DNA from: Alicyclobacillus sp. SP_1
GTDB taxonomy: Bacteria > Bacillota > Bacilli > Alicyclobacillales > Alicyclobacillaceae
Reading direction: 5' to 3'
DNA: 64,000 bases
Assembly (NCBI RefSeq): GCF_024706985.1
Contig: NZ_JAMCCX010000010.1
Coordinates: forward strand, 1 to 64,000
The notes below the pieces were generated by a model. The model had not been told where the DNA came from. It made no database searches and saw only the letters and a list, made by a program, of their open reading frames with translations. Within the stretch, counting starts at the first letter, position 1. Each line of letters begins with the position of its first letter. The translations under genes were made by a program, and so were the position numbers. Of the stretch, positions 1 to 64,000 are shown one piece after another.

Positions 1-216
1 ATGGAAGCTTGAAGAGAATCGGGATCGACTAGAGAAAACCATGGACCAAAACAAGATTTCCATGTAGCGTTGTCCATGCGAATGGTTCCTTCTCGTGGAT
101 TTGGACAGTGCTACCTGTCCTCCATGATAAGGGACTTTTTAATTGTCGTGGGACACATATCACCGAATCCTATGAACATTATGGAAACATTAATGCAACG
201 CTCGTGATTATATAGG
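1..216. other. intergenic, no gene seen
   Basis: No open reading frame with a ribosome binding site, no tRNA-like fold and no repeat was recognised in this leading stretch. It lies downstream of the tmRNA gene, beyond its terminator. Confidence 0.5.
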
Positions 217-252
217 TAAAAACCACGAACCTGTTAATCGGTTCGTGGTTTT
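217..252 (-). terminator. ssrA terminator hairpin
   Basis: An inverted repeat pairs AAAACCACGAACC (219-231) with GGTTCGTGGTTTT (240-252) around an 8-base loop. It sits 4 bases beyond the CCA end of the tmRNA. The T-run on the minus strand makes it a good intrinsic terminator for ssrA, and the symmetric A/T flanks mean it could also work on the plus strand. Confidence 0.85.
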
Positions 253-255
253 GCA

Positions 256-633
256 TGGTGGAGGCGACGGGAGTCGAACCCGCGTCCGAAGACCTCGCTA
301 CATGAACTTCTACGGGTGTAGTGAAACCTTTAAATGTCCCCAGGATGCGCGGTTTCACACGCTCATCGAAGGGTGAGTTCGCTCAATTTCGCCAATGAGC
401 CGCGAACGCTGGACACTGGCTAGCTCGCTAAGTTGACATCGCTAAGTCAGCACGAGCGACTCACGAAGCGATGGCCTGGGTGCGATTAGGCAGCCAGGGC
501 GAGATTGCTGTTTGAGGTGAAACGGTTTTTAGCTTTGCCAGTTATTCTTAGGTCCGCGTTTTTAACGTGGCCTCGCGGCCCCACGACCCGCCGTGCATGC
601 TCGAACTGTCCCCGTCGAATCCAAAACGCCCCC
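256..633 (-). ncRNA. ssrA: transfer-messenger RNA (tmRNA)
   Basis: This RNA rescues stalled ribosomes and tags the truncated protein for proteolysis. On the minus strand it starts GGGGGCGTTTTGGATTCGAC (633 downward) and ends with the T-arm GGGTTCGACTCCCG, an acceptor strand and an encoded CCA at 258-256. About 378 nt is normal for a one-piece tmRNA. The tag reading frame is at 539-486, resuming at GGC and ending TAA: GKAKNRFTSNSNLALAA. The terminal ALAA is the usual degradation signal. SmpB, its protein partner, is the next gene upstream on the same strand. Confidence 0.95.
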
Positions 634-798
634 ATGTGGATCGCGCTCGACGAGCGGCGTAATTACATCTTACGCCAGAAGCATGCGTTCTGCAATCGGA
701 ACTCAAAGGAGAAACTGGAACAGCGTGGCCCCATCGGGCCATCTAAGCAGTGTGCCGGTTCCGTGTCCATCTGTCCAACCTGTCGTCGCAAGAGGACG

Positions 799-1269
799 TC
801 AGTTCCTCTGTCGCTCCCGCAACGCGCGAGCAATTTCGCGATTGGCGTCCCGTTGTTTGACGGATTCACGCTTGTCGTGAAGTTTCTTGCCCTTAGCGAG
901 CCCCAGTTCCACCTTGGCAAATCCGTTTCGCAAGTAGAGGCGCGTGGGCACAAGGGTGTAGCCTCGCTCCCGAACCGCGCCCACCAGCTTGCGAATTTCC
1001 TCGCGGTGGAGAAGGCATTTGCGGGTCCGTAGCGGATCGTGATTGAACCGATTCGCCTGCTCATACGGCCCAATATGCATGTTGTGAATAAAGACCTCGC
1101 CGTTTTCCACGCGGGCGTATGCGTCCCGCAGATGGGCGGAGCCTTTGCGAACCGATTTTATTTCCGATCCGGTAAGGACCAACCCGGCCTCATACGTTTC
1201 CTCGATGAAGTAGTCGTGGTAGGCTTTGCGGTTTTGTGCGAGATATTTGTCTTCGGCTCGATGCGCCAT
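799..1269 (-). CDS. smpB: SsrA-binding protein SmpB
   Basis: SmpB binds the tRNA-like domain of tmRNA and delivers it to stalled ribosomes. The 156-residue product has the full family pattern: the early segment [17 protein letters not shown], the core [12 protein letters not shown], and a basic tail with [12 protein letters not shown] and a run of Arg/Lys that becomes helical in the ribosome. It lies about 165 bp upstream of ssrA and about 125 bp downstream of rnr, the classical secG-rnr-smpB-ssrA order of Bacillota. Start and length match the family. Confidence 0.96.
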
Positions 1270-1394
1270 ACTGATTTCACCTCAACCGTGGCCGCACGTG
1301 CATGTGCATGCGGCCCTGCAACGTAAGCTCCACTCTAGCACAGCCACCCCGCTGCCACAAGTCACCCTCTGCTGCAGACTGCGGAGCCTCCGGT

Positions 1395-4007
1395 TCACCG
1401 GGGCCCCCTGGGTGCCCCCTTGCTACCTCCAGCCCCACGTCGCTTCCGTCCACCCCCACCGGCGCTGCTCCGGCCGCCCGCTGGGCCGCCGGATGGCTTG
1501 GTGCGGGTTCCCGTCGCTTTTCCTCTCCTCCTCCCGCCAGCGCCCGCTCCGCGCGGCGCGCTGGCGTCCGCCCACGCCGGTCCGGCGTATCCGCCGTACC
1601 GGCTACCTCCCTCCTCCTCATCCCCGCGCTCGCGCCGCTCACCTGCCTGCCGGCCGCGCGTGCCACCGACAAATCCTGCACGTTCCCGTTCCCTGCCTCG
1701 TGCTTCATACGCAGCCGCCCGCTCAGCGCGCTCCGTTTCAGCACGCGCGCGGTCGCGCCGAGACAAATCTTCGTCATAGACAATTTCCCCATTGGCGCGG
1801 CCACCCACGAACGTCGCTTCTCGGTAGTGCGACACCAGTTGAAAGTCAATCGTCAACGTCTCCTTGTTGGCAGAGGCAACTTCGACGCGGACCGGATCGC
1901 CCAAACGAAAGACGCGCCGAGTCCGCTCTCCCACAAGGGCCATCTGACGCTCATTCAGCGCGTAGTAGTCATCCGTCAAATAGGAAACGTGTATCAAGCC
2001 TTCTACGCCATTTTGCAGTTGGATGAACAAACCAAACTGAGTGACGCCGGAAATCAACCCGTCAAACTCCTCACCCACATGCGCCTGCATGTATTCGACC
2101 ATCTTGAGTTGATCGCACTCGCGTTCAGCATCCTGTGCCACGCGCTCCCGCTCGCTCGACTGAAGAGCCGCTGCGGCGACCAGCGCGCGCAACTGCTCTT
2201 CTCGCGCTCCGGCAAGAGGGCCTTCGAGACTTTCGCGAATAATGCGGTGAATCATCAAGTCCGGGTAGCGGCGAATAGGCGATGTGAAGTGCGTGTAATG
2301 CTCCGCGGCTAGACCAAAGTGGCCGAGATTGTCTGGCGAATAGCGCGCTTGACGCATCGAGCGAAGCATCAGCGAGGAGAGCATACGCGCCTCACGCGTG
2401 CCTTGGATTTCATTCAACACGTCTTGTAAGGCGCGAGGGTGCACTTTGTTGCCAACACCTTTAAGCGCATATCCAAAGTTGTGAAGGAACAAATTGAGGT
2501 CGAGCATTTTTCCCATATCCGGGTCTTCATGAACGCGATACACGAACGGCGCTCCCAGCCAGTAAAAGTGCTCCGCGACGGTCTCATTCGCCACAAGCAT
2601 AAATTCCTCGATGATTCGCTCCGCAATCGAACGCTGGCGCGTGGTGATGTCTGTCGGCCGTCCAATGTTGTCCACATTCACCTTAATTTCATCAAAATTG
2701 AAATCGACCGCTCCCCGACGCATGCGCCGGTCGCGCAAAATCAAAGCGACCCGCTCCATCCTCTGGAAGTCGGGAACCAAAGCGGCATAGCGTTCACGCA
2801 CGCTCTCGTCTTCGTCGAGGAGAATGTTCCGTACATGCGTATACGTCATGCGCTCGGTTGTGCGGATGACACTGGGGGTAATCTCATGAGAGAGCACCGC
2901 GCCGCTTTCGTCGATTTCCATGATGCATGACAGCGTGAGCCTGTCCACCTGTGGATTGAGCGAACAGATGTTGTTCGATAAACGTTGCGGCAACATGGGG
3001 ATGACCCTGTCTGTCAGGTAGACGCTGGTTCCGCGCCGATATGCCTCTTTGTCAATCACACTGCCTTCCCGCACGTAGTGCCCTACATCGGCAATGTGCA
3101 CCCCGAGTTCAAAGTGCCCGTTGGCGAGTTCTTTGACATGCACCGCGTCATCCAAATCCTTGGCGTCTTCTCCATCGATGGTGACAATCGTCTCACCTCT
3201 CAAATCGCGCCGGCCGACCAAATCGTCGTCTGTGAGGTCGAGCGGTATTTGCTCTGCAGCGTGCAAAACGGCATCTGGAAATTGCTCTGGTAAATTGTAC
3301 TTCCGCACGACGGTGAGAATGTCAATACCCGGCTCGTCCGGATGGCCGAGCACTTCCACAATATGCCCCTCGGGACCGCGCGTACCCGTCGGATAACTGG
3401 TGATTTCGACAACCACGACGTATCCGTCATGCGCATCAGCTGTGTGGCCCGACGGGACGAGAATGTCTTGTACCATGCGCTTATCGGCTGGCGTAACAAA
3501 ACCGTAGTCGTGATGGCGAGTAAATCGTCCCACGAGCAAGTTGGCGCTGCGTTCGAGCACACGAATGATTTTTCCCTCACGGTGCTTCCCCGCCGATGCG
3601 CTCGCCCCCGCTCCTTGACCCGACGCAAACGGCGACCCACGCAAGTTCCCGTTGCCTTCTATGCGCGCCATCACCTTGTCCCCGCTCATCGCGCCGCCCA
3701 TCTCACCAACCGGGATATAGACATCTGCTTCGCCATCGTCGGTCAGCACAAAACCATAACCGCGCGCTTTCATCTGCAGGCGCCCTACCACTAAGTTCAT
3801 TTTGTCGGGTAACGCATATCGATCCGTTCTCGTTCGCACCACTTCGCCCGTGCTCTCTAATTCTGCGAGCAGTTTGACAAATGCTCGAAAGTCGTCACTG
3901 CCGACAATCTCGAAGGCGTCGGTCAGTTCGCGCACCGTAAGCGGTTTGTCCGCCTGTTTCTCCAAATAATCAAGCAGTTGTGTCCGCAATTCCTCTGATT
4001 CCGTCAC
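1395..4007 (-). CDS. rnr: ribonuclease R
   Basis: RNase R is a processive 3'-5' exoribonuclease for structured RNA, and it degrades faulty mRNA during trans-translation with tmRNA and SmpB next door. The order is an N-terminal winged helix, cold-shock-type OB folds, the RNB catalytic domain with the metal-binding motif DGEDAKDLDDAVHV, the motif TSPIRRYPDLMIHRI, and an S1 domain with GEEFDGLISGVTQFGLF. The chosen start is GTG at 4007, which has GGAGGGA four bases upstream; an ATG 11 codons earlier lacks a good site. About 870 residues. The last 130 or so residues form a very basic, Gly/Arg-rich, low-complexity tail, longer than usual, encoded by markedly GC-rich DNA. Confidence 0.95.
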   Translation of the reverse strand: MTESEELRTQLLDYLEKQADKPLTVRELTDAFEIVGSDDFRAFVKLLAELESTGEVVRTRTDRYALPDKMNLVVGRLQMKARGYGFVLTDDGEADVYIPVGEMGGAMSGDKVMARIEGNGNLRGSPFASGQGAGASASAGKHREGKIIRVLERSANLLVGRFTRHHDYGFVTPADKRMVQDILVPSGHTADAHDGYVVVVEITSYPTGTRGPEGHIVEVLGHPDEPGIDILTVVRKYNLPEQFPDAVLHAAEQIPLDLTDDDLVGRRDLRGETIVTIDGEDAKDLDDAVHVKELANGHFELGVHIADVGHYVREGSVIDKEAYRRGTSVYLTDRVIPMLPQRLSNNICSLNPQVDRLTLSCIMEIDESGAVLSHEITPSVIRTTERMTYTHVRNILLDEDESVRERYAALVPDFQRMERVALILRDRRMRRGAVDFNFDEIKVNVDNIGRPTDITTRQRSIAERIIEEFMLVANETVAEHFYWLGAPFVYRVHEDPDMGKMLDLNLFLHNFGYALKGVGNKVHPRALQDVLNEIQGTREARMLSSLMLRSMRQARYSPDNLGHFGLAAEHYTHFTSPIRRYPDLMIHRIIRESLEGPLAGAREEQLRALVAAAALQSSERERVAQDAERECDQLKMVEYMQAHVGEEFDGLISGVTQFGLFIQLQNGVEGLIHVSYLTDDYYALNERQMALVGERTRRVFRLGDPVRVEVASANKETLTIDFQLVSHYREATFVGGRANGEIVYDEDLSRRDRARAETERAERAAAYEARGRERERAGFVGGTRGRQAGERRERGDEEEGGSRYGGYAGPAWADASAPRGAGAGGRRRGKATGTRTKPSGGPAGGRSSAGGGGRKRRGAGGSKGAPRGPR

Positions 4008-4200
4008 AAAATCCCTCCAGAGAGTCCTTCCATGTCTCATGCTCAGTATGGCCTACCTGCAAAAAAAGAGCCACCAAAAAGGCAGCTCCAGTTTGCAAAT
4101 TCGTCGTCATCCTGGCGACCAGACGCTGTTCCCACAATTCGCTCAGCCAACGCACGCATCTCAGTCAGCGAATGCTGGACGGTCAACGCACGCATCTCGG

Positions 4201-4443
4201 TCAATGCACAGGATGGGCACTTAAGTACGCCATGGCCAGTGTCAACAAAAAGAAGAGCACCGCAAGCACGACCGTCACCCGCGAAAGCAGCGGGTCCATA
4301 CCTTTCGGCTTGCGCGAGCTCGACTGGTCCGAGCCACCCGTAATAACGCCGGACAACCCAGCGCTTCGCCCGGATTGAAGGAGAATGACGACAACGAGCA
4401 ACACGCAGAGAACCACCAACACAATTTTTGCGGCTGCCAACAT
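4201..4443 (-). CDS. secG: preprotein translocase subunit SecG
   Basis: SecG is a small accessory subunit of the SecYEG membrane channel. The 80-residue product has two membrane helices (about residues 4-23 and 56-76) joined by a Gly/Ser-rich loop with the family-typical LLQSGRSAGLSG and a following GG. The ATG at 4443 is preceded by AGGAGG with an 8-base spacer, so the longer reading frame from 4470 is rejected. It lies upstream of rnr in the usual order. Confidence 0.93.
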   Translation of the reverse strand: MLAAAKIVLVVLCVLLVVVILLQSGRSAGLSGVITGGSDQSSSRKPKGMDPLLSRVTVVLAVLFFLLTLAMAYLSAHPVH

Positions 4444-4507
4444 TTCTGTCACCTCCTGTCCGGGACACACCCGTTACATGGTTATTCCGAAAAATAGTCT
4501 AGCATAC

Positions 4508-5841
<1,334 letters not shown>

Positions 5842-5873
5842 GACTCATCGCCGCCGCAACCCCGTACAGCCAT

Positions 5874-7448
5874 TTAACGAGCGGTTTGTTCGACAATTAG
5901 GGACTTCCCTTCCATCTCTGAGGGCTGCGCAATGCCGAGCAAGCTGAGCATCGTGGGCGCCAAATCCGCCAACACCCCGTGCTCCAGTACCAACCCGTGG
6001 CGCGTCACAATCAGCGGCACCGGATTGGTTGTATGAGTGGTGCACGGCCCGCCCGTCTGCGGGTCAATCATGATGTCTGCATTCCCGTGGTCGGCCGTGA
6101 CCAACGCCACACCACCCCGCCGAAAAATGGCGTCTAACACGGTCTGCAGGCACTCATCGACCGCCTCAATGGCCCGGATGGCCGCTTGCAGGTCACCCGT
6201 ATGGCCGACCATGTCCGGGTTGGCAAAGTTGAGAATCATCACGTCAATGTCGCCCGAATCGATGCGATCCGCTGCCCGTTTCGCCACCTCGTAAGCACTC
6301 ATCTCGGGCTGGAGGTCGTACGTCGCCACTTTTGGCGACGGTACGAGGACTCGCTCTTCACCGGGAAACGGCGTCTCTTGTCCACCCGAGAAAAAGAACG
6401 TCACATGAGGGTACTTTTCCGTCTCCGCAATGCGCAACTGCGTAAGTCCTGCTGCCGATACGACCTCGCCAAACGTCTGGTGCAATTCACGCGGCGGATA
6501 GGCAATCTCGGACGCGATGGCGTCACTGTATTTCGTCAGCGACACAAAGAGCGGGAAGGGCGGGGAACTACCGCGATCGAACCCATCAAACTGCTTGTCC
6601 GTCAGTGCCGCCGACAATTGGATGGCGCGGTCTGGCCGGAAGTTGAAGAAGATGACGGAGTCCTCGTCTCTGACGGTGGCAAGCGGCTCAGACGACGCAT
6701 TCACATGGACGAGTTGCGGCATGAATTCGTCCGTCACGCCAGCATCATATTGTGCTTGTACAGCAGACTTCAAGTCTTCTACAGCTGTCCCTTCGCCGTG
6801 CACGATGGCTTGGTAAGCGCGGCCCGTGCGGTCCCATCGCTTGTCGCGGTCCATCGCGAAGTACCGGCCTTGGACGGTCGCAACAACGGTGTTTCCAGCG
6901 ATAGCGGCAGCCTCTTCGATGCGCTTCAAAAAGCCGAGCCCTGTGGTCGGCGGAGTGTCGCGCCCATCCAGGAAGACGTGCACCGCCACGCGCGGCACGT
7001 CGAGCAGTGCCGTCATTCGCAACAAGGCTTGCAGATGGTCGATGTGACTGTGTACGCCGCCATCGGACACGAGGCCGAGCAGATGCAGCGTACTTTTGTG
7101 ACGAGTGGCGTGATTCATAGCCCGCTTGAGAACGGGGTTTTCAAACAGCGTACCGTTCTGAATGTCGAGCGCAATGCGGGTCAAGTCTTGGTAAAGAATT
7201 CGCCCGGCGCCAATGTTCGAATGTCCGACCTCAGAATTGCCAAACTGTCCCTCCGGTAAACCGACGGCTGGACCGCTCGCCTGCAAAGTGGTATGTGGGT
7301 AGGTGTTGTGAAGAGCATCGAAATTCGGCTTCTTGGCAAGCGCCACGGCGTTGCCGGTCACTTCACTTCGAAGCCCAAAGCCGTCGAGAATGATTAAGGC
7401 GACCGGACCACTACCTGAGGGAATGGTCTTGCGCACAAACTCACTCAT
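5874..7448 (-). CDS. gpmI: 2,3-bisphosphoglycerate-independent phosphoglycerate mutase
   Basis: This two-manganese alkaline-phosphatase-fold enzyme interconverts 3- and 2-phosphoglycerate, as in Bacillus. Motifs: N-terminal metal site LIILDGFGLR, the phosphorylated serine in NSEVGHSNIGAGR, LHLLGLVSDGGVHSH, HVFLDGRDTPP, and the C-terminal metal site VTADHGNAD. About 524 residues, normal. The ATG at 7448 overlaps the tpiA stop codon (ATGA), implying translational coupling; a GTG three codons earlier is less likely. Confidence 0.97.
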   Translation of the reverse strand: MSEFVRKTIPSGSGPVALIILDGFGLRSEVTGNAVALAKKPNFDALHNTYPHTTLQASGPAVGLPEGQFGNSEVGHSNIGAGRILYQDLTRIALDIQNGTLFENPVLKRAMNHATRHKSTLHLLGLVSDGGVHSHIDHLQALLRMTALLDVPRVAVHVFLDGRDTPPTTGLGFLKRIEEAAAIAGNTVVATVQGRYFAMDRDKRWDRTGRAYQAIVHGEGTAVEDLKSAVQAQYDAGVTDEFMPQLVHVNASSEPLATVRDEDSVIFFNFRPDRAIQLSAALTDKQFDGFDRGSSPPFPLFVSLTKYSDAIASEIAYPPRELHQTFGEVVSAAGLTQLRIAETEKYPHVTFFFSGGQETPFPGEERVLVPSPKVATYDLQPEMSAYEVAKRAADRIDSGDIDVMILNFANPDMVGHTGDLQAAIRAIEAVDECLQTVLDAIFRRGGVALVTADHGNADIMIDPQTGGPCTTHTTNPVPLIVTRHGLVLEHGVLADLAPTMLSLLGIAQPSEMEGKSLIVEQTAR

Positions 7449-8227
7449 GCACTGCACCCCCCCGCAGCTTCTGCCATGTCTGCAAAGGAGTTGGCTTCAA
7501 GACTAGCGCCGCCGACCAACGCGCCGTCGATATCTGCGTGCTCGAGGAACGACGCAATGTTCCCCGGTTTAACGCTACCACCGTAGAGAATGCGAAGATT
7601 CGCGGCAAATTCGGCCGAGCGGATTGTAGCAAGGTGAGTGCGGATGGCGCTCGCCACCTCGCCTGCATCGTTCACCGTTGCGGTCTTGCCAGAACCAATC
7701 GCCCACACGGGTTCATAAGCCACGACAAAATCGGCGATGTCGGCATCCGCTAACGCGTCAAAAACGGCATCCAATTGACTGAGGACGACCGCCAAGGTCT
7801 CGCCGCGCTCGCGCTCCGCTAAAGACTCTCCGACACAAACGACGGGCACCATGCCGTGGCGGAGTACAGCCGCCGCCTTTTTCGCGACCATCGCATTAGA
7901 CTCGCCAAACAGCGATCTGCGTTCCGAATGTCCCACTAGGACAAAATGTGTCCCGAAATCCGCAAGCATTGGTGCGGAAATTTCTCCAGTAAATGCCCCT
8001 TCCGTTTCGTAATAGACATCTTGGGCACCTATCCGCACCTGGGCAGGTAACATCACGCGCAGTAGATGAAGGCTGGTAAACGGGGCACAGATGCCATAGT
8101 CTATCGCCATGCAAAGACGCGTGGACTGCTGACCAAGTTCTTGCGCAAAAGACCGCGCCTCTGCGAGCGTTTTGTACATTTTCCAGTTCCCTATTAACAA
8201 GGGACGCCGCTCTGTCAAAGCGTTCAC
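7445..8227 (-). CDS. tpiA: triose-phosphate isomerase
   Basis: It interconverts dihydroxyacetone phosphate and glyceraldehyde-3-phosphate. The 260-residue product carries the phosphate/lysine site LLIGNWKMYKT, the catalytic histidine in LVGHSERRS, the catalytic glutamate loop VAYEPVWAIGSGK, and the phosphate-binding ILYGGSVKPGNI. It sits between pgk and gpmI on the same strand and overlaps the gpmI start. Confidence 0.97.
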   Translation of the reverse strand: MNALTERRPLLIGNWKMYKTLAEARSFAQELGQQSTRLCMAIDYGICAPFTSLHLLRVMLPAQVRIGAQDVYYETEGAFTGEISAPMLADFGTHFVLVGHSERRSLFGESNAMVAKKAAAVLRHGMVPVVCVGESLAERERGETLAVVLSQLDAVFDALADADIADFVVAYEPVWAIGSGKTATVNDAGEVASAIRTHLATIRSAEFAANLRILYGGSVKPGNIASFLEHADIDGALVGGASLEANSFADMAEAAGGCSA

Positions 8228-8317
8228 ACCCTTTCTGTTTCCATCTGTCTTGACGTCATCCCCACGACAAGCGGGATCTTCTAGTAGTAGCTGGAGAAGG
8301 TCTTGTCTGGACCTCTC

Positions 8318-9508
8318 TCAGTCTCGATTTTCTATGACCGCCACACCAGGCAACTCGTTCCCTTCCAAAAACTCAAGCGATGCTCCACCACCTGTTGACA
8401 CGTGAGACATTTTTCCGGCAACTCCGGCACGTTCGACCGCTGCTACCGAATCGCCGCCGCCGACAATGGTCATGCCGTCCACCTCGGCCAGCGCCTTGGC
8501 TACCGCGACCGTTCCGACCGCAAACGCTGGCATTTCAAAAACACCCATGGGGCCATTCCAAAGTACCGTTTTCGCGTGGGCAATGACTCTGCAATACGCC
8601 TCTACCGACTGCGGGCCAATATCGAGCGCCATCTCATCTTCCTGAATGTCGGACACCTCGGCCACGCGATGGCTCGCATTGGCATCAAACTGCTTGGCCA
8701 CCACGACATCGACCGGAAGGTGAATGGTTTTGCCGAGGTCCTGTGCTTCGCGCATCAACGCTTCTGCCGTGCCGTATGCATCGGTTTCAACGAGCGACTT
8801 GCCGAGCGCATGACCTTGAACCGCCAAAAATGTGTTCGCCATCCCACCGCCAATCAGAATGGCATCGACTTTAGGCAGCAAACTGTGCAGAACTTTCACT
8901 TTGTCGGAGACCTTGGCCCCGCCAATAATCGCTAAAAATGGCCGTTCAGGGTGTTCCAATGCATCGCCGAGCATGCGCACTTCGCGCTCCATCAACAAGC
9001 CTGCGACAGTTGGCAGAAAGCGCGCCACCCCCGCCGTCGATGCGTGAGCGCGATGCGCTGAACCAAACGCGTCGTGCACGAAAACATCCCCCAACAGGGC
9101 CATTTTCCGAGCTAGCGTGGCGTCGTTTTTTTCTTCGCCGGCATGAAATCGAACATTTTCCAAGAGCAGTATGTCGCCGTCGTGCATTTCTTGTACCGCT
9201 TGCTCCGCCACTTCTCCAACACAGTCCGAGACGAAGCGAACGGGCTTGCCGTCCAATAAGGACTGCAAGTAGTCAGCCACGGGTCTCAGACTGAATTCGT
9301 CTTTGTGCTCGCCCTTCGGGCGACCCAAGTGGCTCATCAAGACGACGCGCGCGCCGTGTTCTGTGAGGTACCGAAGGGTCGGGAGCGATGCTTTGACGCG
9401 CGTGCCATCGGTTATCGTCTGATGACCATCCATGGGCACGTTGAAATCGACGCGAACCAAGGCCCGCTTACCTTGCCAATTGACATCTTCGATGGACTTT
9501 TTGGCCAA
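8318..9508 (-). CDS. pgk: phosphoglycerate kinase
   Basis: It makes ATP from 1,3-bisphosphoglycerate. Motifs: [23 protein letters not shown], the nucleotide site [11 protein letters not shown], and the C-terminal [13 protein letters not shown]. The best start is TTG at 9508 (product [11 protein letters not shown]...), because GGGAGG lies at good spacing; the in-frame codon at 9535 would add nine atypical residues. About 396 residues, normal. In most Bacillota gapA precedes pgk; here rpoN does. Confidence 0.96.
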
Positions 9509-9616
9509 ATTGTCGCCTCCCAGCGCTGAGGTCATACGTGGATAGCCGCAACGTATTTTGCAGTCTTCTCCATTGTACCAAACAAGCGCACGGAGGCAAC
9601 GCGCCGAGCCGCAGAC

Positions 9617-11032
9617 TTACGGGCGCCGATTGTGGCTGGCCCCAGAAGTCGTCTGTACAGCCCGCTCCCAGGAACTACCCACGCCCATCTCTTCTCGATA
9701 TTTGGCTACGGTTCGGCGGGCCACGACGATGCCCATACGCGCTAGTTCGCGGCAGAGCGCAGCATCGGACAGTGGTCGCGTCTTCGACTCCTCAGCAAAC
9801 ATTTCCCGCAAGCGCTCCCGAAGCGCATGAGCAGACACTTTCGCTGAGTCCTCATCGTCTCGAGTCGAGGACTGCTGCAGAACGGGCCAAGACTGCCGCT
9901 GCATCGAGGAGTGCGAACTCTGTTGAACATCGCGCGACAACAGCGCCTGAAAGGGCAAGACACCACGCGGCGTCAGCATCCACTTGTTTTGCAACGCCCG
10001 ACAGACCGTTGATGCGTGCAATGAGAGCCGCTTGGCTAGTTCCTTGCCGGTAAGAGGGGCAAGTGGACTCTCTCCTAGAAGGTACTCACGCTGCACACGT
10101 ACCACTTCGCTCACCACTCGTAAAATGGTTTGCTGGCGGCTGTCGACCGCTCGCTGGACCATACGCGCCTGGCGATGGTGCAGTCGCCAAAATTGATGCG
10201 CATCCGCAGCCTGAGCAAAAGAGTCCGTCACTGGATTCTCCAAAAAACGGATGGTTGGGAACATCTCCTCATTCAAACGGACGTAAAGCCCCTCATCCCT
10301 CTCCTCGACGAGCACGTCTGGCACAACCGTGACGGCGCTTGTCGAGTGAAACAAACTTCCTGGCGTGGGATTCAGTTGACGTAGACATTGTATGGCGTTT
10401 TCAATACGCCACAGTGGTTCATCAAGTTCGGCGGCAATCCGTTCCTGCTCGTCGTCGGCCACGTGCTGCAAGTGCCGTCGGACAATTCGCTCGACCACCG
10501 AACGGATGTCTGTCGGGAGGAACTCGGCTTGAATCAACAGGCACTGTTCGAGCGACGTTGCCCCAATGCCAGGCGGGTCGCACCGCTGCACGAGCGCGAT
10601 GGCCTCTTCGGCCACATCGGTGCTGACCGTCGCCAACGCCGCTATTCCGGCCACTGTCTCTACCAAATAACCCCGTTCGTCCAAACATCCAATGACCTGT
10701 TCGGCAGCCATCACCACGTCTTCTCGACGGCAAGCCATGCGCACTTGTGAAAGCAGGACATCCGCCATGGACGGCTCTGCCCGCAAAGAGTCCCATGGAG
10801 GTGTGTAAGCGCCTTCATAACGTCCCCTTAAACCTCTTGGCCCGGTAGCGGCATGAGCGACCATGAGCGGTGGCGGATCGACCAAAACCGTCACATTCTC
10901 CGCCAGGCTCTCCATCACGTGCGCGACCAGTTCCGTGGCGGAACACTGGAGAAAATGCAGAGACTGGTCCATTCGCGGAGAGAACGACCAGCGAAGTTCT
11001 TGGCGGGGTTCCAGCGTATACCTCGCTTCCAT
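9617..11032 (-). CDS. rpoN: RNA polymerase sigma-54 factor
   Basis: Sigma-54 (SigL in Bacillus) directs transcription at -24/-12 promoters and needs enhancer-binding activators. The product has the N-terminal Gln/Leu-rich activator region (LEPRQELRWSFSPRMDQS), the core-binding middle, a helix-turn-helix (LAKRLSLHASTVCRALQNKW) and the diagnostic RpoN box ARRTVAKYRE near the C-terminus. The ATG at 11032 is preceded by GAGGAGGGG, so 471 residues; the longer frame from 11419 overlaps comER and is rejected. It may be co-transcribed with pgk, 108 bp downstream. No enhancer-binding activator is seen in the window. Confidence 0.92.
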   Translation of the reverse strand: MEARYTLEPRQELRWSFSPRMDQSLHFLQCSATELVAHVMESLAENVTVLVDPPPLMVAHAATGPRGLRGRYEGAYTPPWDSLRAEPSMADVLLSQVRMACRREDVVMAAEQVIGCLDERGYLVETVAGIAALATVSTDVAEEAIALVQRCDPPGIGATSLEQCLLIQAEFLPTDIRSVVERIVRRHLQHVADDEQERIAAELDEPLWRIENAIQCLRQLNPTPGSLFHSTSAVTVVPDVLVEERDEGLYVRLNEEMFPTIRFLENPVTDSFAQAADAHQFWRLHHRQARMVQRAVDSRQQTILRVVSEVVRVQREYLLGESPLAPLTGKELAKRLSLHASTVCRALQNKWMLTPRGVLPFQALLSRDVQQSSHSSMQRQSWPVLQQSSTRDDEDSAKVSAHALRERLREMFAEESKTRPLSDAALCRELARMGIVVARRTVAKYREEMGVGSSWERAVQTTSGASHNRRP

Positions 11033-11212
11033 CTCGCACCCCTCCTCGCCGTCCGACCGTATTGAGCACTCTACTGTCTCTATCATACACAGGTACATGC
11101 TCGGAAATCCATCCCACATGTTTCCTTCAGCAAGAAGACAAGCTAGCTCGAATAGACTGGTTGTAACCCGTGGTGATGCTGCATGCACGTCACGCCAGTG
11201 GAGGTGTGGACA

Positions 11213-12022
11213 ATGAACATCGGAATTGTCGGAACTGGTAACATGGGCGGCATGCTCGCGAAAGCTTTTGCGGAAGTTCCGGACCATCAGGTCTTCGTAT
11301 ACAACCGTCATCCGGAAAAGTCTCTTCATCTGGCACAGTCCTGTCCGTCCATCTCGGTCTTGCCTTCCGCAGAGGCGGTCGCGCAGAGTGCGGAAGTTCT
11401 CTTTCTCTGTACCCGCCACGACGACACCGTAGAGGTCATGGCAACACTATTGCCCCATCTGTCCGCGCATCAATGGGTCGGTACCACGTGTAGTTCCATT
11501 CCACTGCACGAGTGGAGTGACGAGTCCCCCGCGACATTTTTCAAATGCATTCCCAGCTTGACTCAGACGGTTCGCAGCGGATCGATACTCTTCACGATGG
11601 AACCAGACGCCCCCGCGTCTGAATCTTGTCGACTGGCGAACATACTTGGCGGCATTGGCATGCCCGTCCGCATTCGCGAGGACCAACTCCGCATCTACTC
11701 AGACCTGACGTCCTGCGGCCCGGCCTTTCTCAGCCAAGTGCTGCTTCGATGGGCGGAGGCGGCCGGCGATACGCGCCACATCACACCGAAAGTGGCGGAA
11801 GACATGCTCGTCCGCACGCTCATCGGCACCGCCCGCCTGCTCGAAGCGGGCATGAGTTTGGAAGACATTGTGGGGCACATTGCGGTACCTGGGGGAGTGA
11901 CGGCGCGCGGACTGGAGAGTATTGGCGACGCGTCTCTCCAGCTCTTCCGACGCCTTCATGAGACAACCATGGCCCATCAACAGAAGGCGGCAACGCTGTC
12001 CGTGTCCGAACCTAACGCGTAA
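11213..12022 (+). CDS. comER: ComER/ProC-like NAD(P)-binding protein
   Basis: It belongs to the pyrroline-5-carboxylate reductase superfamily, with the dinucleotide-binding start MNIGIVGTGNMGGMLAKAF and the C-terminal dimer segment VAVPGGVTARGL-like (GHIAVPGGVTARGLESI). Overall it fits the late-competence protein ComER, which in Bacillus influences sporulation and biofilm entry rather than proline synthesis. The ATG at 11213 follows GGAGGTG. 269 residues. It is divergent from rpoN across a 180-bp spacer and is closed by a terminator at 12127. A true P5C reductase cannot be excluded by eye. Confidence 0.75.
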   Translation: MNIGIVGTGNMGGMLAKAFAEVPDHQVFVYNRHPEKSLHLAQSCPSISVLPSAEAVAQSAEVLFLCTRHDDTVEVMATLLPHLSAHQWVGTTCSSIPLHEWSDESPATFFKCIPSLTQTVRSGSILFTMEPDAPASESCRLANILGGIGMPVRIREDQLRIYSDLTSCGPAFLSQVLLRWAEAAGDTRHITPKVAEDMLVRTLIGTARLLEAGMSLEDIVGHIAVPGGVTARGLESIGDASLQLFRRLHETTMAHQQKAATLSVSEPNA

Positions 12023-12126
12023 CCTCTCCTCGGTCAGCGCCGACCATCGGATGCATCCACTGCGATAACAGGAGCTCATGGAAAAAGATTTGTACAAAAA
12101 AAGCGAAACGTGAGATTGTTTGTCGA

Positions 12127-12151
12127 AACCCTCCGGAAGAGGGTTTTTTTC
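12127..12151 (+). terminator. comER terminator
   Basis: AACCCTC and GAGGGTT pair around CGGAA, followed by a run of T. It lies 105 bp after the comER stop codon and before the kinase gene. Confidence 0.8.
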
Positions 12152-12363
12152 CTTGTCAATACGCTTGAATATACCGATAATAAATCTGCAGCAAGATGAG
12201 CGGATGGAGTTTGAGCCAGTAAAAATCCAGCCTATTCCACGACAACAGCATGAAGCGGACAAAGAGGGCGCTTCAGAAGCGGTTCGTGGACACGTTCCGG
12301 CCAATACGCTTCACCATTTCGCGCAATCGTCCCAATTCACAACCGCTAAAGGTGGCCAACATC

Positions 12364-13929
12364 GTGAATACATCACCCATGTACCCGCAGCCCAACCGGT
12401 TTCCTGAATTACCGCTGTCGCAAGTCTTCCCGAGCAGAGAAGCCGAACTGGTACTGCGTGTGCCAAAATCGGAGTCAGAAACAAGTCCGTCGCTCTCGCC
12501 CAGCAGCATCAAGGTGAACGATTATCTGGTAGAGTCGTTCCGCAAAGTGATACATGCCATTCATCCCGCAACGTTCCCTGCGAACACCACGTTTTGTTGT
12601 GTTTCTGAGCAGGGTCTCGTACTCGACCTAGAGTCCGCCGCTCCTGAACAAAACCTTTTGAGTTCCAACGGGATTGAGCGTGGAGATAAGCTGATACGCC
12701 GAACGCTGGTGGACATTCTCCACAGCGAATCGAAAACCGCACTGTTCTCGAACACTGCACCTCCTTTCCTGCTTGCCGTTCACGACATCACTGCGAACGA
12801 GCCTACTCCGTTTCCACTCGGCTATCTCGTGGCCGTCGCTCCGCCCACGAGCGCCAAAGACCATCTCGCCTTGCTGACCAACTTACTCGCAACCAGCGTC
12901 GCACTGGGCATTCGCCGTCACTTGCCCGACTGCATCATGACCTCGTGGATTCCAAGCCTACTGTCGCATTTTCACATCCACGCCGTTCTCACCACGATGG
13001 ACGGCACCATCCTCTTCGAGCATCATCCGGACCCCATCTCTGGACTCGCTTTGTCAGGGATGCGATCCCGCTCGTCCCGCACCAACATTGCTGAATCGAT
13101 TTTCTCGGTGGAAGAGGACACCTTCCGGTTTGACCGACTCACGCTACCTGATTTGGAAAATGGAACTTCCATACAACTCAACCTGTTTGCGAAAATTAGC
13201 CCGGAAGACGAAGTGAATTTGCGGCTGCGGGATGTGGAGAAGCTGCGCACGTTGAACTCTCTGGCCGCAGGCATTGCCCATGACATCCGCAACCCTTTGA
13301 CGACCGCGCGCGGCTTTTTGCAACTGTTCATGAAGCAAATTCAGTCGGACCGAGACATGCAATTTCTGCGCCTCATTATCGACGAACTCGACCGTATCCA
13401 GGGATTGCTCAGTCACTTCATGAGCATCGCCAAGCCGCCACTGCCGAAATACACGCGCACGAATATGGTGCAAGTGCTTCGCGAGGTTTGCGATTTTCTC
13501 GCTCCGGAAGCGACCTTGCGGGATGTAGAACTGAGCCTGGAAGTTCCCAGCGAGCCTCTGCCCGCTTATGCTGACCCAGCACAGATGAAACAAGTACTGC
13601 TGAACGTCGTGCAAAATGCGCTCCACGCGTGTCAAAACAAGGGGCGCGTTCACCTGTCCTTACACGCCACTTACTCAACCATCGTTCTGTCTGTCGTCGA
13701 TAATGGCTGCGGTATTGCCGACATCAGCAAACTCTACCGCGGATTTTATACCACCAAGGAGACGGGAACGGGGCTTGGTGTGTTGGTCAGTCGGCGCATT
13801 GTCGAGGAGCATCGGGGCTGCCTCGACATCTCGTCCAAGCCCGGAATTGGCACAACCGTTCGAGTGGTCTTGCCACGCATGGCCGAAGACGCACCCGTGG
13901 GTGCAAAGACGAGCAGCGTCGCCGAATAA
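12364..13929 (+). CDS. sensor histidine kinase
   Basis: A cytoplasmic two-component or phosphorelay kinase. The C-terminal half has the H-box SLAAGIAHDIRNPLTTARGF (phospho-accepting His306 with the start used here), the N-box QVLLNVVQNALHA, G1 VVDNGCGI and G2 GTGLGV. The N-terminal half resembles GAF/PAS-type sensor regions with no membrane helix. No response regulator is adjacent, so a sporulation-phosphorelay (Spo0F-directed) orphan kinase is plausible but inferred. Start is uncertain: GTG at 12364 has AAAGGTGG in place, whereas ATG at 12250 has no ribosome site. The stop codon lies inside the terminator stem. Confidence 0.82.
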   Translation: MNTSPMYPQPNRFPELPLSQVFPSREAELVLRVPKSESETSPSLSPSSIKVNDYLVESFRKVIHAIHPATFPANTTFCCVSEQGLVLDLESAAPEQNLLSSNGIERGDKLIRRTLVDILHSESKTALFSNTAPPFLLAVHDITANEPTPFPLGYLVAVAPPTSAKDHLALLTNLLATSVALGIRRHLPDCIMTSWIPSLLSHFHIHAVLTTMDGTILFEHHPDPISGLALSGMRSRSSRTNIAESIFSVEEDTFRFDRLTLPDLENGTSIQLNLFAKISPEDEVNLRLRDVEKLRTLNSLAAGIAHDIRNPLTTARGFLQLFMKQIQSDRDMQFLRLIIDELDRIQGLLSHFMSIAKPPLPKYTRTNMVQVLREVCDFLAPEATLRDVELSLEVPSEPLPAYADPAQMKQVLLNVVQNALHACQNKGRVHLSLHATYSTIVLSVVDNGCGIADISKLYRGFYTTKETGTGLGVLVSRRIVEEHRGCLDISSKPGIGTTVRVVLPRMAEDAPVGAKTSSVAE

Positions 13930-13967
13930 AAACGACTCCCCGCCCCGGGAAGTCGTTTTTATTCGGC
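13921..13967. terminator. bidirectional terminator
   Basis: A 17-bp perfect inverted repeat, GCCGAATAAAAACGACT and AGTCGTTTTTATTCGGC, surrounds a GC-rich loop. It lies between the convergent kinase and pepF genes. A- and T-runs in both arms fit termination on both strands. Confidence 0.85.
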
Positions 13968-14000
13968 ACTCGCCTGTATCTTTCTCTTCCAACGACACCC

Positions 14001-14023
14001 GTGGGGTCAGATTCTGACCCCAC
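14001..14023. repeat. 23-bp near-perfect palindrome
   Basis: GTGGGGTCAGA and TCTGACCCCAC face each other around one base. It lies 34 bp beyond the bidirectional terminator and 42 bp from the pepF stop. It has no T-run, so it is either a second stabilising hairpin or a protein-binding palindrome. Confidence 0.6.
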
Positions 14024-14065
14024 AGTGCTGTGACCGTGAGTTTCTCCACAAATCCCGCGCAGTGC

Positions 14066-15955
14066 TTAGGCCTCGGCAGACACTCCAAGCAGTTCGGCCA
14101 ATTCATCGACCAACGCGTCAAACATCTGCAGCGTGGCTTCGACTGGTTTTGGTGTGGACATATCCACTCCAGCCTTCTGTAACAGCGGAATGGGGTGGTC
14201 GGACCCGCCGCTCTTCAAGAAGGTCAAGTACGGTTGCAATGCCGCGTCCCCCTCTGCCAAAATGCGCTCGGACAGTGCCGTCGCAGCAGACAGCCCTGTT
14301 GCGTACTTGTAGACATAGAAGGCCCGATAAAAATGCGGAATGCGCGACCACTCCCAAGCAATTTTGTCATCCATCACGCAGACTGCACCAAAATACGCGT
14401 CAATGAGCTTACGGTAGGTGTCCGCTAGCCACTCGGGCGTCAGTGCTTCCCCCGCCTCAACGTGGGCGTGGGTCAGCTTTTCGAATTCGGCGAACATCGT
14501 CTGCCGAATGACCGTACCGCGTATTGTCTCCAAATGGTGATTGATGAGTGACGCGCGCACAGACTTGTCCTCGGTCGTCTGTAACAGATGCCGGAACAAG
14601 AGCGACTCATTGCTTGTGGACGCCACTTCAGCCACAAAGATGGTGTAATTGGCATAAACGTGCGGCTGCTCGCGGTGCGAGTAGTAGGAGTGCATCGCAT
14701 GACCTAATTCGTGGGCCAAAGTGAACATGTGATTGAGGGAGTTGTTGTAATTCAGCAGAATGTATGGGTGAACTCCGTACGCCCCCCACGAATATGCGCC
14801 ACTCGTTTTGCCGCGCGTCTCTTGAACGTCTACCCAACCTTCTTCCAGCAATCCGCGACGCGCGGCTTGTAGATAATCAGGGCCGAGCGGATGAAGCGCC
14901 TCGAGCACAGTGTCGACCGCTTTGCGATACGGAATCTTTTCATCGACTTCCGCAACGAGCGGCGTGTAGAGGTCGTAGAAGTGCAGTTCATCGACCTTCA
15001 AGACGCGCTTACGGAGTCGCAGGTATTTGTGCAACGCAGGCAGTGACGAGTGTACCGCGTCAATCAAATGATCATAGACCGAAATCGGCACGTCGTCCGG
15101 ACTCAGTGCCGCTTCTCGCGCGGACGGATAGTTGCGGATTCTTGCATAGAAGCAGTCTTTTTTGACACTCGCCCCATACGTGGCCGCGAGCATATTCTGA
15201 TGCTTTCCATAGGTCGAGTAAACCGCGTCAAATGCCTGCTTGCGCACCTCTCGATTGCGGCTTTCCAAAAATGTCATGTAGCGCCCATGCGTCACTTCTA
15301 CTTTCTTACCCTCTTCATCGGTGATGGAGGGAAAGGTCAAATCGGCATCGTTAAACATGGAAAAAATATTTTGTGGCGCCGACGCAATCTCTTCCGTCTG
15401 GGCGAGAATGGACTCGGCGTCCGTCGAAAGCACGTGTGGCTTTTCTCGGAGGACTTCTTCTACCGCAAATTTATACAAACCTAGGGGTTCGAATTCGTGG
15501 AAAAATTGACGGATGGTCTCTGTCGGAATGGACAGAATCTCCGGCACCAAAAACGCACTCGCACTCTGCAACTGCACCATCAGCATCATCGCTTTGTCCG
15601 CGAGCGCCTGGAACTTGGCATTGCGATTGTCTTCATCCCGACGCATCCGCGCGTACGCAAACAGTCTTGACCCAATTTCATCCAACTCATCTTGAAGTTT
15701 TAATGCAGCATAGAACGACTCTGCAGAATTGCCCAAGGTGCCGGACATCGCCGCCAATTCCGCCAAGCGACCCGTCAACTGTGCCGCATCTTTCTGCCAA
15801 TCTTCGTCGGACGCATAGAGGTCTTCGAGACGCCACTTGTCTTCTGCCGCAACGTCCTTTCGCTCGGGTAACTCATGAGTCGTCTCTGCGCTCGTCTCCG
15901 CCGACGTCAAGTGTTCCAACATCTGCTGACTTTTCATGGACATGAAGATACTCAT
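14066..15955 (-). CDS. pepF: oligoendopeptidase F
   Basis: An M3-family zinc metallopeptidase that cleaves oligopeptides, usually in the cytoplasm. The HExxH motif is in TLAHELGHAMHSYYS, and the downstream glutamate region is VAEVASTSNESLLFRHLL. 629 residues, near the family norm. The ATG at 15955 has GGGGAG eight bases upstream; the longer frame to 16039 overlaps the end of the next gene. The N-terminal 40 residues are Glu/Thr-rich and poorly conserved in type. Confidence 0.93.
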   Translation of the reverse strand: MSIFMSMKSQQMLEHLTSAETSAETTHELPERKDVAAEDKWRLEDLYASDEDWQKDAAQLTGRLAELAAMSGTLGNSAESFYAALKLQDELDEIGSRLFAYARMRRDEDNRNAKFQALADKAMMLMVQLQSASAFLVPEILSIPTETIRQFFHEFEPLGLYKFAVEEVLREKPHVLSTDAESILAQTEEIASAPQNIFSMFNDADLTFPSITDEEGKKVEVTHGRYMTFLESRNREVRKQAFDAVYSTYGKHQNMLAATYGASVKKDCFYARIRNYPSAREAALSPDDVPISVYDHLIDAVHSSLPALHKYLRLRKRVLKVDELHFYDLYTPLVAEVDEKIPYRKAVDTVLEALHPLGPDYLQAARRGLLEEGWVDVQETRGKTSGAYSWGAYGVHPYILLNYNNSLNHMFTLAHELGHAMHSYYSHREQPHVYANYTIFVAEVASTSNESLLFRHLLQTTEDKSVRASLINHHLETIRGTVIRQTMFAEFEKLTHAHVEAGEALTPEWLADTYRKLIDAYFGAVCVMDDKIAWEWSRIPHFYRAFYVYKYATGLSAATALSERILAEGDAALQPYLTFLKSGGSDHPIPLLQKAGVDMSTPKPVEATLQMFDALVDELAELLGVSAEA

Positions 15956-15971
15956 TGTCTTAACTCCCCTT

Positions 15972-17732
15972 TCAAAAATGGAGAAACGCATGCGGCAATA
16001 ACGCACCGACCGTCGTCTCTGCAATCTGTCCGCGCACATTCGTCAGGAAGACAGGAACGTCAGCACGGCAGAATTCCATGAGGACTTGACGGCAGGCGCC
16101 ACACGGCGATACTGGCCCTTCCGTGTCAGCGGCCACAGCAACGGCTACAACATCCATTCCCGCCACACCATATTCCGAGATGGCGCGAAAAATGGCGGAT
16201 CGCTCCGCACAATTCGTCAGTCCAAACGACGCATTCTCCACATTGCAGCCCGTCACCATCCGACCATCGCGCAACTGCAATGCGGCGCCTACCGGAAAAT
16301 TTGAATATGGGACGTACGCGTGGTCGCGCGCGGCAAGTGCGGCCGCGATGACACTAGCACCTGGTGCGGCAGATTCGGGAGTGGCTGCGAGGCTTCGCCC
16401 CGCTTCTGTTTCTGCCTGCAGTTCTGCTGCATCCACACGGCCAACGACGATGGGAAGCGCCACCGTGGCGCTGTTCGCCCATGTGAACAACTGCTCCGCT
16501 TCAGGAACTGCAGCTGCTGCCGCTTCCGAGGTGGCCGCGTGAATTTCCACAAGGACCTCACCACGGCGCACAAAGTCACCCGTTTTCTTGCGGAACACCA
16601 AACCGCTCCGCAAGTCGATTCGGTCCTCTTTGGTCGCTCTTCCCGCGCCCAAACGCATCGCCAGCCTGCCTGTAGCTTCGGCGTGAATGCTGGCCACATA
16701 ACCGTCCAGATGGGCCCTGACCAACTCGACGACTGGAGCGCGAGGCAAAATACTGGTATCTTCGGCGACGAGCGGTGAACCGCCTTGAGCTTTCACAAAC
16801 TCAGCAAACTTAGCTAACGCGCGGCCACTCTGAACTGCCTCACGCATTTTCTCGCGCGCTTCTTCGAGCGAATCCGCCACCCCGGCCAAGACCGCCGTTT
16901 CGGCGCCAAGCGCCAAACACAGTTCTGTAAAGTCAGGTGGGCCGTCGCCGCGGAGTGTGTCAATCGCTTCTTTCACTTCCAAGGCATTTCCCACCGCATA
17001 GCCGATAGGCTCTTCCATGTGAGAGAGAATGGCCACGGTTTTGCGTCCTCGCAACTCACCGATGCGCACCATCCGACTCGCCAATTCGCGCGCTTCTGCC
17101 GCAGTTTTCATAAAAGCTCCATCGCCGACTTTCACGTCGAGCACAATCGCGTCCGCCCCACTGGCGAGCTTCTTGCTCATAATCGATGCGGCGATGAGCG
17201 GAATACTCGAGACCGTGCCCGTCACGTCCCGGAGCGCATAGAGCGACTTGTCTGCTGGAGCGAGTTCGCCCGTCTGACCGGCTACGGCCACGCCAATCTC
17301 CTTGACTTGACGCAAAAATTCGCTCGCCGACAAATTCGTTCGAAAGCCTGGAATAGACTCTAATTTATCCACGGTTCCGCCTGTGTGTCCGAGACCACGG
17401 CCAGACATCTTGGCCATAGTGACGCCGATGGAAGCCAACCATGGTGCCAAGGCAATCGTCGTCTTGTCCCCCACGCCCCCGGTGCTGTGTTTGTCGACCA
17501 CAGGGCGCGGCACGCCAGGCAATTCGAGTACATCTCCAGAGTCGGCCATGGCCTGTGTCAAGGCCGACGTCTCTTCGTCATCCATCCCTTGAAAGACCAC
17601 GGCCATACAGAAAGCGCTCATTTGATAGTCTGGAACTTCACCAGATATGTACCCTTGAATCAGTTGCGTCATTTCTTCATCCGTCAATTTTCCGCCTTGC
17701 CGTTTGCGCTCAATCCACTCCACCACGCGCAT
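15972..17732 (-). CDS. pyrimidine-nucleoside phosphorylase / cytidine deaminase fusion
   Basis: One uninterrupted 586-residue frame joins two salvage enzymes. Residues 1 to about 435 are pyrimidine-nucleoside phosphorylase (Pdp), with VVDKHSTGGVGDKTT, the signature KMSGRGLGHTGGTVDKLESI and a C-terminal GDFVRRGEVLVEIHA domain. Residues 457-586 are a complete cytidine deaminase (Cdd) with NVENASFGLTNCAERSA (zinc Cys508 and catalytic Glu) and PCGACRQVLMEF (zinc Cys544 and Cys547). Deamination of cytidine to uridine followed by phosphorolysis makes a sensible two-step enzyme. A short Ala-rich linker joins them. pepF starts 17 bp downstream. Confidence 0.92.
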   Translation of the reverse strand: MRVVEWIERKRQGGKLTDEEMTQLIQGYISGEVPDYQMSAFCMAVVFQGMDDEETSALTQAMADSGDVLELPGVPRPVVDKHSTGGVGDKTTIALAPWLASIGVTMAKMSGRGLGHTGGTVDKLESIPGFRTNLSASEFLRQVKEIGVAVAGQTGELAPADKSLYALRDVTGTVSSIPLIAASIMSKKLASGADAIVLDVKVGDGAFMKTAAEARELASRMVRIGELRGRKTVAILSHMEEPIGYAVGNALEVKEAIDTLRGDGPPDFTELCLALGAETAVLAGVADSLEEAREKMREAVQSGRALAKFAEFVKAQGGSPLVAEDTSILPRAPVVELVRAHLDGYVASIHAEATGRLAMRLGAGRATKEDRIDLRSGLVFRKKTGDFVRRGEVLVEIHAATSEAAAAAVPEAEQLFTWANSATVALPIVVGRVDAAELQAETEAGRSLAATPESAAPGASVIAAALAARDHAYVPYSNFPVGAALQLRDGRMVTGCNVENASFGLTNCAERSAIFRAISEYGVAGMDVVAVAVAADTEGPVSPCGACRQVLMEFCRADVPVFLTNVRGQIAETTVGALLPHAFLHF

Positions 17733-17974
17733 CTTACCGCCCCCTTTCGCGTGTCAAGCGGTCGTCTCATGTCAAGCGTACCACAGTCCACTTTCTGGTG
17801 CGAATTCGAAAATTATGTCGCTGGACACGTCCTAGAAAACCCGCCCATGTGCTACACTGAAACGCGGAATCATCCCCCAAGGATGTTCCCTAGTGTCCGG
17901 CCGAGAGGCCCTCACCGTACATCGTCGTCGTCCCCTTGCAAGCATGCACCACGAATTTCTGGAGTGACGGTTCC
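17733..17974. other. divergent intergenic region
   Basis: About 240 bp separates the divergent pdp-cdd and flippase genes and must hold both promoters. No clear -35/-10 pair or operator was identified by eye. Confidence 0.4.
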
Positions 17975-19315
17975 TTGAACGACCGAAAAACAACGTTTTT
18001 CTCCTTCATCTACCGAGGACTGTCTTCTGTCCTTGGATTTCTGAACGCGATTGTCGTTCGCCGCTTCTTGACAGTAGAAGATGTCGGTCAACTTCAATAT
18101 AGCCAAGTTCTTCTCAACGGAGGCCAAAATTTTCTCGCTGGCTATACCAACTGGTACGGATATGCCATTCCCAAGCGGCCCACCGAGACCACCCGGATTG
18201 CACAAATGGGCAACCTCGTCGTCTTTGGGGCGTGTCTTTTGCTGTGGGCCATCGCCTTGCCCGTGACTTTAGTTCTCGTGCATCGCGCGGGACTGCCCGC
18301 TGCCTGGGCGTGGACGATGCTCAGCCTGCCGCTCGCCCTTCTTTTCAACTATGGCACCCGCGTGCTTAACGCCCTACACGACATTCGCTGGCTGAATCGG
18401 GCCAACATAGCACAGCCCTTGTCTTTTCTCGTATTTTATTTGTCTCTCTTTCTCATCCACTCTCCTAAATTGGAGCAGCGTCTGACCATCAGTTACATCC
18501 TTTGGACATCGTCTTGGATTCTCGCCGTGTTGATTGCCCTCGTGGCAGCGTATCGCCGCTTAAACACGCGCGCGCGTAAAGGAGAGAATGTGCTCCGTTG
18601 GCGCTTTTCCGCCGTCGACTGGCGCGGCACGTTTGCCTACGGAAGTTGGTCTTCCGTCTCCAACGTCGTCCACTATCTCAACTACCGTGTAGACTACTTT
18701 TACGTGGCTGCCGTGCTCGGACCCCGCACTATGTCTATTTATGGAACGGCAGTCGCCGTGGCCGAGGTCTTGAACACGCTGTCGCAATCGATTGTTTCCG
18801 TGGTCTTTGCGCGCATGACCGGGGCCAACCGAGAAGATGCCATTGCCGTCACGACCATGGCGTCACGCCAGACTATCATCACATCGACCTTAGCGGCCAC
18901 GGGCATGGCTATCGTCTTCCCGTTTCTCTTCCCGCTGTTCGGACACCACGACGTCTATTTAGAAGCGGTCGTCCCATTCCTCATTCTCTTGCCAGGTCTC
19001 ATCTTTAAAGCGGCCAGCAATATTTTGCTCCAGTATGCTACGAATTCACTCGGACAACCAAAGACGGCCATCTGGATGAACGGTCTGGCCGTCCTTCTCA
19101 ATCTAGCCGTCTGTGTGGTCTTGGTTCAACACTTTGGCATGCGAGGGGCGGCGGCTGCCTCCACCATCGCATATATCCTCGGTTTTGCGATTTACTGTGT
19201 TTGGTTCGGCCGCGTCTCAAAATCGCCCGCACGAGCCCTTTGGCTTCTTCGGCGCAGTGATTTCGTGCCTTACTTCGACATCATGCGCCGCATCTTACAT
19301 CGTAGGCGCCCTTAA
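17975..19315 (+). CDS. polysaccharide flippase-like membrane protein
   Basis: An integral membrane protein of the MATE/Wzx-like oligosaccharide flippase superfamily, with about 12 predicted hydrophobic segments across 446 residues and the N-terminal pattern RKTTFFSFIYRGLSSVLGFL followed by VRRFLTVEDVGQLQYSQ. Such proteins move lipid-linked sugars across the membrane, but no glycosyltransferase neighbours are present to suggest a substrate. The preferred start is TTG at 17975 with GGAGTGA upstream; another TTG at 17936 is possible. It may equally be a lineage-specific lipid or teichuronic-acid exporter. Confidence 0.75.
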   Translation: MNDRKTTFFSFIYRGLSSVLGFLNAIVVRRFLTVEDVGQLQYSQVLLNGGQNFLAGYTNWYGYAIPKRPTETTRIAQMGNLVVFGACLLLWAIALPVTLVLVHRAGLPAAWAWTMLSLPLALLFNYGTRVLNALHDIRWLNRANIAQPLSFLVFYLSLFLIHSPKLEQRLTISYILWTSSWILAVLIALVAAYRRLNTRARKGENVLRWRFSAVDWRGTFAYGSWSSVSNVVHYLNYRVDYFYVAAVLGPRTMSIYGTAVAVAEVLNTLSQSIVSVVFARMTGANREDAIAVTTMASRQTIITSTLAATGMAIVFPFLFPLFGHHDVYLEAVVPFLILLPGLIFKAASNILLQYATNSLGQPKTAIWMNGLAVLLNLAVCVVLVQHFGMRGAAAASTIAYILGFAIYCVWFGRVSKSPARALWLLRRSDFVPYFDIMRRILHRRRP

Positions 19316-19451
19316 CGGACGAACGCGCTGATAAGCCGCCTTCATCTGCTCGCGTCACTATCGCACAACGCGAACGCACAAGGGGCTAGCGCGTTCGATC
19401 CCAGACTGCCTCAAAACGCCGCCTCAAAAGACAGGTCTCAATTCCAGGACC

Positions 19452-19715
19452 TCAGTCTCCTTGATGATGTTCTTTGCGCCCTGCTTCGCCAATGAAGGCG
19501 ACGCCAAACCAAATCCAGACCATCAAGGTAATACAGGTCCAGAGGTTGACCCAAAAATTGAAATCCGTGGAGTCGTGGTCAAACCAAAAGAGCGGAAATA
19601 CATAGAAGGGATTCGACGGATCCACATTAAATTGAGCTCTCGCCGAAAACAAGTAAACCAAATAGATAAGACAAAACCCCGAGAAAAACAGAGCGGACCG
19701 CGCGTGCCGACTCAT
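19452..19715 (-). CDS. small two-helix membrane protein
   Basis: 87 residues with two hydrophobic segments (about 8-27 and 54-76) separated by a Phe/Asp-rich loop (SNPFYVFPLFWFDHDSTDF). The start ATG has GAGGTGA upstream. No family is recognised. It converges on the flippase gene. The aromatic-rich loop and short charged tail (GRKEHHQGD) are unusual, but no function is claimed. Confidence 0.6.
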   Translation of the reverse strand: MSRHARSALFFSGFCLIYLVYLFSARAQFNVDPSNPFYVFPLFWFDHDSTDFNFWVNLWTCITLMVWIWFGVAFIGEAGRKEHHQGD

Positions 19716-20056
19716 CTCTACGACTCACCTCGCTCGATGTGTATGTACATCTTGTTTGCTCATGACTATCTTACAATCATTCGAGTCACTAAACAAATAG
19801 GTCGCGACTGCCCTCTTCGTTCAAGTTTTGGCAGCCTAAAAGGAGGAATTTTCAGCCCAATGTGGAATTCGTGGAGGAGGCATCCGGACATCATGAGTTG
19901 ATGACGCGATGTGACCAATTCCCCCAGTCAACGAGATTGCCTCGTGGTTTTATGGCGGCAAATGTGACATTTCGTCATTTATAGAGCAAGAGAACACATC
20001 GGCAGTTTTCGTCCGCCTTCACCACCCCATTCTTATGCGCGAGTAGAGGTGACTTC
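19716..20056. other. divergent intergenic region
   Basis: 341 bp between the small membrane protein and the acylase gene, which are divergent. A ribosome binding site (GAGGTGA) lies at its right end. No repeat, RNA gene or clear promoter pair was recognised. Confidence 0.4.
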
Positions 20057-22561
20057 ATGCCCCGGCACATGGCTGGAAAAATCGTCAACACTGCCTGCGC
20101 TCTTCTCTGCGGCACAGGCATCACGTACGCATCTCTACACGGACTGCCTGGCATTCCACCACTTGGACCGAGTCTCTCCCCAGCCACTGGTGTCTGGACG
20201 CTCACCCAGACGCAGTCTCTGCTGCCCCACACCGAGACGCTCAAGATACCTGGACTAGAACGCACCGCCTCTGTTCATTTTGGTCCTCATGGTACCGCTT
20301 ACATTCACGCTACCGATGACCGCGACTTGTTTTTCGCCATGGGATACACTCAGGCTACCTTTCGCCTGTTTCAGATGGACCTCGAGCGGCGCCAAGGCGA
20401 AGGCTTATTGTCCCAGATTGTAGGCAAGGAGGCGCTATCCTCCGACGAGTTTGAAGATGAACTCGGGCTGACGCGCACTGCGACGAAAGAGTGGCTCGCA
20501 ATGAAAGCAGACCACCAGGCTCGCGCCGTACTTGAGGCTTTCAGCGCCGGAGTCAATGCGCGCATTGCCCATGATGAGGCGACTCACCACCTTCCGCTCA
20601 TGTTCAAGTTGCTTCATTACAAGCCCGCCACCTGGACTCCCATTGACACACTGGTGATTCAGGGCATCATGACGCAGACGTTGGATTATACAGACACTCC
20701 GGCCCAATACGCGATTCTCGCACACAGTCTAGGGTATGCCCGAACCATGGAGTTTTTCCCTATTCTCCCAAAAGATAAGCAAAGTCCGTACGATCCCGGT
20801 CCATACGCAAAACCAACCGTCAGCGCGGTGCGGGCTGGTGCGAGCTCGCGCGTCAATGCAAGTGAATACCAGGCGATGCTCTCGTTCGCTCACCAAATGG
20901 CGCAAGTGCAGGGCATTTTACACACCTATTCGGACAGCAACAACTGGGCAGTCTCTGGTTCTCGCACGGCATCTGGAAGCGCTTTGATGGCGGGAGACCC
21001 GCACTTAAACCAAACCCTCCCGTCGATTTGGTACCAAGTGGACGCCTCTGCACCGGGATATCACTTCAGTGGCGTTGCCGTTCCTGGGCTCCCCGTCATC
21101 CTCATCGGGCACAATCGTCATATCAGTTGGAGTTTGACGGATGTGCAGAATCAGTCGACGCTTCTGTACAAGGAAGAGACGAGCCGTGCCCATCCGGGCG
21201 ACTACTTCTATAAAGGGGCTTGGCGCCCCTTTCAACGAATTGTCTATGACATCCCTGTCAAAGGCGGAAAGACCGTACACTTACCCGTATCGATTGCCGC
21301 ACAAGGCCCGGTCATGACTCAACACGGCCAGGCGCTTGCTGTCGACTGGATGGGAAACATCCCATCCCCCGACTTGTCCGTCATGTTGCACATCTTACAA
21401 GCGCATAATTTTGCAGAATTTCGCAGCGCACTGTCCAAGTGGTATGCTCCAACGCAAAACTTCGTCTATGCAGACCGTAAAGGAAATATCGGCATGATAT
21501 CCGCTGGATATTATCCCCTCGTTGCAGGCGGCAAACCGTGGCTGCCCTTGTCGGGTACCGGCCCAGACAACGTGGTCGGAAGCATTCCCTACAGCGCCAT
21601 CCCGCAGGTGTACGACCCTCCTAGCGGCTATGTGTTTTCGGCGAATCAGCGGGAGGTGGGTGATAACTATCCGTACTACATCGGAACGACCTACGATTTC
21701 TTTGCGAATGGATACCGGGCGGACGAGATTGCCCACGTGCTCGGAGCGAGTCACCATCTCACGGTCGCCGATATGGAACGTCTGCAGACGACCGTCCGCG
21801 ACTACCTCGCAACGAAAATCGTCCCGGTCTTGTTGCAGGATGAGGCGCATGCGTCGCTCACGCCAAAGGAGCGAGAGGTGGTTCAACTGCTCGCCGACTG
21901 GCACGACCGCATGCGTGCGTCCTCACCTGCGGCCACCGTCTGGTGGACCTTTTGGACGCAATACGTGGCCGACACATTTGGCCCTTGGTGGTCTGCGGAC
22001 CACGTTCCCGTCCAGTCCGACCCAACGCTCGCTCCCACTCCGGCGCTCGCGCCTCTCGATGAAGATTTGCAAGCATGGACGCTGACGGATTCGACGAATC
22101 CAGCTTTTACCCCTCCGCTCGGCGCGCCGCGTACCGCTCAGCAAGTGATGCGACTGGCATTTTCGCAGACGGTCGCGGCTTTGACCAAACAGCTTGGACC
22201 CAATCCATCCACGTGGAAGTGGAAGCGCGTGCACAGTCGCGAATTTCCGTCGCTCGCCAACATCAATGGACTCGGGTACGGCCCTCGTGGCAGTAGTGGC
22301 GATGAGTGGACCGTCAACGCCGCCGATGGATTTCCGATTTCCGAGGCGGGACCGAGTTGGCGGTTTGTCATGAACTGGGCCACTGGCCGAGGATATGGTA
22401 TCTACCCGGGTGGGCAGAGCGAAAACCCGGCTTCGCCTTGGTATGAAGACCAAGTCCCCACGTGGTGGGATGGGCGATATCATCCGATGTTGACGCAAGC
22501 AGAGGCACGCGCGTACCGCGCAGGCGCTGTTTGGACACTCAAACCTGCGGGGAAAGGATGA
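20057..22561 (+). CDS. penicillin acylase family protein
   Basis: An N-terminal nucleophile hydrolase that cleaves amide bonds of penicillins, acyl-homoserine lactones or related N-acyl compounds. The 834-residue precursor has an N-terminal hydrophobic segment (export), an alpha-chain region with GYTQATFRLFQMDLERRQGEG, a spacer, then the autocleavage site before Ser294 in DSNNWAVSGSRTASG. The beta chain includes LMAGDPHLNQTLPSIWYQ and SWSLTDVQNQ, typical of the family. Substrate cannot be told from sequence. The start follows GAGGTGACTTC. The downstream small membrane gene overlaps its stop codon. Confidence 0.88.
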   Translation: MPRHMAGKIVNTACALLCGTGITYASLHGLPGIPPLGPSLSPATGVWTLTQTQSLLPHTETLKIPGLERTASVHFGPHGTAYIHATDDRDLFFAMGYTQATFRLFQMDLERRQGEGLLSQIVGKEALSSDEFEDELGLTRTATKEWLAMKADHQARAVLEAFSAGVNARIAHDEATHHLPLMFKLLHYKPATWTPIDTLVIQGIMTQTLDYTDTPAQYAILAHSLGYARTMEFFPILPKDKQSPYDPGPYAKPTVSAVRAGASSRVNASEYQAMLSFAHQMAQVQGILHTYSDSNNWAVSGSRTASGSALMAGDPHLNQTLPSIWYQVDASAPGYHFSGVAVPGLPVILIGHNRHISWSLTDVQNQSTLLYKEETSRAHPGDYFYKGAWRPFQRIVYDIPVKGGKTVHLPVSIAAQGPVMTQHGQALAVDWMGNIPSPDLSVMLHILQAHNFAEFRSALSKWYAPTQNFVYADRKGNIGMISAGYYPLVAGGKPWLPLSGTGPDNVVGSIPYSAIPQVYDPPSGYVFSANQREVGDNYPYYIGTTYDFFANGYRADEIAHVLGASHHLTVADMERLQTTVRDYLATKIVPVLLQDEAHASLTPKEREVVQLLADWHDRMRASSPAATVWWTFWTQYVADTFGPWWSADHVPVQSDPTLAPTPALAPLDEDLQAWTLTDSTNPAFTPPLGAPRTAQQVMRLAFSQTVAALTKQLGPNPSTWKWKRVHSREFPSLANINGLGYGPRGSSGDEWTVNAADGFPISEAGPSWRFVMNWATGRGYGIYPGGQSENPASPWYEDQVPTWWDGRYHPMLTQAEARAYRAGAVWTLKPAGKG

Positions 22562-22938
22562 AGCAAATGCAAAAAATGTGGATTGGCTGGTTGGCTGCTG
22601 TCGTTTTCGTTGCCGCCGCCGGATGGGCGGGCAGCCAATACGGAGCGTGGTACGCCGCGGCATTGGCTGCAGTCATCGTGGGTGCCGTCACTCGGCGAGG
22701 CTTCTCGATTGTGGCGGGCGGGCTCGGTGGACTGTTAAGCTGGGGCCTGATGCTCGCCTGGATGGCGCTTCGAGAACCCGTGGGGAAAGCGGCCGGGGAC
22801 GTAGCGGCGGCGATTGGTGTTGGCATTGGCAGTGGCGCGGTGGTCGTTGTCGCCACGCTCGCTGTCGCGGCAGTTCTCAGTCTGTGTGGCGCTTGGCTTG
22901 GCATGGCACTGGGCCAGTGGGTGAAAGTTCCCACCTGA
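22558..22938 (+). CDS. small Ala/Gly-rich membrane protein
   Basis: About 126 residues with three to four hydrophobic segments rich in Ala, Gly and Val. The ATG at 22558 overlaps the acylase stop (ATGA), so translation is probably coupled; a second ATG at 22567 is possible. No recognised family. Location in an operon with an exported acylase suggests a membrane partner, which is inference only. Confidence 0.6.
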   Translation: MKQMQKMWIGWLAAVVFVAAAGWAGSQYGAWYAAALAAVIVGAVTRRGFSIVAGGLGGLLSWGLMLAWMALREPVGKAAGDVAAAIGVGIGSGAVVVVATLAVAAVLSLCGAWLGMALGQWVKVPT

Positions 22939-22981
22939 GTATTCGCTCCCCCCGTTGCGCTCACCCATGCAAGTCATCGAA

Positions 22982-23016
22982 AACACCCCGGCGCTTCCGA
23001 TGAGCACCGGGGTGTT
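22982..23016. terminator. hairpin between convergent genes
   Basis: AACACCCCGG (22982-22991) pairs with CCGGGGTGTT (23007-23016). It separates the acylase operon from the convergent fumarase gene. The T-run is weak on both strands, so termination strength is uncertain. Confidence 0.6.
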
Positions 23017-23064
23017 GTATGGTGAAACCTTTTGGAGCCTTTTGGAACTTTTTGCGCAACGAGA

Positions 23065-24585
23065 TTAGACGAAGACGGGTTCTTTCAGGTCTTCCAACTG
23101 CACCAACGACGCTTCCTCTACGTCCTTGTGCAGAGAGTTGCCGTGCGCATCCATCGTCACAATCGCCGGGAATGCCTCCACCTCCAGATGCCACATGGCT
23201 TCCGGCACTCCAAACTCCTCCAAGAAATCAACGCCACGCACGGACTTCACGCACCGCGCGTAGAATTGCGCCGCTCCGCCAATGGCGTTTAAATACACGG
23301 CGCCTGTTTTCTCCAGTCCAGCGGACGTCTTCGCGCCCATGCCACCTTTTCCAATGACGGCGCGCAACTTAAATTTGTCTAAGATATCCGCCTGATAAGG
23401 CTCTTCTCTGGAGGATGTGGTCGGCCCTGCGGCCGTCACCTTCCACTCGCCGTCTTCCGTCTTCATCATGACTGGACCGCAATGATAGATGATGCCTCCT
23501 GCTAAGGCGACAGGCGAGTCATGCGTCAGTAGATACTTGTGCAGTTCATCCCGGCCCGTGTGCATGGCTCCGCGAATCAGGACCACATCGCCCACGTGCA
23601 ACGAGCGAATCTGCTCTTCCGAAATGGGCGCTTCCAAAACGACAGCATCTTTGACCGAGAAAGCTTCCTGCGGCCTGGTCATCTCCTCTGGCGCGTCGCG
23701 ATAGAGCCATGATACCAACTCGCCATCGGTGGTGAGAACCACACCCAGGCGACGAAACGCCCAGCAGTTGTATGCGACGGAAACGTAGAAACTCGCGGGT
23801 ATGCGATTCATAATGCCGATTTTACAACCGAGCAAGGTCACTTTTCCGCCAAATCCCATCGTGCCAATTTCCAAGTGATTCGCGGTCTTCATGATGTACT
23901 CTTCCAGCTCGGCGAGCGTCTCGTCAGGATTGACGTCTTCAAGCGGGCGAAACAGCTGCTCTTTTGCCAACTCATAGCCCGTCGTGCGGTCACCGCCAAT
24001 GCCGACTCCGAGAAATCCCGCACTGCAACCTTGTCCCTGCGCTTGATAGATGGCATGCAGAATGCACTTACGGATGCCCTCTAAATCACGACCCGCGCGA
24101 CCGAGGCCAGGCAATTCCGTCGGCAGGGCATATTGAATGTTTTTGTTTTCGCAGCCGCCGCCTTTGAGAATGAGTCGCACTTCAACATCCTCACGTTCCC
24201 ATTGATGATAGTGAATCACCGGAGTTCCCAGACCGAGATTGTCCCCGGAATTTTTTCCAGTCAACGGATGCACCGAGTTGGGGCGCAACTTCCCCTGCTT
24301 AGTGGCTTCAACGACGGCGGCATGAATGTCTTTCGTCATCTCCAATTGATTGAAACCAACCGGGCAGTGAACGATGAACGTCGGCATGCCAGTGTCTTGA
24401 CAGATGGGCTGTACGTCTTCTTCAGCAGACACAATGTTGTCGACAATCGTGTTCAGCGCGAGACTCGCCCGTGTGCCCATTTCCTCTTGAATTTGCGCTC
24501 TCTTTATGGCACGCCGAACGTCGGGCGGCAAGTTTGTCGAGGTTTCCGTAATCAACTGAAGGAGACTCTCCTGCATGGGTTTCAT
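23065..24585 (-). CDS. fumA: class I fumarate hydratase (iron-sulfur)
   Basis: An oxygen-sensitive [4Fe-4S] enzyme interconverting fumarate and malate in the TCA cycle. The alpha and beta parts are fused in about 506 residues. Cluster cysteines are in PICQDTGMPTF, GQGCSAGFLGVGIGGDR and VTLLGCKIG. The beta domain has VVLIRGAMHTGRDE and AAGPTTSSREE with GKGGMGAKT. The ATG at 24585 follows GAGAGGATGAG. The separate mqo gene at 56.9 kb encodes the next TCA step. Confidence 0.93.
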   Translation of the reverse strand: MKPMQESLLQLITETSTNLPPDVRRAIKRAQIQEEMGTRASLALNTIVDNIVSAEEDVQPICQDTGMPTFIVHCPVGFNQLEMTKDIHAAVVEATKQGKLRPNSVHPLTGKNSGDNLGLGTPVIHYHQWEREDVEVRLILKGGGCENKNIQYALPTELPGLGRAGRDLEGIRKCILHAIYQAQGQGCSAGFLGVGIGGDRTTGYELAKEQLFRPLEDVNPDETLAELEEYIMKTANHLEIGTMGFGGKVTLLGCKIGIMNRIPASFYVSVAYNCWAFRRLGVVLTTDGELVSWLYRDAPEEMTRPQEAFSVKDAVVLEAPISEEQIRSLHVGDVVLIRGAMHTGRDELHKYLLTHDSPVALAGGIIYHCGPVMMKTEDGEWKVTAAGPTTSSREEPYQADILDKFKLRAVIGKGGMGAKTSAGLEKTGAVYLNAIGGAAQFYARCVKSVRGVDFLEEFGVPEAMWHLEVEAFPAIVTMDAHGNSLHKDVEEASLVQLEDLKEPVFV

Positions 24586-24636
24586 CGCCAACTCATCCTC
24601 TCGATTCAGGTTCCATGATGTACTAGACTCCTTTGA

Positions 24637-25566
24637 TTATACCACCTTTGCGTCACTGTTCACGTGCGCCGCCGCGCTCGAGCGCCGATGCTCGGCAAGT
24701 CGCAATACCGCCGTGCCGCCAAGAATGAACAGACCTGCGATGGCTAACGTCACAGTCGGTCGAATGCCGAGCCATAGCCACTGGAGCAGAGCACCGAACA
24801 GAGCTTGTGGATAAAATGTGAGCGCCGCCGCAATGCCGCTCGGCAAGCGCCGCAATCCAAATCCATACAGCACATAAGCTACCGTCGACACAATGACGAC
24901 AACGTAGGCAAACTCAAGCCAACCGCCCATCGTGAGACTGGTCAGTTGCGTCCACATCTTATGCGGAGAGACGAGGAACGGAACGATGAAAAAGAGCATG
25001 ACGGACCCGAGTACCGAAGTGCCCACGAGCACATCGAACAGTCCCGCATGGGCGAACAAAGGTCGAGACAAGACGGTGTACGTCGCAAAAGCGACCGTCC
25101 CGATGAGCACAAAGACAATGCCATGCGCCGACAAATGGCCAGCCCATTCGCTGGCCACGAGAACCAATACCCCACAAAACGAGATCAGCATGCCAACATA
25201 GCCGAGTAGCCCAATGCGCTCTTTATAGAGCACCCGCGAAAGAATCGCCGCGATGAGCGGAGCCGTGTTGACAAACAAGAGCGATGCAACAGGACTCAGA
25301 GTACGCAAAGCAGAGTAGTAAAATAGGGGATAGATGACCGATGAACAGAGAGCCGCTCCGACCAGTTGCAGTTTCAGGCGCCCTGACCACTTCCAGAGAT
25401 TGCGAAATCTGCCCCACCACGGCGCATAACAGAGTGCTCCGAAGAAAAACCTCCAAAACGTGAGAACTGTGGGAGACATTTGTGCTTCGACCGCTTTGCC
25501 GACGACCGCATGCCCTCCCCACATCATTGCCACCAATAACAGTGCCAGCACAGGCCATGTTCGCAC
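24637..25566 (-). CDS. EamA/DMT family transporter
   Basis: A drug/metabolite-transporter superfamily exporter with about ten membrane helices in two EamA repeats: WPVLALLLVAMMWGGHAVVGK opens repeat 1 and GTVAFATYTVLSRPLFAH opens repeat 2. About 309 residues with the GTG start at 25566, which has GAGGAGTG upstream; the longer frame to 25698 runs over the promoter of the divergent HesB-like gene. Substrate unknown. Confidence 0.87.
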   Translation of the reverse strand: MRTWPVLALLLVAMMWGGHAVVGKAVEAQMSPTVLTFWRFFFGALCYAPWWGRFRNLWKWSGRLKLQLVGAALCSSVIYPLFYYSALRTLSPVASLLFVNTAPLIAAILSRVLYKERIGLLGYVGMLISFCGVLVLVASEWAGHLSAHGIVFVLIGTVAFATYTVLSRPLFAHAGLFDVLVGTSVLGSVMLFFIVPFLVSPHKMWTQLTSLTMGGWLEFAYVVVIVSTVAYVLYGFGLRRLPSGIAAALTFYPQALFGALLQWLWLGIRPTVTLAIAGLFILGGTAVLRLAEHRRSSAAAHVNSDAKVV

Positions 25567-25628
25567 CCGTTCACACTCCTCACACAAAGTCCAGCCAGCC
25601 AAGGTGTCGCTTCGCTGTGCAGGTACAT

Positions 25629-25634
25629 TATAAT
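25629..25634 (+). promoter_or_regulatory. probable -10 box of the HesB-like gene
   Basis: A perfect TATAAT lies about 50 bp upstream of the start codon. No strong -35 box stands 17 bp before it (GTCGCT), so it may rely on an activator. Confidence 0.45.
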
Positions 25635-25685
25635 AGGGCAAACAAGCGCCCTCGCAGATGGTCAACAGAAAGGAGAGATGCCTAC

Positions 25686-25994
25686 ATGGACGCACCAAAC
25701 TGGACGGTCACGGAGCCCGCAGCCGCCTATCTTCGCGACATCCTCGCTGAAGAGCCAAGCTGCCGCCTGCGCATTCTGATGTCCGCTGGCTGAAGCGGTC
25801 CCAGCTATAAGATGGCTCTGGATGAGTCCGTCAACGCGCTCGATATGCAAGTCGAAGAACAAGGCGTGCCATTCGTCTTTCCGGAACATCTCGTCCCCTA
25901 TTTGAATGGCATTACGATAGATTTGGTCGATCACGGTTACGGCCCGGGCATCTCCATCCGCAGACCTGGACCCGTGGAGAAGCCCTCCTGTTGA
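25686..25994 (+). CDS. HesB/IscA-like protein, probable selenoprotein (in-frame UGA)
   Basis: A 102-residue A-type iron-sulfur carrier homologue read through a TGA at 25791-25793 (residue 36). The motif is LMSAG-U-SGPSYKMALDE, in which U stands exactly where HesB/IscA proteins have the conserved cluster cysteine (GCSG). The sequence continues in the same frame without change to VDHGYGPGISIRRPG and a Cys-terminated tail. A family of HesB-like selenoproteins with Sec at this cysteine is established (TIGR01911). AAAGGAG precedes the ATG. A candidate bacterial SECIS follows the UGA. No selA/selB/selC is in the window. The alternative is a Cys-to-stop mutation making a pseudogene. Confidence 0.8.
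25811..25832 (+). promoter_or_regulatory. candidate bacterial SECIS hairpin
   Basis: Starting 18 nt after the UGA, GAUGGCUC can pair with GAGUCCGUC (one bulged C, two G-U pairs) around the loop UGGAU. The apical loop lies 25 nt after UGA and has G as its second base. Both fit the published description of bacterial SECIS elements (G among the first two loop bases, loop 16-37 nt from UGA). Paired by hand, not folded by program. Confidence 0.5.
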
Positions 25995-26006
25995 GGAGGG
26001 CTTCTC
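25977..26006 (+). terminator. terminator of HesB-like gene
   Basis: A perfect 12-bp stem, GAGAAGCCCTCC with GGAGGGCTTCTC, around TGTTGA, followed by a pyrimidine-rich tail. The stem contains the final codons and the stop of the HesB-like gene, showing that transcription and coding extend past the internal UGA. Confidence 0.85.
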
Positions 26007-26061
26007 TCTCTTCATCTCCACCAGAGCGCCAGGCAGCCAATCCACCTGGGAGCCCCATGCG

Positions 26062-26355
26062 TCAAAACCCGTGCCGGGAGTCGTTGACAAGACTCACCTC
26101 TGCGCACTGTGGGCAGACAAACACGTGTAAAGCGGTACTCCGCTCCATCGCCGTGTCAAGGAACTCTTCGTCTCGGCCACCGAGCAACATATCCGTCACC
26201 AAGCCTGCACCGCGACTCAGACCGCCCGTGCGGATGGCATGCGCGCCGCGATACTCCATCGGACTCTGACACCGCAGGCAATCCCTTTGCGTGGCTTGCA
26301 TCTGGGAATGTCCCGTGCCTTCCGCCATGTGTTTCAATTCTCCAAAAAGCCCCAT
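26062..26355 (-). CDS. zinc-ribbon protein
   Basis: A 97-residue protein with two Cys pairs, CLRC near residue 25 and CPQC near residue 84, that can hold one structural zinc. Between them is ARG-rich sequence with GGLSRGAGLVTDMLLGGRDEE. ATG at 26355 follows GGAGAGGTGGAG. Function unknown; nucleic-acid or protein binding is only a general expectation for zinc ribbons. It lies alone between the HesB-like gene (convergent) and lysA (same strand). Confidence 0.65.
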   Translation of the reverse strand: MGLFGELKHMAEGTGHSQMQATQRDCLRCQSPMEYRGAHAIRTGGLSRGAGLVTDMLLGGRDEEFLDTAMERSTALHVFVCPQCAEVSLVNDSRHGF

Positions 26356-26474
26356 TGTTTTCTCCACCTCTCCAGCCAGGCGAGACTGCAGAGCGCCCGG
26401 CACAGTCCTTCATCGCACTATCGTTTTTATTGTAGTGCATCAGGAGGAAAAATGGGATGCCGAAATGTGGGGCT

Positions 26475-27803
26475 TCAGCAATCCATTCGCAACAAATCCT
26501 GCCAGGTTTCGCGAGCGACCACAAGGCGACTTTGTCCACCTTGCACAAAGACCACGGCAGGTTTCGGAATGCGATTATAATGACTAGCCATACTATAATT
26601 GTAAGCTCCGGTTGTGAACACCGCGAGAATATCCCCCACCTGCGGCTCCGGCAGCCACACATCTTTGGCAATCATATCGCCACTTTCACAGCATTTACCA
26701 GCGACCGACCACTGCTCCGTCCCCAACTCGTTTGCGCGATTGGCAAGCATCACCTCATACTTCGCGCCGTAGAGCGCAAATCGCGGATTGTCGGTCATAC
26801 CTCCGTCGATGGCGACAAAATTCCGCACCCCATTCACTCGCTTGCGCGCGCCAACTCGGTAGAGTGTGGTCCCAGCATCTGCCACGATGCTCCGTCCCGG
26901 CTCCATTTCGAGAGTCGGCAACGGCAAGTCGTGGAGCGCAAATTCTCGCCTAACCGCTGTCGTCACACCGTCAATCAACGTCTCGAGAGGCAGAGGCGTG
27001 TCCTCATCGGTGTAGCGAACACCAAAGCCGCCACCCAAGTTGAGCGTGTCTACGGGCAAGCCCAAACGAAAGGCATGCGCATAGACGCGAGCCAGCCGTG
27101 CGACCGCAATGTGGAAGCCGGATGCGTCAAATATTTGCGATCCGATATGGCCATGCACCCCACGTAACTCAAGCGCGTCACACGCGGCCACGGCGGCGAC
27201 CGCCGCATCCGCCTGGCCGCTTTCCCAGTCAAATCCAAACTTGCTGTCCTGCTGTCCGGTGGAGATGTACTCATGCGTGTGCGCCTCCACGCCAGGAGCC
27301 ACCCGCAGCAAGATGCGAACGACCTGCCCGCGCGCCTTGGCCAAGCGGTTGAGGCGCTCAATCTCATCCATGTTGTCCACAATAATGGCTCCAATGCGAT
27401 GCTCCAGTGCCAATTCAAGTTCTGCTTCGGTCTTGTTATTGCCGTGAAAATGAATGGCCTCTGGCGGTGCGAGAGCCGCCAGTGCCGTCATCAATTCCCC
27501 GCCCGAGACCACGTCCAGATGGCACCCCTCGGCGAGTGCCAAGTGACACATAGCAACCGTACAAAATGCCTTCGTCGCATAAATGAGGCAATAGGGCATT
27601 GCCGCTTGACGAAGGGCACGGTGAAAACTCTGAATTTGGCGCCGCAAGAGCGCCTCGTCATACACGTAGAGCGGTGTTCCATACTGACTTGCCAAATCGA
27701 CCACATCGCAGTCTGCGATAGTCAAGTGGCCATGCGCACCGACCGCGTGCCCCACACGCAGACGGTCTTCCACAACGACGGGCTGGCTTTGCACCTTGGT
27801 CAT
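26475..27803 (-). CDS. lysA: diaminopimelate decarboxylase
   Basis: The last step of lysine synthesis: PLP-dependent decarboxylation of meso-diaminopimelate. 442 residues. The PLP lysine is in YATKAFCTVAM, with NKTEAELELAL, the glycine-rich phosphate loop LNLGGGFGVRY, EPGRSIVADAGTTLY, and the substrate Cys region GKCCESGDMIAKD. The start ATG follows AAGGAGT. Monocistronic by appearance. Confidence 0.96.
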   Translation of the reverse strand: MTKVQSQPVVVEDRLRVGHAVGAHGHLTIADCDVVDLASQYGTPLYVYDEALLRRQIQSFHRALRQAAMPYCLIYATKAFCTVAMCHLALAEGCHLDVVSGGELMTALAALAPPEAIHFHGNNKTEAELELALEHRIGAIIVDNMDEIERLNRLAKARGQVVRILLRVAPGVEAHTHEYISTGQQDSKFGFDWESGQADAAVAAVAACDALELRGVHGHIGSQIFDASGFHIAVARLARVYAHAFRLGLPVDTLNLGGGFGVRYTDEDTPLPLETLIDGVTTAVRREFALHDLPLPTLEMEPGRSIVADAGTTLYRVGARKRVNGVRNFVAIDGGMTDNPRFALYGAKYEVMLANRANELGTEQWSVAGKCCESGDMIAKDVWLPEPQVGDILAVFTTGAYNYSMASHYNRIPKPAVVFVQGGQSRLVVARETWQDLLRMDC

Positions 27804-27962
27804 CCTGCGCCGACTCCTTCGCTCCGAGACAACCGCCTCGATGTTTGCATAAATATACTATAAGTCGGATGGATACGCCATGAACAATCTACCAAAGCGC
27901 AAACTTATTTTCTTCCAGACTCCACCCAAAGTACTTTTGTCCAGAGCGGAGCCGAAAACGTG

Positions 27963-28316
27963 TCATTGCACTTGCTGCCCGTAAGGCAACTGAGCAGACA
28001 TCTGACGGAACTCCTCAATCGCTTGATTCACCTTCGCACTTTCGGCAGCTTCCGTCTTGTACCAACCGCGCTGATACATCGCGTTAAAAATCGTACGCGC
28101 CGCCTGATGCGTCTCGGTGAGAATGGTCAATACATCTCTATGCAGGTCATCATGACTTGCTTCCCTCGCCGCCACATTCAATGAGTCCGTTAGATACTTC
28201 TGAGTCGCCAAAATGTCAGTGAGTCGATCTCGGTCGGTCATCTGCCCACTGGCCGACTGCTGGTTCATGCGCGTGGTGGCCGTTGGTGTCACTCCGTTTC
28301 GGTCCTGTCCCATCAT
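27963..28316 (-). CDS. CotF-family spore coat protein
   Basis: A 117-residue helical protein with the coat F pattern: LTDILATQKYLTDSLNVAAREA, then LTETHQAARTIFNAMYQRGWYKTE near the C-terminus. CotF proteins belong to the spore outer layers of Bacilli. The first of two adjacent ATGs (28316) has AGGAGGG upstream. The next gene on the same strand, 15 bp away, encodes a related protein, so the two form a small sporulation operon. Confidence 0.85.
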   Translation of the reverse strand: MMGQDRNGVTPTATTRMNQQSASGQMTDRDRLTDILATQKYLTDSLNVAAREASHDDLHRDVLTILTETHQAARTIFNAMYQRGWYKTEAAESAKVNQAIEEFRQMSAQLPYGQQVQ

Positions 28317-28330
28317 TTTTTGTTTCCCTC

Positions 28331-28648
28331 CTAGTGGCGTGGTGCGGTCATCTGCGGCGCATTGGGGCTCATCGACTTCGGTGCAGAGTTCGAGGCATCC
28401 TCTTGCAAGTGGCGGAACAATAGGTTGTAATGGCGCTGATGCATTTGTCCAATGTCGCAAATCAGCGATCGTACGGCGGCATCCTGACATTCTTCTTCGT
28501 AGTGGGCGCACTTTTTAGCCGCCGTGATGAGCCACGACAACTCGTCTTTTAGATAGCTCAAATCTTTCGTTCCAATCTGCTCCGAGGGACTGCTGCCAAC
28601 GCCCGGCGTTGGCGTAGACATGGGGCGAGTGGATGGCTGCATCTGCAT
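28331..28648 (-). CDS. CotF-like spore coat-associated protein
   Basis: A 105-residue protein whose middle (DLSYLKDELSWLITAAKKCA, then HQRHYNLLFRHL) is a ferritin-like/CotF-type helical bundle; the ends are Pro/Ser/Thr-rich. The ATG at 28648 has GAGGAG eight bases upstream. It precedes the CotF gene and is probably co-transcribed with it during sporulation. Confidence 0.72.
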   Translation of the reverse strand: MQMQPSTRPMSTPTPGVGSSPSEQIGTKDLSYLKDELSWLITAAKKCAHYEEECQDAAVRSLICDIGQMHQRHYNLLFRHLQEDASNSAPKSMSPNAPQMTAPRH

Positions 28649-28670
28649 GGAATGAACTCCTCTCTTGACA

Positions 28671-28715
28671 AAAAAGGTCACTTCGCCCGTAGTATGGACG
28701 GGCTCGTGACCTTTC
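28671..28715 (-). terminator. terminator of ABC importer operon
   Basis: On the minus strand GAAAGGTCACGAGCCCGT pairs with ACGGGCGAAGTGACCTTTTTT (inner mismatch) around a short loop, ending in a T-run. It separates the importer operon from the coat operon downstream. Confidence 0.8.
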
Positions 28716-28771
28716 ATGCTCCAATCGTATCAAGTTGTCTGCAAACAACTTTGTTCTTACCAGTCGACCTA

Positions 28772-30124
28772 TTACTGGCTGATGGCTTGGTTGGCTTTCT
28801 GAACGTTCGTCTTCAAAGCTTGCATGACGGACTCATGCTTGACCAAAACGTCGTCCACTGCATTTTGCTCATAGTGCTGCAACTCCAAGTACAGAGGAGT
28901 CGGCGGGGCTTGTTCCGCATACTTCAATTCCTGCACAGGAACATACGCATTGGGATGCTGCTGATAGTACGTCTGCATGGTGCTGGAGGTAATCGCAGAC
29001 TGCAGGACTGGCATGTAGCCCGTGTTCATACTCCAATATTCGGTCTGAGCAGGTGCCGTCATCCATTCCATGAACTCCCAAGCGGCTTTCTTCGCTGCAG
29101 CAGGTGCCTGGGACATAATGGCCATATCCGCACCGCCGGAGGTCACCACGGGCTGAGTCACGTAGGGCATAGGTGCCGCTTTGAAAGCAAGCTTCGTTTC
29201 GCGGATTTGACCCATATCGGCGGCGGATCCACAATACATGGCGGTTCTGCCGTCTCCGAAGTCTGCAATCGTCTCATCCCAGCCATTGGCGGACGAATGG
29301 CACGTCATGGTTCCTTGCTTTTCCATTTTGGCCATGATTTGTAGCGCGGCTGCTGCTTGTGGTGTATCAAAAGTGGCTTTCGTCATGCTCGAATTCATGA
29401 GCGTACCGCCAGCTGACAACACGTTTTGCTCAAACGTCCACCAACCGCCTGCTGGCTCAAAACCAAACACCTCATGCCCAGGCTTGCTCAGTTTCGCATG
29501 GATGATGGCGGCGTCTTTCTCGACATCTGCCCACGTCTTCGGCGGACCCGAAATGCCAGCTTCCTGGAACATTTTTGGATTGTAATAGAAGGTCTGCACG
29601 CTGCGGTTGAACGGCAGTCCGTAAACGACATTATTGTAGGTCGTGTTATAGAGAATACCTGGAACAAAATCCGACTTTTGGTCGTGGCTCGAACTAGCCA
29701 TATAGCTTGTCAGATTTTCAAACGCGCCATTGGCTGCGTAAGTGGGCAATGAGTGAACTTCCACCTGAACCATGTCCGGAACTTTGCCGGATGCAATGGC
29801 GGCAAGCAACTTTTGCTGGAGCGTGCTACTCGGGTCCGCATAGCTACCTTCATAAATTGCGTCCACGTGAACGCCTTTGTGGGTGGCGTTAAACTTCGTC
29901 ACTAAGTGTTGAAGGACTCCACCGAGTTGTCCAGACATGCCTTCCCAGAAGGTGACTTTGACCGGAGCAGCCGTAGTGGTGCTGGTTGAACTCGTGGTCG
30001 CAGAGTTCCCTGCAGCATTGCTGGTGTTCGAGGTGTTGTTGGACGTTCCGCAACCGGAGACCAAGACCGTCATGCCCATACCTACTGCCAACGCTACAGA
30101 TGCCTTCTTACCCAACTTCTTCAC
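28772..30124 (-). CDS. UgpB-like ABC transporter substrate-binding lipoprotein
   Basis: An extracellular solute-binding protein with a lipoprotein signal (VKKLGKK, hydrophobic stretch, LVSGC). The body resembles glycerol-3-phosphate binding proteins: PFNRSVQTFYYNPKMFQEAG followed by P-KTW, and a late GYMPV. About 450 residues from GTG 30124, which has AGGGGG upstream; the frame to 30196 adds a basic segment with no ribosome site. Last gene of the HAD-permease-permease-binding protein operon. Substrate could also be another sugar phosphate or disaccharide. Confidence 0.85.
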   Translation of the reverse strand: MKKLGKKASVALAVGMGMTVLVSGCGTSNNTSNTSNAAGNSATTSSTSTTTAAPVKVTFWEGMSGQLGGVLQHLVTKFNATHKGVHVDAIYEGSYADPSSTLQQKLLAAIASGKVPDMVQVEVHSLPTYAANGAFENLTSYMASSSHDQKSDFVPGILYNTTYNNVVYGLPFNRSVQTFYYNPKMFQEAGISGPPKTWADVEKDAAIIHAKLSKPGHEVFGFEPAGGWWTFEQNVLSAGGTLMNSSMTKATFDTPQAAAALQIMAKMEKQGTMTCHSSANGWDETIADFGDGRTAMYCGSAADMGQIRETKLAFKAAPMPYVTQPVVTSGGADMAIMSQAPAAAKKAAWEFMEWMTAPAQTEYWSMNTGYMPVLQSAITSSTMQTYYQQHPNAYVPVQELKYAEQAPPTPLYLELQHYEQNAVDDVLVKHESVMQALKTNVQKANQAISQ

Positions 30125-30196
30125 AAAATATCCCCCTTCGCGTCTCTGCGCAAATGTACTGCTTCGTTTTTTCGCAACCCTTTTCGGTGTTGCCAT

Positions 30197-31084
30197 TTAA
30201 TCTTTCAGTCCAGTGGTTGAGGTACCTTGGACGAAAAACCGTTGCCCGAGCAAGAATAAGATGAGCGTGGGAATGATGGCTATCAGCGAACTGGCCATCA
30301 AGATGTTCCAGAGAGTGCCACTGCCATCACTCGCCACCAGATAAGACAAACCCACAGGAATAGTCCGCATCGAATTGGTCTGGGTGACAATCAACGGCCA
30401 GAAGAAATCGTTATAGTGGAACACTAAGTTCAAGAAAGCCACAGAGATGAGTGCCGGTTTGCAGAGCGGGATGACCACTCTCCACAACACCCACAGATGC
30501 CCTGCGCCATCCATCTGTGCCGCATCCAAAATGACTTGCGGCACTTGGCGAAAAGACTGTACCAGCCAGAACGTTGCAAAAGCGGATCCGATAAATGGAA
30601 CAATCAGCGCCTGATACGTGTCTATCCAGTTCAACTGCTTCATCAGCAGGAAAACCGGGATGAACGTGACTTGGCCTGGAATCATCAACGTAGCAAGAAT
30701 CAACCAGTAGACGAATCGTCTGCCCGTAAACCGGACCCGCGCCACGGAGTAAGCGGCCAAGGACGACGTGATGAGCTGCCCAATGACAATAGCCACGGAG
30801 ACGAAAATCGAGTTAAACATGTACCGCGGAAAGTCGGGCTGAGACCACGCTTTCGCAAAATCTTGCCACTGCGGATGCGTTGGAAAGAGATGCGGTGGAT
30901 AGTCAAAAACCTGATTGTTCGGCAATAAGGAGGTGACAATCATCCACCAGAATGGCATCAGAAAGACCACACCAAGAGGAACAAGAATCAACAAGCGCCA
31001 CGACCAACGCCTCTGCTTCTTTGGTTTTCCCGCATCATCCACCTGGTCCCACGGAGCGGCAATTACATCTGATGGTGCACCCAT
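30197..31084 (-). CDS. ABC transporter permease (MalG/UgpE type)
   Basis: 295 residues with six membrane helices and the coupling-helix EAA motif DAAQMDGAGHLWVLWRVVIPL that contacts the ATPase. It follows and overlaps the other permease gene (31063-31084). GGGGGGAG precedes the ATG. No ATPase gene is linked, so a shared MsmX/UgpC-type ATPase encoded elsewhere is likely, as is common for carbohydrate importers in Bacillota. Confidence 0.9.
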   Translation of the reverse strand: MGAPSDVIAAPWDQVDDAGKPKKQRRWSWRLLILVPLGVVFLMPFWWMIVTSLLPNNQVFDYPPHLFPTHPQWQDFAKAWSQPDFPRYMFNSIFVSVAIVIGQLITSSLAAYSVARVRFTGRRFVYWLILATLMIPGQVTFIPVFLLMKQLNWIDTYQALIVPFIGSAFATFWLVQSFRQVPQVILDAAQMDGAGHLWVLWRVVIPLCKPALISVAFLNLVFHYNDFFWPLIVTQTNSMRTIPVGLSYLVASDGSGTLWNILMASSLIAIIPTLILFLLGQRFFVQGTSTTGLKD

Positions 31085-31992
31085 TTGCTCTCCCCCCGGA
31101 ATTGTAGATATGTCAAGGTCAACAAAAGCAGCAACAAGACAATGGACATGGCTGAAGCCAATCCAATGTGGAAGAATTGGAATCCTTGTTCAAAGAGATA
31201 GTAGATGAGGGTGGTGGTGCTGTTCGCAGGCCCACCTTCCGTTAAGACGTAAATCTGGTCGAAAGAGAGGAAGGAGAAAATGAGCGAGACCGTCAAGACA
31301 AAGAACGTGGTCGGCGAAATCATCGGCAGCGTAATCCGCCAAAACTTCTGCCACGCAGACGCTCCATCGACATCTGCAGCCTCGTAGAGGTGCTGTGGGA
31401 CACCTTGTAGCCCGTTGACGAAGAGAACCACAAAGTAACCGGTGAACTGCCAGACATAAAGCAGAATGATGACAAACAATGCCTCGCTGAAGCTGTTCAG
31501 AAACGGCTGTGGCGGGAGTCCGAGCCAGCGAAAGACAACATTCACAAAGCCGAAGTTCGAATTGAACAACCACGACCACGTGACCGCACTCGCTACGGTT
31601 GGCACCACATAGGGCACGAAGAACACGGTTCTAAAGAGGCGAGCTCCGTGAAACTTTTTGGCAATCAGAACCGCAATGAAAAGCGCGAGTGGAACCGTGA
31701 TACCCGTCGTACCGAGCAAATACAACATCGTTCGCAGGAATGCATGCAAAAATCCAGAGTCGTGCAACAGTTCCACGTAATTTCGAAGACCGACGAACTT
31801 TCGAATGGGACTAATTAAGTTCCATTGCAACAAGGATAGATAGAGCACGTACAAAATGGCACCAATGCCGAACACGCCGACCAGAATCAACGTTGGCAAA
31901 ACGAACAGCCATCCAGCCATCTCATTCTTTGCTCGGAAACTGAAGACCGGCTTTCGCTTGCTTGCCACCGTGCCTGGTTTTGCCAATGACAC
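31063..31992 (-). CDS. ABC transporter permease (MalF/UgpA type)
   Basis: About 309 residues with six membrane helices and the EAA motif YEAADVDGASAWQKFWRITLPM. Start uncertain: GTG at 31992 has AGGGGGG at long spacing, and further in-frame starts exist up to 32109. It is upstream of the partner permease in the same operon. Confidence 0.88.
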   Translation of the reverse strand: MSLAKPGTVASKRKPVFSFRAKNEMAGWLFVLPTLILVGVFGIGAILYVLYLSLLQWNLISPIRKFVGLRNYVELLHDSGFLHAFLRTMLYLLGTTGITVPLALFIAVLIAKKFHGARLFRTVFFVPYVVPTVASAVTWSWLFNSNFGFVNVVFRWLGLPPQPFLNSFSEALFVIILLYVWQFTGYFVVLFVNGLQGVPQHLYEAADVDGASAWQKFWRITLPMISPTTFFVLTVSLIFSFLSFDQIYVLTEGGPANSTTTLIYYLFEQGFQFFHIGLASAMSIVLLLLLLTLTYLQFRGESKWVHHQM

Positions 31993-32112
31993 CGACCCTT
32001 GCCCCCCTTGTTCCTCCGCCCGCGAACACGACGGTCGTGTTCGCTGCGTGGCACGCGATGGACACTGACTTTGTGTCATCCATCGCTTCGAGGACAGTTT
32101 ATCCGGCAATGA

Positions 32113-32982
32113 TTAAGCTTTTACGGAATTTCGGTAAAGAGTTTCTAAAGTTTTTGTAAATCCCCTGGAATGAGTTTCCGAAACATAGCGGCGCAACACA
32201 TGAGCAACTCCGCCCTCATCATTCGACAAAGTTCGAGCCGGATGGTGCTCGAGCAGATAGGAATCCGAGTTCTCCATAGCAAAACCGGCGCCAGCTCGAA
32301 AAATCATTTCGCGGTCGTTTTCCCCGTTGCCAATCGCCACCACGTTCTCAAGACGTACGCGCAGTCTCGGCAGCAGCCGATAGATGCCACTGAATTTAGA
32401 CACTCCATGAGCATTGAGATTCAATTGTAAATTTTCGACTCTCGAAATGCTCCAGTCCGACGATGCATTCCATTCCTCATACAGAGACTGAAAGATGGCC
32501 TTGTCTGGACATTGAACGACCAATTTGAGCACAGGCTCTTCCGGTCTCTGCAAGTACTCGAGCAGAGACGGCACATGCACATGAGGAATGGACCCAGGCA
32601 CTGCGAGCAACCCGGCGTCTTGCGGATTCGACCGCGTGTCTACGACTTGTTGATGCCCGTGAAATTGGCAGGGAATTTGCATGTCCTCCAGTTGTGCCGT
32701 CACGCGCCGCAGCGCTTCCAGCGACAACCCGGATTGGTGGATTGACTCTCCCGTCTGCAAATCCACAATATCCGCTCCATTCAAGGCAACCAGCGGAGCG
32801 TTCGTCTTCAAAAAGCGCGCCCACCGAAGTGCCGACGGAGCCATCCGTCCCGTCGCCAGACAGACGTAGTGACCACTCTGCATCGCATCTTGAATCGCTG
32901 TCCACGTACGCTCGTCAATCGTGCGTCGCGAGTTCAGCAAAGTACCGTCAATGTCGATAGCAAACAGAATCGGATTTTGCAT
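32113..32982 (-). CDS. Cof-type HAD-superfamily phosphatase
   Basis: A soluble haloacid-dehalogenase phosphatase with a Cof-type cap. Motif I is FAIDIDGTLLNS, motif II VCLATGRM, and motif IV IGNGENDREMI near the C-terminus. 289 residues. GGAGGAGG precedes the ATG. It leads the Ugp-like importer operon, which suggests it dephosphorylates the imported sugar phosphate or an intermediate; this is inferred from position. Confidence 0.88.
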   Translation of the reverse strand: MQNPILFAIDIDGTLLNSRRTIDERTWTAIQDAMQSGHYVCLATGRMAPSALRWARFLKTNAPLVALNGADIVDLQTGESIHQSGLSLEALRRVTAQLEDMQIPCQFHGHQQVVDTRSNPQDAGLLAVPGSIPHVHVPSLLEYLQRPEEPVLKLVVQCPDKAIFQSLYEEWNASSDWSISRVENLQLNLNAHGVSKFSGIYRLLPRLRVRLENVVAIGNGENDREMIFRAGAGFAMENSDSYLLEHHPARTLSNDEGGVAHVLRRYVSETHSRGFTKTLETLYRNSVKA

Positions 32983-33369
32983 GATAGAACCTCCTCCACC
33001 ATTCTTCCCTCACTATAGCGGCTGGTTATAAAGAATGTTTAAATTGGATGTGAAGATTGTGTAAATTGCGCACAAACTGTGCATTTCTTCGCACTTGCCC
33101 CGTTCTCGCGCAGTACGTCACTCCGTTGTCCACGGCAAACGCACGAGGCTTTCGGTCGTCTCGAACGGCGAAGTGTTCGTCTGCGACCACAAGTACTCTG
33201 GTTAAACGTGCGCGACTCTCGTTTGTTTCAAACCCCTACACCGAGGAACGGATTGGGGACGGATTGGCTTGTCCACGCGCAAAACGAAAGCCGTTCGGAG
33301 GTGCTCCGAACAGATGGCACCCCCGAACGACCTACGCTTTATCCGCAAACAAACCGACCGCCACAGTTC
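32983..33369. other. intergenic region upstream of HAD-ABC operon
   Basis: 387 bp that must carry the promoter of the HAD-importer operon. Several open frames cross it on the plus strand but lack ribosome sites and recognisable motifs. No hairpin or repeat stands out. Confidence 0.4.
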
Positions 33370-33501
33370 TTAATACATTGGTGCCGCCGGTGCTGCACTC
33401 GTGCTGGTGACTGCCCCGATACCTGGAACCAACAGGAAGAAGAGCACGAAGATAATCAGAAATACTACTGCCCACTGCGTATATCCTCCGAAAACACCCA
33501 T
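33370..33501 (-). CDS. YjcZ-family sporulation peptide
   Basis: A 43-residue peptide, MGVFGGYTQWAVVFLIIFVL followed by FFLLVPGIG and an Ala/Pro/Ser tail ending MY. This is the pattern of the YjcZ/SscA-type small sporulation proteins of Bacillales, with one membrane helix. AAAGGAGG lies eight bases before the ATG, which decides the call for so short a gene. Confidence 0.78.
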   Translation of the reverse strand: MGVFGGYTQWAVVFLIIFVLFFLLVPGIGAVTSTSAAPAAPMY

Positions 33502-33533
33502 GCCAATGACCTCCTTTCAAAGTCTGCTTTATC

Positions 33534-34517
33534 TTACGAAGGTGGATGCATGGATGGCACGGATGGATGCCCATCGCCCACCTTCCCCAGAAACTCAGCA
33601 AACTTTCTGGTCGCCATCGTGGCAAAGTTGGATTTCGGCCGAATCATCGTAAAGTGGCGTCGGCGCGGCAATTTGGGATGGATTATCGACTTGACCAGCC
33701 CCCACTGCAACTCATTGCGGACCGCCCACTCCGACAACAGCGTGATGCCGAGCCCAGCCATCACTGACTCTTTGATGGCTTGCGTGCTGCTCACTGCCAT
33801 CAAGTGAGTGGGAACAATACCCTCTTCGGCGAAAAACGCATCCGTCATGTCGCGCGTCCCAGACCCTTTCTCGCGCACAATCCAGACGTGCTGTGACAGA
33901 TTGGCGAGAGAGTCCGGCGCAAGCACCGAAGTCTCTGGAAGTGTGATGGCGTCGGCCAGGTCTTGCTCGTCCGACGACACATGCCGACGAGCGACGAGAG
34001 GATGCATGAGTCCCGTGATAACCACCATCTCATCAGCAAACAAAGGAGTTGGCACCACCACTTCCGAGTGCACTTCGCCTTCGACCACGCCAATGTCCAA
34101 GCGGCCATCCTCCACCCGCTCGACGATATCCGTCGTGTTAGAAATGCGAATGCTCGGCTCCACTCCCGGATATTCCCTCAGAAATTCAGCCAACTGGGCC
34201 GGCAACACGTACTCTCCGTACGTGTAGCTTGCTCCAATAGAAATAGGCCCGCTCGGCGATCCAAGCAGGTCGTGTATACCCTGTTGCATACCTTCATAAA
34301 GGCGACGGATGGCTACACCATGTTCGTAGACGAGATCTCCCGCCTTGGTGAGCCGAAACGACTTACTCGTTCGCTCAAGCAGCGTGACACCTAAGTCCCG
34401 CTCAAACTTCTGAATCTGTTGACTCACGGCCGGCTGACTGATGTGCAGTACTTCCGCTGCCCGTGAAAATCCTCGATTCTCCACAACCGCCAAAAAAACC
34501 TCCAGAGCTTGGTCCAT
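33534..34517 (-). CDS. LysR-family transcriptional regulator
   Basis: N-terminal winged helix-turn-helix (FLAVVENRGFSRAAEVLHIS then QPAVSQQIQKFERDLGVTLL) and a periplasmic-binding-like effector domain starting near SGPISIGASYTYGEYVLP. 327 residues. GAGGGAG precedes the ATG at 34517. It resembles the CysL/YwfK-CbbR branch. Effector and targets unknown; the adjacent cas2 is transcribed toward it from 118 bp upstream. Confidence 0.9.
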   Translation of the reverse strand: MDQALEVFLAVVENRGFSRAAEVLHISQPAVSQQIQKFERDLGVTLLERTSKSFRLTKAGDLVYEHGVAIRRLYEGMQQGIHDLLGSPSGPISIGASYTYGEYVLPAQLAEFLREYPGVEPSIRISNTTDIVERVEDGRLDIGVVEGEVHSEVVVPTPLFADEMVVITGLMHPLVARRHVSSDEQDLADAITLPETSVLAPDSLANLSQHVWIVREKGSGTRDMTDAFFAEEGIVPTHLMAVSSTQAIKESVMAGLGITLLSEWAVRNELQWGLVKSIIHPKLPRRRHFTMIRPKSNFATMATRKFAEFLGKVGDGHPSVPSMHPPS

Positions 34518-34635
34518 CGACACTCCCTCACTCCCAAATACCACACTCTATGCCATTCAGTGTATCGCATTGGAGGGCGTAAGCGCATGGGCGGAAAAAT
34601 CCATCGACCAAAGTCCGTGAAGAATCGGAGAGCGG

Positions 34636-34926
34636 CTAGAGAATGAGCGGATCGTCCAAGTCGAATCCAACATCTTTCCCCAGACTTACCACCCCGGAGC
34701 CGTGTAGGCGGTGAACGTGGTAAATGCGCACACTGTCCTCCGTCGGATGAATGAGTTCTCCCATCCGGCGTACAAACTCCGCGTAGCCCAATTCGTCAAG
34801 GCGACACTCGAACACAGACTTTTGCACCCGCTGACCATAATTGAGGCACATCTGGGAGACGCGTCGCAACCGCTTCACTCCGTCAGGAGATTCTGTCGAA
34901 ATATCGTAAGTGACCACATATTCCAT
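34636..34926 (-). CDS. cas2: CRISPR-associated endonuclease Cas2
   Basis: Cas2 bridges two Cas1 dimers in the spacer-integration complex. The 96-residue product starts MEYVVTYDIST (beta strand with the metal Asp) followed by GVKRLRRVSQMCLNYGQRVQ and SVFECRLDELGYAEF, typical of the family. The ATG at 34926 with AAGG upstream is preferred to 34932. Last gene of cas4-cas1-cas2. Confidence 0.94.
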   Translation of the reverse strand: MEYVVTYDISTESPDGVKRLRRVSQMCLNYGQRVQKSVFECRLDELGYAEFVRRMGELIHPTEDSVRIYHVHRLHGSGVVSLGKDVGFDLDDPLIL

Positions 34927-34939
34927 CGTCATCCTTCAG

Positions 34940-35977
34940 TCACGCCTTGAAGTAAAAAGGGATATACGACAGGTGATCGCGCCGCACCGCCCGAGCCAAA
35001 AGTCTCGCTTGAACCGGGAGTACGTCACCTAGCGCAAGCCGCTGCTCGAGCAACGGGTGCTGAAATTCTTCCCGCTTCCGCATCTGATAGGCGGACAAGA
35101 CCGTCTTCCTCCCGCTCTCCGAAAGCGATACTGCGCCTCCTGGAAGAAACTCGAAGTCATCCGTTTGGATTTGGCGACGATTTATTAAAGTGATTGCAAG
35201 GCGATCCGCCAGCACTGAACGTACCTCCTCCATCAAATCGAGGGCAAGTGACGCGCGGCCGGGCCGAAGCGTGTGGAGAAAGCCAATTTGCGGGTCCAAT
35301 CCAACACTCTCAATGGCGGACATCGCATCGTGGTGAAGGAGCGCATATAGAAAAGACAGCAGGCAGTTGACCGGGTCTCGAGGAGGCCGGCGAGATCGTC
35401 CATGAAATCTTGTCACCGGACTATCCCATTGGGTGAACTGATGTTCAAATACTGAGAAGTAGCGCTTGGCGTTAATTCCTTCGACTCCGCGAAGAGCGTT
35501 TAAGTCGGTGACGTATGGAAGTCTTCGCAAATCTCGGGCAATATCATCAGCCACGTCCCGCAGCCGCTCTTTAGACTCTTCTCGACGCGAGTCGCGTGCA
35601 GAACGGAGTAACGTCTGCCGTGTATTGTGCAATTTTCCAGAAAGTATGGACTGAACCAGCGGCACCAACTTTTCGGGATGAGAGACCGCTTGGAATTGTG
35701 CAATACGAAGCAACACATTGCCTGAGCGCGGGCCTTCTAATCGATATAGAAAACGCCCTTGACCATTCATCCGAACAACCGATTTCCCATCCTTTGCGCA
35801 TCGTTCCAGCAACGGGCTGGTTATGGAGACCCGGCCTATCGCGACGATTGATTGCACATGTTGAAGGGGAATTTGCAGCAAAGTCTGTTTCTCCATAGTC
35901 GCCAACACCGTGTCGTGTTGCAGGCGAAGGGTTGTCCCATCAGTCTGTGCGTAGAGCGTCTGCATAGCTACACGCAA
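34940..35977 (-). CDS. cas1: CRISPR-associated endonuclease Cas1
   Basis: Cas1 is the integrase that inserts new spacers. 345 residues. Catalytic residues are visible: Glu in RGVEGINAKRYF, His in GFLHTLRPGR, and the acidic DLMEEVRSV. The subtype resembles the I-C/I-G (I-U) Cas1 group. The TTG at 35977 overlaps the cas4 stop region and has GGAGGCG upstream; ATG at 35965 is an alternative. In many I-G loci cas4 and cas1 are fused; here they are separate overlapping genes. Confidence 0.94.
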   Translation of the reverse strand: MRVAMQTLYAQTDGTTLRLQHDTVLATMEKQTLLQIPLQHVQSIVAIGRVSITSPLLERCAKDGKSVVRMNGQGRFLYRLEGPRSGNVLLRIAQFQAVSHPEKLVPLVQSILSGKLHNTRQTLLRSARDSRREESKERLRDVADDIARDLRRLPYVTDLNALRGVEGINAKRYFSVFEHQFTQWDSPVTRFHGRSRRPPRDPVNCLLSFLYALLHHDAMSAIESVGLDPQIGFLHTLRPGRASLALDLMEEVRSVLADRLAITLINRRQIQTDDFEFLPGGAVSLSESGRKTVLSAYQMRKREEFQHPLLEQRLALGDVLPVQARLLARAVRRDHLSYIPFYFKA

Positions 35978-36624
35978 GATTCATTCGCCTCCATTCCCTC
36001 CAAAACCTGGACCCAAGTGCGACGCTGTTTACCGTCCGTCTGCTCAGGCATACAGACCGAGCGTAGCGAACATAGAGTACAGCGTGCGTCATTGACCGCC
36101 GCCGGGAGCTCTTCCCTCTCTAGCAATTCGCGCACCGCCTGCACCGCCTGCACGACCATGTCCCGCAGTTCCGTCGTGAAGCTCACTTCGCGACGATGCT
36201 TTGACGAGATATGATAAATGGCGCCTGAAGTAACAGGAACACCAAACATCTCTTCGAGACAAATCGCCTCCGCACACAGTTGAATATCATCCCATCGATG
36301 TGCTTCGCGCCGCCCACGCTTATATTCGACCGGATACGGCACACCCGCATGAAGCTCTACCACGTCGCACCTTCCCACCAATCCGTGCACATCGGACCAC
36401 ACGGGCAGCGCGCGCAACACCTGTACACCGTGCTCACAGGCCACCGCTTCGACATCTACCCGTTCGTGTGCCCAACGACCCGTTGCGGTGTACACATTCT
36501 CCAAGAACACTTGCTCCACATGAATTAATGCGCATTGACGCGGACAATAGGTATAATGCTGCAACGCCGACAACTGCACCGAGCTAGGAGATTCGTCCGA
36601 TGCAACCCGCCCCGCCTCCATCAC
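35968..36624 (-). CDS. cas4: CRISPR-associated exonuclease Cas4
   Basis: Cas4 trims prespacers and selects those next to a PAM. 218 residues. The iron-sulfur cysteines are in HYTYCPRQCAL and CTLCSLRSVCMPE, and the RecB-type nuclease motifs include VGRCDVVELHAGVPYPVEYKRG. GTG at 36624 or ATG at 36621 starts the gene, with AGGGGG upstream. It leads the adaptation operon. Confidence 0.93.
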   Translation of the reverse strand: MMEAGRVASDESPSSVQLSALQHYTYCPRQCALIHVEQVFLENVYTATGRWAHERVDVEAVACEHGVQVLRALPVWSDVHGLVGRCDVVELHAGVPYPVEYKRGRREAHRWDDIQLCAEAICLEEMFGVPVTSGAIYHISSKHRREVSFTTELRDMVVQAVQAVRELLEREELPAAVNDARCTLCSLRSVCMPEQTDGKQRRTWVQVLEGMEANESCV

Positions 36625-37453
36625 GAATATATCCCCCTTTCAATTCTTATGCTTCGGCTTCCTCTTCGTTGGCTGATTGTGGCGCACGCAATAGAACGTC
36701 TCGCATGCGGCTGACGAACAGACAGCAAGGATGCTATTTCCCATCTTCGTCTGACCAACCGATAATTAAACGAATTTACACACAAAACTGCACCAAAGCA
36801 GGATGAGGGATGTACGTGTACGGATTGGAGGCATGTGACACGAGTTGAGACTTATCCCCAAGCGATGTGTCTTTCGCGATTCACGCAACACAAGAACATC
36901 ACCAGCATGGGCGAGCAGTCCAGCAGGGAGTCACCGGGTGGTGGTGGATTGCAGGTTGCGGGTTGCAAGCACCGACCGCGGGTTCAAAACCTCCACGGCG
37001 ACAAGAGACACTGGTCGAACCTGCGGAGTGACCAAACCCAACGTGTACTCCCCCACTAAGAATTAATGTTTTCTTCTATTTACTCTCTCATTCTCACGAT
37101 TTCACACCTTGACAATTTGGGAGGTATTCCAGAATGCTCGATGTGTCAATTTTCAAACGGTTACTCAGTTGCAGGAACAGAGATTGGCGTTATTTGACCA
37201 ATACGTGGAACAAAAATATGTTCGCACCTTTGGATGTCCACACGTTCCCTTGCGGTTTACCCTCCCATGTCACATTGGGTCTATGCCCTCACATTCCTTC
37301 GTACTACCTCTCAAGGGGTGGATGCCGTTTCTTGCTCCTTTACTGGGGCGTTGCCCTTACGGTGTAGATACTACGGCTTATCCGCGCTTCTGTTTGTCTT
37401 GGTGTTTCATCGTCAGTAAGCGAGTCAATCGAATTTACGAGTTTGAGCCAGTT
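36625..37453. other. intergenic region with orphan CRISPR-repeat piece
   Basis: 829 bp between cas4 and the IS110-type element. It contains the orphan repeat at 37013-37032 and weaker repeat-like sequence at about 36964-37002. A 77-codon plus-strand frame at 37134 has GGGAGG upstream but no recognisable product, and is not called. The right part probably belongs to the insertion element. Confidence 0.5.
37013..37032 (-). repeat. orphan half CRISPR repeat
   Basis: GGTCGAACCTGCGGAGTGAC is identical to the last 20 bases (plus-strand view) of the 37-bp repeat of the array at 42765-45226. The other 17 bases are absent. It lies 390 bp upstream of cas4. Confidence 0.88.
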
Positions 37454-38752
37454 TCAAGCAGCCATCTGTAGTTGAGACTTCCGAAGGGGTCCCAGTAAAT
37501 CGTCTGCGTTGTTTTGAACTTGCTTTGTCCCCAATGTGTGCAGGACACGAATCAGTTTCCCGCATAGTGCAATTAACGACTGCTTCTTCTTCAAGGGATT
37601 GCACGGTCGTGTCGTGTAATCATGGTGCCATGCCTTGAACTCTGGGTTCATAGCGACCATCGGTAGTATCGCCCGGAAGAGTAATGCCCTGAGCCTGGAG
37701 CGTCCTCGTTTGGAGATGCCAGTTTTCCCTTTTCTCTTGCCGGAACTGTTCTCTTTCAGATTCAGTCCAGCAAGTCGAATGATTTGTTGTCCATGGTCGT
37801 ATCCCTTTAGGTCGCCTACTTCAGCCAAGAACCCTGCCAGCGTCGTCACACCCATCCCTGGCACACTCAGCATGTCTTGAGTGCCTGGAATCCGGCCAAG
37901 CAATTGTTCCACTTGCACCATGATTTCATCACGCTGCCGGGTGAATAGCTCATACTGTTCTAGCAAAGCCGTCAGTTCCAAGCGAGCAGCCGTGAGCCCC
38001 TCTTTCAGACCAATCGACCTTTCAGCGATTCTGACAAGCCGTTGGGCTCGTTTCATGCCGACAGCACGCTTTATTCCACCACTTTTCCACTGACTCACAA
38101 TCCCACTGGCACCTAGTGAGACAAGCTCCTGTGGAAAAGGACACTGACGCAGCGTAATGAGAGATGCTTTGCCTTCCCAGTCCTTGAACACCTCTGTGTA
38201 TTCCGGAAAGAACCGGTCCAGCCAGTTCTGAATCCGCCGCTGTACCTGGCCTAGGTTCACCATGACCTTTTCTCTCAGGTTCATGAGGATTCGTAAATCC
38301 GCATAAACACCGGTTGGGAGTTTGGGTTCGGTGTACTTGCCGTCTTTCACCAAGCTCGCAATGACCTTGGCATCCTTGTAATCGTTCTTCGTGGGAGAGT
38401 TATCCTCCAACTCTTTGCTCTTGTTGACGTGGTGCGGATTCACCAGTACAAATCGCACGTTCAACTCTTGGATGAAGGCGCCTAACGGGAACCAGTAGGG
38501 TCCAGTCGGCTCAAAGCCAAAGACGATATCCGTCTTGCCGTGCAGCCGTTGTAACTCCTTCATCCACGTTTCGAGTTTCGCCAGACCCTCATCATCGTTA
38601 GCAAAAACGCATTCCTTACCGAGTTCAATCCCACGAAAATCAATCGCTCTCGCTACGTGCGTTTGCTTTGCAATGTCAGCTCCAACAACCAGCGTACAAT
38701 CGGTAATTTCTTGAATTCGTTGATTCTGTTTCTGTTACATCTTATACTTCAT
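37454..38752 (-). pseudogene. IS110-family transposase, early stop codon
   Basis: A DEDD transposase of the IS110 family. The reading frame starts at ATG 38752 with an excellent GAGGAGG site but hits TAA at codon 6 (38735-38737). It then continues in the same frame to 37454: TLVVGADIAKQTHVARAIDF (catalytic Asp), GFEPTGPYW, KNDYKDAKVIA, and the C-terminal Transposase_20 segment SVPGMGVTTLAGFLAEVGDL with GLNLKENSSGKRKGK. Everything but the sixth codon looks intact, so inactivation is recent or a downstream start is used. Confidence 0.85.
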
Positions 38753-38886
38753 ATTGAGCGTCCTCCTCATTTAGGGAATGAATGTCCTGCATTCGGAACC
38801 CAGCATACAGGAGGCGCTCTTTTTATTTCAAACCCCAAATTAATTCATTACAGGAATGGCTTCTTTCCGGATGGAACTGCTTCCGT

Positions 38887-39825
38887 TCAACGCATATAGA
38901 AAAGGAAGGCATCTGCCCAGTTCGTAATATACGTGTGGAACAAGGCCCCAGGCAGCACAGAACGCGTACGATAGTAAATAGCCCAGAATAGCCACCCAGT
39001 AGGCATATACGGAAACATACAACATAACAACCATTGCCACCAAGAAAGCACGACATGGGCAGCAACGATGCTTTGAGGAATGTGAAAAGCATCAAAGAAA
39101 ACTATCATGATCCATGCAGCCAAATATGGATTTCGAACCCACGCCAACAGTTGAGGAAACATATAACCTCTAAAATAAGTTTCTTCGAATAAGCCGTTGA
39201 TAAAAAACTGTGACGCAAAAATAACCAGCGCATCGACAAGGTTACCATTCGGAACCGCTAAGCTTTTGACTGAAAACAAACGATCTTGAACGATGACTAA
39301 GAGCGTACTCACCAACACAAGTACCAGGGGCAACAATCCAGTGGCCCACGATAGAGAGAAGGATTGACGTCGCCAACCCTTTAGTTTCCATACGGCAATA
39401 CTCACAAAAATCGCCGCCACTACTATCCCGAGCAGAGCATTTATGAATTTCGCATTCGCAGCGAGAGACAACATAGGGAAAATCTTGGACTGCATCAGAG
39501 ATTCTATGTAAGACACCATATGAAACCATACTACGTATACCACTCCAAATAGTAAAACCATCGACCCAAGCAACGTTCCAAAGTTTTGCCACGTTGCTCG
39601 TAACTTCGGTACTTCTCGATTGGGAGTTAAGTTACGAAAGAGGAACAGGACGCCCACCAGTATGACAAACGCAGCATAGTTCCATAGAACGCCGATGTCC
39701 GTCATTCCGGATGGTAATAGAATCGTGTGAAGTGGGCCATGATATAGCCACAACGTGACTCCGACGTAAATCAGGAAACCGGTGACGAGAAGCAACCGGG
39801 TCCAACCTCTTTTTTGTATCGGCAT
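38887..39825 (-). CDS. CPBP-family intramembrane metalloprotease
   Basis: A 312-residue membrane protein with about eight hydrophobic segments. The CPBP (Abi/CAAX-protease-like) motifs are present: FEETYFRGYMFPQ (EExxxR) and a later FFDAFHIPQS histidine. Such proteases act on membrane-bound peptides, and some protect bacteriocin producers. It lies between two insertion sequences, within the segment that splits the CRISPR locus, and is probably cargo. No bacteriocin gene is seen nearby. Confidence 0.8.
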   Translation of the reverse strand: MPIQKRGWTRLLLVTGFLIYVGVTLWLYHGPLHTILLPSGMTDIGVLWNYAAFVILVGVLFLFRNLTPNREVPKLRATWQNFGTLLGSMVLLFGVVYVVWFHMVSYIESLMQSKIFPMLSLAANAKFINALLGIVVAAIFVSIAVWKLKGWRRQSFSLSWATGLLPLVLVLVSTLLVIVQDRLFSVKSLAVPNGNLVDALVIFASQFFINGLFEETYFRGYMFPQLLAWVRNPYLAAWIMIVFFDAFHIPQSIVAAHVVLSWWQWLLCCMFPYMPTGWLFWAIYYRTRSVLPGALFHTYITNWADAFLFYMR

Positions 39826-40234
39826 AAACCGTTCACCCTTTCATACAATTTAGGACTCCTTCACCTCATCCAGACTCCATCGATTCCCACCGTCTCGCTA
39901 TCTATGTCCCAGATGCACACTGTGGCGAGTCTGATTTCTGAACAAGTTCACGATGAAGGGGCACAACATGTGACTGTGCCCACAAGAGATGTTTTGGGGC
40001 GTCCCATATGAGTGACCCGTTCTCTAACACCATTACGCGATCAGGGTTCCATACATGGGGGGTATGGATATGGTGACCCCATTTGTCAAGATAGCATTTT
40101 CGAATCTCTAAGCTATAGTCTTGTTTTCCCTTTCCCTACGCCTTTTTTAGGAGGAGTGGGAGGGGTGAATGGCCGTCGGCCAGAGGGGATGAGCGAAGCG
40201 GCTTCCCCTGCTTTTGCCTTGTCGTTAGTTGTCC
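39826..40234. other. intergenic, no gene seen
   Basis: 409 bp between the CPBP gene and the IS3-type element. No convincing gene. The IS end should lie in its right part, but inverted terminal repeats could not be matched by eye. Confidence 0.4.
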
Positions 40235-41425
40235 CTAAGCAATCTCCCTTGCTGTATATGTGTTTTGCCGAGAGCAGGTAGGAATCGGATCTTCCGGTTT
40301 CATTCCCATCAGGTAGATCTCTGCCGGCGTGTGATATCGAAGCGATTGGTGCGGTCGTTCGTGATTGTACTTGTGTATGAATTTTGTGATTTCATTTCTC
40401 GCCTCCCTGGGCGTAGCGTACTCTTTTGTGTACACTGCTTGGTACTTTAGTGTGCGCCAGAACCGCTCGATGTAGATGTTATCCACAGCTCGGTTCTTTC
40501 CATCCATACTGATCTTGACGCCAGCCTCTTTGAGAATGCCTGTGTACTGTGGACTCGTAAAATGACTGCCTTGGTCACTGTTCCATATCTCTGGTTTCGC
40601 CTGGCTTAGGGCGGTTTTGCCCGCTTTCAGGACAAAGTCAATCTCGAGTGTCTGGTCAAGCTCCCAACTGACGATGTAGCGGGAGTACCCGTCCATCACG
40701 GCCACCCAATACATCCATCCATGCTGAAGGCGGATGTATGTGATGTCCACAGACCAGACGTGATTCGGACGACTGGCATTCACGCCTCGGAGCAGGTACG
40801 GATAAATCTTGTGTGCCAAGTTACGTTTGCTGAGATTCGGTCCAGGACTAACGCCTGCTATCCCCATGGTACGCATGCACCGCACGACACGCTTGCGGTT
40901 GATATTCCAACCTTCTCGCCGCAAAATGGCTGTAAGGTAACGGCTGCCTGAAACGGGTCGTTCCGTGTATATCTCATCGATGCGCCGTTGGAGACGGATC
41001 TCGTCGTCAGATACGCCCACGGGCTCGTAGTAGAGACTTGAGCGATTCAGACTGAGCAGCTCAGCCTGGCGGGAAACGGTGAGCTTCTCGCTGTGAAAAT
41101 CGACCATGGCAACCCGTTCTGCTCTAGTCCGGTTTGATGCCAGATTTTTTTTGAGCCACTCAACCTCAGTGGTTAAGCGACCGATTTTTGAATAGAGTTC
41201 CGAAGTTTCCTTTTCATGTTCCTTCTTGAGGGCAGCGGCGGTTTTCTTGCCTTCATCCTCGAAAACGCTGGACAGGTTCTCCACAGCCGTGTTCTTCCAG
41301 CGATGAAGCATTGTGAAATGAACACCGTACTCCGATGAAATCTGGGCGATTGTCTTCTCTTCTTTGAGAAGTTCCAAGACGACTTGTGCTTTGAATGATG
41401 CCGTGTAATGTTTTCTCATACCCAT
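40235..41425 (-). mobile_element. IS3-family transposase (OrfA-OrfB in one frame)
   Basis: A 396-residue DDE transposase. The N-terminal helix-turn-helix and leucine-zipper part (OrfA-like) runs into the rve integrase core: HVWSVDITYIRLQHGWMYW (first D), IWNSDQGSHFTSPQYTGIL (second D) and AVDNIYIERFWRTLKYQ (E). IS3 elements normally make the fusion by -1 frameshifting at an A-run. Here a run of eight A (41145-41152 on the complement) lies at the junction and both parts are already in one frame. Only the coding part is bounded. Confidence 0.9.
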
Positions 41426-41555
41426 GATTGTAGCTTAACCGGTCCCTTCTCTGTTGTTTAAATCCCTGGGACCACTATATTCCCGAGTGGCTCCGTCTAA
41501 GAAGACGGAAGGATGATGGGCGCTAGTCTACAAGAACCTACGAGGAGTGGTCACG

Positions 41556-42215
41556 ATGCAAAAACGACTGTGGGGAGTTAGCGCAGCTGCGCTGGCGTTG
41601 ACGGGCTTGACCGTGACGGGGTGTGGGACTGCCCCAGGCGACACTTCATCCTCATGGGCCAAAGTATCTCTAAAATACATTACCAGTTGCACTTCAGAGA
41701 AAAAAACGCGACCGCACAGTATACAAAAGAACGTAGGTAGTCTGCAATTGAATTCAAGGGTAGTTGCAAAAGACTTTCCCACTAGAGGGAAGGCACTTCA
41801 TTACATGAGTAGTATTTTCGAAAAAACATACTTAGGAAATATTATGGACAACAGATTCTTCAGAGAAAAGTTCCCTGAATTTAACCTTGGATATGGCATA
41901 AGGGCACAGTCAGGTGGTGGCCTTGGACATAGTGGGTATATGTGGAAGTACCAGACATGGGGATTTGAGATAAATGCTTTGAAAGGGGATACGGGAAATC
42001 TTACACTGGCTAAGAAATTAGTAAAATATTGCGAACAGCATTATACACATCGCAAAGAAACGACAGGCTTATTCCTCGTCAATGACCATGACAACCCACA
42101 CAGCAAATATGTTTATCAAGATATAATTGTATGGGTCATGAATACAACATGTTACGAATATATATCTCATGATACTCCACTGAATGTTTTAAAAGCAGCC
42201 AAAGGGATTATTTAA
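41556..42215 (+). CDS. putative lipoprotein
   Basis: A 219-residue protein with a lipoprotein signal (MQKRLWGVSAAALALTGL then TVTGCG). The mature part is Lys/Tyr-rich and has no recognised domain. GAGGAG precedes ATG 41556. The mature coding region looks clearly more AT-rich than its signal region and its neighbours, which suggests transfer or a chimeric origin. It lies between IS elements. Confidence 0.6.
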   Translation: MQKRLWGVSAAALALTGLTVTGCGTAPGDTSSSWAKVSLKYITSCTSEKKTRPHSIQKNVGSLQLNSRVVAKDFPTRGKALHYMSSIFEKTYLGNIMDNRFFREKFPEFNLGYGIRAQSGGGLGHSGYMWKYQTWGFEINALKGDTGNLTLAKKLVKYCEQHYTHRKETTGLFLVNDHDNPHSKYVYQDIIVWVMNTTCYEYISHDTPLNVLKAAKGII

Positions 42216-42354
42216 CATTAATTAGCAAAAATTAATTATTCCCTGAATCCGTGACATAAGTATTTGAAATCTCTCGAAAGCAATAGAATGATGAAGTAAA
42301 ATGAGAGATCGGGAGATATTCCGGATTATCCGAATTCACCAATGAGGTGATCTC

Positions 42355-42750
42355 TTGCGCTTCATCATCGAACAGTCTGATGAGACCATTTCTACACATT
42401 CCGACCTGTCCCTTGTGGGACTGCTGTTGGATAAAACCAATTCAGTAAGAAGATTGAACGAAACTACCATACCTGGGATCGGTGCTCCCGACATTTCCAA
42501 CCGTGACGTCGCCTAATCATACCTAGGTTTACTCTGCCAAGACAAAAGTGACTTTGACCACATTGTGCCTTTCCGCGCAGACGAATTCTCCTTCGCTGCG
42601 TTGCTAATTGACACGCTCCTATTTTTGCTTACCTTGGCCTTGAGGGCTATGGCGTACACGTCCATCTTCGAGAAGGAAGCACGCATTGCCAAAAGGGTAC
42701 AGCTGAGTTTCTGGCCGAAAGTATTCGCTATGCCCAAAGCATCACCTCCT
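42355..42750 (+). pseudogene. IS1380-family transposase remnant
   Basis: Two pieces of an IS1380 transposase are readable. The first (42355 on) gives RFIIEQSDETISTHSDLSLV, LLDKTNSVRRLNE and NRDVA-stop-SYLGLLCQDKSDFDHI, with TAA at 42514. The second, in another frame from about 42615, gives APIFAYLGLEGYGVHVHLRE and GSTHCQKGTAEFLAESIRYA. The middle and the C-terminal half are missing. It stops about 15 bp before the first CRISPR repeat. Confidence 0.78.
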
Positions 42751-42764
42751 TTGGAATCTTGGAT

Positions 42765-45226
42765 GCTTCAATGGGGCCGCAGGTCGAACCTGCGGAGTGA
42801 CGGAGTGACCTACGCCATCTACACACCCGACAGAGACCTTCAATGGGGCCGCAGGTCGAACCTGCGGAGTGACAAATGCGCCGTAAAACCGCTGCCTTTA
42901 GGCATGGGGAGCTTCAATGGGTCCGCAGGTCGAACCTGCGGAGTGACAAACGCCGAGATCGGCATCAAACCCATCGCTAAAGCGCTTCAATGGGGCCGCA
43001 GGTCGAACCTGCGGAGTGACGGCGTAGCGGATGCTGCCAAGCGTCGAAGGCTGCTGCTTCAATGGGGCCGCAGGTCGAACCTGCGGAGTGACCATGCAGT
43101 GAAAAGAACACTAATGTTTTACAATTCCATGCTTCAATGGGGCCGCAGGTCGAACCTGCGGAGTGACCGTACGTCGACACGATGGCGGAGTCGGCGATGG
43201 CTGCGCTTCAATGGGGCCGCAGGTCGAACCTGCGGAGTGACCCATTATGTACATAACATATCCAATTATCCCTAGGATGCTTCAATGGGGCCGCAGGTCG
43301 AACCTGCGGAGTGACCCGCACAGCAGTATAGAGTTATGCTGGTGCATCTGCGGGCTTCAATGGGGCCGCAGGTCGAACCTGCGGAGTGACGACACAAAAC
43401 GTGCGGAGTGGTGCGAATGGAGGAGCTTCAATGGGGCCGCAGGTCGAACCTGCGGAGTGACTATAAACGCCAAGTTTGGCATGTCAAGTAGTCTGGAGGC
43501 TTCAATGGGGCCGCAGGTCGAACCTGCGGAGTGACTCTGGTCTCGATAGCGTTTATTTTTTGGCTTATCACACGCTTCAATGGGGCCGCAGGTCGAACCT
43601 GCGGAGTGACAGCCGAGTGCATTTTTAAGGGGGGATCGTCGTGTTGCTTCAATGGGGCCGCAGGTCGAACCTGCGGAGTGACTTAGAGCGCTTCTTCGCG
43701 CCGCAGCTCCAGGCGCAGCTTCAATGGGGCCGCAGGTCGAACCTGCGGAGTGACCGGTCGGCAGGGGGTTTTTGTGAGGTTGGTCTCTAAGCTTCAATGG
43801 GGCCGCAGGTCGAACCTGCGGAGTGACTTCGCGCTGAATGGCGCGGACGACGATACAATCGACGCTTCAATGGGGCCGCAGGTCGAACCTGCGGAGTGAC
43901 GTCCTCAATGCGCTGGAGTCTGCGATCCATCTCGGGCTTCAATGGGGCCGCAGGTCGAACCTGCGGAGTGACAGCATTGCAGCCGCGATATCTCCCATTT
44001 CCTCCGGTGCTTCAATGGGGCCGCAGGTCGAACCTGCGGAGTGACGCGGCGTGATGCCGTTGGCCGTGGTCACGGACCTCGCGTTGCTTCAATGGGGCCG
44101 CAGGTCGAACCTGCGGAGTGACTGGTTTGGATGAGCTCGGTTGCCGCTGCTAAATCGGCTTCAATGGGGCCGCAGGTCGAACCTGCGGAGTGACCCTTAA
44201 GCCAATCCTCGTAGGTAGCGTACCCCTTTGAAGCTTCAATGGGGCCGCAGGTCGAACCTGCGGAGTGACTGCACGCCTTGACCTCTACCGTTACACTCGC
44301 TGGGCCTTGCTTCAATGGGGCCGCAGGTCGAACCTGCGGAGTGACTACTGATGGGTGATCGCGCCTACGGTTGGCTGGGCGCTTCAATGGGGCCGCAGGT
44401 CGAACCTGCGGAGTGACAACAGGCCAAGCACCGGATCGAGTAGTCTTCCTGAACGCTTCAATGGGGCCGCAGGTCGAACCTGCGGAGTGACGGCCTCCCT
44501 ATCGATCTTGCAGCACATATACCGCATGCTTCAATGGGGCCGCAGGTCGAACCTGCGGAGTGACTAGGCACGTAAACTATCTCCCCTCTTGCAATAAGGC
44601 TTCAATGGGGCCGCAGGTCGAACCTGCGGAGTGACCCCCACAAGATTATCACTCCCAAGAGTCATTATCCGCTTCAATGGGGCCGCAGGTCGAACCTGCG
44701 GAGTGACGAAAATGCCACCCCGAAAAGGCGACCATTACGTAGTGCTTCAATGGGGCCGCAGGTCGAACCTGCGGAGTGACGGAAAACGAGTATCTTGTGG
44801 TGAGCGGACAATTAACGCTTCAATGGGGCCGCAGGTCGAACCTGCGGAGTGACGATATCGAAGTTTGGGAAGCTTTGGATCAGATCGAGGGCTTCAATGG
44901 GGCCGCAGGTCGAACCTGCGGAGTGACTGGGGTGCTGTACGTCACGCAGCGCACGCAGCGCATCCCGCTTCAATGGGGCCGCAGGTCGAACCTGCGGAGT
45001 GACACAGGCTGCCATTGTTCGGCATCGTGCCGGTCTGAGTCGCTTCAATGGGGCCGCAGGTCGAACCTGCGGAGTGACTCCTGATTAGTTGTTCGGTGGT
45101 TTTTGTTTCTATACTGCTTCAATGGGGCCGCAGGTCGAACCTGCGGAGTGACTTTACCATGGGGATACGATGGCGGACGTGGTGACGGCGCTTCAATGGG
45201 GCCGCAGGTCGAACCTGCGGAGTGAC
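42765..45226 (-). CRISPR. CRISPR array, 34 repeats, 33 spacers (type I-G)
   Basis: Repeats of 37 bp start at 42765 and recur to 45190-45226, with spacers of 34-40 bp. In transcription sense (minus strand) the repeat begins GTCACTCCGCAGG, contains an 8-bp perfect stem (CCGCAGGT with ACCTGCGG, three-base loop) and ends CCCCATTGAAGC. The ATTGAAGC end matches the usual 8-nt crRNA 5' handle (ATTGAAAS), so crRNAs read from high to low coordinates, the same direction as the cas operon. The only variant repeats are at the low-coordinate end (42837 first base C; 42911 with one G-to-T), as expected for the old, leader-distal end. Confidence 0.97.
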
Positions 45227-45657
45227 GGCTCGCGCTACACGCCGCCAGTGGCGCTCTGCTTCAGGCCAAAAACGCGAACCACTCGTCCAATTGCAAATCC
45301 GGCAAAGCGACTCCATGTCTCGATCCCGGTGGACGCCTGGCCTACCTGGGATTTCTGGAATCGCGAAACCCCCGTATTTATGCTATCACTTGTGGTTCGC
45401 GTTGTCATGGCACGGTTCTCCTCTATCAACAAATTCTTTCGACCAACGGCACACGCAGAAGTTTGAGCTGTATTCGCACGAACTAACTTTCTCATCAGTA
45501 CTACCGTTTCGTCTTATGAGGTTTCATTTAACCGAAATAACCTGTTGGCCCCTTGATGACAGCATCACGATGAATCGTACCTGCACAAACACGTTCTTAG
45601 CAACTCCAAATGCACCCTGTTGCTCAAGAAAACGGGTCCACGACTCGGACGAATCAT
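45227..45657 (-). promoter_or_regulatory. CRISPR leader region
   Basis: 431 bp between csb2 and the first (newest) repeat, on the upstream side given the repeat orientation. It should hold the array promoter and integration signals. An 86-codon minus frame inside it (45235-45495) has no ribosome site and is not called. No specific promoter boxes are claimed. Confidence 0.6.
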
Positions 45658-47346
45658 TCACATAGAATCGGCGGCTGTGGCATGGTCTGTCTGTCCGGCA
45701 GGGACAAAGAGTCCGAGACCAAAGTGGCAGTGCGACCCAAGAGCAAGTGGCCCTTGGACCATCTCCGAAAACTCCAATTCCCAAAAAGTACCACGTGTGT
45801 CGGGCAACTGCTGCCTCTTCGACCGCCTCTCTCTTCGAAATTCGCTAACCTCATAGCGACGGCCGCGAATGTCCACAGACGGTTTCAATTCCATGTGTAT
45901 CGGTCGCGGAAGCCCCCGCAGCATGAGTTCGCGGACAATTTGTTCGTCTGCTGAAAATTTCCCATTCCTTTTCTTATGCCAAGGGTGTAGATATGGCGTT
46001 TGAGACACCCATCGTCGGCTACGTGCGAGCAGGGGAATTTCGCCTTGCGAAAACACAGAAGAAGCTTTTTCAAGACTGCCTCTCTCACCGTGAACAAACA
46101 AACCTTCAAGAAAGAGGTTCCATCGTTTTACCTGGCCCGGCCACCATGCAGGAGACCAGAGTTCTGACATTCCGCGAATCGCTTTCTCCAACACGGGCGT
46201 AAAAACATCGACAGAAGAAATGACGATATGGTCAATTTTCCCATCACAATCTGCGTCTTCCGGTAAAATGAACAGATGTTGGTGCCCCCGCAAACTGAGA
46301 GATCCATCCTCTTCCCGCCCCGACACTACCGTCGGCGCTCCTTCACCGCAGCGGCTGAGCAGTGCAAGATGGCAGATGTCCGCTACATCGACGGTTTCGG
46401 TAATCGATGGCGCCACTACGCCATGCAATGCAAAGCGTGCCACATTGTAGGAAGTCCGTCTTGCAGACGTTTTTTGTGCGAGTTGTGCTGTACGCACGGC
46501 TTCCGTCCTCTCCTCTAGTTGTGGCCTCACATACATAGCCCATTTCGATCCCGGTGGTTCCAACCGCTGTTGCTGTCCTAAATCGTTGGTCTCAATGCAG
46601 AGCGCTCCGAACAAATCTGTAGGCAACTCCGTCGCTGCATTGCGATGGCGTGCTGATGACCTACCTCGCCCTCGATTCCCCTCGGCTGACGCTTCCTGCT
46701 CTCGCTTTGTATCCTCAGCGTTCTTCCACTCTTGATATTGATTGACCGTCATCGGTGTTAGAACCTTGGTCAATTCCCCTTCGGTGAGTCCGAAGCCAGA
46801 CGGTCCGTAGCCCTCCGCACCGCGTAGTCCTTGTTCCGTTCCGCTAACCATAAAAAGCGGTGCACAATTGATGTCTAGTTGCTCGCTAGGCAATTCCTGC
46901 AACAACTTTGCTATGACTGTGCTCTCTGCGCGTCCTAAATAAGTGAGCCGGTCGAGCAGATAGTCGAGTAACTTCCGATGCTCTTCCGTCAGGCTGAGGT
47001 TTGGCCAATGTACCAGAATTGCGCTGTCTTTCGACATTTTTAAAAACCCATCGTAAACCAAAGTGGTCTTACCAATCTCACCGACTGGCATGTAATGCCG
47101 CTTATTACTGTGTACGGCGGCTGGCAGCGAATAGACGGGAGGTTCTTCAGACAGCGAGTGCATCAAAGCACGAAAATCGGATTCTGCAAAGTGGTCGTAA
47201 CCCGCCTTACGATACCAAACGGCAATCAATGAGCGAAGAATTCGCCATGGGGAGGGCGGCCACTCCACGTCAGCCTCATTCACATGCCGCTGCCACGGTG
47301 TAGCATGGTACATTCCATTCACGAAACGGAATTCTATCGTCAGCAT
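45658..47346 (-). CDS. csb2: type I-G Cas5-Cas6 fusion protein Csb2
   Basis: Also called GSU0054 family. In type I-G it joins a Cas5-like N-terminal part (LTIEFRFVNGMYHATPWQRH then WPPSPWRILRSLIA) to a Cas6-like C-terminal RNA-processing part ending with the glycine-rich GSHCHFGLGLFVPAG. It binds and cuts the pre-crRNA repeat and holds the crRNA 5' handle. 562 residues. GAGGTGA precedes the ATG. It is 11 bp downstream of csb1 and next to the array leader. Confidence 0.93.
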   Translation of the reverse strand: MLTIEFRFVNGMYHATPWQRHVNEADVEWPPSPWRILRSLIAVWYRKAGYDHFAESDFRALMHSLSEEPPVYSLPAAVHSNKRHYMPVGEIGKTTLVYDGFLKMSKDSAILVHWPNLSLTEEHRKLLDYLLDRLTYLGRAESTVIAKLLQELPSEQLDINCAPLFMVSGTEQGLRGAEGYGPSGFGLTEGELTKVLTPMTVNQYQEWKNAEDTKREQEASAEGNRGRGRSSARHRNAATELPTDLFGALCIETNDLGQQQRLEPPGSKWAMYVRPQLEERTEAVRTAQLAQKTSARRTSYNVARFALHGVVAPSITETVDVADICHLALLSRCGEGAPTVVSGREEDGSLSLRGHQHLFILPEDADCDGKIDHIVISSVDVFTPVLEKAIRGMSELWSPAWWPGQVKRWNLFLEGLFVHGERGSLEKASSVFSQGEIPLLARSRRWVSQTPYLHPWHKKRNGKFSADEQIVRELMLRGLPRPIHMELKPSVDIRGRRYEVSEFRRERRSKRQQLPDTRGTFWELEFSEMVQGPLALGSHCHFGLGLFVPAGQTDHATAADSM

Positions 47347-47357
47347 GACGGATCACC

Positions 47358-48311
<954 letters not shown>

Positions 48312-50570
48312 TCATCTCTCCTCGGTCGTATTTTGTCTTTCCATCAAACGGCGGTACAGTGAGCCTAAGTCGTGCATAGCCAGCGGAAAAACCAGTGCTG
48401 CTCCGCATCGACGTCCCGAAACGAATGGAGATTGCACCTGCCCATGTTTTGGCACCAGTCCGCTAATCACGAGCCGTCTTGTAGCCAATTGAGCAGCACG
48501 CTCTACCCCTGCAGAACGGTCAGTCGCCAGGAGAAAAAGAATTTGCTTTGGAAATTGGACCGGCACGTCTTCAGAGCGCTCTGCCAAGGCGTTGAGCATA
48601 CCATTCGGTACACTCGTGAGCCGTGTCACCGCGTACACATATGGCAACACAGTAGAACCATCTCGTGAATGACTCTGTAAAGAGACTCGCTGTGCGGAAT
48701 CATCACGTCTTCGCAAGACACCTCCGGCGGACAGCGGCAGCGCGCCCCACAAAAAGTCTGCCAGACGCTCTTCGTTTACTTTCCCTTCCAAAAAGGCTTG
48801 CACGGCAGGAAGGCTTGCGGTCTGGGCTCCCCAAAAGGGTTTGGCAACGTAGTCGGACAGTTTTCGAGAAAATCTGCCGTCCCTGCCGCGCTCTTTATCA
48901 TCTTCTCCGGCCCATGTCCCATCGGGTGATTCTCTGTCCTTTAATTTCGACTCGGCATCCATCATACGTCTCTCCATCAGGCGCAATAGGTTCCGAGAGA
49001 CGTCTCCTGACTTCCATATCAATCGAGGACCAGCAAATTTATCCCAACCCCGTGCTGAAGACGGATCGACTGGAGAGAAGTAAGCACGAAGTTGGGGCAG
49101 CCCTTCCGTGTACCACGATGCGACGGAAATAGCTAATTCCCATTCGTACGACCTGTCCGCCGCCTTGACCGTCCATTGCGGATTGCGTAGAGTTAGCGGT
49201 CGAATGATGTCTCGCGCTGCTGGAGAATGTGCGAGTAATCGCTCAATGCGCCCAATCATCACCAAGACATCTTGAACGCGCCTCGGCCCACCTGAGACAC
49301 AGAGACGAAAAATAGCTTCTCGTAGAGCACGGTAAGCACTCTTAAACGACCCAATGTCCGTCCCACGAGAGAAGTCGGACAGTTGGTCGAGCCAACGAGA
49401 CTGGTCCAGGTCATTGAGTAACTCCGCCTCTGGCTGCACTTTGACTTGAAGTCGATTCAGTGGCACCGCCAGATACATGTTCCCTGAGCGTTGAGCAAAC
49501 GAGAAGCGTTGAAAGCTGTCGATACCTCTGTCCACCGCAAGCGTGGCGCACGCTCGCGCAAAGTCCACGCCGTCTCGCGCTGGCCTGTTCCCCACATGGA
49601 CTCGTCCTTCTTGAAAGAGATATCCCAGTTCTCGGAACGTTGCGGGTTGCGACCAGAGCGGCATCCACATTTCCGCCCTTTGTTTCGACTCACTGATATC
49701 GGCGATGCTTCCAGACCCCACGCTCGATGGGTACACGGTAAACGGATAGCTGAGAACCGCTGTACGGCCCGTCTCTAAACGCTTGACAGCGGCCGCTGAA
49801 AAGGTGAGCGCACCTTCTAATGCCAACACATACTCCCACGGATTCGCGAAAAATGAGCCTTCAAAACCAGCCTTCGCGTTTGGTCCGCCACCGCCTCCTG
49901 GATGAAATTGACCCGGCGCAGACTTTAGCAGGTGTCCAGTTGACTCGCCGAACAACGCTCCGTTCAACCACTCCTGACTGTGGAGCGTCGGCTCCCCAGT
50001 GTTCGTATCCATCAATCGGACTACGTGTTGCATAAAATTGTTCGTGAATTCTAAGCGACCGTCATTTCCACCCGTCCCGAGAAGCGGGGGATATTTGGGA
50101 CTGTTCGACGTCAGCACGACGGCTGCATCCAACCATTCCACCGCCTCATCCGGCCACCAACTGCGGCACAGTTCGAGCAGTTCGTCTTTGCGTTCTTTTG
50201 GTTGCTCAGTCAGGTGCAGACGAGACACAAATTCTAATGTTTTGAGAATGGTTTCACGGTAGGCTTGGAGCCTGCCTGCAGTCGAAGACAAGATTTCCTG
50301 CAACGCCTCTTGAGTATCCTTAGGATAAAAACCGCTGCCCCCGTTCCATGGAGCACAGACAGGCGTTGGCCGATACTTTTCAGTGAGGAACGACACCAAA
50401 TCTTGGCGCGTCAACGTCGACTTCAGGTGGAACTCGTTGTTTACCCAATATCCTTGCGCCTCGGAGTCCATCTGTTCCGACACGAGACGAAGCACTGCCA
50501 AAGCCCGAAGATAACCGGAGAGCGGAGACGGATTGCATCCAGACAAACATAGGTCGATGGACGTCGTCAC
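48312..50570 (-). CDS. csx17: type I-G large subunit Csx17 (Cas8u2)
   Basis: The large, PAM-sensing subunit of type I-G Cascade. About 752 residues with the family-typical start LCLSGCNPSPLSGYLRALAV and APWNGGSGFYPKDTQEAL, and later ANPWEYVLALEGAL. GTG at 50570 overlaps the cas3 stop (GTGA) and has AAGGAGGGG upstream, so the longer frame to 50636 is rejected. Confidence 0.92.
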   Translation of the reverse strand: MTTSIDLCLSGCNPSPLSGYLRALAVLRLVSEQMDSEAQGYWVNNEFHLKSTLTRQDLVSFLTEKYRPTPVCAPWNGGSGFYPKDTQEALQEILSSTAGRLQAYRETILKTLEFVSRLHLTEQPKERKDELLELCRSWWPDEAVEWLDAAVVLTSNSPKYPPLLGTGGNDGRLEFTNNFMQHVVRLMDTNTGEPTLHSQEWLNGALFGESTGHLLKSAPGQFHPGGGGGPNAKAGFEGSFFANPWEYVLALEGALTFSAAAVKRLETGRTAVLSYPFTVYPSSVGSGSIADISESKQRAEMWMPLWSQPATFRELGYLFQEGRVHVGNRPARDGVDFARACATLAVDRGIDSFQRFSFAQRSGNMYLAVPLNRLQVKVQPEAELLNDLDQSRWLDQLSDFSRGTDIGSFKSAYRALREAIFRLCVSGGPRRVQDVLVMIGRIERLLAHSPAARDIIRPLTLRNPQWTVKAADRSYEWELAISVASWYTEGLPQLRAYFSPVDPSSARGWDKFAGPRLIWKSGDVSRNLLRLMERRMMDAESKLKDRESPDGTWAGEDDKERGRDGRFSRKLSDYVAKPFWGAQTASLPAVQAFLEGKVNEERLADFLWGALPLSAGGVLRRRDDSAQRVSLQSHSRDGSTVLPYVYAVTRLTSVPNGMLNALAERSEDVPVQFPKQILFLLATDRSAGVERAAQLATRRLVISGLVPKHGQVQSPFVSGRRCGAALVFPLAMHDLGSLYRRLMERQNTTEER

Positions 50571-53296
50571 TTGGTTTCCCCTCCTTCTGCCGCCGAAGCT
50601 CTCCAATCGGCTACACGCAGAATCGTTTCTAACCACGCCAACCGAAATGGTCCTAAATCATGAAGAAGGGCCAGGACGCCTTCCAACCAACTCGGTTCAT
50701 CCTCTACACTGCTCTCTCCGACAGCCTCCCCGCTTGGCCACACTCGTCCTAGTGTCATCCACCGCAGGGACAGTTCCACGGGGGCTAGAACCATATGACT
50801 GTCTGGAGAGAATTCGGGGAGAGTGTCCCCTTCCCACACTCCCCTCGCGAACAAGGGGGGACTCGCCATTCGTTCATCCTGAGGCAATCCTGTTGGCATT
50901 TTCGCAGTGGGCACCTCTTCGTTCGGCAGAGAACGTATGGTGACGCGAACTTTTCCGTGATGTGCTGCGATGAGGTAAGCGACCAAACGACGGTAACGCA
51001 TGTCTGCTGCGGTGTTGGACGAAGTGGACACTAAATATGCGAGAGCCGACGCAAGTTCATGTCGAAAAGCACGCATTCTCTTTGGCGAAATCGTTCTTGA
51101 TTCTGGAGGGAGCTCTGTGCCTCTATTGGGTGAGGTACCGGCAGACTGCCTTTTCCCTACTGAAACCCCACCCATAATCTGCGACAGTCTGTTGCCCGTG
51201 CTCCAGTCCCCGCTTTTGGCCAACAATACCGATTGCCAAGGGCTGGTTGCATCGAGCCCCGCTTTTAATTTCATCTGGAATGCTTCATGACTCTTGCCCC
51301 AGTCATGCAGGAGAGCCGCCTCCACCACCGCCTTCATGAGTGGCACGTCAGGGAAAGCTTTTTGTAGCAACTTAGCTTGGTCAACCACGTGCTTGGTATG
51401 GTCCGCGAGTTCCACGGGTACTCGCACATGCGATGCCATATTGTCTGATTCTCGCGACTCTGCGTCCATCTGTCCCAAATCTTCTTCGCCGGAGGGTGTT
51501 GGTACTGCATCCCAACTTTTTCCTACAAAACCCAATTCCGGTGTATATCCGCCCCAAAGCGCGTTGAGCAAGATGGTTTGACCAGGATAGGCTGTATCAC
51601 CATTGACTTCCTGCCAAGACTCGGTCGCAAAATTCCACGTCCACGCCTTCCTAAGTTGACCTTTGTGCTTGTTCTTGAGGTACTCCCGAAACATACTTCG
51701 AGAGACTCTGCAAATTTCGCGACCTGATGGCCGCGGCATTTCCGGACTGGGTGAATCCTCTGAGAATAGCCGCCAGTAGACCTGTACATCAGCGTCCTCG
51801 GCGTCTCGTATATAGGGCGAAATGTCAATGTCCAACCCGGACAAATCAGGTGAAGTATCGAACAACTGGAGTAGGTCTTTGCGGCGTATGACTTTGGTCG
51901 CATCAGCACCCCCGTCCACTGGAGGTAAATCCACAATCCGAACATTCCGAAGATTGACCAGCTTGTTACGAGCTTCCTGAACATCCGCGACCTGATAAGG
52001 ACTACAAGCATCCGCATGCAGTTCTACGTCAACAATGTGAACCGAAGGGTGACGACACTCCCCATAGCGATTACAGCGTCCGAACCGCTGCACCATCGAG
52101 GTCCATGGCGCCAATTCAGTAATCAGCGTTTCCGCAGACATGTCAATACCCGCTTCAACCGCCTGCGTCGCTACAACGATTACATCGCGCCCACTCAGGT
52201 CCCTCAAGACGGCATTCAAGCCGTCACGGTCCTCCATGCGAAATCGACTGTGAACAAGCACCATCTGTTCCTTAGGACGACCAGCCTTCTCCAGTGCGAC
52301 GTACAAATCTTGAGCTCTCTGGACCCGATTGCATATGACCAAGGTCACGGTCTCTGGGCGGTGATTTACCAACACGAAATCCCGCAACCGTTCGACATAA
52401 GCAGCCAATCCTTTGCCTGATGCCTCACCGGCGGCCACCTTGATGGGCGCCATTGTGCAAGGTTTGTCAGCTTCCAACTTATCTCCTGCGCAAATTTTGT
52501 CCTCCGCGCTCAGCCGAAGAATAGTGGAGGAGGCGACCGTCTGTGCGTAGTCGACCGTCGCCAGCCATTCTTCGCGAAATGTAGCAGACATCCACAGAGT
52601 CTTGGCAGGTCCGTAAGTTCCAAACCCATCGCGAAAGGCTTGCAACTGAGCAGTGGTAGCTAGTCCTGTAGACATTAACTGCGGCTCGTCGACCACCCAC
52701 AAGCAGTCATTGTTGACAAAAGCCGCATGCATGGGCCAGCGAGATCGGCTAAGCCCATACCCCCGAAACAGTGCCCTTGACAAAAGTTGATCTTGGGTTC
52801 CTACAAGAATGGCATCGTACTCTGGCTCGACGTCAAATTCTCCGGCAACATCTCCGCCGAGCAATCCATAAACAGGAATCCATGCTGACCGCAACTCCCG
52901 TCGCCCGTCCGACGCACCATCTGCAATCTCAAGATGTTTTTCCTCTACAGATGGCTCGTGACTCCTATCCAGCGTCTCGTTCCTTTGTGACCCGTGTGGG
53001 CCAAGCCCCACTTGTTGGAGCCAAGACTCGATATTTGCCATGGTCTGGCGCACTAAAGTCCGTTGCGGAAGGCAGTAGATGAGCCTTCTGGGTGTGTCCG
53101 CTCGACATTCTGGCGACGCAAAACGTCGGCGCCAAATCCACCCCAACACCACCGCGGCAGTCTTACCCATACCTGTCGGCACCTCCAGCACCAGTGGCCA
53201 ATCTGCCCCTGAAACTAGAGCCTCTTGATAAGGGTATGGCGGATGACCCATTGCCATAGTAAAGAAATCCCCGAAGCTTTCGAAATCCAATATCAA
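50567..53296 (-). CDS. cas3: type I-G helicase-nuclease Cas3 (C-terminal HD)
   Basis: Cas3 unwinds and degrades DNA bound by Cascade. 909 residues. Helicase motifs come first: Walker A PTGMGKT (residues 40-46), VVDEPQLMS (DExx), and motif VI region MVQRFGRCNRYGE. The HD nuclease follows, with LLHDWGKSHEAF (His664-Asp665), FRHELASALAYL and AAHHGKVRV. HD at the C-terminus is the hallmark of the I-G (I-U) Cas3. First gene of the effector operon. A TTG at 53296 or two codons later is the likely start. Confidence 0.94.
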   Translation of the reverse strand: MILDFESFGDFFTMAMGHPPYPYQEALVSGADWPLVLEVPTGMGKTAAVVLGWIWRRRFASPECRADTPRRLIYCLPQRTLVRQTMANIESWLQQVGLGPHGSQRNETLDRSHEPSVEEKHLEIADGASDGRRELRSAWIPVYGLLGGDVAGEFDVEPEYDAILVGTQDQLLSRALFRGYGLSRSRWPMHAAFVNNDCLWVVDEPQLMSTGLATTAQLQAFRDGFGTYGPAKTLWMSATFREEWLATVDYAQTVASSTILRLSAEDKICAGDKLEADKPCTMAPIKVAAGEASGKGLAAYVERLRDFVLVNHRPETVTLVICNRVQRAQDLYVALEKAGRPKEQMVLVHSRFRMEDRDGLNAVLRDLSGRDVIVVATQAVEAGIDMSAETLITELAPWTSMVQRFGRCNRYGECRHPSVHIVDVELHADACSPYQVADVQEARNKLVNLRNVRIVDLPPVDGGADATKVIRRKDLLQLFDTSPDLSGLDIDISPYIRDAEDADVQVYWRLFSEDSPSPEMPRPSGREICRVSRSMFREYLKNKHKGQLRKAWTWNFATESWQEVNGDTAYPGQTILLNALWGGYTPELGFVGKSWDAVPTPSGEEDLGQMDAESRESDNMASHVRVPVELADHTKHVVDQAKLLQKAFPDVPLMKAVVEAALLHDWGKSHEAFQMKLKAGLDATSPWQSVLLAKSGDWSTGNRLSQIMGGVSVGKRQSAGTSPNRGTELPPESRTISPKRMRAFRHELASALAYLVSTSSNTAADMRYRRLVAYLIAAHHGKVRVTIRSLPNEEVPTAKMPTGLPQDERMASPPLFARGVWEGDTLPEFSPDSHMVLAPVELSLRWMTLGRVWPSGEAVGESSVEDEPSWLEGVLALLHDLGPFRLAWLETILRVADWRASAAEGGETK

Positions 53297-53555
53297 CCCC
53301 CCCTTTCCGATTTTTTGCGAAGCATTGTACGTGAAAGGAATGTTTGCCCAATATAGAGAATTACCAAACTGGGCGATGTACGAATCTTATCAGTAAGGCC
53401 CGTGCATGTCAAAAACAAATATACTGAACCTCAATTTCAAGCAAAACGTCCTTCGCCTGAAAGGGCCATCTCTCTGTATTCGTGTGATATAATGACGGCC
53501 TAAGTGACTGCGTGTCCCATTTGAAGAAGTATCTTTGTGGTGCTTTGAGTTGCGA

Positions 53556-54173
53556 TTACACGTAGTCTTTTCCGCGCTTTGCGCGGCCCCATTTGACATT
53601 CCAACGCCACGCAACTATTACGCCTGCGGCCAGGACCAGTCCCACACCTGGCCACAGAAAAGGCCGAACATCTGCACCATACTGCTTCCATAAGACGTCC
53701 AAATAGCGCCCTTCCAGCAGATAGATGGCCGCAAACAAAAAAGCACTCGCCGCGTTGACGAGCGTAAACAGAGCAAAATTCATTTTGCTCACACCGGCGA
53801 GAAGTGGCACGGCAAGCCTCAGAATACTCACAAACTTGAATACAAACACGGCCAGTTTCCGCCGCTTTCCAAACGCGCGCTCCGCCTTGGCCATTCGTTC
53901 TTCCGTCAGGCGTACAAAACGCCCATAACGGTGGACAAGGCGGTAGCCTGGTCCACGTCCGAGCCCATAAGATAGGGTCGATCCGACGATATTCCCAACA
54001 CTTCCCGCCAAGAACAGTGGTACGAACGAAAACGCGCCTTGTCCCCAGGCGAATCCACAAACCGTCAGAGTCGTCTCAGCCGGAAACGGCGCACCGAGCA
54101 TCTCGGTGGCCATCATAAAAAAGAGACCGATGTATCCGTATCGGTGGACGAGCGGAAGGATGGCAATATGCAT
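53556..54173 (-). CDS. DedA-family membrane protein
   Basis: A VTT/DedA-domain membrane protein of 205 residues with four to five hydrophobic segments. The family core is present: ATEMLGAPFPAETTLTVCGF, then GNIVGSTLSYGLGRGPGYRLV, and VFKFVSILRLAVPLLAGVSKM. Some members flip undecaprenyl or other phospholipids. AGGAGG precedes ATG 54173, which sets the start. Separate from the cas3 promoter region (259 bp away). Confidence 0.88.
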   Translation of the reverse strand: MHIAILPLVHRYGYIGLFFMMATEMLGAPFPAETTLTVCGFAWGQGAFSFVPLFLAGSVGNIVGSTLSYGLGRGPGYRLVHRYGRFVRLTEERMAKAERAFGKRRKLAVFVFKFVSILRLAVPLLAGVSKMNFALFTLVNAASAFLFAAIYLLEGRYLDVLWKQYGADVRPFLWPGVGLVLAAGVIVAWRWNVKWGRAKRGKDYV

Positions 54174-54387
54174 CAATTCGTCCTCCTGCTCTGATGAATA
54201 TGAATACGCCGTGCTTCCCCTGAGAGCATGCGACGTTGCGGGTCGTTGCATCAGTGCGCACCATGCGGTCATGTCGCATCAGTCGTTACGACGCATCAGA
54301 CTGTCACCACACATGAGGGCGCGTCTACTGACGACGAGCCTGTGCGAGACGCGGGTGGCAGACGCATCAGGAACCGACCCTGCGCAC

Positions 54388-55008
54388 TTATGCTTGGGGT
54401 CTCTTCGTCTGTACGAACCGCTCAATGTTCTCCGCCACCCCGACAGACCCTGCATCCCCGACTTGCCGCAAATGCATGGCCACTCGTTCTTGAACGGCTA
54501 TGGGCTTGTTCTGACTCAGTTTGGAAGCACCTTGAATATTGGTGATACGAATCTGAAATCCGACAATCTCTTTCATCATGTTGCGGTAGAATGTCTCGCC
54601 GGATTGGTCAGGCAATGCCGAATCCGGTTCATGAAAGCGCACTAACTTGTCCAGCATGTCCCGCATCCCATCGTCGTCGAGCACTAGACTACAGCGACCA
54701 TAGACGTGAACAGCAACATAGTCCCACGTAGGTACGGACTTCGGAATTTGATACCAGGAGGGCGAGATATACGCATGAGGTCCTTGAAAAATAGCCAACA
54801 CTTCTTGACTAGCGAGATTTTTCCACTGGGGATTGGCTTTCGCCATATGACCCAGTAGTGCCGACTCCGGAGCGTCGTAGTAAAACGGAAGGTGAGTTGC
54901 TAAGGGCCCTGATTCTCCTTGACTGACTAGAATCCCAAAATTGTTGGCGCGAATGAATGCAGAAATCTCATCGGGTTGGCTCATTTCGAAAGGCTTCGGC
55001 ACATACAT
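54388..55008 (-). CDS. PaiB-like FMN-binding protein
   Basis: FMN-binding negative regulator family (PaiB of Bacillus, affecting sporulation and degradative enzymes). 206 residues: the start MYVPKPFEM, then NNFGILVSQGESGPLATHLP, LLGHMAKANPQW, and YISPSWYQIPKSVPTWDYVA are typical. GAGGAG lies eight bases before ATG 55008. The split-barrel flavin fold is a family inference. A paiA partner is not nearby. Confidence 0.87.
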   Translation of the reverse strand: MYVPKPFEMSQPDEISAFIRANNFGILVSQGESGPLATHLPFYYDAPESALLGHMAKANPQWKNLASQEVLAIFQGPHAYISPSWYQIPKSVPTWDYVAVHVYGRCSLVLDDDGMRDMLDKLVRFHEPDSALPDQSGETFYRNMMKEIVGFQIRITNIQGASKLSQNKPIAVQERVAMHLRQVGDAGSVGVAENIERFVQTKRPQA

Positions 55009-55168
55009 CCACGTCACTCCTCAGCGGTAGCTGATGATAAGTGCAAAAAAGAACCTCAAGCTCCCGCATAAGCGCAAACCGGAAACTAGAAGTCTTTGGG
55101 CGTCCACCAGAGAGAGGTGCGCGTTTGGCACGCACCCCAAGTTATCCATCCTGCGGCAGGACGAGGTC

Positions 55169-56914
55169 TCACTTGTTCGACGTCATCTCCGTCTCTACTT
55201 CCTGGTCGGCCGCTGGTGCGCGTGCGCCGTCTGCCTCGCCATCCACTTCTTGAGCGCTGTCGCCGGCTACTTCCTGGTCGGCCGCCGGTGCGGCCTCGCC
55301 CTCTGCCTCGCCATCCCCTTCTTGAGCGCTTTCGCGGTCTATGCTCTCATCCAATTCGCCAGGAGCCTCAATCGCAGTCTGCTCGTCACTTGGCGTGGAA
55401 ACTTGAATTACTTCATGCTGCACCTGCTCTACGCGAGTCAGTCCAAGTGTCTCCGAGGTCGACCTTTGAATCTCTCGATACAAATCCGGGTTATCCGCCA
55501 AGGAGACTCCATAAGACGGAATCATCTCTTTGATTTTCGGTTCCCATTCTGCCATCTGTTGCGGGAAACACCGCTGTAACACATCCAACATGACGTGAAC
55601 CGCTACGGAAGCGCCTGGTGAAGCACCGAGCAACGCCGCTACGGACCCATCGGCAGCCGTGACCACCTCCGTACCAAACTGCAACGTACCTTTGCCGTGC
55701 TCTTCTGTATCCTTAATCACTTGAACGCGTTGACCTGCTACAACCGTGTCCCAATCCTCCATTTGAGCCGTGGGTACAAATTCACGCAACTCTTGGAGAC
55801 GCGCTTCATCCGACAGCATCACCTGCTGAATGAGATACTTGGTGAGCGACATTTCTTTGACCCCAGCCGCCAGCATGGTCAGCACATTGTTCGGTTTCAC
55901 CGACTCAATGAGGTCAAGTTTCGATCCGGTCTTAAGAAACTTCGGCGAGAACCCGGCAAATGGGCCAAACAGTAGGGACTGCTGTTTGTCGATGTAGCGT
56001 GTATCCAGGTGCGGCACAGACATTGGGGGTGCGCCGACTTTTGCCTTTCCATACACTTTCGCGTTATGACGCTTGACCACTTCCGGATTTTTGCAAATCA
56101 TGAACAGTCCACTGACAGGGAACCCACCATAGTGTTTCGATTCGGGAATCCCTGTTTTTTGAAGCAGCAGTAAACTTCCTCCACCTGCGCCAATGAAGAT
56201 AAATTGGGCGGCGTGATATTCTGCTACGCCCGTCTTTAAATTTCGCAATTTCAGTTCCCACATGCCGTCACTGGTCCGGTGGATATCCTCCACACTCGAA
56301 TTATAATGGAGTTCCACGCCTTGCTGCGCCAAGTTGTCAAACAGCATGCGCGTCAAGGCACCAAAGTTAATATCGGTGCCCGTCTCAATTCTGGTGGCCG
56401 CTATTGGCTCAGATGAAGTACGACCGTCCATAATCAGCGGGATCCACTCCATGAGCCTTTCCGGGTTGTCGGAAAATTCCATGCCCTGAAACATAGGGTT
56501 ATCTTTGAGGGCTTCGTAGCGCCGTCTCAAGAAATCGACATCTTTCTCCCCCTGCACCAAGCTCATATGGGGTAACGGCATAATGAAGTCCTCGGGATTC
56601 TGAATCCGACGCGTTTTTACGAGGTATGACCAAAACTGTTTGGACAGTTGGAATTGTGCATTGATATTGATAGCCTTGCTGATATCAATCGATTTGTCCG
56701 GTCTTTCCGTGGTGTAATTTAACTCGCAAAGAGCGGAATGTCCTGTGCCCGCATTGTTGAGTTCGTGCGAGCTCTCCTCTCCCGAGCTTGCGAGACGTTC
56801 GAACACCTTGATTTCCAAGTGAGGTGCCAGTTCTTTGAGCATCGACCCTAAGGTTGCGCTCATGATACCAGCGCCAATGAGAATAACGTCCGTTTTGGTT
56901 GTTGTATGGCTCAT
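55169..56914 (-). CDS. mqo: malate:quinone oxidoreductase with acidic C-terminal tail
   Basis: A membrane-associated FAD enzyme that oxidises malate to oxaloacetate and passes electrons to quinone. Residues 1 to about 505 are standard Mqo: [50 protein letters not shown], and [28 protein letters not shown] precedes the ATG. The last 75 residues or so are Glu/Asp/Ala-rich, with two 24-residue tandem repeats, and are not part of the usual enzyme. Confidence 0.93.
55196..55339. repeat. 72-bp tandem repeat, two copies, in mqo
   Basis: Copies at 55196-55267 and 55268-55339 are alike in most positions. They encode a 24-residue acidic unit ending APAADQEV plus two residues (minus strand). Length is a multiple of three, so copy number can change without breaking the frame. 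Confidence 0.8.
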
Positions 56915-57069
56915 TTTTAACCTTCCTCATCGCCCATATTCGATGACGCACTTGTTCTGTACCATCCTCCAGTATACCTTTCAACTGTGCAGATTCCCAG
57001 TCGCCGCATCTCGCTCCTCCAAACAAACTCCGAACTTCCCGCAACGGAGTTAAACGGGCAATCACCCGC

Positions 57070-58080
57070 TCAAGGGCGCCTTTGGCCGCTCGGATAGACG
57101 CGCATCGCCACCGCCATCTGCACCGCCTGCAACCCACTATGAAAGCTCGATACCGAGTAATCCGTGTTGCCGTAGGCCCACATGGCAGAAGCGTGATCGC
57201 CATCGCCAGCAATGTTTTCGCCGAACACACCATAAGTCTCCGGCAACAGGTGACGATTGAGATAAGCCACAATTTTTTTCGCGTGTTGAACTTCTATCGA
57301 AACGGAAGCATCATACACTTCCAACGTCCAGTCGCCTTCGTGCCAGACAACCATCGGGGAATATGGATTCGCAGCGGAAGAATGCTCCTCATAGGCTGCT
57401 CCGACCATTCCATGTCCCAAATTGACGGATTGCGACACAGATGGCGGCGGCGTCAGATACGCCGAAGCCATCGAACCCTCCTGATTCGCATAAAGTTCGG
57501 ATTTCGCAATGGCGGGGGTACTGAAACGGGTCGCACCAAACGAGCCCACAAGGTCCATCTCCGGTAGAGAAGAAAGGTTTGAGCTGTTGAGCGGCACGCT
57601 GCTCTCCGTAGCATACAGCACCACACCGTAATTCATCCCGTCACTGGATACCGTCGCCTCCACACCCATGTGCCGAATGGCAGAAAAGGCTTTCGATACC
57701 ACAGGTGCCATAAGCGGCATGTGTGCGCCATGATGCTGCACATAGACCATCGCGTCTACAATCGATGGTCGAAATGGACCCACTGTTGTTGTCGACACGG
57801 CCGGCGTGCCGGACCCAGCAGAAGCCGCCGCCGAACCCTGGTTAGAATCGTTGGCCAATCCGCTCCCGCTCTCCCCTCCACTTTGCCCGGAACTGGTCGT
57901 CGCATTCGCGGATTGGGTCGCCGCCAGTCCGCTAGCAGACCCAACAGACGCATTAGACGAATGCGACGTGCTAGCACCTCCACTGGATGCCCCTGCAGAG
58001 GTGCTGCATCCGGACAGACACACGATGGCAAATGAGGTAATAGCGCCCATGCCCAAACCTCTTCGAAGCCACTTCGCCAC
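57070..58080 (-). CDS. putative lipoprotein with Ser/Gly-rich linker
   Basis: About 336 residues. A signal ends in the lipobox LSGC, followed by about 75 residues of Ser/Gly/Ala low-complexity linker and a folded C-terminal domain (FRPSIVDAMVYVQHHGAHMP; VVWHEGDWTLEVYD). GTG at 58080 with AGGGGTG upstream is preferred; the frame to 58218 overlaps the HEAT gene. Likely anchored outside the membrane. No family recognised. It follows the HEAT-repeat gene by 10 bp. Confidence 0.7.
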   Translation of the reverse strand: MAKWLRRGLGMGAITSFAIVCLSGCSTSAGASSGGASTSHSSNASVGSASGLAATQSANATTSSGQSGGESGSGLANDSNQGSAAASAGSGTPAVSTTTVGPFRPSIVDAMVYVQHHGAHMPLMAPVVSKAFSAIRHMGVEATVSSDGMNYGVVLYATESSVPLNSSNLSSLPEMDLVGSFGATRFSTPAIAKSELYANQEGSMASAYLTPPPSVSQSVNLGHGMVGAAYEEHSSAANPYSPMVVWHEGDWTLEVYDASVSIEVQHAKKIVAYLNRHLLPETYGVFGENIAGDGDHASAMWAYGNTDYSVSSFHSGLQAVQMAVAMRVYPSGQRRP

Positions 58081-58090
58081 AAAGTCACCC

Positions 58091-58927
58091 CTATTCTGAC
58101 AGACTCCAATCAGGGAACTTTTTTTGTATCGCCTTCGTCGCTTTAGCGACAGCTTTCTGTACCGATGTCCTCTTGTCCTGCCTGAGAATGCGAAACACTT
58201 CAGGGGCATCCGGCGCATAGCTGGCCCCCGCTGCCGCGCTGAAAACCATCGCCACGTTCCAACGAACCTGTTCGTCCTCTCGCTGCACCCATTCCTGCAT
58301 CCGTTGAATCACCTTGTCCGGGTAACACTGGATGAGCGAACTACCGATGGCAAACGGGCCAAGATTGTCACGCACATATTTTGACGGATCCGCTATGAGA
58401 ATTTCCAGCAGGTCCAAGAGCGGATTAGCAAAAGTAGGATTTCTGCTCTGTCCAGCATACATCGCGGCGAGCACAGCGGCACGGCGGATATTCTCCGATG
58501 GATGGTGAGCGAATGTGACGAGCGCCGGGTAAAATGCATCAAAGTGGTCGGCCAACACCGCTCCGCAGGCGGAGGCAGCCCATTCACGCACTTCCCAGTT
58601 GGAACTGTCCGCCAACGTCTCGAGCATGTTGGCCACGTCTGAAGGATGAACTTCATAACACGGGGCCAACAATGCGGCGCCCACTTCTTCCGCCGTCCAA
58701 TTCCCACTTTGGCAAAGGCGGATTGCCATGCCATAACCGCGCTCTGGATTCCCCGAATAATGACGCGAAATCCTGCGAATGGCAGCCTGTTTGACCTTTG
58801 CCGGAGCCGTGCCGGCATGCTCCGTTACCTGAGATTGCATCGCCGCGACGATACCCGAAACGTCGTCCGCCGCTAACGCCTCATCGAGGTTGCGCATCCA
58901 TTCCTCCAAAGCCGCAAGTCGCGACAC
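58091..58927 (-). CDS. HEAT-repeat / AlkD-like protein
   Basis: A 278-residue all-helical protein with repeating segments SSNWEVREWAASACGAVL, HPSENIRRAAVLAA and DEQVRWNVAMVFSAA. The arrangement recalls the AlkD DNA-alkylation-repair glycosylase family, but the catalytic Asp/Trp set is not obvious, so only HEAT-repeat is firm. GTG at 58927 has GGGGAGGG upstream. It lies at the border of the integrated element. Confidence 0.75.
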   Translation of the reverse strand: MSRLAALEEWMRNLDEALAADDVSGIVAAMQSQVTEHAGTAPAKVKQAAIRRISRHYSGNPERGYGMAIRLCQSGNWTAEEVGAALLAPCYEVHPSDVANMLETLADSSNWEVREWAASACGAVLADHFDAFYPALVTFAHHPSENIRRAAVLAAMYAGQSRNPTFANPLLDLLEILIADPSKYVRDNLGPFAIGSSLIQCYPDKVIQRMQEWVQREDEQVRWNVAMVFSAAAGASYAPDAPEVFRILRQDKRTSVQKAVAKATKAIQKKFPDWSLSE

Positions 58928-59127
58928 GAAGAGCCCTCCCCTCGACACATTCTCTCTCTAAGCCCATCTCCTTACAAGCGACCGATTCTCTACGTGCACG
59001 ATGAACGCCAAAGCCCTTTGAGCAGAGCCTAGTGACACAGAAAGGTAGTCAAGAGTTTCTAATGAGCGATACCACGCACTCCACATGTGTCGGGAGGTGG
59101 AAAGCAACATATAAGGTAAAACGACCC

Positions 59128-60600
59128 TCAGAGCGTAAAATTGTAATTGATCTCAACCTGCCCGTCCTCCTGCACTTCGATCCGCTTGATCAGCATCAGC
59201 GCCAACTGGCGATCCAAGCGCTCCAGCCTTGCATACTGAGCAATATTGCGCGGCACGGCCTGCTCAGTTTGGCTGGCTTGCTCCAGCCCGTTCAACTCCC
59301 GGCGCAGTTCCAGCAACTCGGCTTCAAACCGTTCGAGCGCCGCATGATAGCGATCCTTGTCCCACTCGCCGTCCAGCCACTTATCCTCCGCAGTACTCTT
59401 ACGCTTTTCCAACTTGGCGATCCGGTCCTTCACCGACTCCACGCGCTTCTTCTCCCGCTTCTTTTGCTGTTCCGATGCCCGGCGGATATCGGCGATTAAT
59501 CCCTCTGTGTCGACCTGTTCACCCGTCAGCCGTTTCAGCGAATTCAGGATGACCCGCTCCAAATACGTCTCCCGGATCGCATGTCTGCCGCACAAATGCG
59601 CTCCCCGTTTCAGGTGCGTGGTGCAGACGTAATGCGTATTCCCGTAGTCGCGTCTGACGCAACTCATGCCTTTTCCACAATCGGCACAAACCAGGAGATG
59701 CGTAAACAGGTTCGGTTTCCCCGGCATGTGCTGGATGGAGCGGCGGTTCAATAGCCTCTGGGCGGCTTCAAACAGATCACGCGAGATAAGTGGCGAATGG
59801 CTATCACGGAGTACAACCCTTTCCTCCGGCGAGGTTTCCCTCCGTCTCGTGCTTCCAAGCGTTGCGACATGTTCCCGTTGAGCCACAAGATCGCCCACAT
59901 ACGCCGGATTCGTCAGGATGGTGCGGACTGAACTCAGGTGCCAATAGGACGACGCGTTCTTTTGCCCGGAAACCTGGCCGGGGGTTGGGATGCCCCAATC
60001 CGAAAGCAGGTTGGCGATACTCTGCATGCCCATCTCGCCGCCGACATACCAATCGAAAATCCGCTGTACCACGGCGGGCGTCTCGTCATCGGCGGGCACC
60101 AGCCGCTTGTCGGCCTTCTTGTACCCGTAGGGCGGGATAGATCCGGTGAATTCGCCCCGTTTCGCCCGCGCCTTCTCCGCCATCCGAATCCAGTCGGATG
60201 TGGTCTGGCTCGTCATCTGGTAGACCATCGAGTACATCGCCAGTTTGCTTTGCCAGCCGTTCTTCTCGGTATCGATGTCCTCCGACAAGGCGATAAAACG
60301 AACGCCCCGTTCCGCCAACTGCGGCACCACCGTGTTCAGCTCTCCGATGCTCCGTCCAAAGCGGCTCAGGGACTTGACCAAGATGACCTGAAACTTCCTC
60401 GCCATCGCGTCGCGCACCAGCCGCTGAAACTCCACGCGCTTTTTGAAGCTGGACTGCCGTTCGCTGTAGGTATCGAACAAAATCCACGCGTTGCGCCGGA
60501 TGAAGTCGTTCAGTCCCTCCTCCTGATTGATCAGCGAGGTGTCCTGTTCCTCAAACACCGTGGACACCCGCACATAGGTTGCCACGTACACGGCCTCCAT
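59128..60600 (-). CDS. large serine recombinase (integrase/resolvase)
   Basis: A site-specific serine recombinase of about 490 residues. The N-terminal catalytic domain has ATYVRVSTVFEEQDTSLINQ (nucleophile Ser13) and VILVKSLSRFGRS. Next come the recombinase domain (GSIPPYGYKK; NASSYWHLSSVRTILTNPAY), a zinc ribbon (LLVCADCGKGMSC and CTTHLKRGAHLCG) and a coiled-coil region. It probably integrated the element that fills the right end of the window. Exact start uncertain; GTG codons just after 60600 are also possible. Confidence 0.9.
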   Translation of the reverse strand: MEAVYVATYVRVSTVFEEQDTSLINQEEGLNDFIRRNAWILFDTYSERQSSFKKRVEFQRLVRDAMARKFQVILVKSLSRFGRSIGELNTVVPQLAERGVRFIALSEDIDTEKNGWQSKLAMYSMVYQMTSQTTSDWIRMAEKARAKRGEFTGSIPPYGYKKADKRLVPADDETPAVVQRIFDWYVGGEMGMQSIANLLSDWGIPTPGQVSGQKNASSYWHLSSVRTILTNPAYVGDLVAQREHVATLGSTRRRETSPEERVVLRDSHSPLISRDLFEAAQRLLNRRSIQHMPGKPNLFTHLLVCADCGKGMSCVRRDYGNTHYVCTTHLKRGAHLCGRHAIRETYLERVILNSLKRLTGEQVDTEGLIADIRRASEQQKKREKKRVESVKDRIAKLEKRKSTAEDKWLDGEWDKDRYHAALERFEAELLELRRELNGLEQASQTEQAVPRNIAQYARLERLDRQLALMLIKRIEVQEDGQVEINYNFTL

Positions 60601-60647
60601 CCCCCTGTGAAGGGATGAGGTACTGCTCGACGCGTCCTGAGTATACC

Positions 60648-60782
60648 TCACTTTGCCCCACCTCGGAACAAGGAGGCCAGCCAGATTTTCAGGATTTCGG
60701 CCAGGGTGTACTCGCCCTCGAATCGTTCCACAACCCGCCATTCCCGGTCGGGGGTTTTGCACTTTTTGTCGATGCGGCTCAT
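60648..60782 (-). CDS. small recombinase-associated protein
   Basis: 44 residues, MSRIDKKCKTPDREWRVVER then FEGEYTLAEILKIWLASLFR. GAGGTGG precedes ATG 60782. It directly precedes the recombinase gene. Similar short proteins accompany serine recombinases in Bacillota elements, as I recall; function unknown. Its short helix-rich nature could fit a directionality or accessory factor, which is inference. Confidence 0.55.
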   Translation of the reverse strand: MSRIDKKCKTPDREWRVVERFEGEYTLAEILKIWLASLFRGGAK

Positions 60783-60830
60783 GGAGACATCCACCTCGTT
60801 TCGTGAGCAAATAAAAGAAGCCCCAGACAC

Positions 60831-61070
60831 GGGCCAGGTACTTGTTTCATCAGCGGTTTAGGGTATGGGGTGATAGAATCCGGACCGTTTCGCGCCCCTT
60901 GCGCGCACGTGACGCAATCAGGGAGTCAATGCATATGGAAATAGGACTGCGACTTTGGGCGCGAACGTGAGGCAAGTGTGCGCGTCAGGGGGCGACAGGC
61001 GACAGCGAGGCAAACGGTTGCCGATACCTTGATTTGCGGCGAATTCGCGGGTTTACGGTGGTGGAGTCGT
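60831..61070. other. intergenic within the integrated element
   Basis: 240 bp, GC-rich, with several short GCG/CGC-rich inverted segments (around 60890-60925 and 60955-61015). No gene was recognised. An origin or transfer site is possible but not supported by a known motif. Confidence 0.35.
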
Positions 61071-62042
61071 TCATCCTCTTACAAACGGGGGAAGACGGGT
61101 TTGCTTCCCGAGTGGCATCATGTCGCGGTATGTGTCGCCGTCGATGTGCGGAAAGTCCCTCAACGATCCCCGGTATTCCCATGGTCCGTTCCAAACCGCT
61201 TGCAAAACGCCGTCCGTTTCCATTTGGAGTTCGGAAACGGCCCACATGGCTGGAACCGACTGCCCCTTCAGGCCGCCACCCAACAGGCCCTCCCACAATT
61301 CCAGAATCCGCCCGGCACGGTCATCACTCCGGGTGATAAACAGGACATTGGCGGATGGTACGTCGACCCAAAACTTCGGGAGATGGATGGCGTAGTTCCA
61401 GAGTTTGTGATACAGCGTCCACGAATGTTCACTGCCCGTGTCGTACTCGACATGAAACACGGCAATGAAGCCATCACCAAATCGATAGGTGCCGATGCCG
61501 TCCGGGCGCACGGGTGCCGTCCAACGCTCCTTTGCATCCACGATCGCGTATCGGTCACCGCTGTCGCGCATGCCGATCCACTCCACCAGCCCTTCATTGG
61601 ATATAGGAAGGCTCTCCGAAATCAACCTCGTGAAAAAACCGTAGAGGTGCACGGCTTAACCGGGCGGGTTGCCCTGCTGTCGAAGGAGTCCTACACGGGT
61701 TCCCTTCGTCAGTCCAAACGCAAACGGAAGTCCCTCTTTGGTCAGCACCCACCCCTTCACGTTGTGGCGCAGAAAGGCCAAGCGCATGGGTTGTACCCAG
61801 TTCCTCTTTCTCATCTTGCCGAAAGTCTGGTACATGCTGTCCGGCTGATCGTGCAGCAAGGCGCAAAGCTGGTCGACGGTCAGCATCGTGTATCGGTACA
61901 AGGCGAGCAGTACCTCCTGTTCATTGTTTCGGGGCGTCAGCAAGGAAGCGGCCTCCTCCTTTCCCTGGCGGGCGGATCGTGTCAATATGTCCCGTGCAGG
62001 CAGCTTGGCCTGACCGCGCGGTGTGCGGGTTTTTCGGGACAC
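61071..62042 (-). pseudogene. replication-relaxation family protein, in-frame stop
   Basis: Two adjacent frames are one gene. The N-terminal part (MSRKTRTPRGQ... MLTVDQLCALLHDQPDSMYQ, a winged helix) ends at TAA 61656-61658. Reading continues in the same frame as AVHLYGFFTRLISESLPISN through DGFIAVFHVEYDTGSEHSW and LPKFWVDVPSANVLFITRSD. This matches the replication-relaxation family found on plasmids and integrative elements. CAA to TAA is the simplest explanation. A GTG at 61652 could restart translation, so two polypeptides remain possible. Confidence 0.72.
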
Positions 62043-62109
62043 CGCCCGCTTGTGTTTTGTTCGAGGTTGCGTTCCTCGTTCCGTGCGGAGTCTTGTTCGG
62101 AGTTTGGGT

Positions 62110-63029
62110 CTATTGGGGATGCGTGTTTGAATGGTTCCTTGTCGATTTGCCTGCGGGCAGATTCGGCTGTTTCTGAGAGGGTTGAGGTGCCCGCCGGTTC
62201 ATCTCTTCGATCTCTCCGTCCACCAAATCCGCTGGGCGGCCATCATGCCGGTCGGAGTACTCGAACGCGCGCTGAATCCACGACTCGTTGTCAACAGAAA
62301 TGACGTGGGGTGCTCCTTTCATCGGGCGCGCGATTTGGATATATGTCCCTTCGCGGCCGCGCCGGGAAGCCGCGTCCGGCGCAGTGTTTTCGGCGGAGGG
62401 ATGGCTTCTTACTACTGCGCAAGGCACTCCCCAAGTAGCGGTGCAACCTTCTTCGTATTCGTTCCGCGCTTTCGTGGTCGGTCGGCATCGTTATCTTCGG
62501 GCACTCCCTCGTCGTTCGCCGACTTTGCCGGATGTGCTGACCTCCGAGGCGCTGTACATGGCTGCAATGTCTCGGTCCATCTGGTCGGCGGGTCGGCCGT
62601 CCACCTTGTCCGAGCGGCGGAGCACAGCCTCGGCCTATTCGACTTTGCCGGCCGGGGCCAGCGGATTGTTCATGGAACGTCCGATTTTCGATGTAGACGC
62701 CGCGCAGACGTTCGTGGGCCAGTTCAATCCGCGGGCGAATGCCTCCAAAATCAAAGGATGGCTCTGGATGCGGTAGAAAAAGTCGTATGTGCGCGTGAGC
62801 AAATCGCGCTCGACACGCCGTCGGTCTAGGATGCGCACAAACTTCTCTCGCGAATAGAGCGTCCAGTCAAACTGCTTCAGGAACCTTGGAGCCACTCCAG
62901 GCGTCTTGGCAGTCCGAGTCCCGCCATCAATTGTACGAATGCATGGGCATAGTTCGGGTCGTAGGATTTAAAATCAGACGGCGGAACGATGCGGTAGAAC
63001 GTCAAGTCTTTCCTTCTTCGCAGTTTCAT
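62110..63029 (-). pseudogene. degraded probable conjugation gene remnant
   Basis: ATG 63029 with GAGGAGAGG opens MKLRRRKDLTFYRIVPPSDF then KSYDPNYAHAFVQLMAGLGL. A frameshift near 62890 leads to FDWTLYSREKFVRILDRRRV and SHPLILEAFARGLNWPTNV. An in-frame TAG near 62635 follows, then further fragments, the last at 62427-62110 (APHVISVDNESWIQRAFEYS). The pieces look like a transfer-complex protein of an integrative conjugative element, but the family is not certain, and the last fragment may be a separate gene. Confidence 0.4.
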
Positions 63030-63257
63030 GGACAACCTCTCCTCGCAATGGGCATGGTGCGACACTGCTGAAAAATGCAAAGGGCGGCGATCCGAGTCGC
63101 CACCCTGCCACAGTATCGTACAGTGTCATGTTACCTCCGGGACACCGGAGCCAGGGTGCCATGACGGTGCCACAACAAAAATTGTGATTGGACTTGCTCA
63201 TCCTCGCCAAGTGGAGTTAATCTCGGATGCGACGCGTAGGAGAGGTGGAAAAAGCAC

Positions 63258-63521
63258 ATGTGCGATTTGACTCTGGCTTTATTGGCAGAAAAGCTGATTG
63301 ATGACTTCTATGATACAGACGGTCCGTCCATGGGTGGTGCCGGGAACACGGAGGATGACATCAAGGAGCAGTTGAAAGCTCTGGTACCGAAGGACAAATG
63401 GAACCTCTTATTTCTATGGGAGGCCCAAACTGCGGAGGCGGGCGGTGAGGAGTTGCGCCGCTTCGCGGTTTTTGTGGCGCGCATGATGCTCGGCGTTACG
63501 GACGAGCGAATTCACCGATGA
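63258..63521 (+). CDS. small unknown protein
   Basis: 87 residues, mostly helical and acidic (MCDLTLALLAEKLIDDFYDT; NTEDDIKEQLKALVPKDKWN). GGAGAGGTGG precedes the ATG, which supports expression. No family recognised. It is the only plus-strand gene in the integrated element. Confidence 0.55.
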   Translation: MCDLTLALLAEKLIDDFYDTDGPSMGGAGNTEDDIKEQLKALVPKDKWNLLFLWEAQTAEAGGEELRRFAVFVARMMLGVTDERIHR

Positions 63522-63917
63522 ATCCGTCATCACTGTGCGTTGACTTGGCATCCAGGACGCACGGAGTTAATGAACCTCCCTTGAAGAGGAAGCCACAGGG
63601 GGGTATCCGCAGGACGACCAGACTTACTTGTCGCACCTCACCATATTAACCCATACGCTTGCATTTCTTGATAGCTGTTTGCGCTGGCACTACCCCGCTT
63701 CAGATGCGGCGACTTTGCCTTATCTCGGCCATGGGTGCTAAGATAGTATCGAAAGACCGCTAGGCTCCATCCTCTCACATCTGGTTTCATACATTCCTTA
63801 ACAAAAATCCCTGCAACCAAAGAATGGGTGGGCTCGTCTATATAGACGTCAGTTCACAGAAACAATTTTTTGATGCACTTGACGTAGATAAAATATCCAC
63901 GCTGGGGTTAGGAGCCT
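63522..63917. other. intergenic, no gene seen
   Basis: 396 bp between the small unknown gene and the transposase fragment. A 60-codon minus frame (63638-63820) lacks a ribosome site. It may include the non-coding end of the insertion sequence. Confidence 0.4.
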
Positions 63918-64000
63918 TTACAAAATAACTTTTTCATCGGAAGCTGGCGCGATCTCGTAATTCCACTCGCCACGAAAGTCGTTGCGCTTCAAATTGACCT
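63918..64000 (-). mobile_element. C-terminal end of ISAzo13-like transposase (partial)
   Basis: The minus strand from the window edge reads VNLKRNDFRGEWNYEIAPAS then DEKVIL and stop at 63918. The segment FxGEWNY is the typical C-terminal end of ISAzo13-family transposases. Only 26 codons are in the window. Confidence 0.5.

Follow-up and report, generated by a model that had tools for sequence, protein, structure and literature searches.

A divergent HesB-like gene whose in-frame UGA is very probably decoded as selenocysteine, and the SECIS-like hairpin behind it

The window, by which we mean the whole stretch of 64,000 nucleotides that was analysed, contains a HesB/IscA-like gene with an in-frame UGA at codon 36. 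The features of this locus, with the evidence for each in parentheses, are as follows.

25686-25994, plus strand: HesB/IscA-like putative selenoprotein gene of 102 aa with an ATG start and a TGA stop (PF01521; IscA fold of the model)
25791-25793, plus strand: UGA codon 36 at the site of the conserved A-type Cys, very probably decoded as selenocysteine (comparison with relatives; sel genes in the genome)
25811-25832, plus strand: putative bacterial SECIS hairpin with an 8-pair stem, one bulged U and the loop UGGAU (fold; covarying pairs)
25819-25823, plus strand: apical loop UGGAU of the SECIS hairpin (fold; conserved loop Gs)
25670-25675, plus strand: Shine-Dalgarno-like AAGGAG, 10 nt before the ATG (seen in the sequence)
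25989-25991, plus strand: codon of the C-terminal Cys102 (column unchanged in all 11 close rows)
25976-26007, plus strand: 14-bp GC-rich hairpin with a broken T-tract (TCTCTCTTC), likely a terminator, overlapping the last codons (fold)

Codon 36 was found in the context SAG-U-SGPSYKMALDES, with the frame open to the TGA at 25992-25994, and the protein contained the U-x-G-P motif as U-S-G-P. The sequence-only reading had placed the TGA at 25791 on the Cys of a SAG-C-SG motif and a UGGAU-loop hairpin 25 nt past it. Both placements held, since codon 36 corresponds to the conserved A-type Cys with the frame open on both sides, and the loop lies at 25819-25823 in a hairpin (25811-25832) of -9.0 kcal/mol. 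Its further statement that the stop codon falls inside a strong terminator stood in part: the stop does lie within a strong 14-bp hairpin, but the T-tract is broken and a terminator scan returned 0 sites at 25976-26007 under the T-tract rule of the tool. The coding region runs into this terminator-like hairpin, so that the C-terminal residues EKPSC are specified by its 5' arm and the edge of its loop. Elsewhere in the window, a tmRNA gene at 256-633 on the minus strand was the only Rfam match above the gathering score.

With C in place of selenocysteine (Sec), the window protein scored 34.9 bits against the Pfam family Fe-S_biosyn (PF01521), above the gathering cut-off of 26.3. An AlphaFold2 model built on 37 sequences (pLDDT 89.3) aligned to IscA (1r94) with a Z of 14.0 and an rmsd of 2.0 over 95 residues, consistent with a predicted A-type fold, and to SufA and DsrR with Z of 12.7 and 12.5; ten entries of the fold search had a Z of 6.8 or more, and the next entry stood at 2.4. 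The gene had been linked from sequence to the family model TIGR01911 (HesB_rel_seleno). What remains of that link is a HesB-like selenoprotein with Sec at the expected site, as the protein reached only 13.2 bits on TIGR01911 (curated cut-off 66.35) and the best-scoring NCBIfam model was instead NF038090 (IscA_HesB_Se), with 48.4 bits (C for Sec, E 9e-13), or 42.3 bits with X at the Sec position of the 102-residue protein, again missing the cut-off of 85. TIGR01911 looks narrow, because three other tested UGA proteins, from Geobacter (40.4 bits), Tissierella (50.5 bits) and Alkalihalophilus (47.9 bits), missed its cut-off too. NF038090 is not specific for Sec here, since the Cys-type paralogue of the same genome outscored the window protein on it (67.3 bits); a Desulfobacteraceae UGA protein (L091) passed with 116.1 bits.

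The A-type carriers IscA, SufA and ErpA have a C-terminal C-x-C pair in addition to the first Cys. The window protein resembles them in fold and in the position of the first ligand but differs in its putative Sec for Cys and in its tail, which holds only Cys102 and no C-x-C; the tail of the Cys-type paralogue (L052) contains C-x-C, as CGCG. The best identity of the window protein to its relatives was 39-41%, depending on the alignment (39% in the 111-row tree set, 40% and 41% in two others). In the tree of these 111 rows, where many forks are open because the columns are few, it stood at the base of a 12-row group with a support of 83/84, which is not strong. Nine other family rows (including the Cys form of G024), one row from the same order (L065) and one from the named genomes (L108) made up the rest of this group, and the UGA-bearing paralogue L051 of the same genome fell outside it. 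The window gene is thus placed as a divergent addition to the HesB-like selenoproteins already known.

A selenium-containing protein in this organism had been expected to need SelA, SelB, SelC and SelD, and a search of the 3.4-Mb genome (99.98% complete) found all four genes. selA (544 bits), selB (375 bits) and selD (392 bits) each scored above their cut-offs, as did the tRNA-Sec gene selC (64 bits), which ARAGORN called as tRNA-SeC(tca), and selD carried its own in-frame UGA, in KAGUGCKLGP. The genetic code is not reassigned, since UGA terminates ordinary genes of the window (20057-22561 and 26475-27803). Nor is Sec kept in this genome for formate dehydrogenase, as the sole alpha subunit above the TIGR01591 cut-off (C28:150784-152790, L208) has no TGA.

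The second HesB-like gene of the genome (L051 2328-2630; C19 around 14830-15114) had a UGA at the same codon. Directly behind it we observed a small Cys-rich FmdB-like frame and then two rhodanese-like genes, named by reading of the sequence, and upstream of it a frame that partly matches the formate dehydrogenase alpha subunit (C19:16373-18754). At three further loci (L131, L160, L165) a SelA-like gene, so named in the same way, was observed about 2 kb or less from the HesB-like UGA gene. Clustering of the neighbours, up to four for each of 81 named matches and likewise for the window gene and its paralogue, gave no group larger than six.

UGA at the codon-36 site was observed in 9 of 41 family genomes, the window's own included. 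selA was above its cut-off in 13 of the 41, among them all nine with the UGA, and no UGA homologue was found in the other four (G019, G031, G035, G039). In alignment A1, ten of 11 rows had UGA at the same codon and the eleventh TGT. The comparison of UGA with Cys in relatives that the sequence-only reading had proposed gave UGA in selA-bearing genomes and TGT in a single genome where selA had no match. The decay around the UGA that it had named as a contrary sign was not seen, the frames of the relatives being intact there. The TGT-bearing relative in G024 (L024) largely retained the hairpin sequence, and its genome had a tRNA-Sec gene along with no selA match. Because this tRNA gene is kept, the Sec trait has not been cleanly lost, and G024 may be on its way to losing it, as a possible intermediate, or its assembly may have a gap. 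In G027, the genome that shares the window's genus, there were three A-type matches, all without TGA; neither a UGA homologue nor a selA match turned up, nor a tRNA-Sec at E 1e-8, so there was no near-identical orthologue to compare.

The search was extended to 398 genomes of the class, from which 28 outside the family with a listed UGA match were taken and compared with 28 controls without a listed one. selA was above its cut-off in 28 of 28 genomes with a UGA homologue versus 11 of 28 controls (39 of 56 overall), the controls having been chosen rather than drawn at random and possibly holding unlisted weak UGA matches. The DNA was read in all 28 genomes of the first group, and UGA was present at the site in each (17 + 11). 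TGA was also seen in other A-type genes. In G006, a genome without a selA match, an A-type Cys gene (L053, C1:1317961-1318185) had a TGA at a different codon, likely a nonsense mutation or a sequencing error, and in the A-type matches of G002 and G011 the TGA was the terminal stop. Among mobile elements, tblastn with the window protein hit 3 of the 50,697 phage records and 19 of the 72,556 records for plasmids, in every case below 60% identity; ten of the 19 plasmid matches were listed, at 30.9-34.8% identity, of which six were named as A-type genes and the other four had no feature listed. A peptide-pattern scan of the proteins of the named genomes matched 42 stretches, none of which was confirmed.

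The hairpin lies 18 to 39 nt past the UGA, and the 30 nt around it fold at -10.5 kcal/mol (z -3.0), with 3 of 200 shuffles as good. According to the legend of Fig. 2 in PMC13188914, the bacterial SECIS model has a loop of 3-9 nt, a stem of 4-16 bp, a G in the first two loop positions, a distance of 16-37 nt from the UGA and a minimum free energy of at most -7.5 kcal/mol. The window hairpin falls within these constraints with its 5-nt loop, G at position 2, eight pairs with one bulge, distance of 25 nt and -9.0 kcal/mol. In alignment A4 (37 rows) column 31 (G25821) was invariant and column 30 (G25820) was conserved in at least 90%, and the distance from UGA to hairpin was kept without gaps in all 37 rows.

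Codon use 3' of the UGA was compared between 27 UGA genes found through protein similarity, the window gene included, and 25 Cys-type homologues. In the UGA genes the core codons were uniform (Ala GCT 22/22, Thr ACT 5/5, Leu CTG 26/26, Glu GAG 27/27), and the Gly and Pro directly after the UGA used four codons each; the Cys-type homologues used several codons for the same Ala and Leu. A set of 48 UGA genes was assembled from these 27, ten from the phylum search and 11 from the class. The core CTCTGGANGAG was exact in 39 of the 48 (31/37 + 8/11), and the three inner stem pairs held in all 48. Pair 28-34 changed from C-G to U-A in three of the 48 (Leu TTG with AAG), two of these rows being nearly alike, and pair 26-36 changed from C-G to U-A in another three (Val GTT with GAA), which came from three related genomes of one family. 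The rows with compensatory changes at pairs 26-36 and 28-34 were L236, L238 and L242 (G149, G169, G139) and L225, L227 and L230. The choice of core codons is not absolute, because a codon changes where its pairing partner changes too.

Two forms of the hairpin, with only part of their pairs in common, were scored on the 37 rows. Without the bulge, 85.3% of cells paired, a slide of one column dropped pairing to 35-50%, and 0 of 500 shuffles, which ignore the relatedness of the rows, reached the covariation score; on one of the five measures, further pair types, the alignment was not above the shuffles (8 versus a mean of 8.3). The bulged form, which is the one used by the window, gave 77.0% pairing, with 45 of 500 shuffles reaching the number of pairs changed on both sides and a higher covariation score at slide -1 (0.178 versus 0.152). 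We read this as a family that uses either form, bulged or unbulged. As judged from these alignments, the hairpin is kept at the RNA level.

A DNA pattern of 36 nt was built from the UGA, x-G-P and the hairpin core. It matched the 3.4-Mb genome at exactly two places, the window gene and its paralogue, and the reversed-pattern control matched at none. The named genomes gave at least 117 stretches, where by our own arithmetic about four would be expected for random sequence of that size. Among the matches listed, 118 of 118 (117 loci) matched the A1 HMM at E 1e-5 or better, and 80 of these loci were from Bacillota, Thermodesulfobacteriota, Myxococcota, Gemmatimonadota, Atribacterota and others. 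Having been chosen by the pattern, the named-genome set is silent on the share of members without the core, which is given for the own phylum by the 48-gene set.

Taken together, the selenoprotein interpretation offered by the sequence-only reading is supported by the sel genes, the UGA in relatives, the restricted codons and the compensatory pairs, and UGA codon 36 of the HesB-like gene is very probably decoded as selenocysteine. Such decoding is indicated because in form and conservation the hairpin matches a bacterial SECIS element and because the genome has selA, selB, selC and selD. In the proposed mechanism, SelB and tRNA-Sec would decode the UGA as Sec, directed by the hairpin at 25811-25832. 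The product would have the IscA fold with Sec replacing the first cluster cysteine and the single terminal Cys102 in place of the C-terminal C-x-C pair of IscA and ErpA. Sec36 and Cys102, probably across a dimer, would then serve to bind or hand on an iron-sulfur cluster or some other soft metal, or may act as a selenol/thiol redox pair. Metal or cluster ligation by these two residues would be the most likely role; we give cluster or metal binding about an even chance, consider a redox function unlikely though plausible, and place any other function last, as improbable.

The cysteine content of relatives bears on this ranking. Among 103 Sec rows, 11 had a C-x-C in the tail, 45 had one tail Cys and 12 had no Cys at all, so that, with Cys content varying in this way, Sec is their one constant chalcogen residue. 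HesB-like Sec proteins free of Cys, in which Sec would be the only thiol-like residue, were observed at L074, L075, L076 and L079 and at eight named loci. An alternative that accepts the Sec reading, and so competes only with the functional part of our explanation, holds that the protein is not a cluster carrier and instead uses the A-type fold for selenol-based redox chemistry or for trapping a metal or metalloid. We regard this as only a little short of an even chance. The absence of C-x-C here and the counts for the 103 rows are in its favour, as are neighbours of some relatives that look rhodanese-like, glutaredoxin-like or CsoR-like on reading of the sequence. Against it, the protein has the fold of A-type carriers and matches them in the residues flanking the site, and a dimer could still coordinate a cluster with a single Sec or Cys from each subunit.

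For the UGA itself, two other explanations were weighed against decoding as Sec. A plain nonsense mutation, leaving a decaying A-type pseudogene or a 35-residue peptide, is very improbable; the G006 gene, with its TGA at another codon and no selA match in the genome, offers a precedent, but a pseudogene is rejected because relatives in the family, class and phylum and the named genomes have their UGA at this very codon in a frame that stays intact, because restricted codons and compensatory pairs follow the UGA, and because the genome has the Sec genes. Insertion of another amino acid such as Trp or Cys, by reassignment or leaky read-through, would fit the frame open on both sides of the UGA but is the least probable of all and is rejected in view of the ordinary window genes that end in UGA, the tRNA-Sec with anticodon tca and the constant, gap-free distance of the hairpin in 37 rows.

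Read as a selenoprotein gene, the locus belongs with a family that is already listed in PMC13188914 and PMC9312934, the former giving the motif UxGP in its Table 1; Table 1 of PMC1794560 counts 11 HesB-like selenoproteins. The window gene is like this family in its A-type fold, the putative Sec at the conserved Cys, the U-x-G-P motif and a SECIS element just downstream, and unlike it in its low score on TIGR01911 (13.2 bits against 66.35); the nearest model, NF038090, is also one whose cut-off it misses. The Fig. 4 legend of PMC1794560 describes a Cys-form HesB-like protein with a remnant SECIS in Desulfitobacterium hafniense, which the G024 relative resembles in having TGT and most of the hairpin sequence left, whereas the gene of the window is of the Sec type. 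For the HesB-like protein of M. maripaludis, PMC11097638 describes discovery through mutagenesis and 75Se labelling, calls the function not clear and cites, as an unpublished observation, that a mutant still fixed nitrogen. In the parts of the literature covered by our search no statement was found that the SECIS of the family is nearly fixed in sequence, and we do not claim priority for this.

On a broader view, which we put forward tentatively and with some doubt, HesB-like selenoproteins may form a separate A-type branch where Sec serves as the only or the principal ligand of a metal or cluster, with a SECIS nearly fixed in sequence across phyla since the same 12 nt encode a conserved A/T-L-D/E-E, and with the 36-nt DNA pattern alone retrieving much of the family. 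With this locus the family gains a divergent selenoprotein that falls below the cut-offs of both nearest curated models and whose frame a gene caller would end at the UGA, and the nearly sequence-fixed SECIS core of the gene and its relatives provides a simple DNA test for the family. The locus also raises the testable question of whether one selenocysteine may do the job of three cysteines in an A-type protein.
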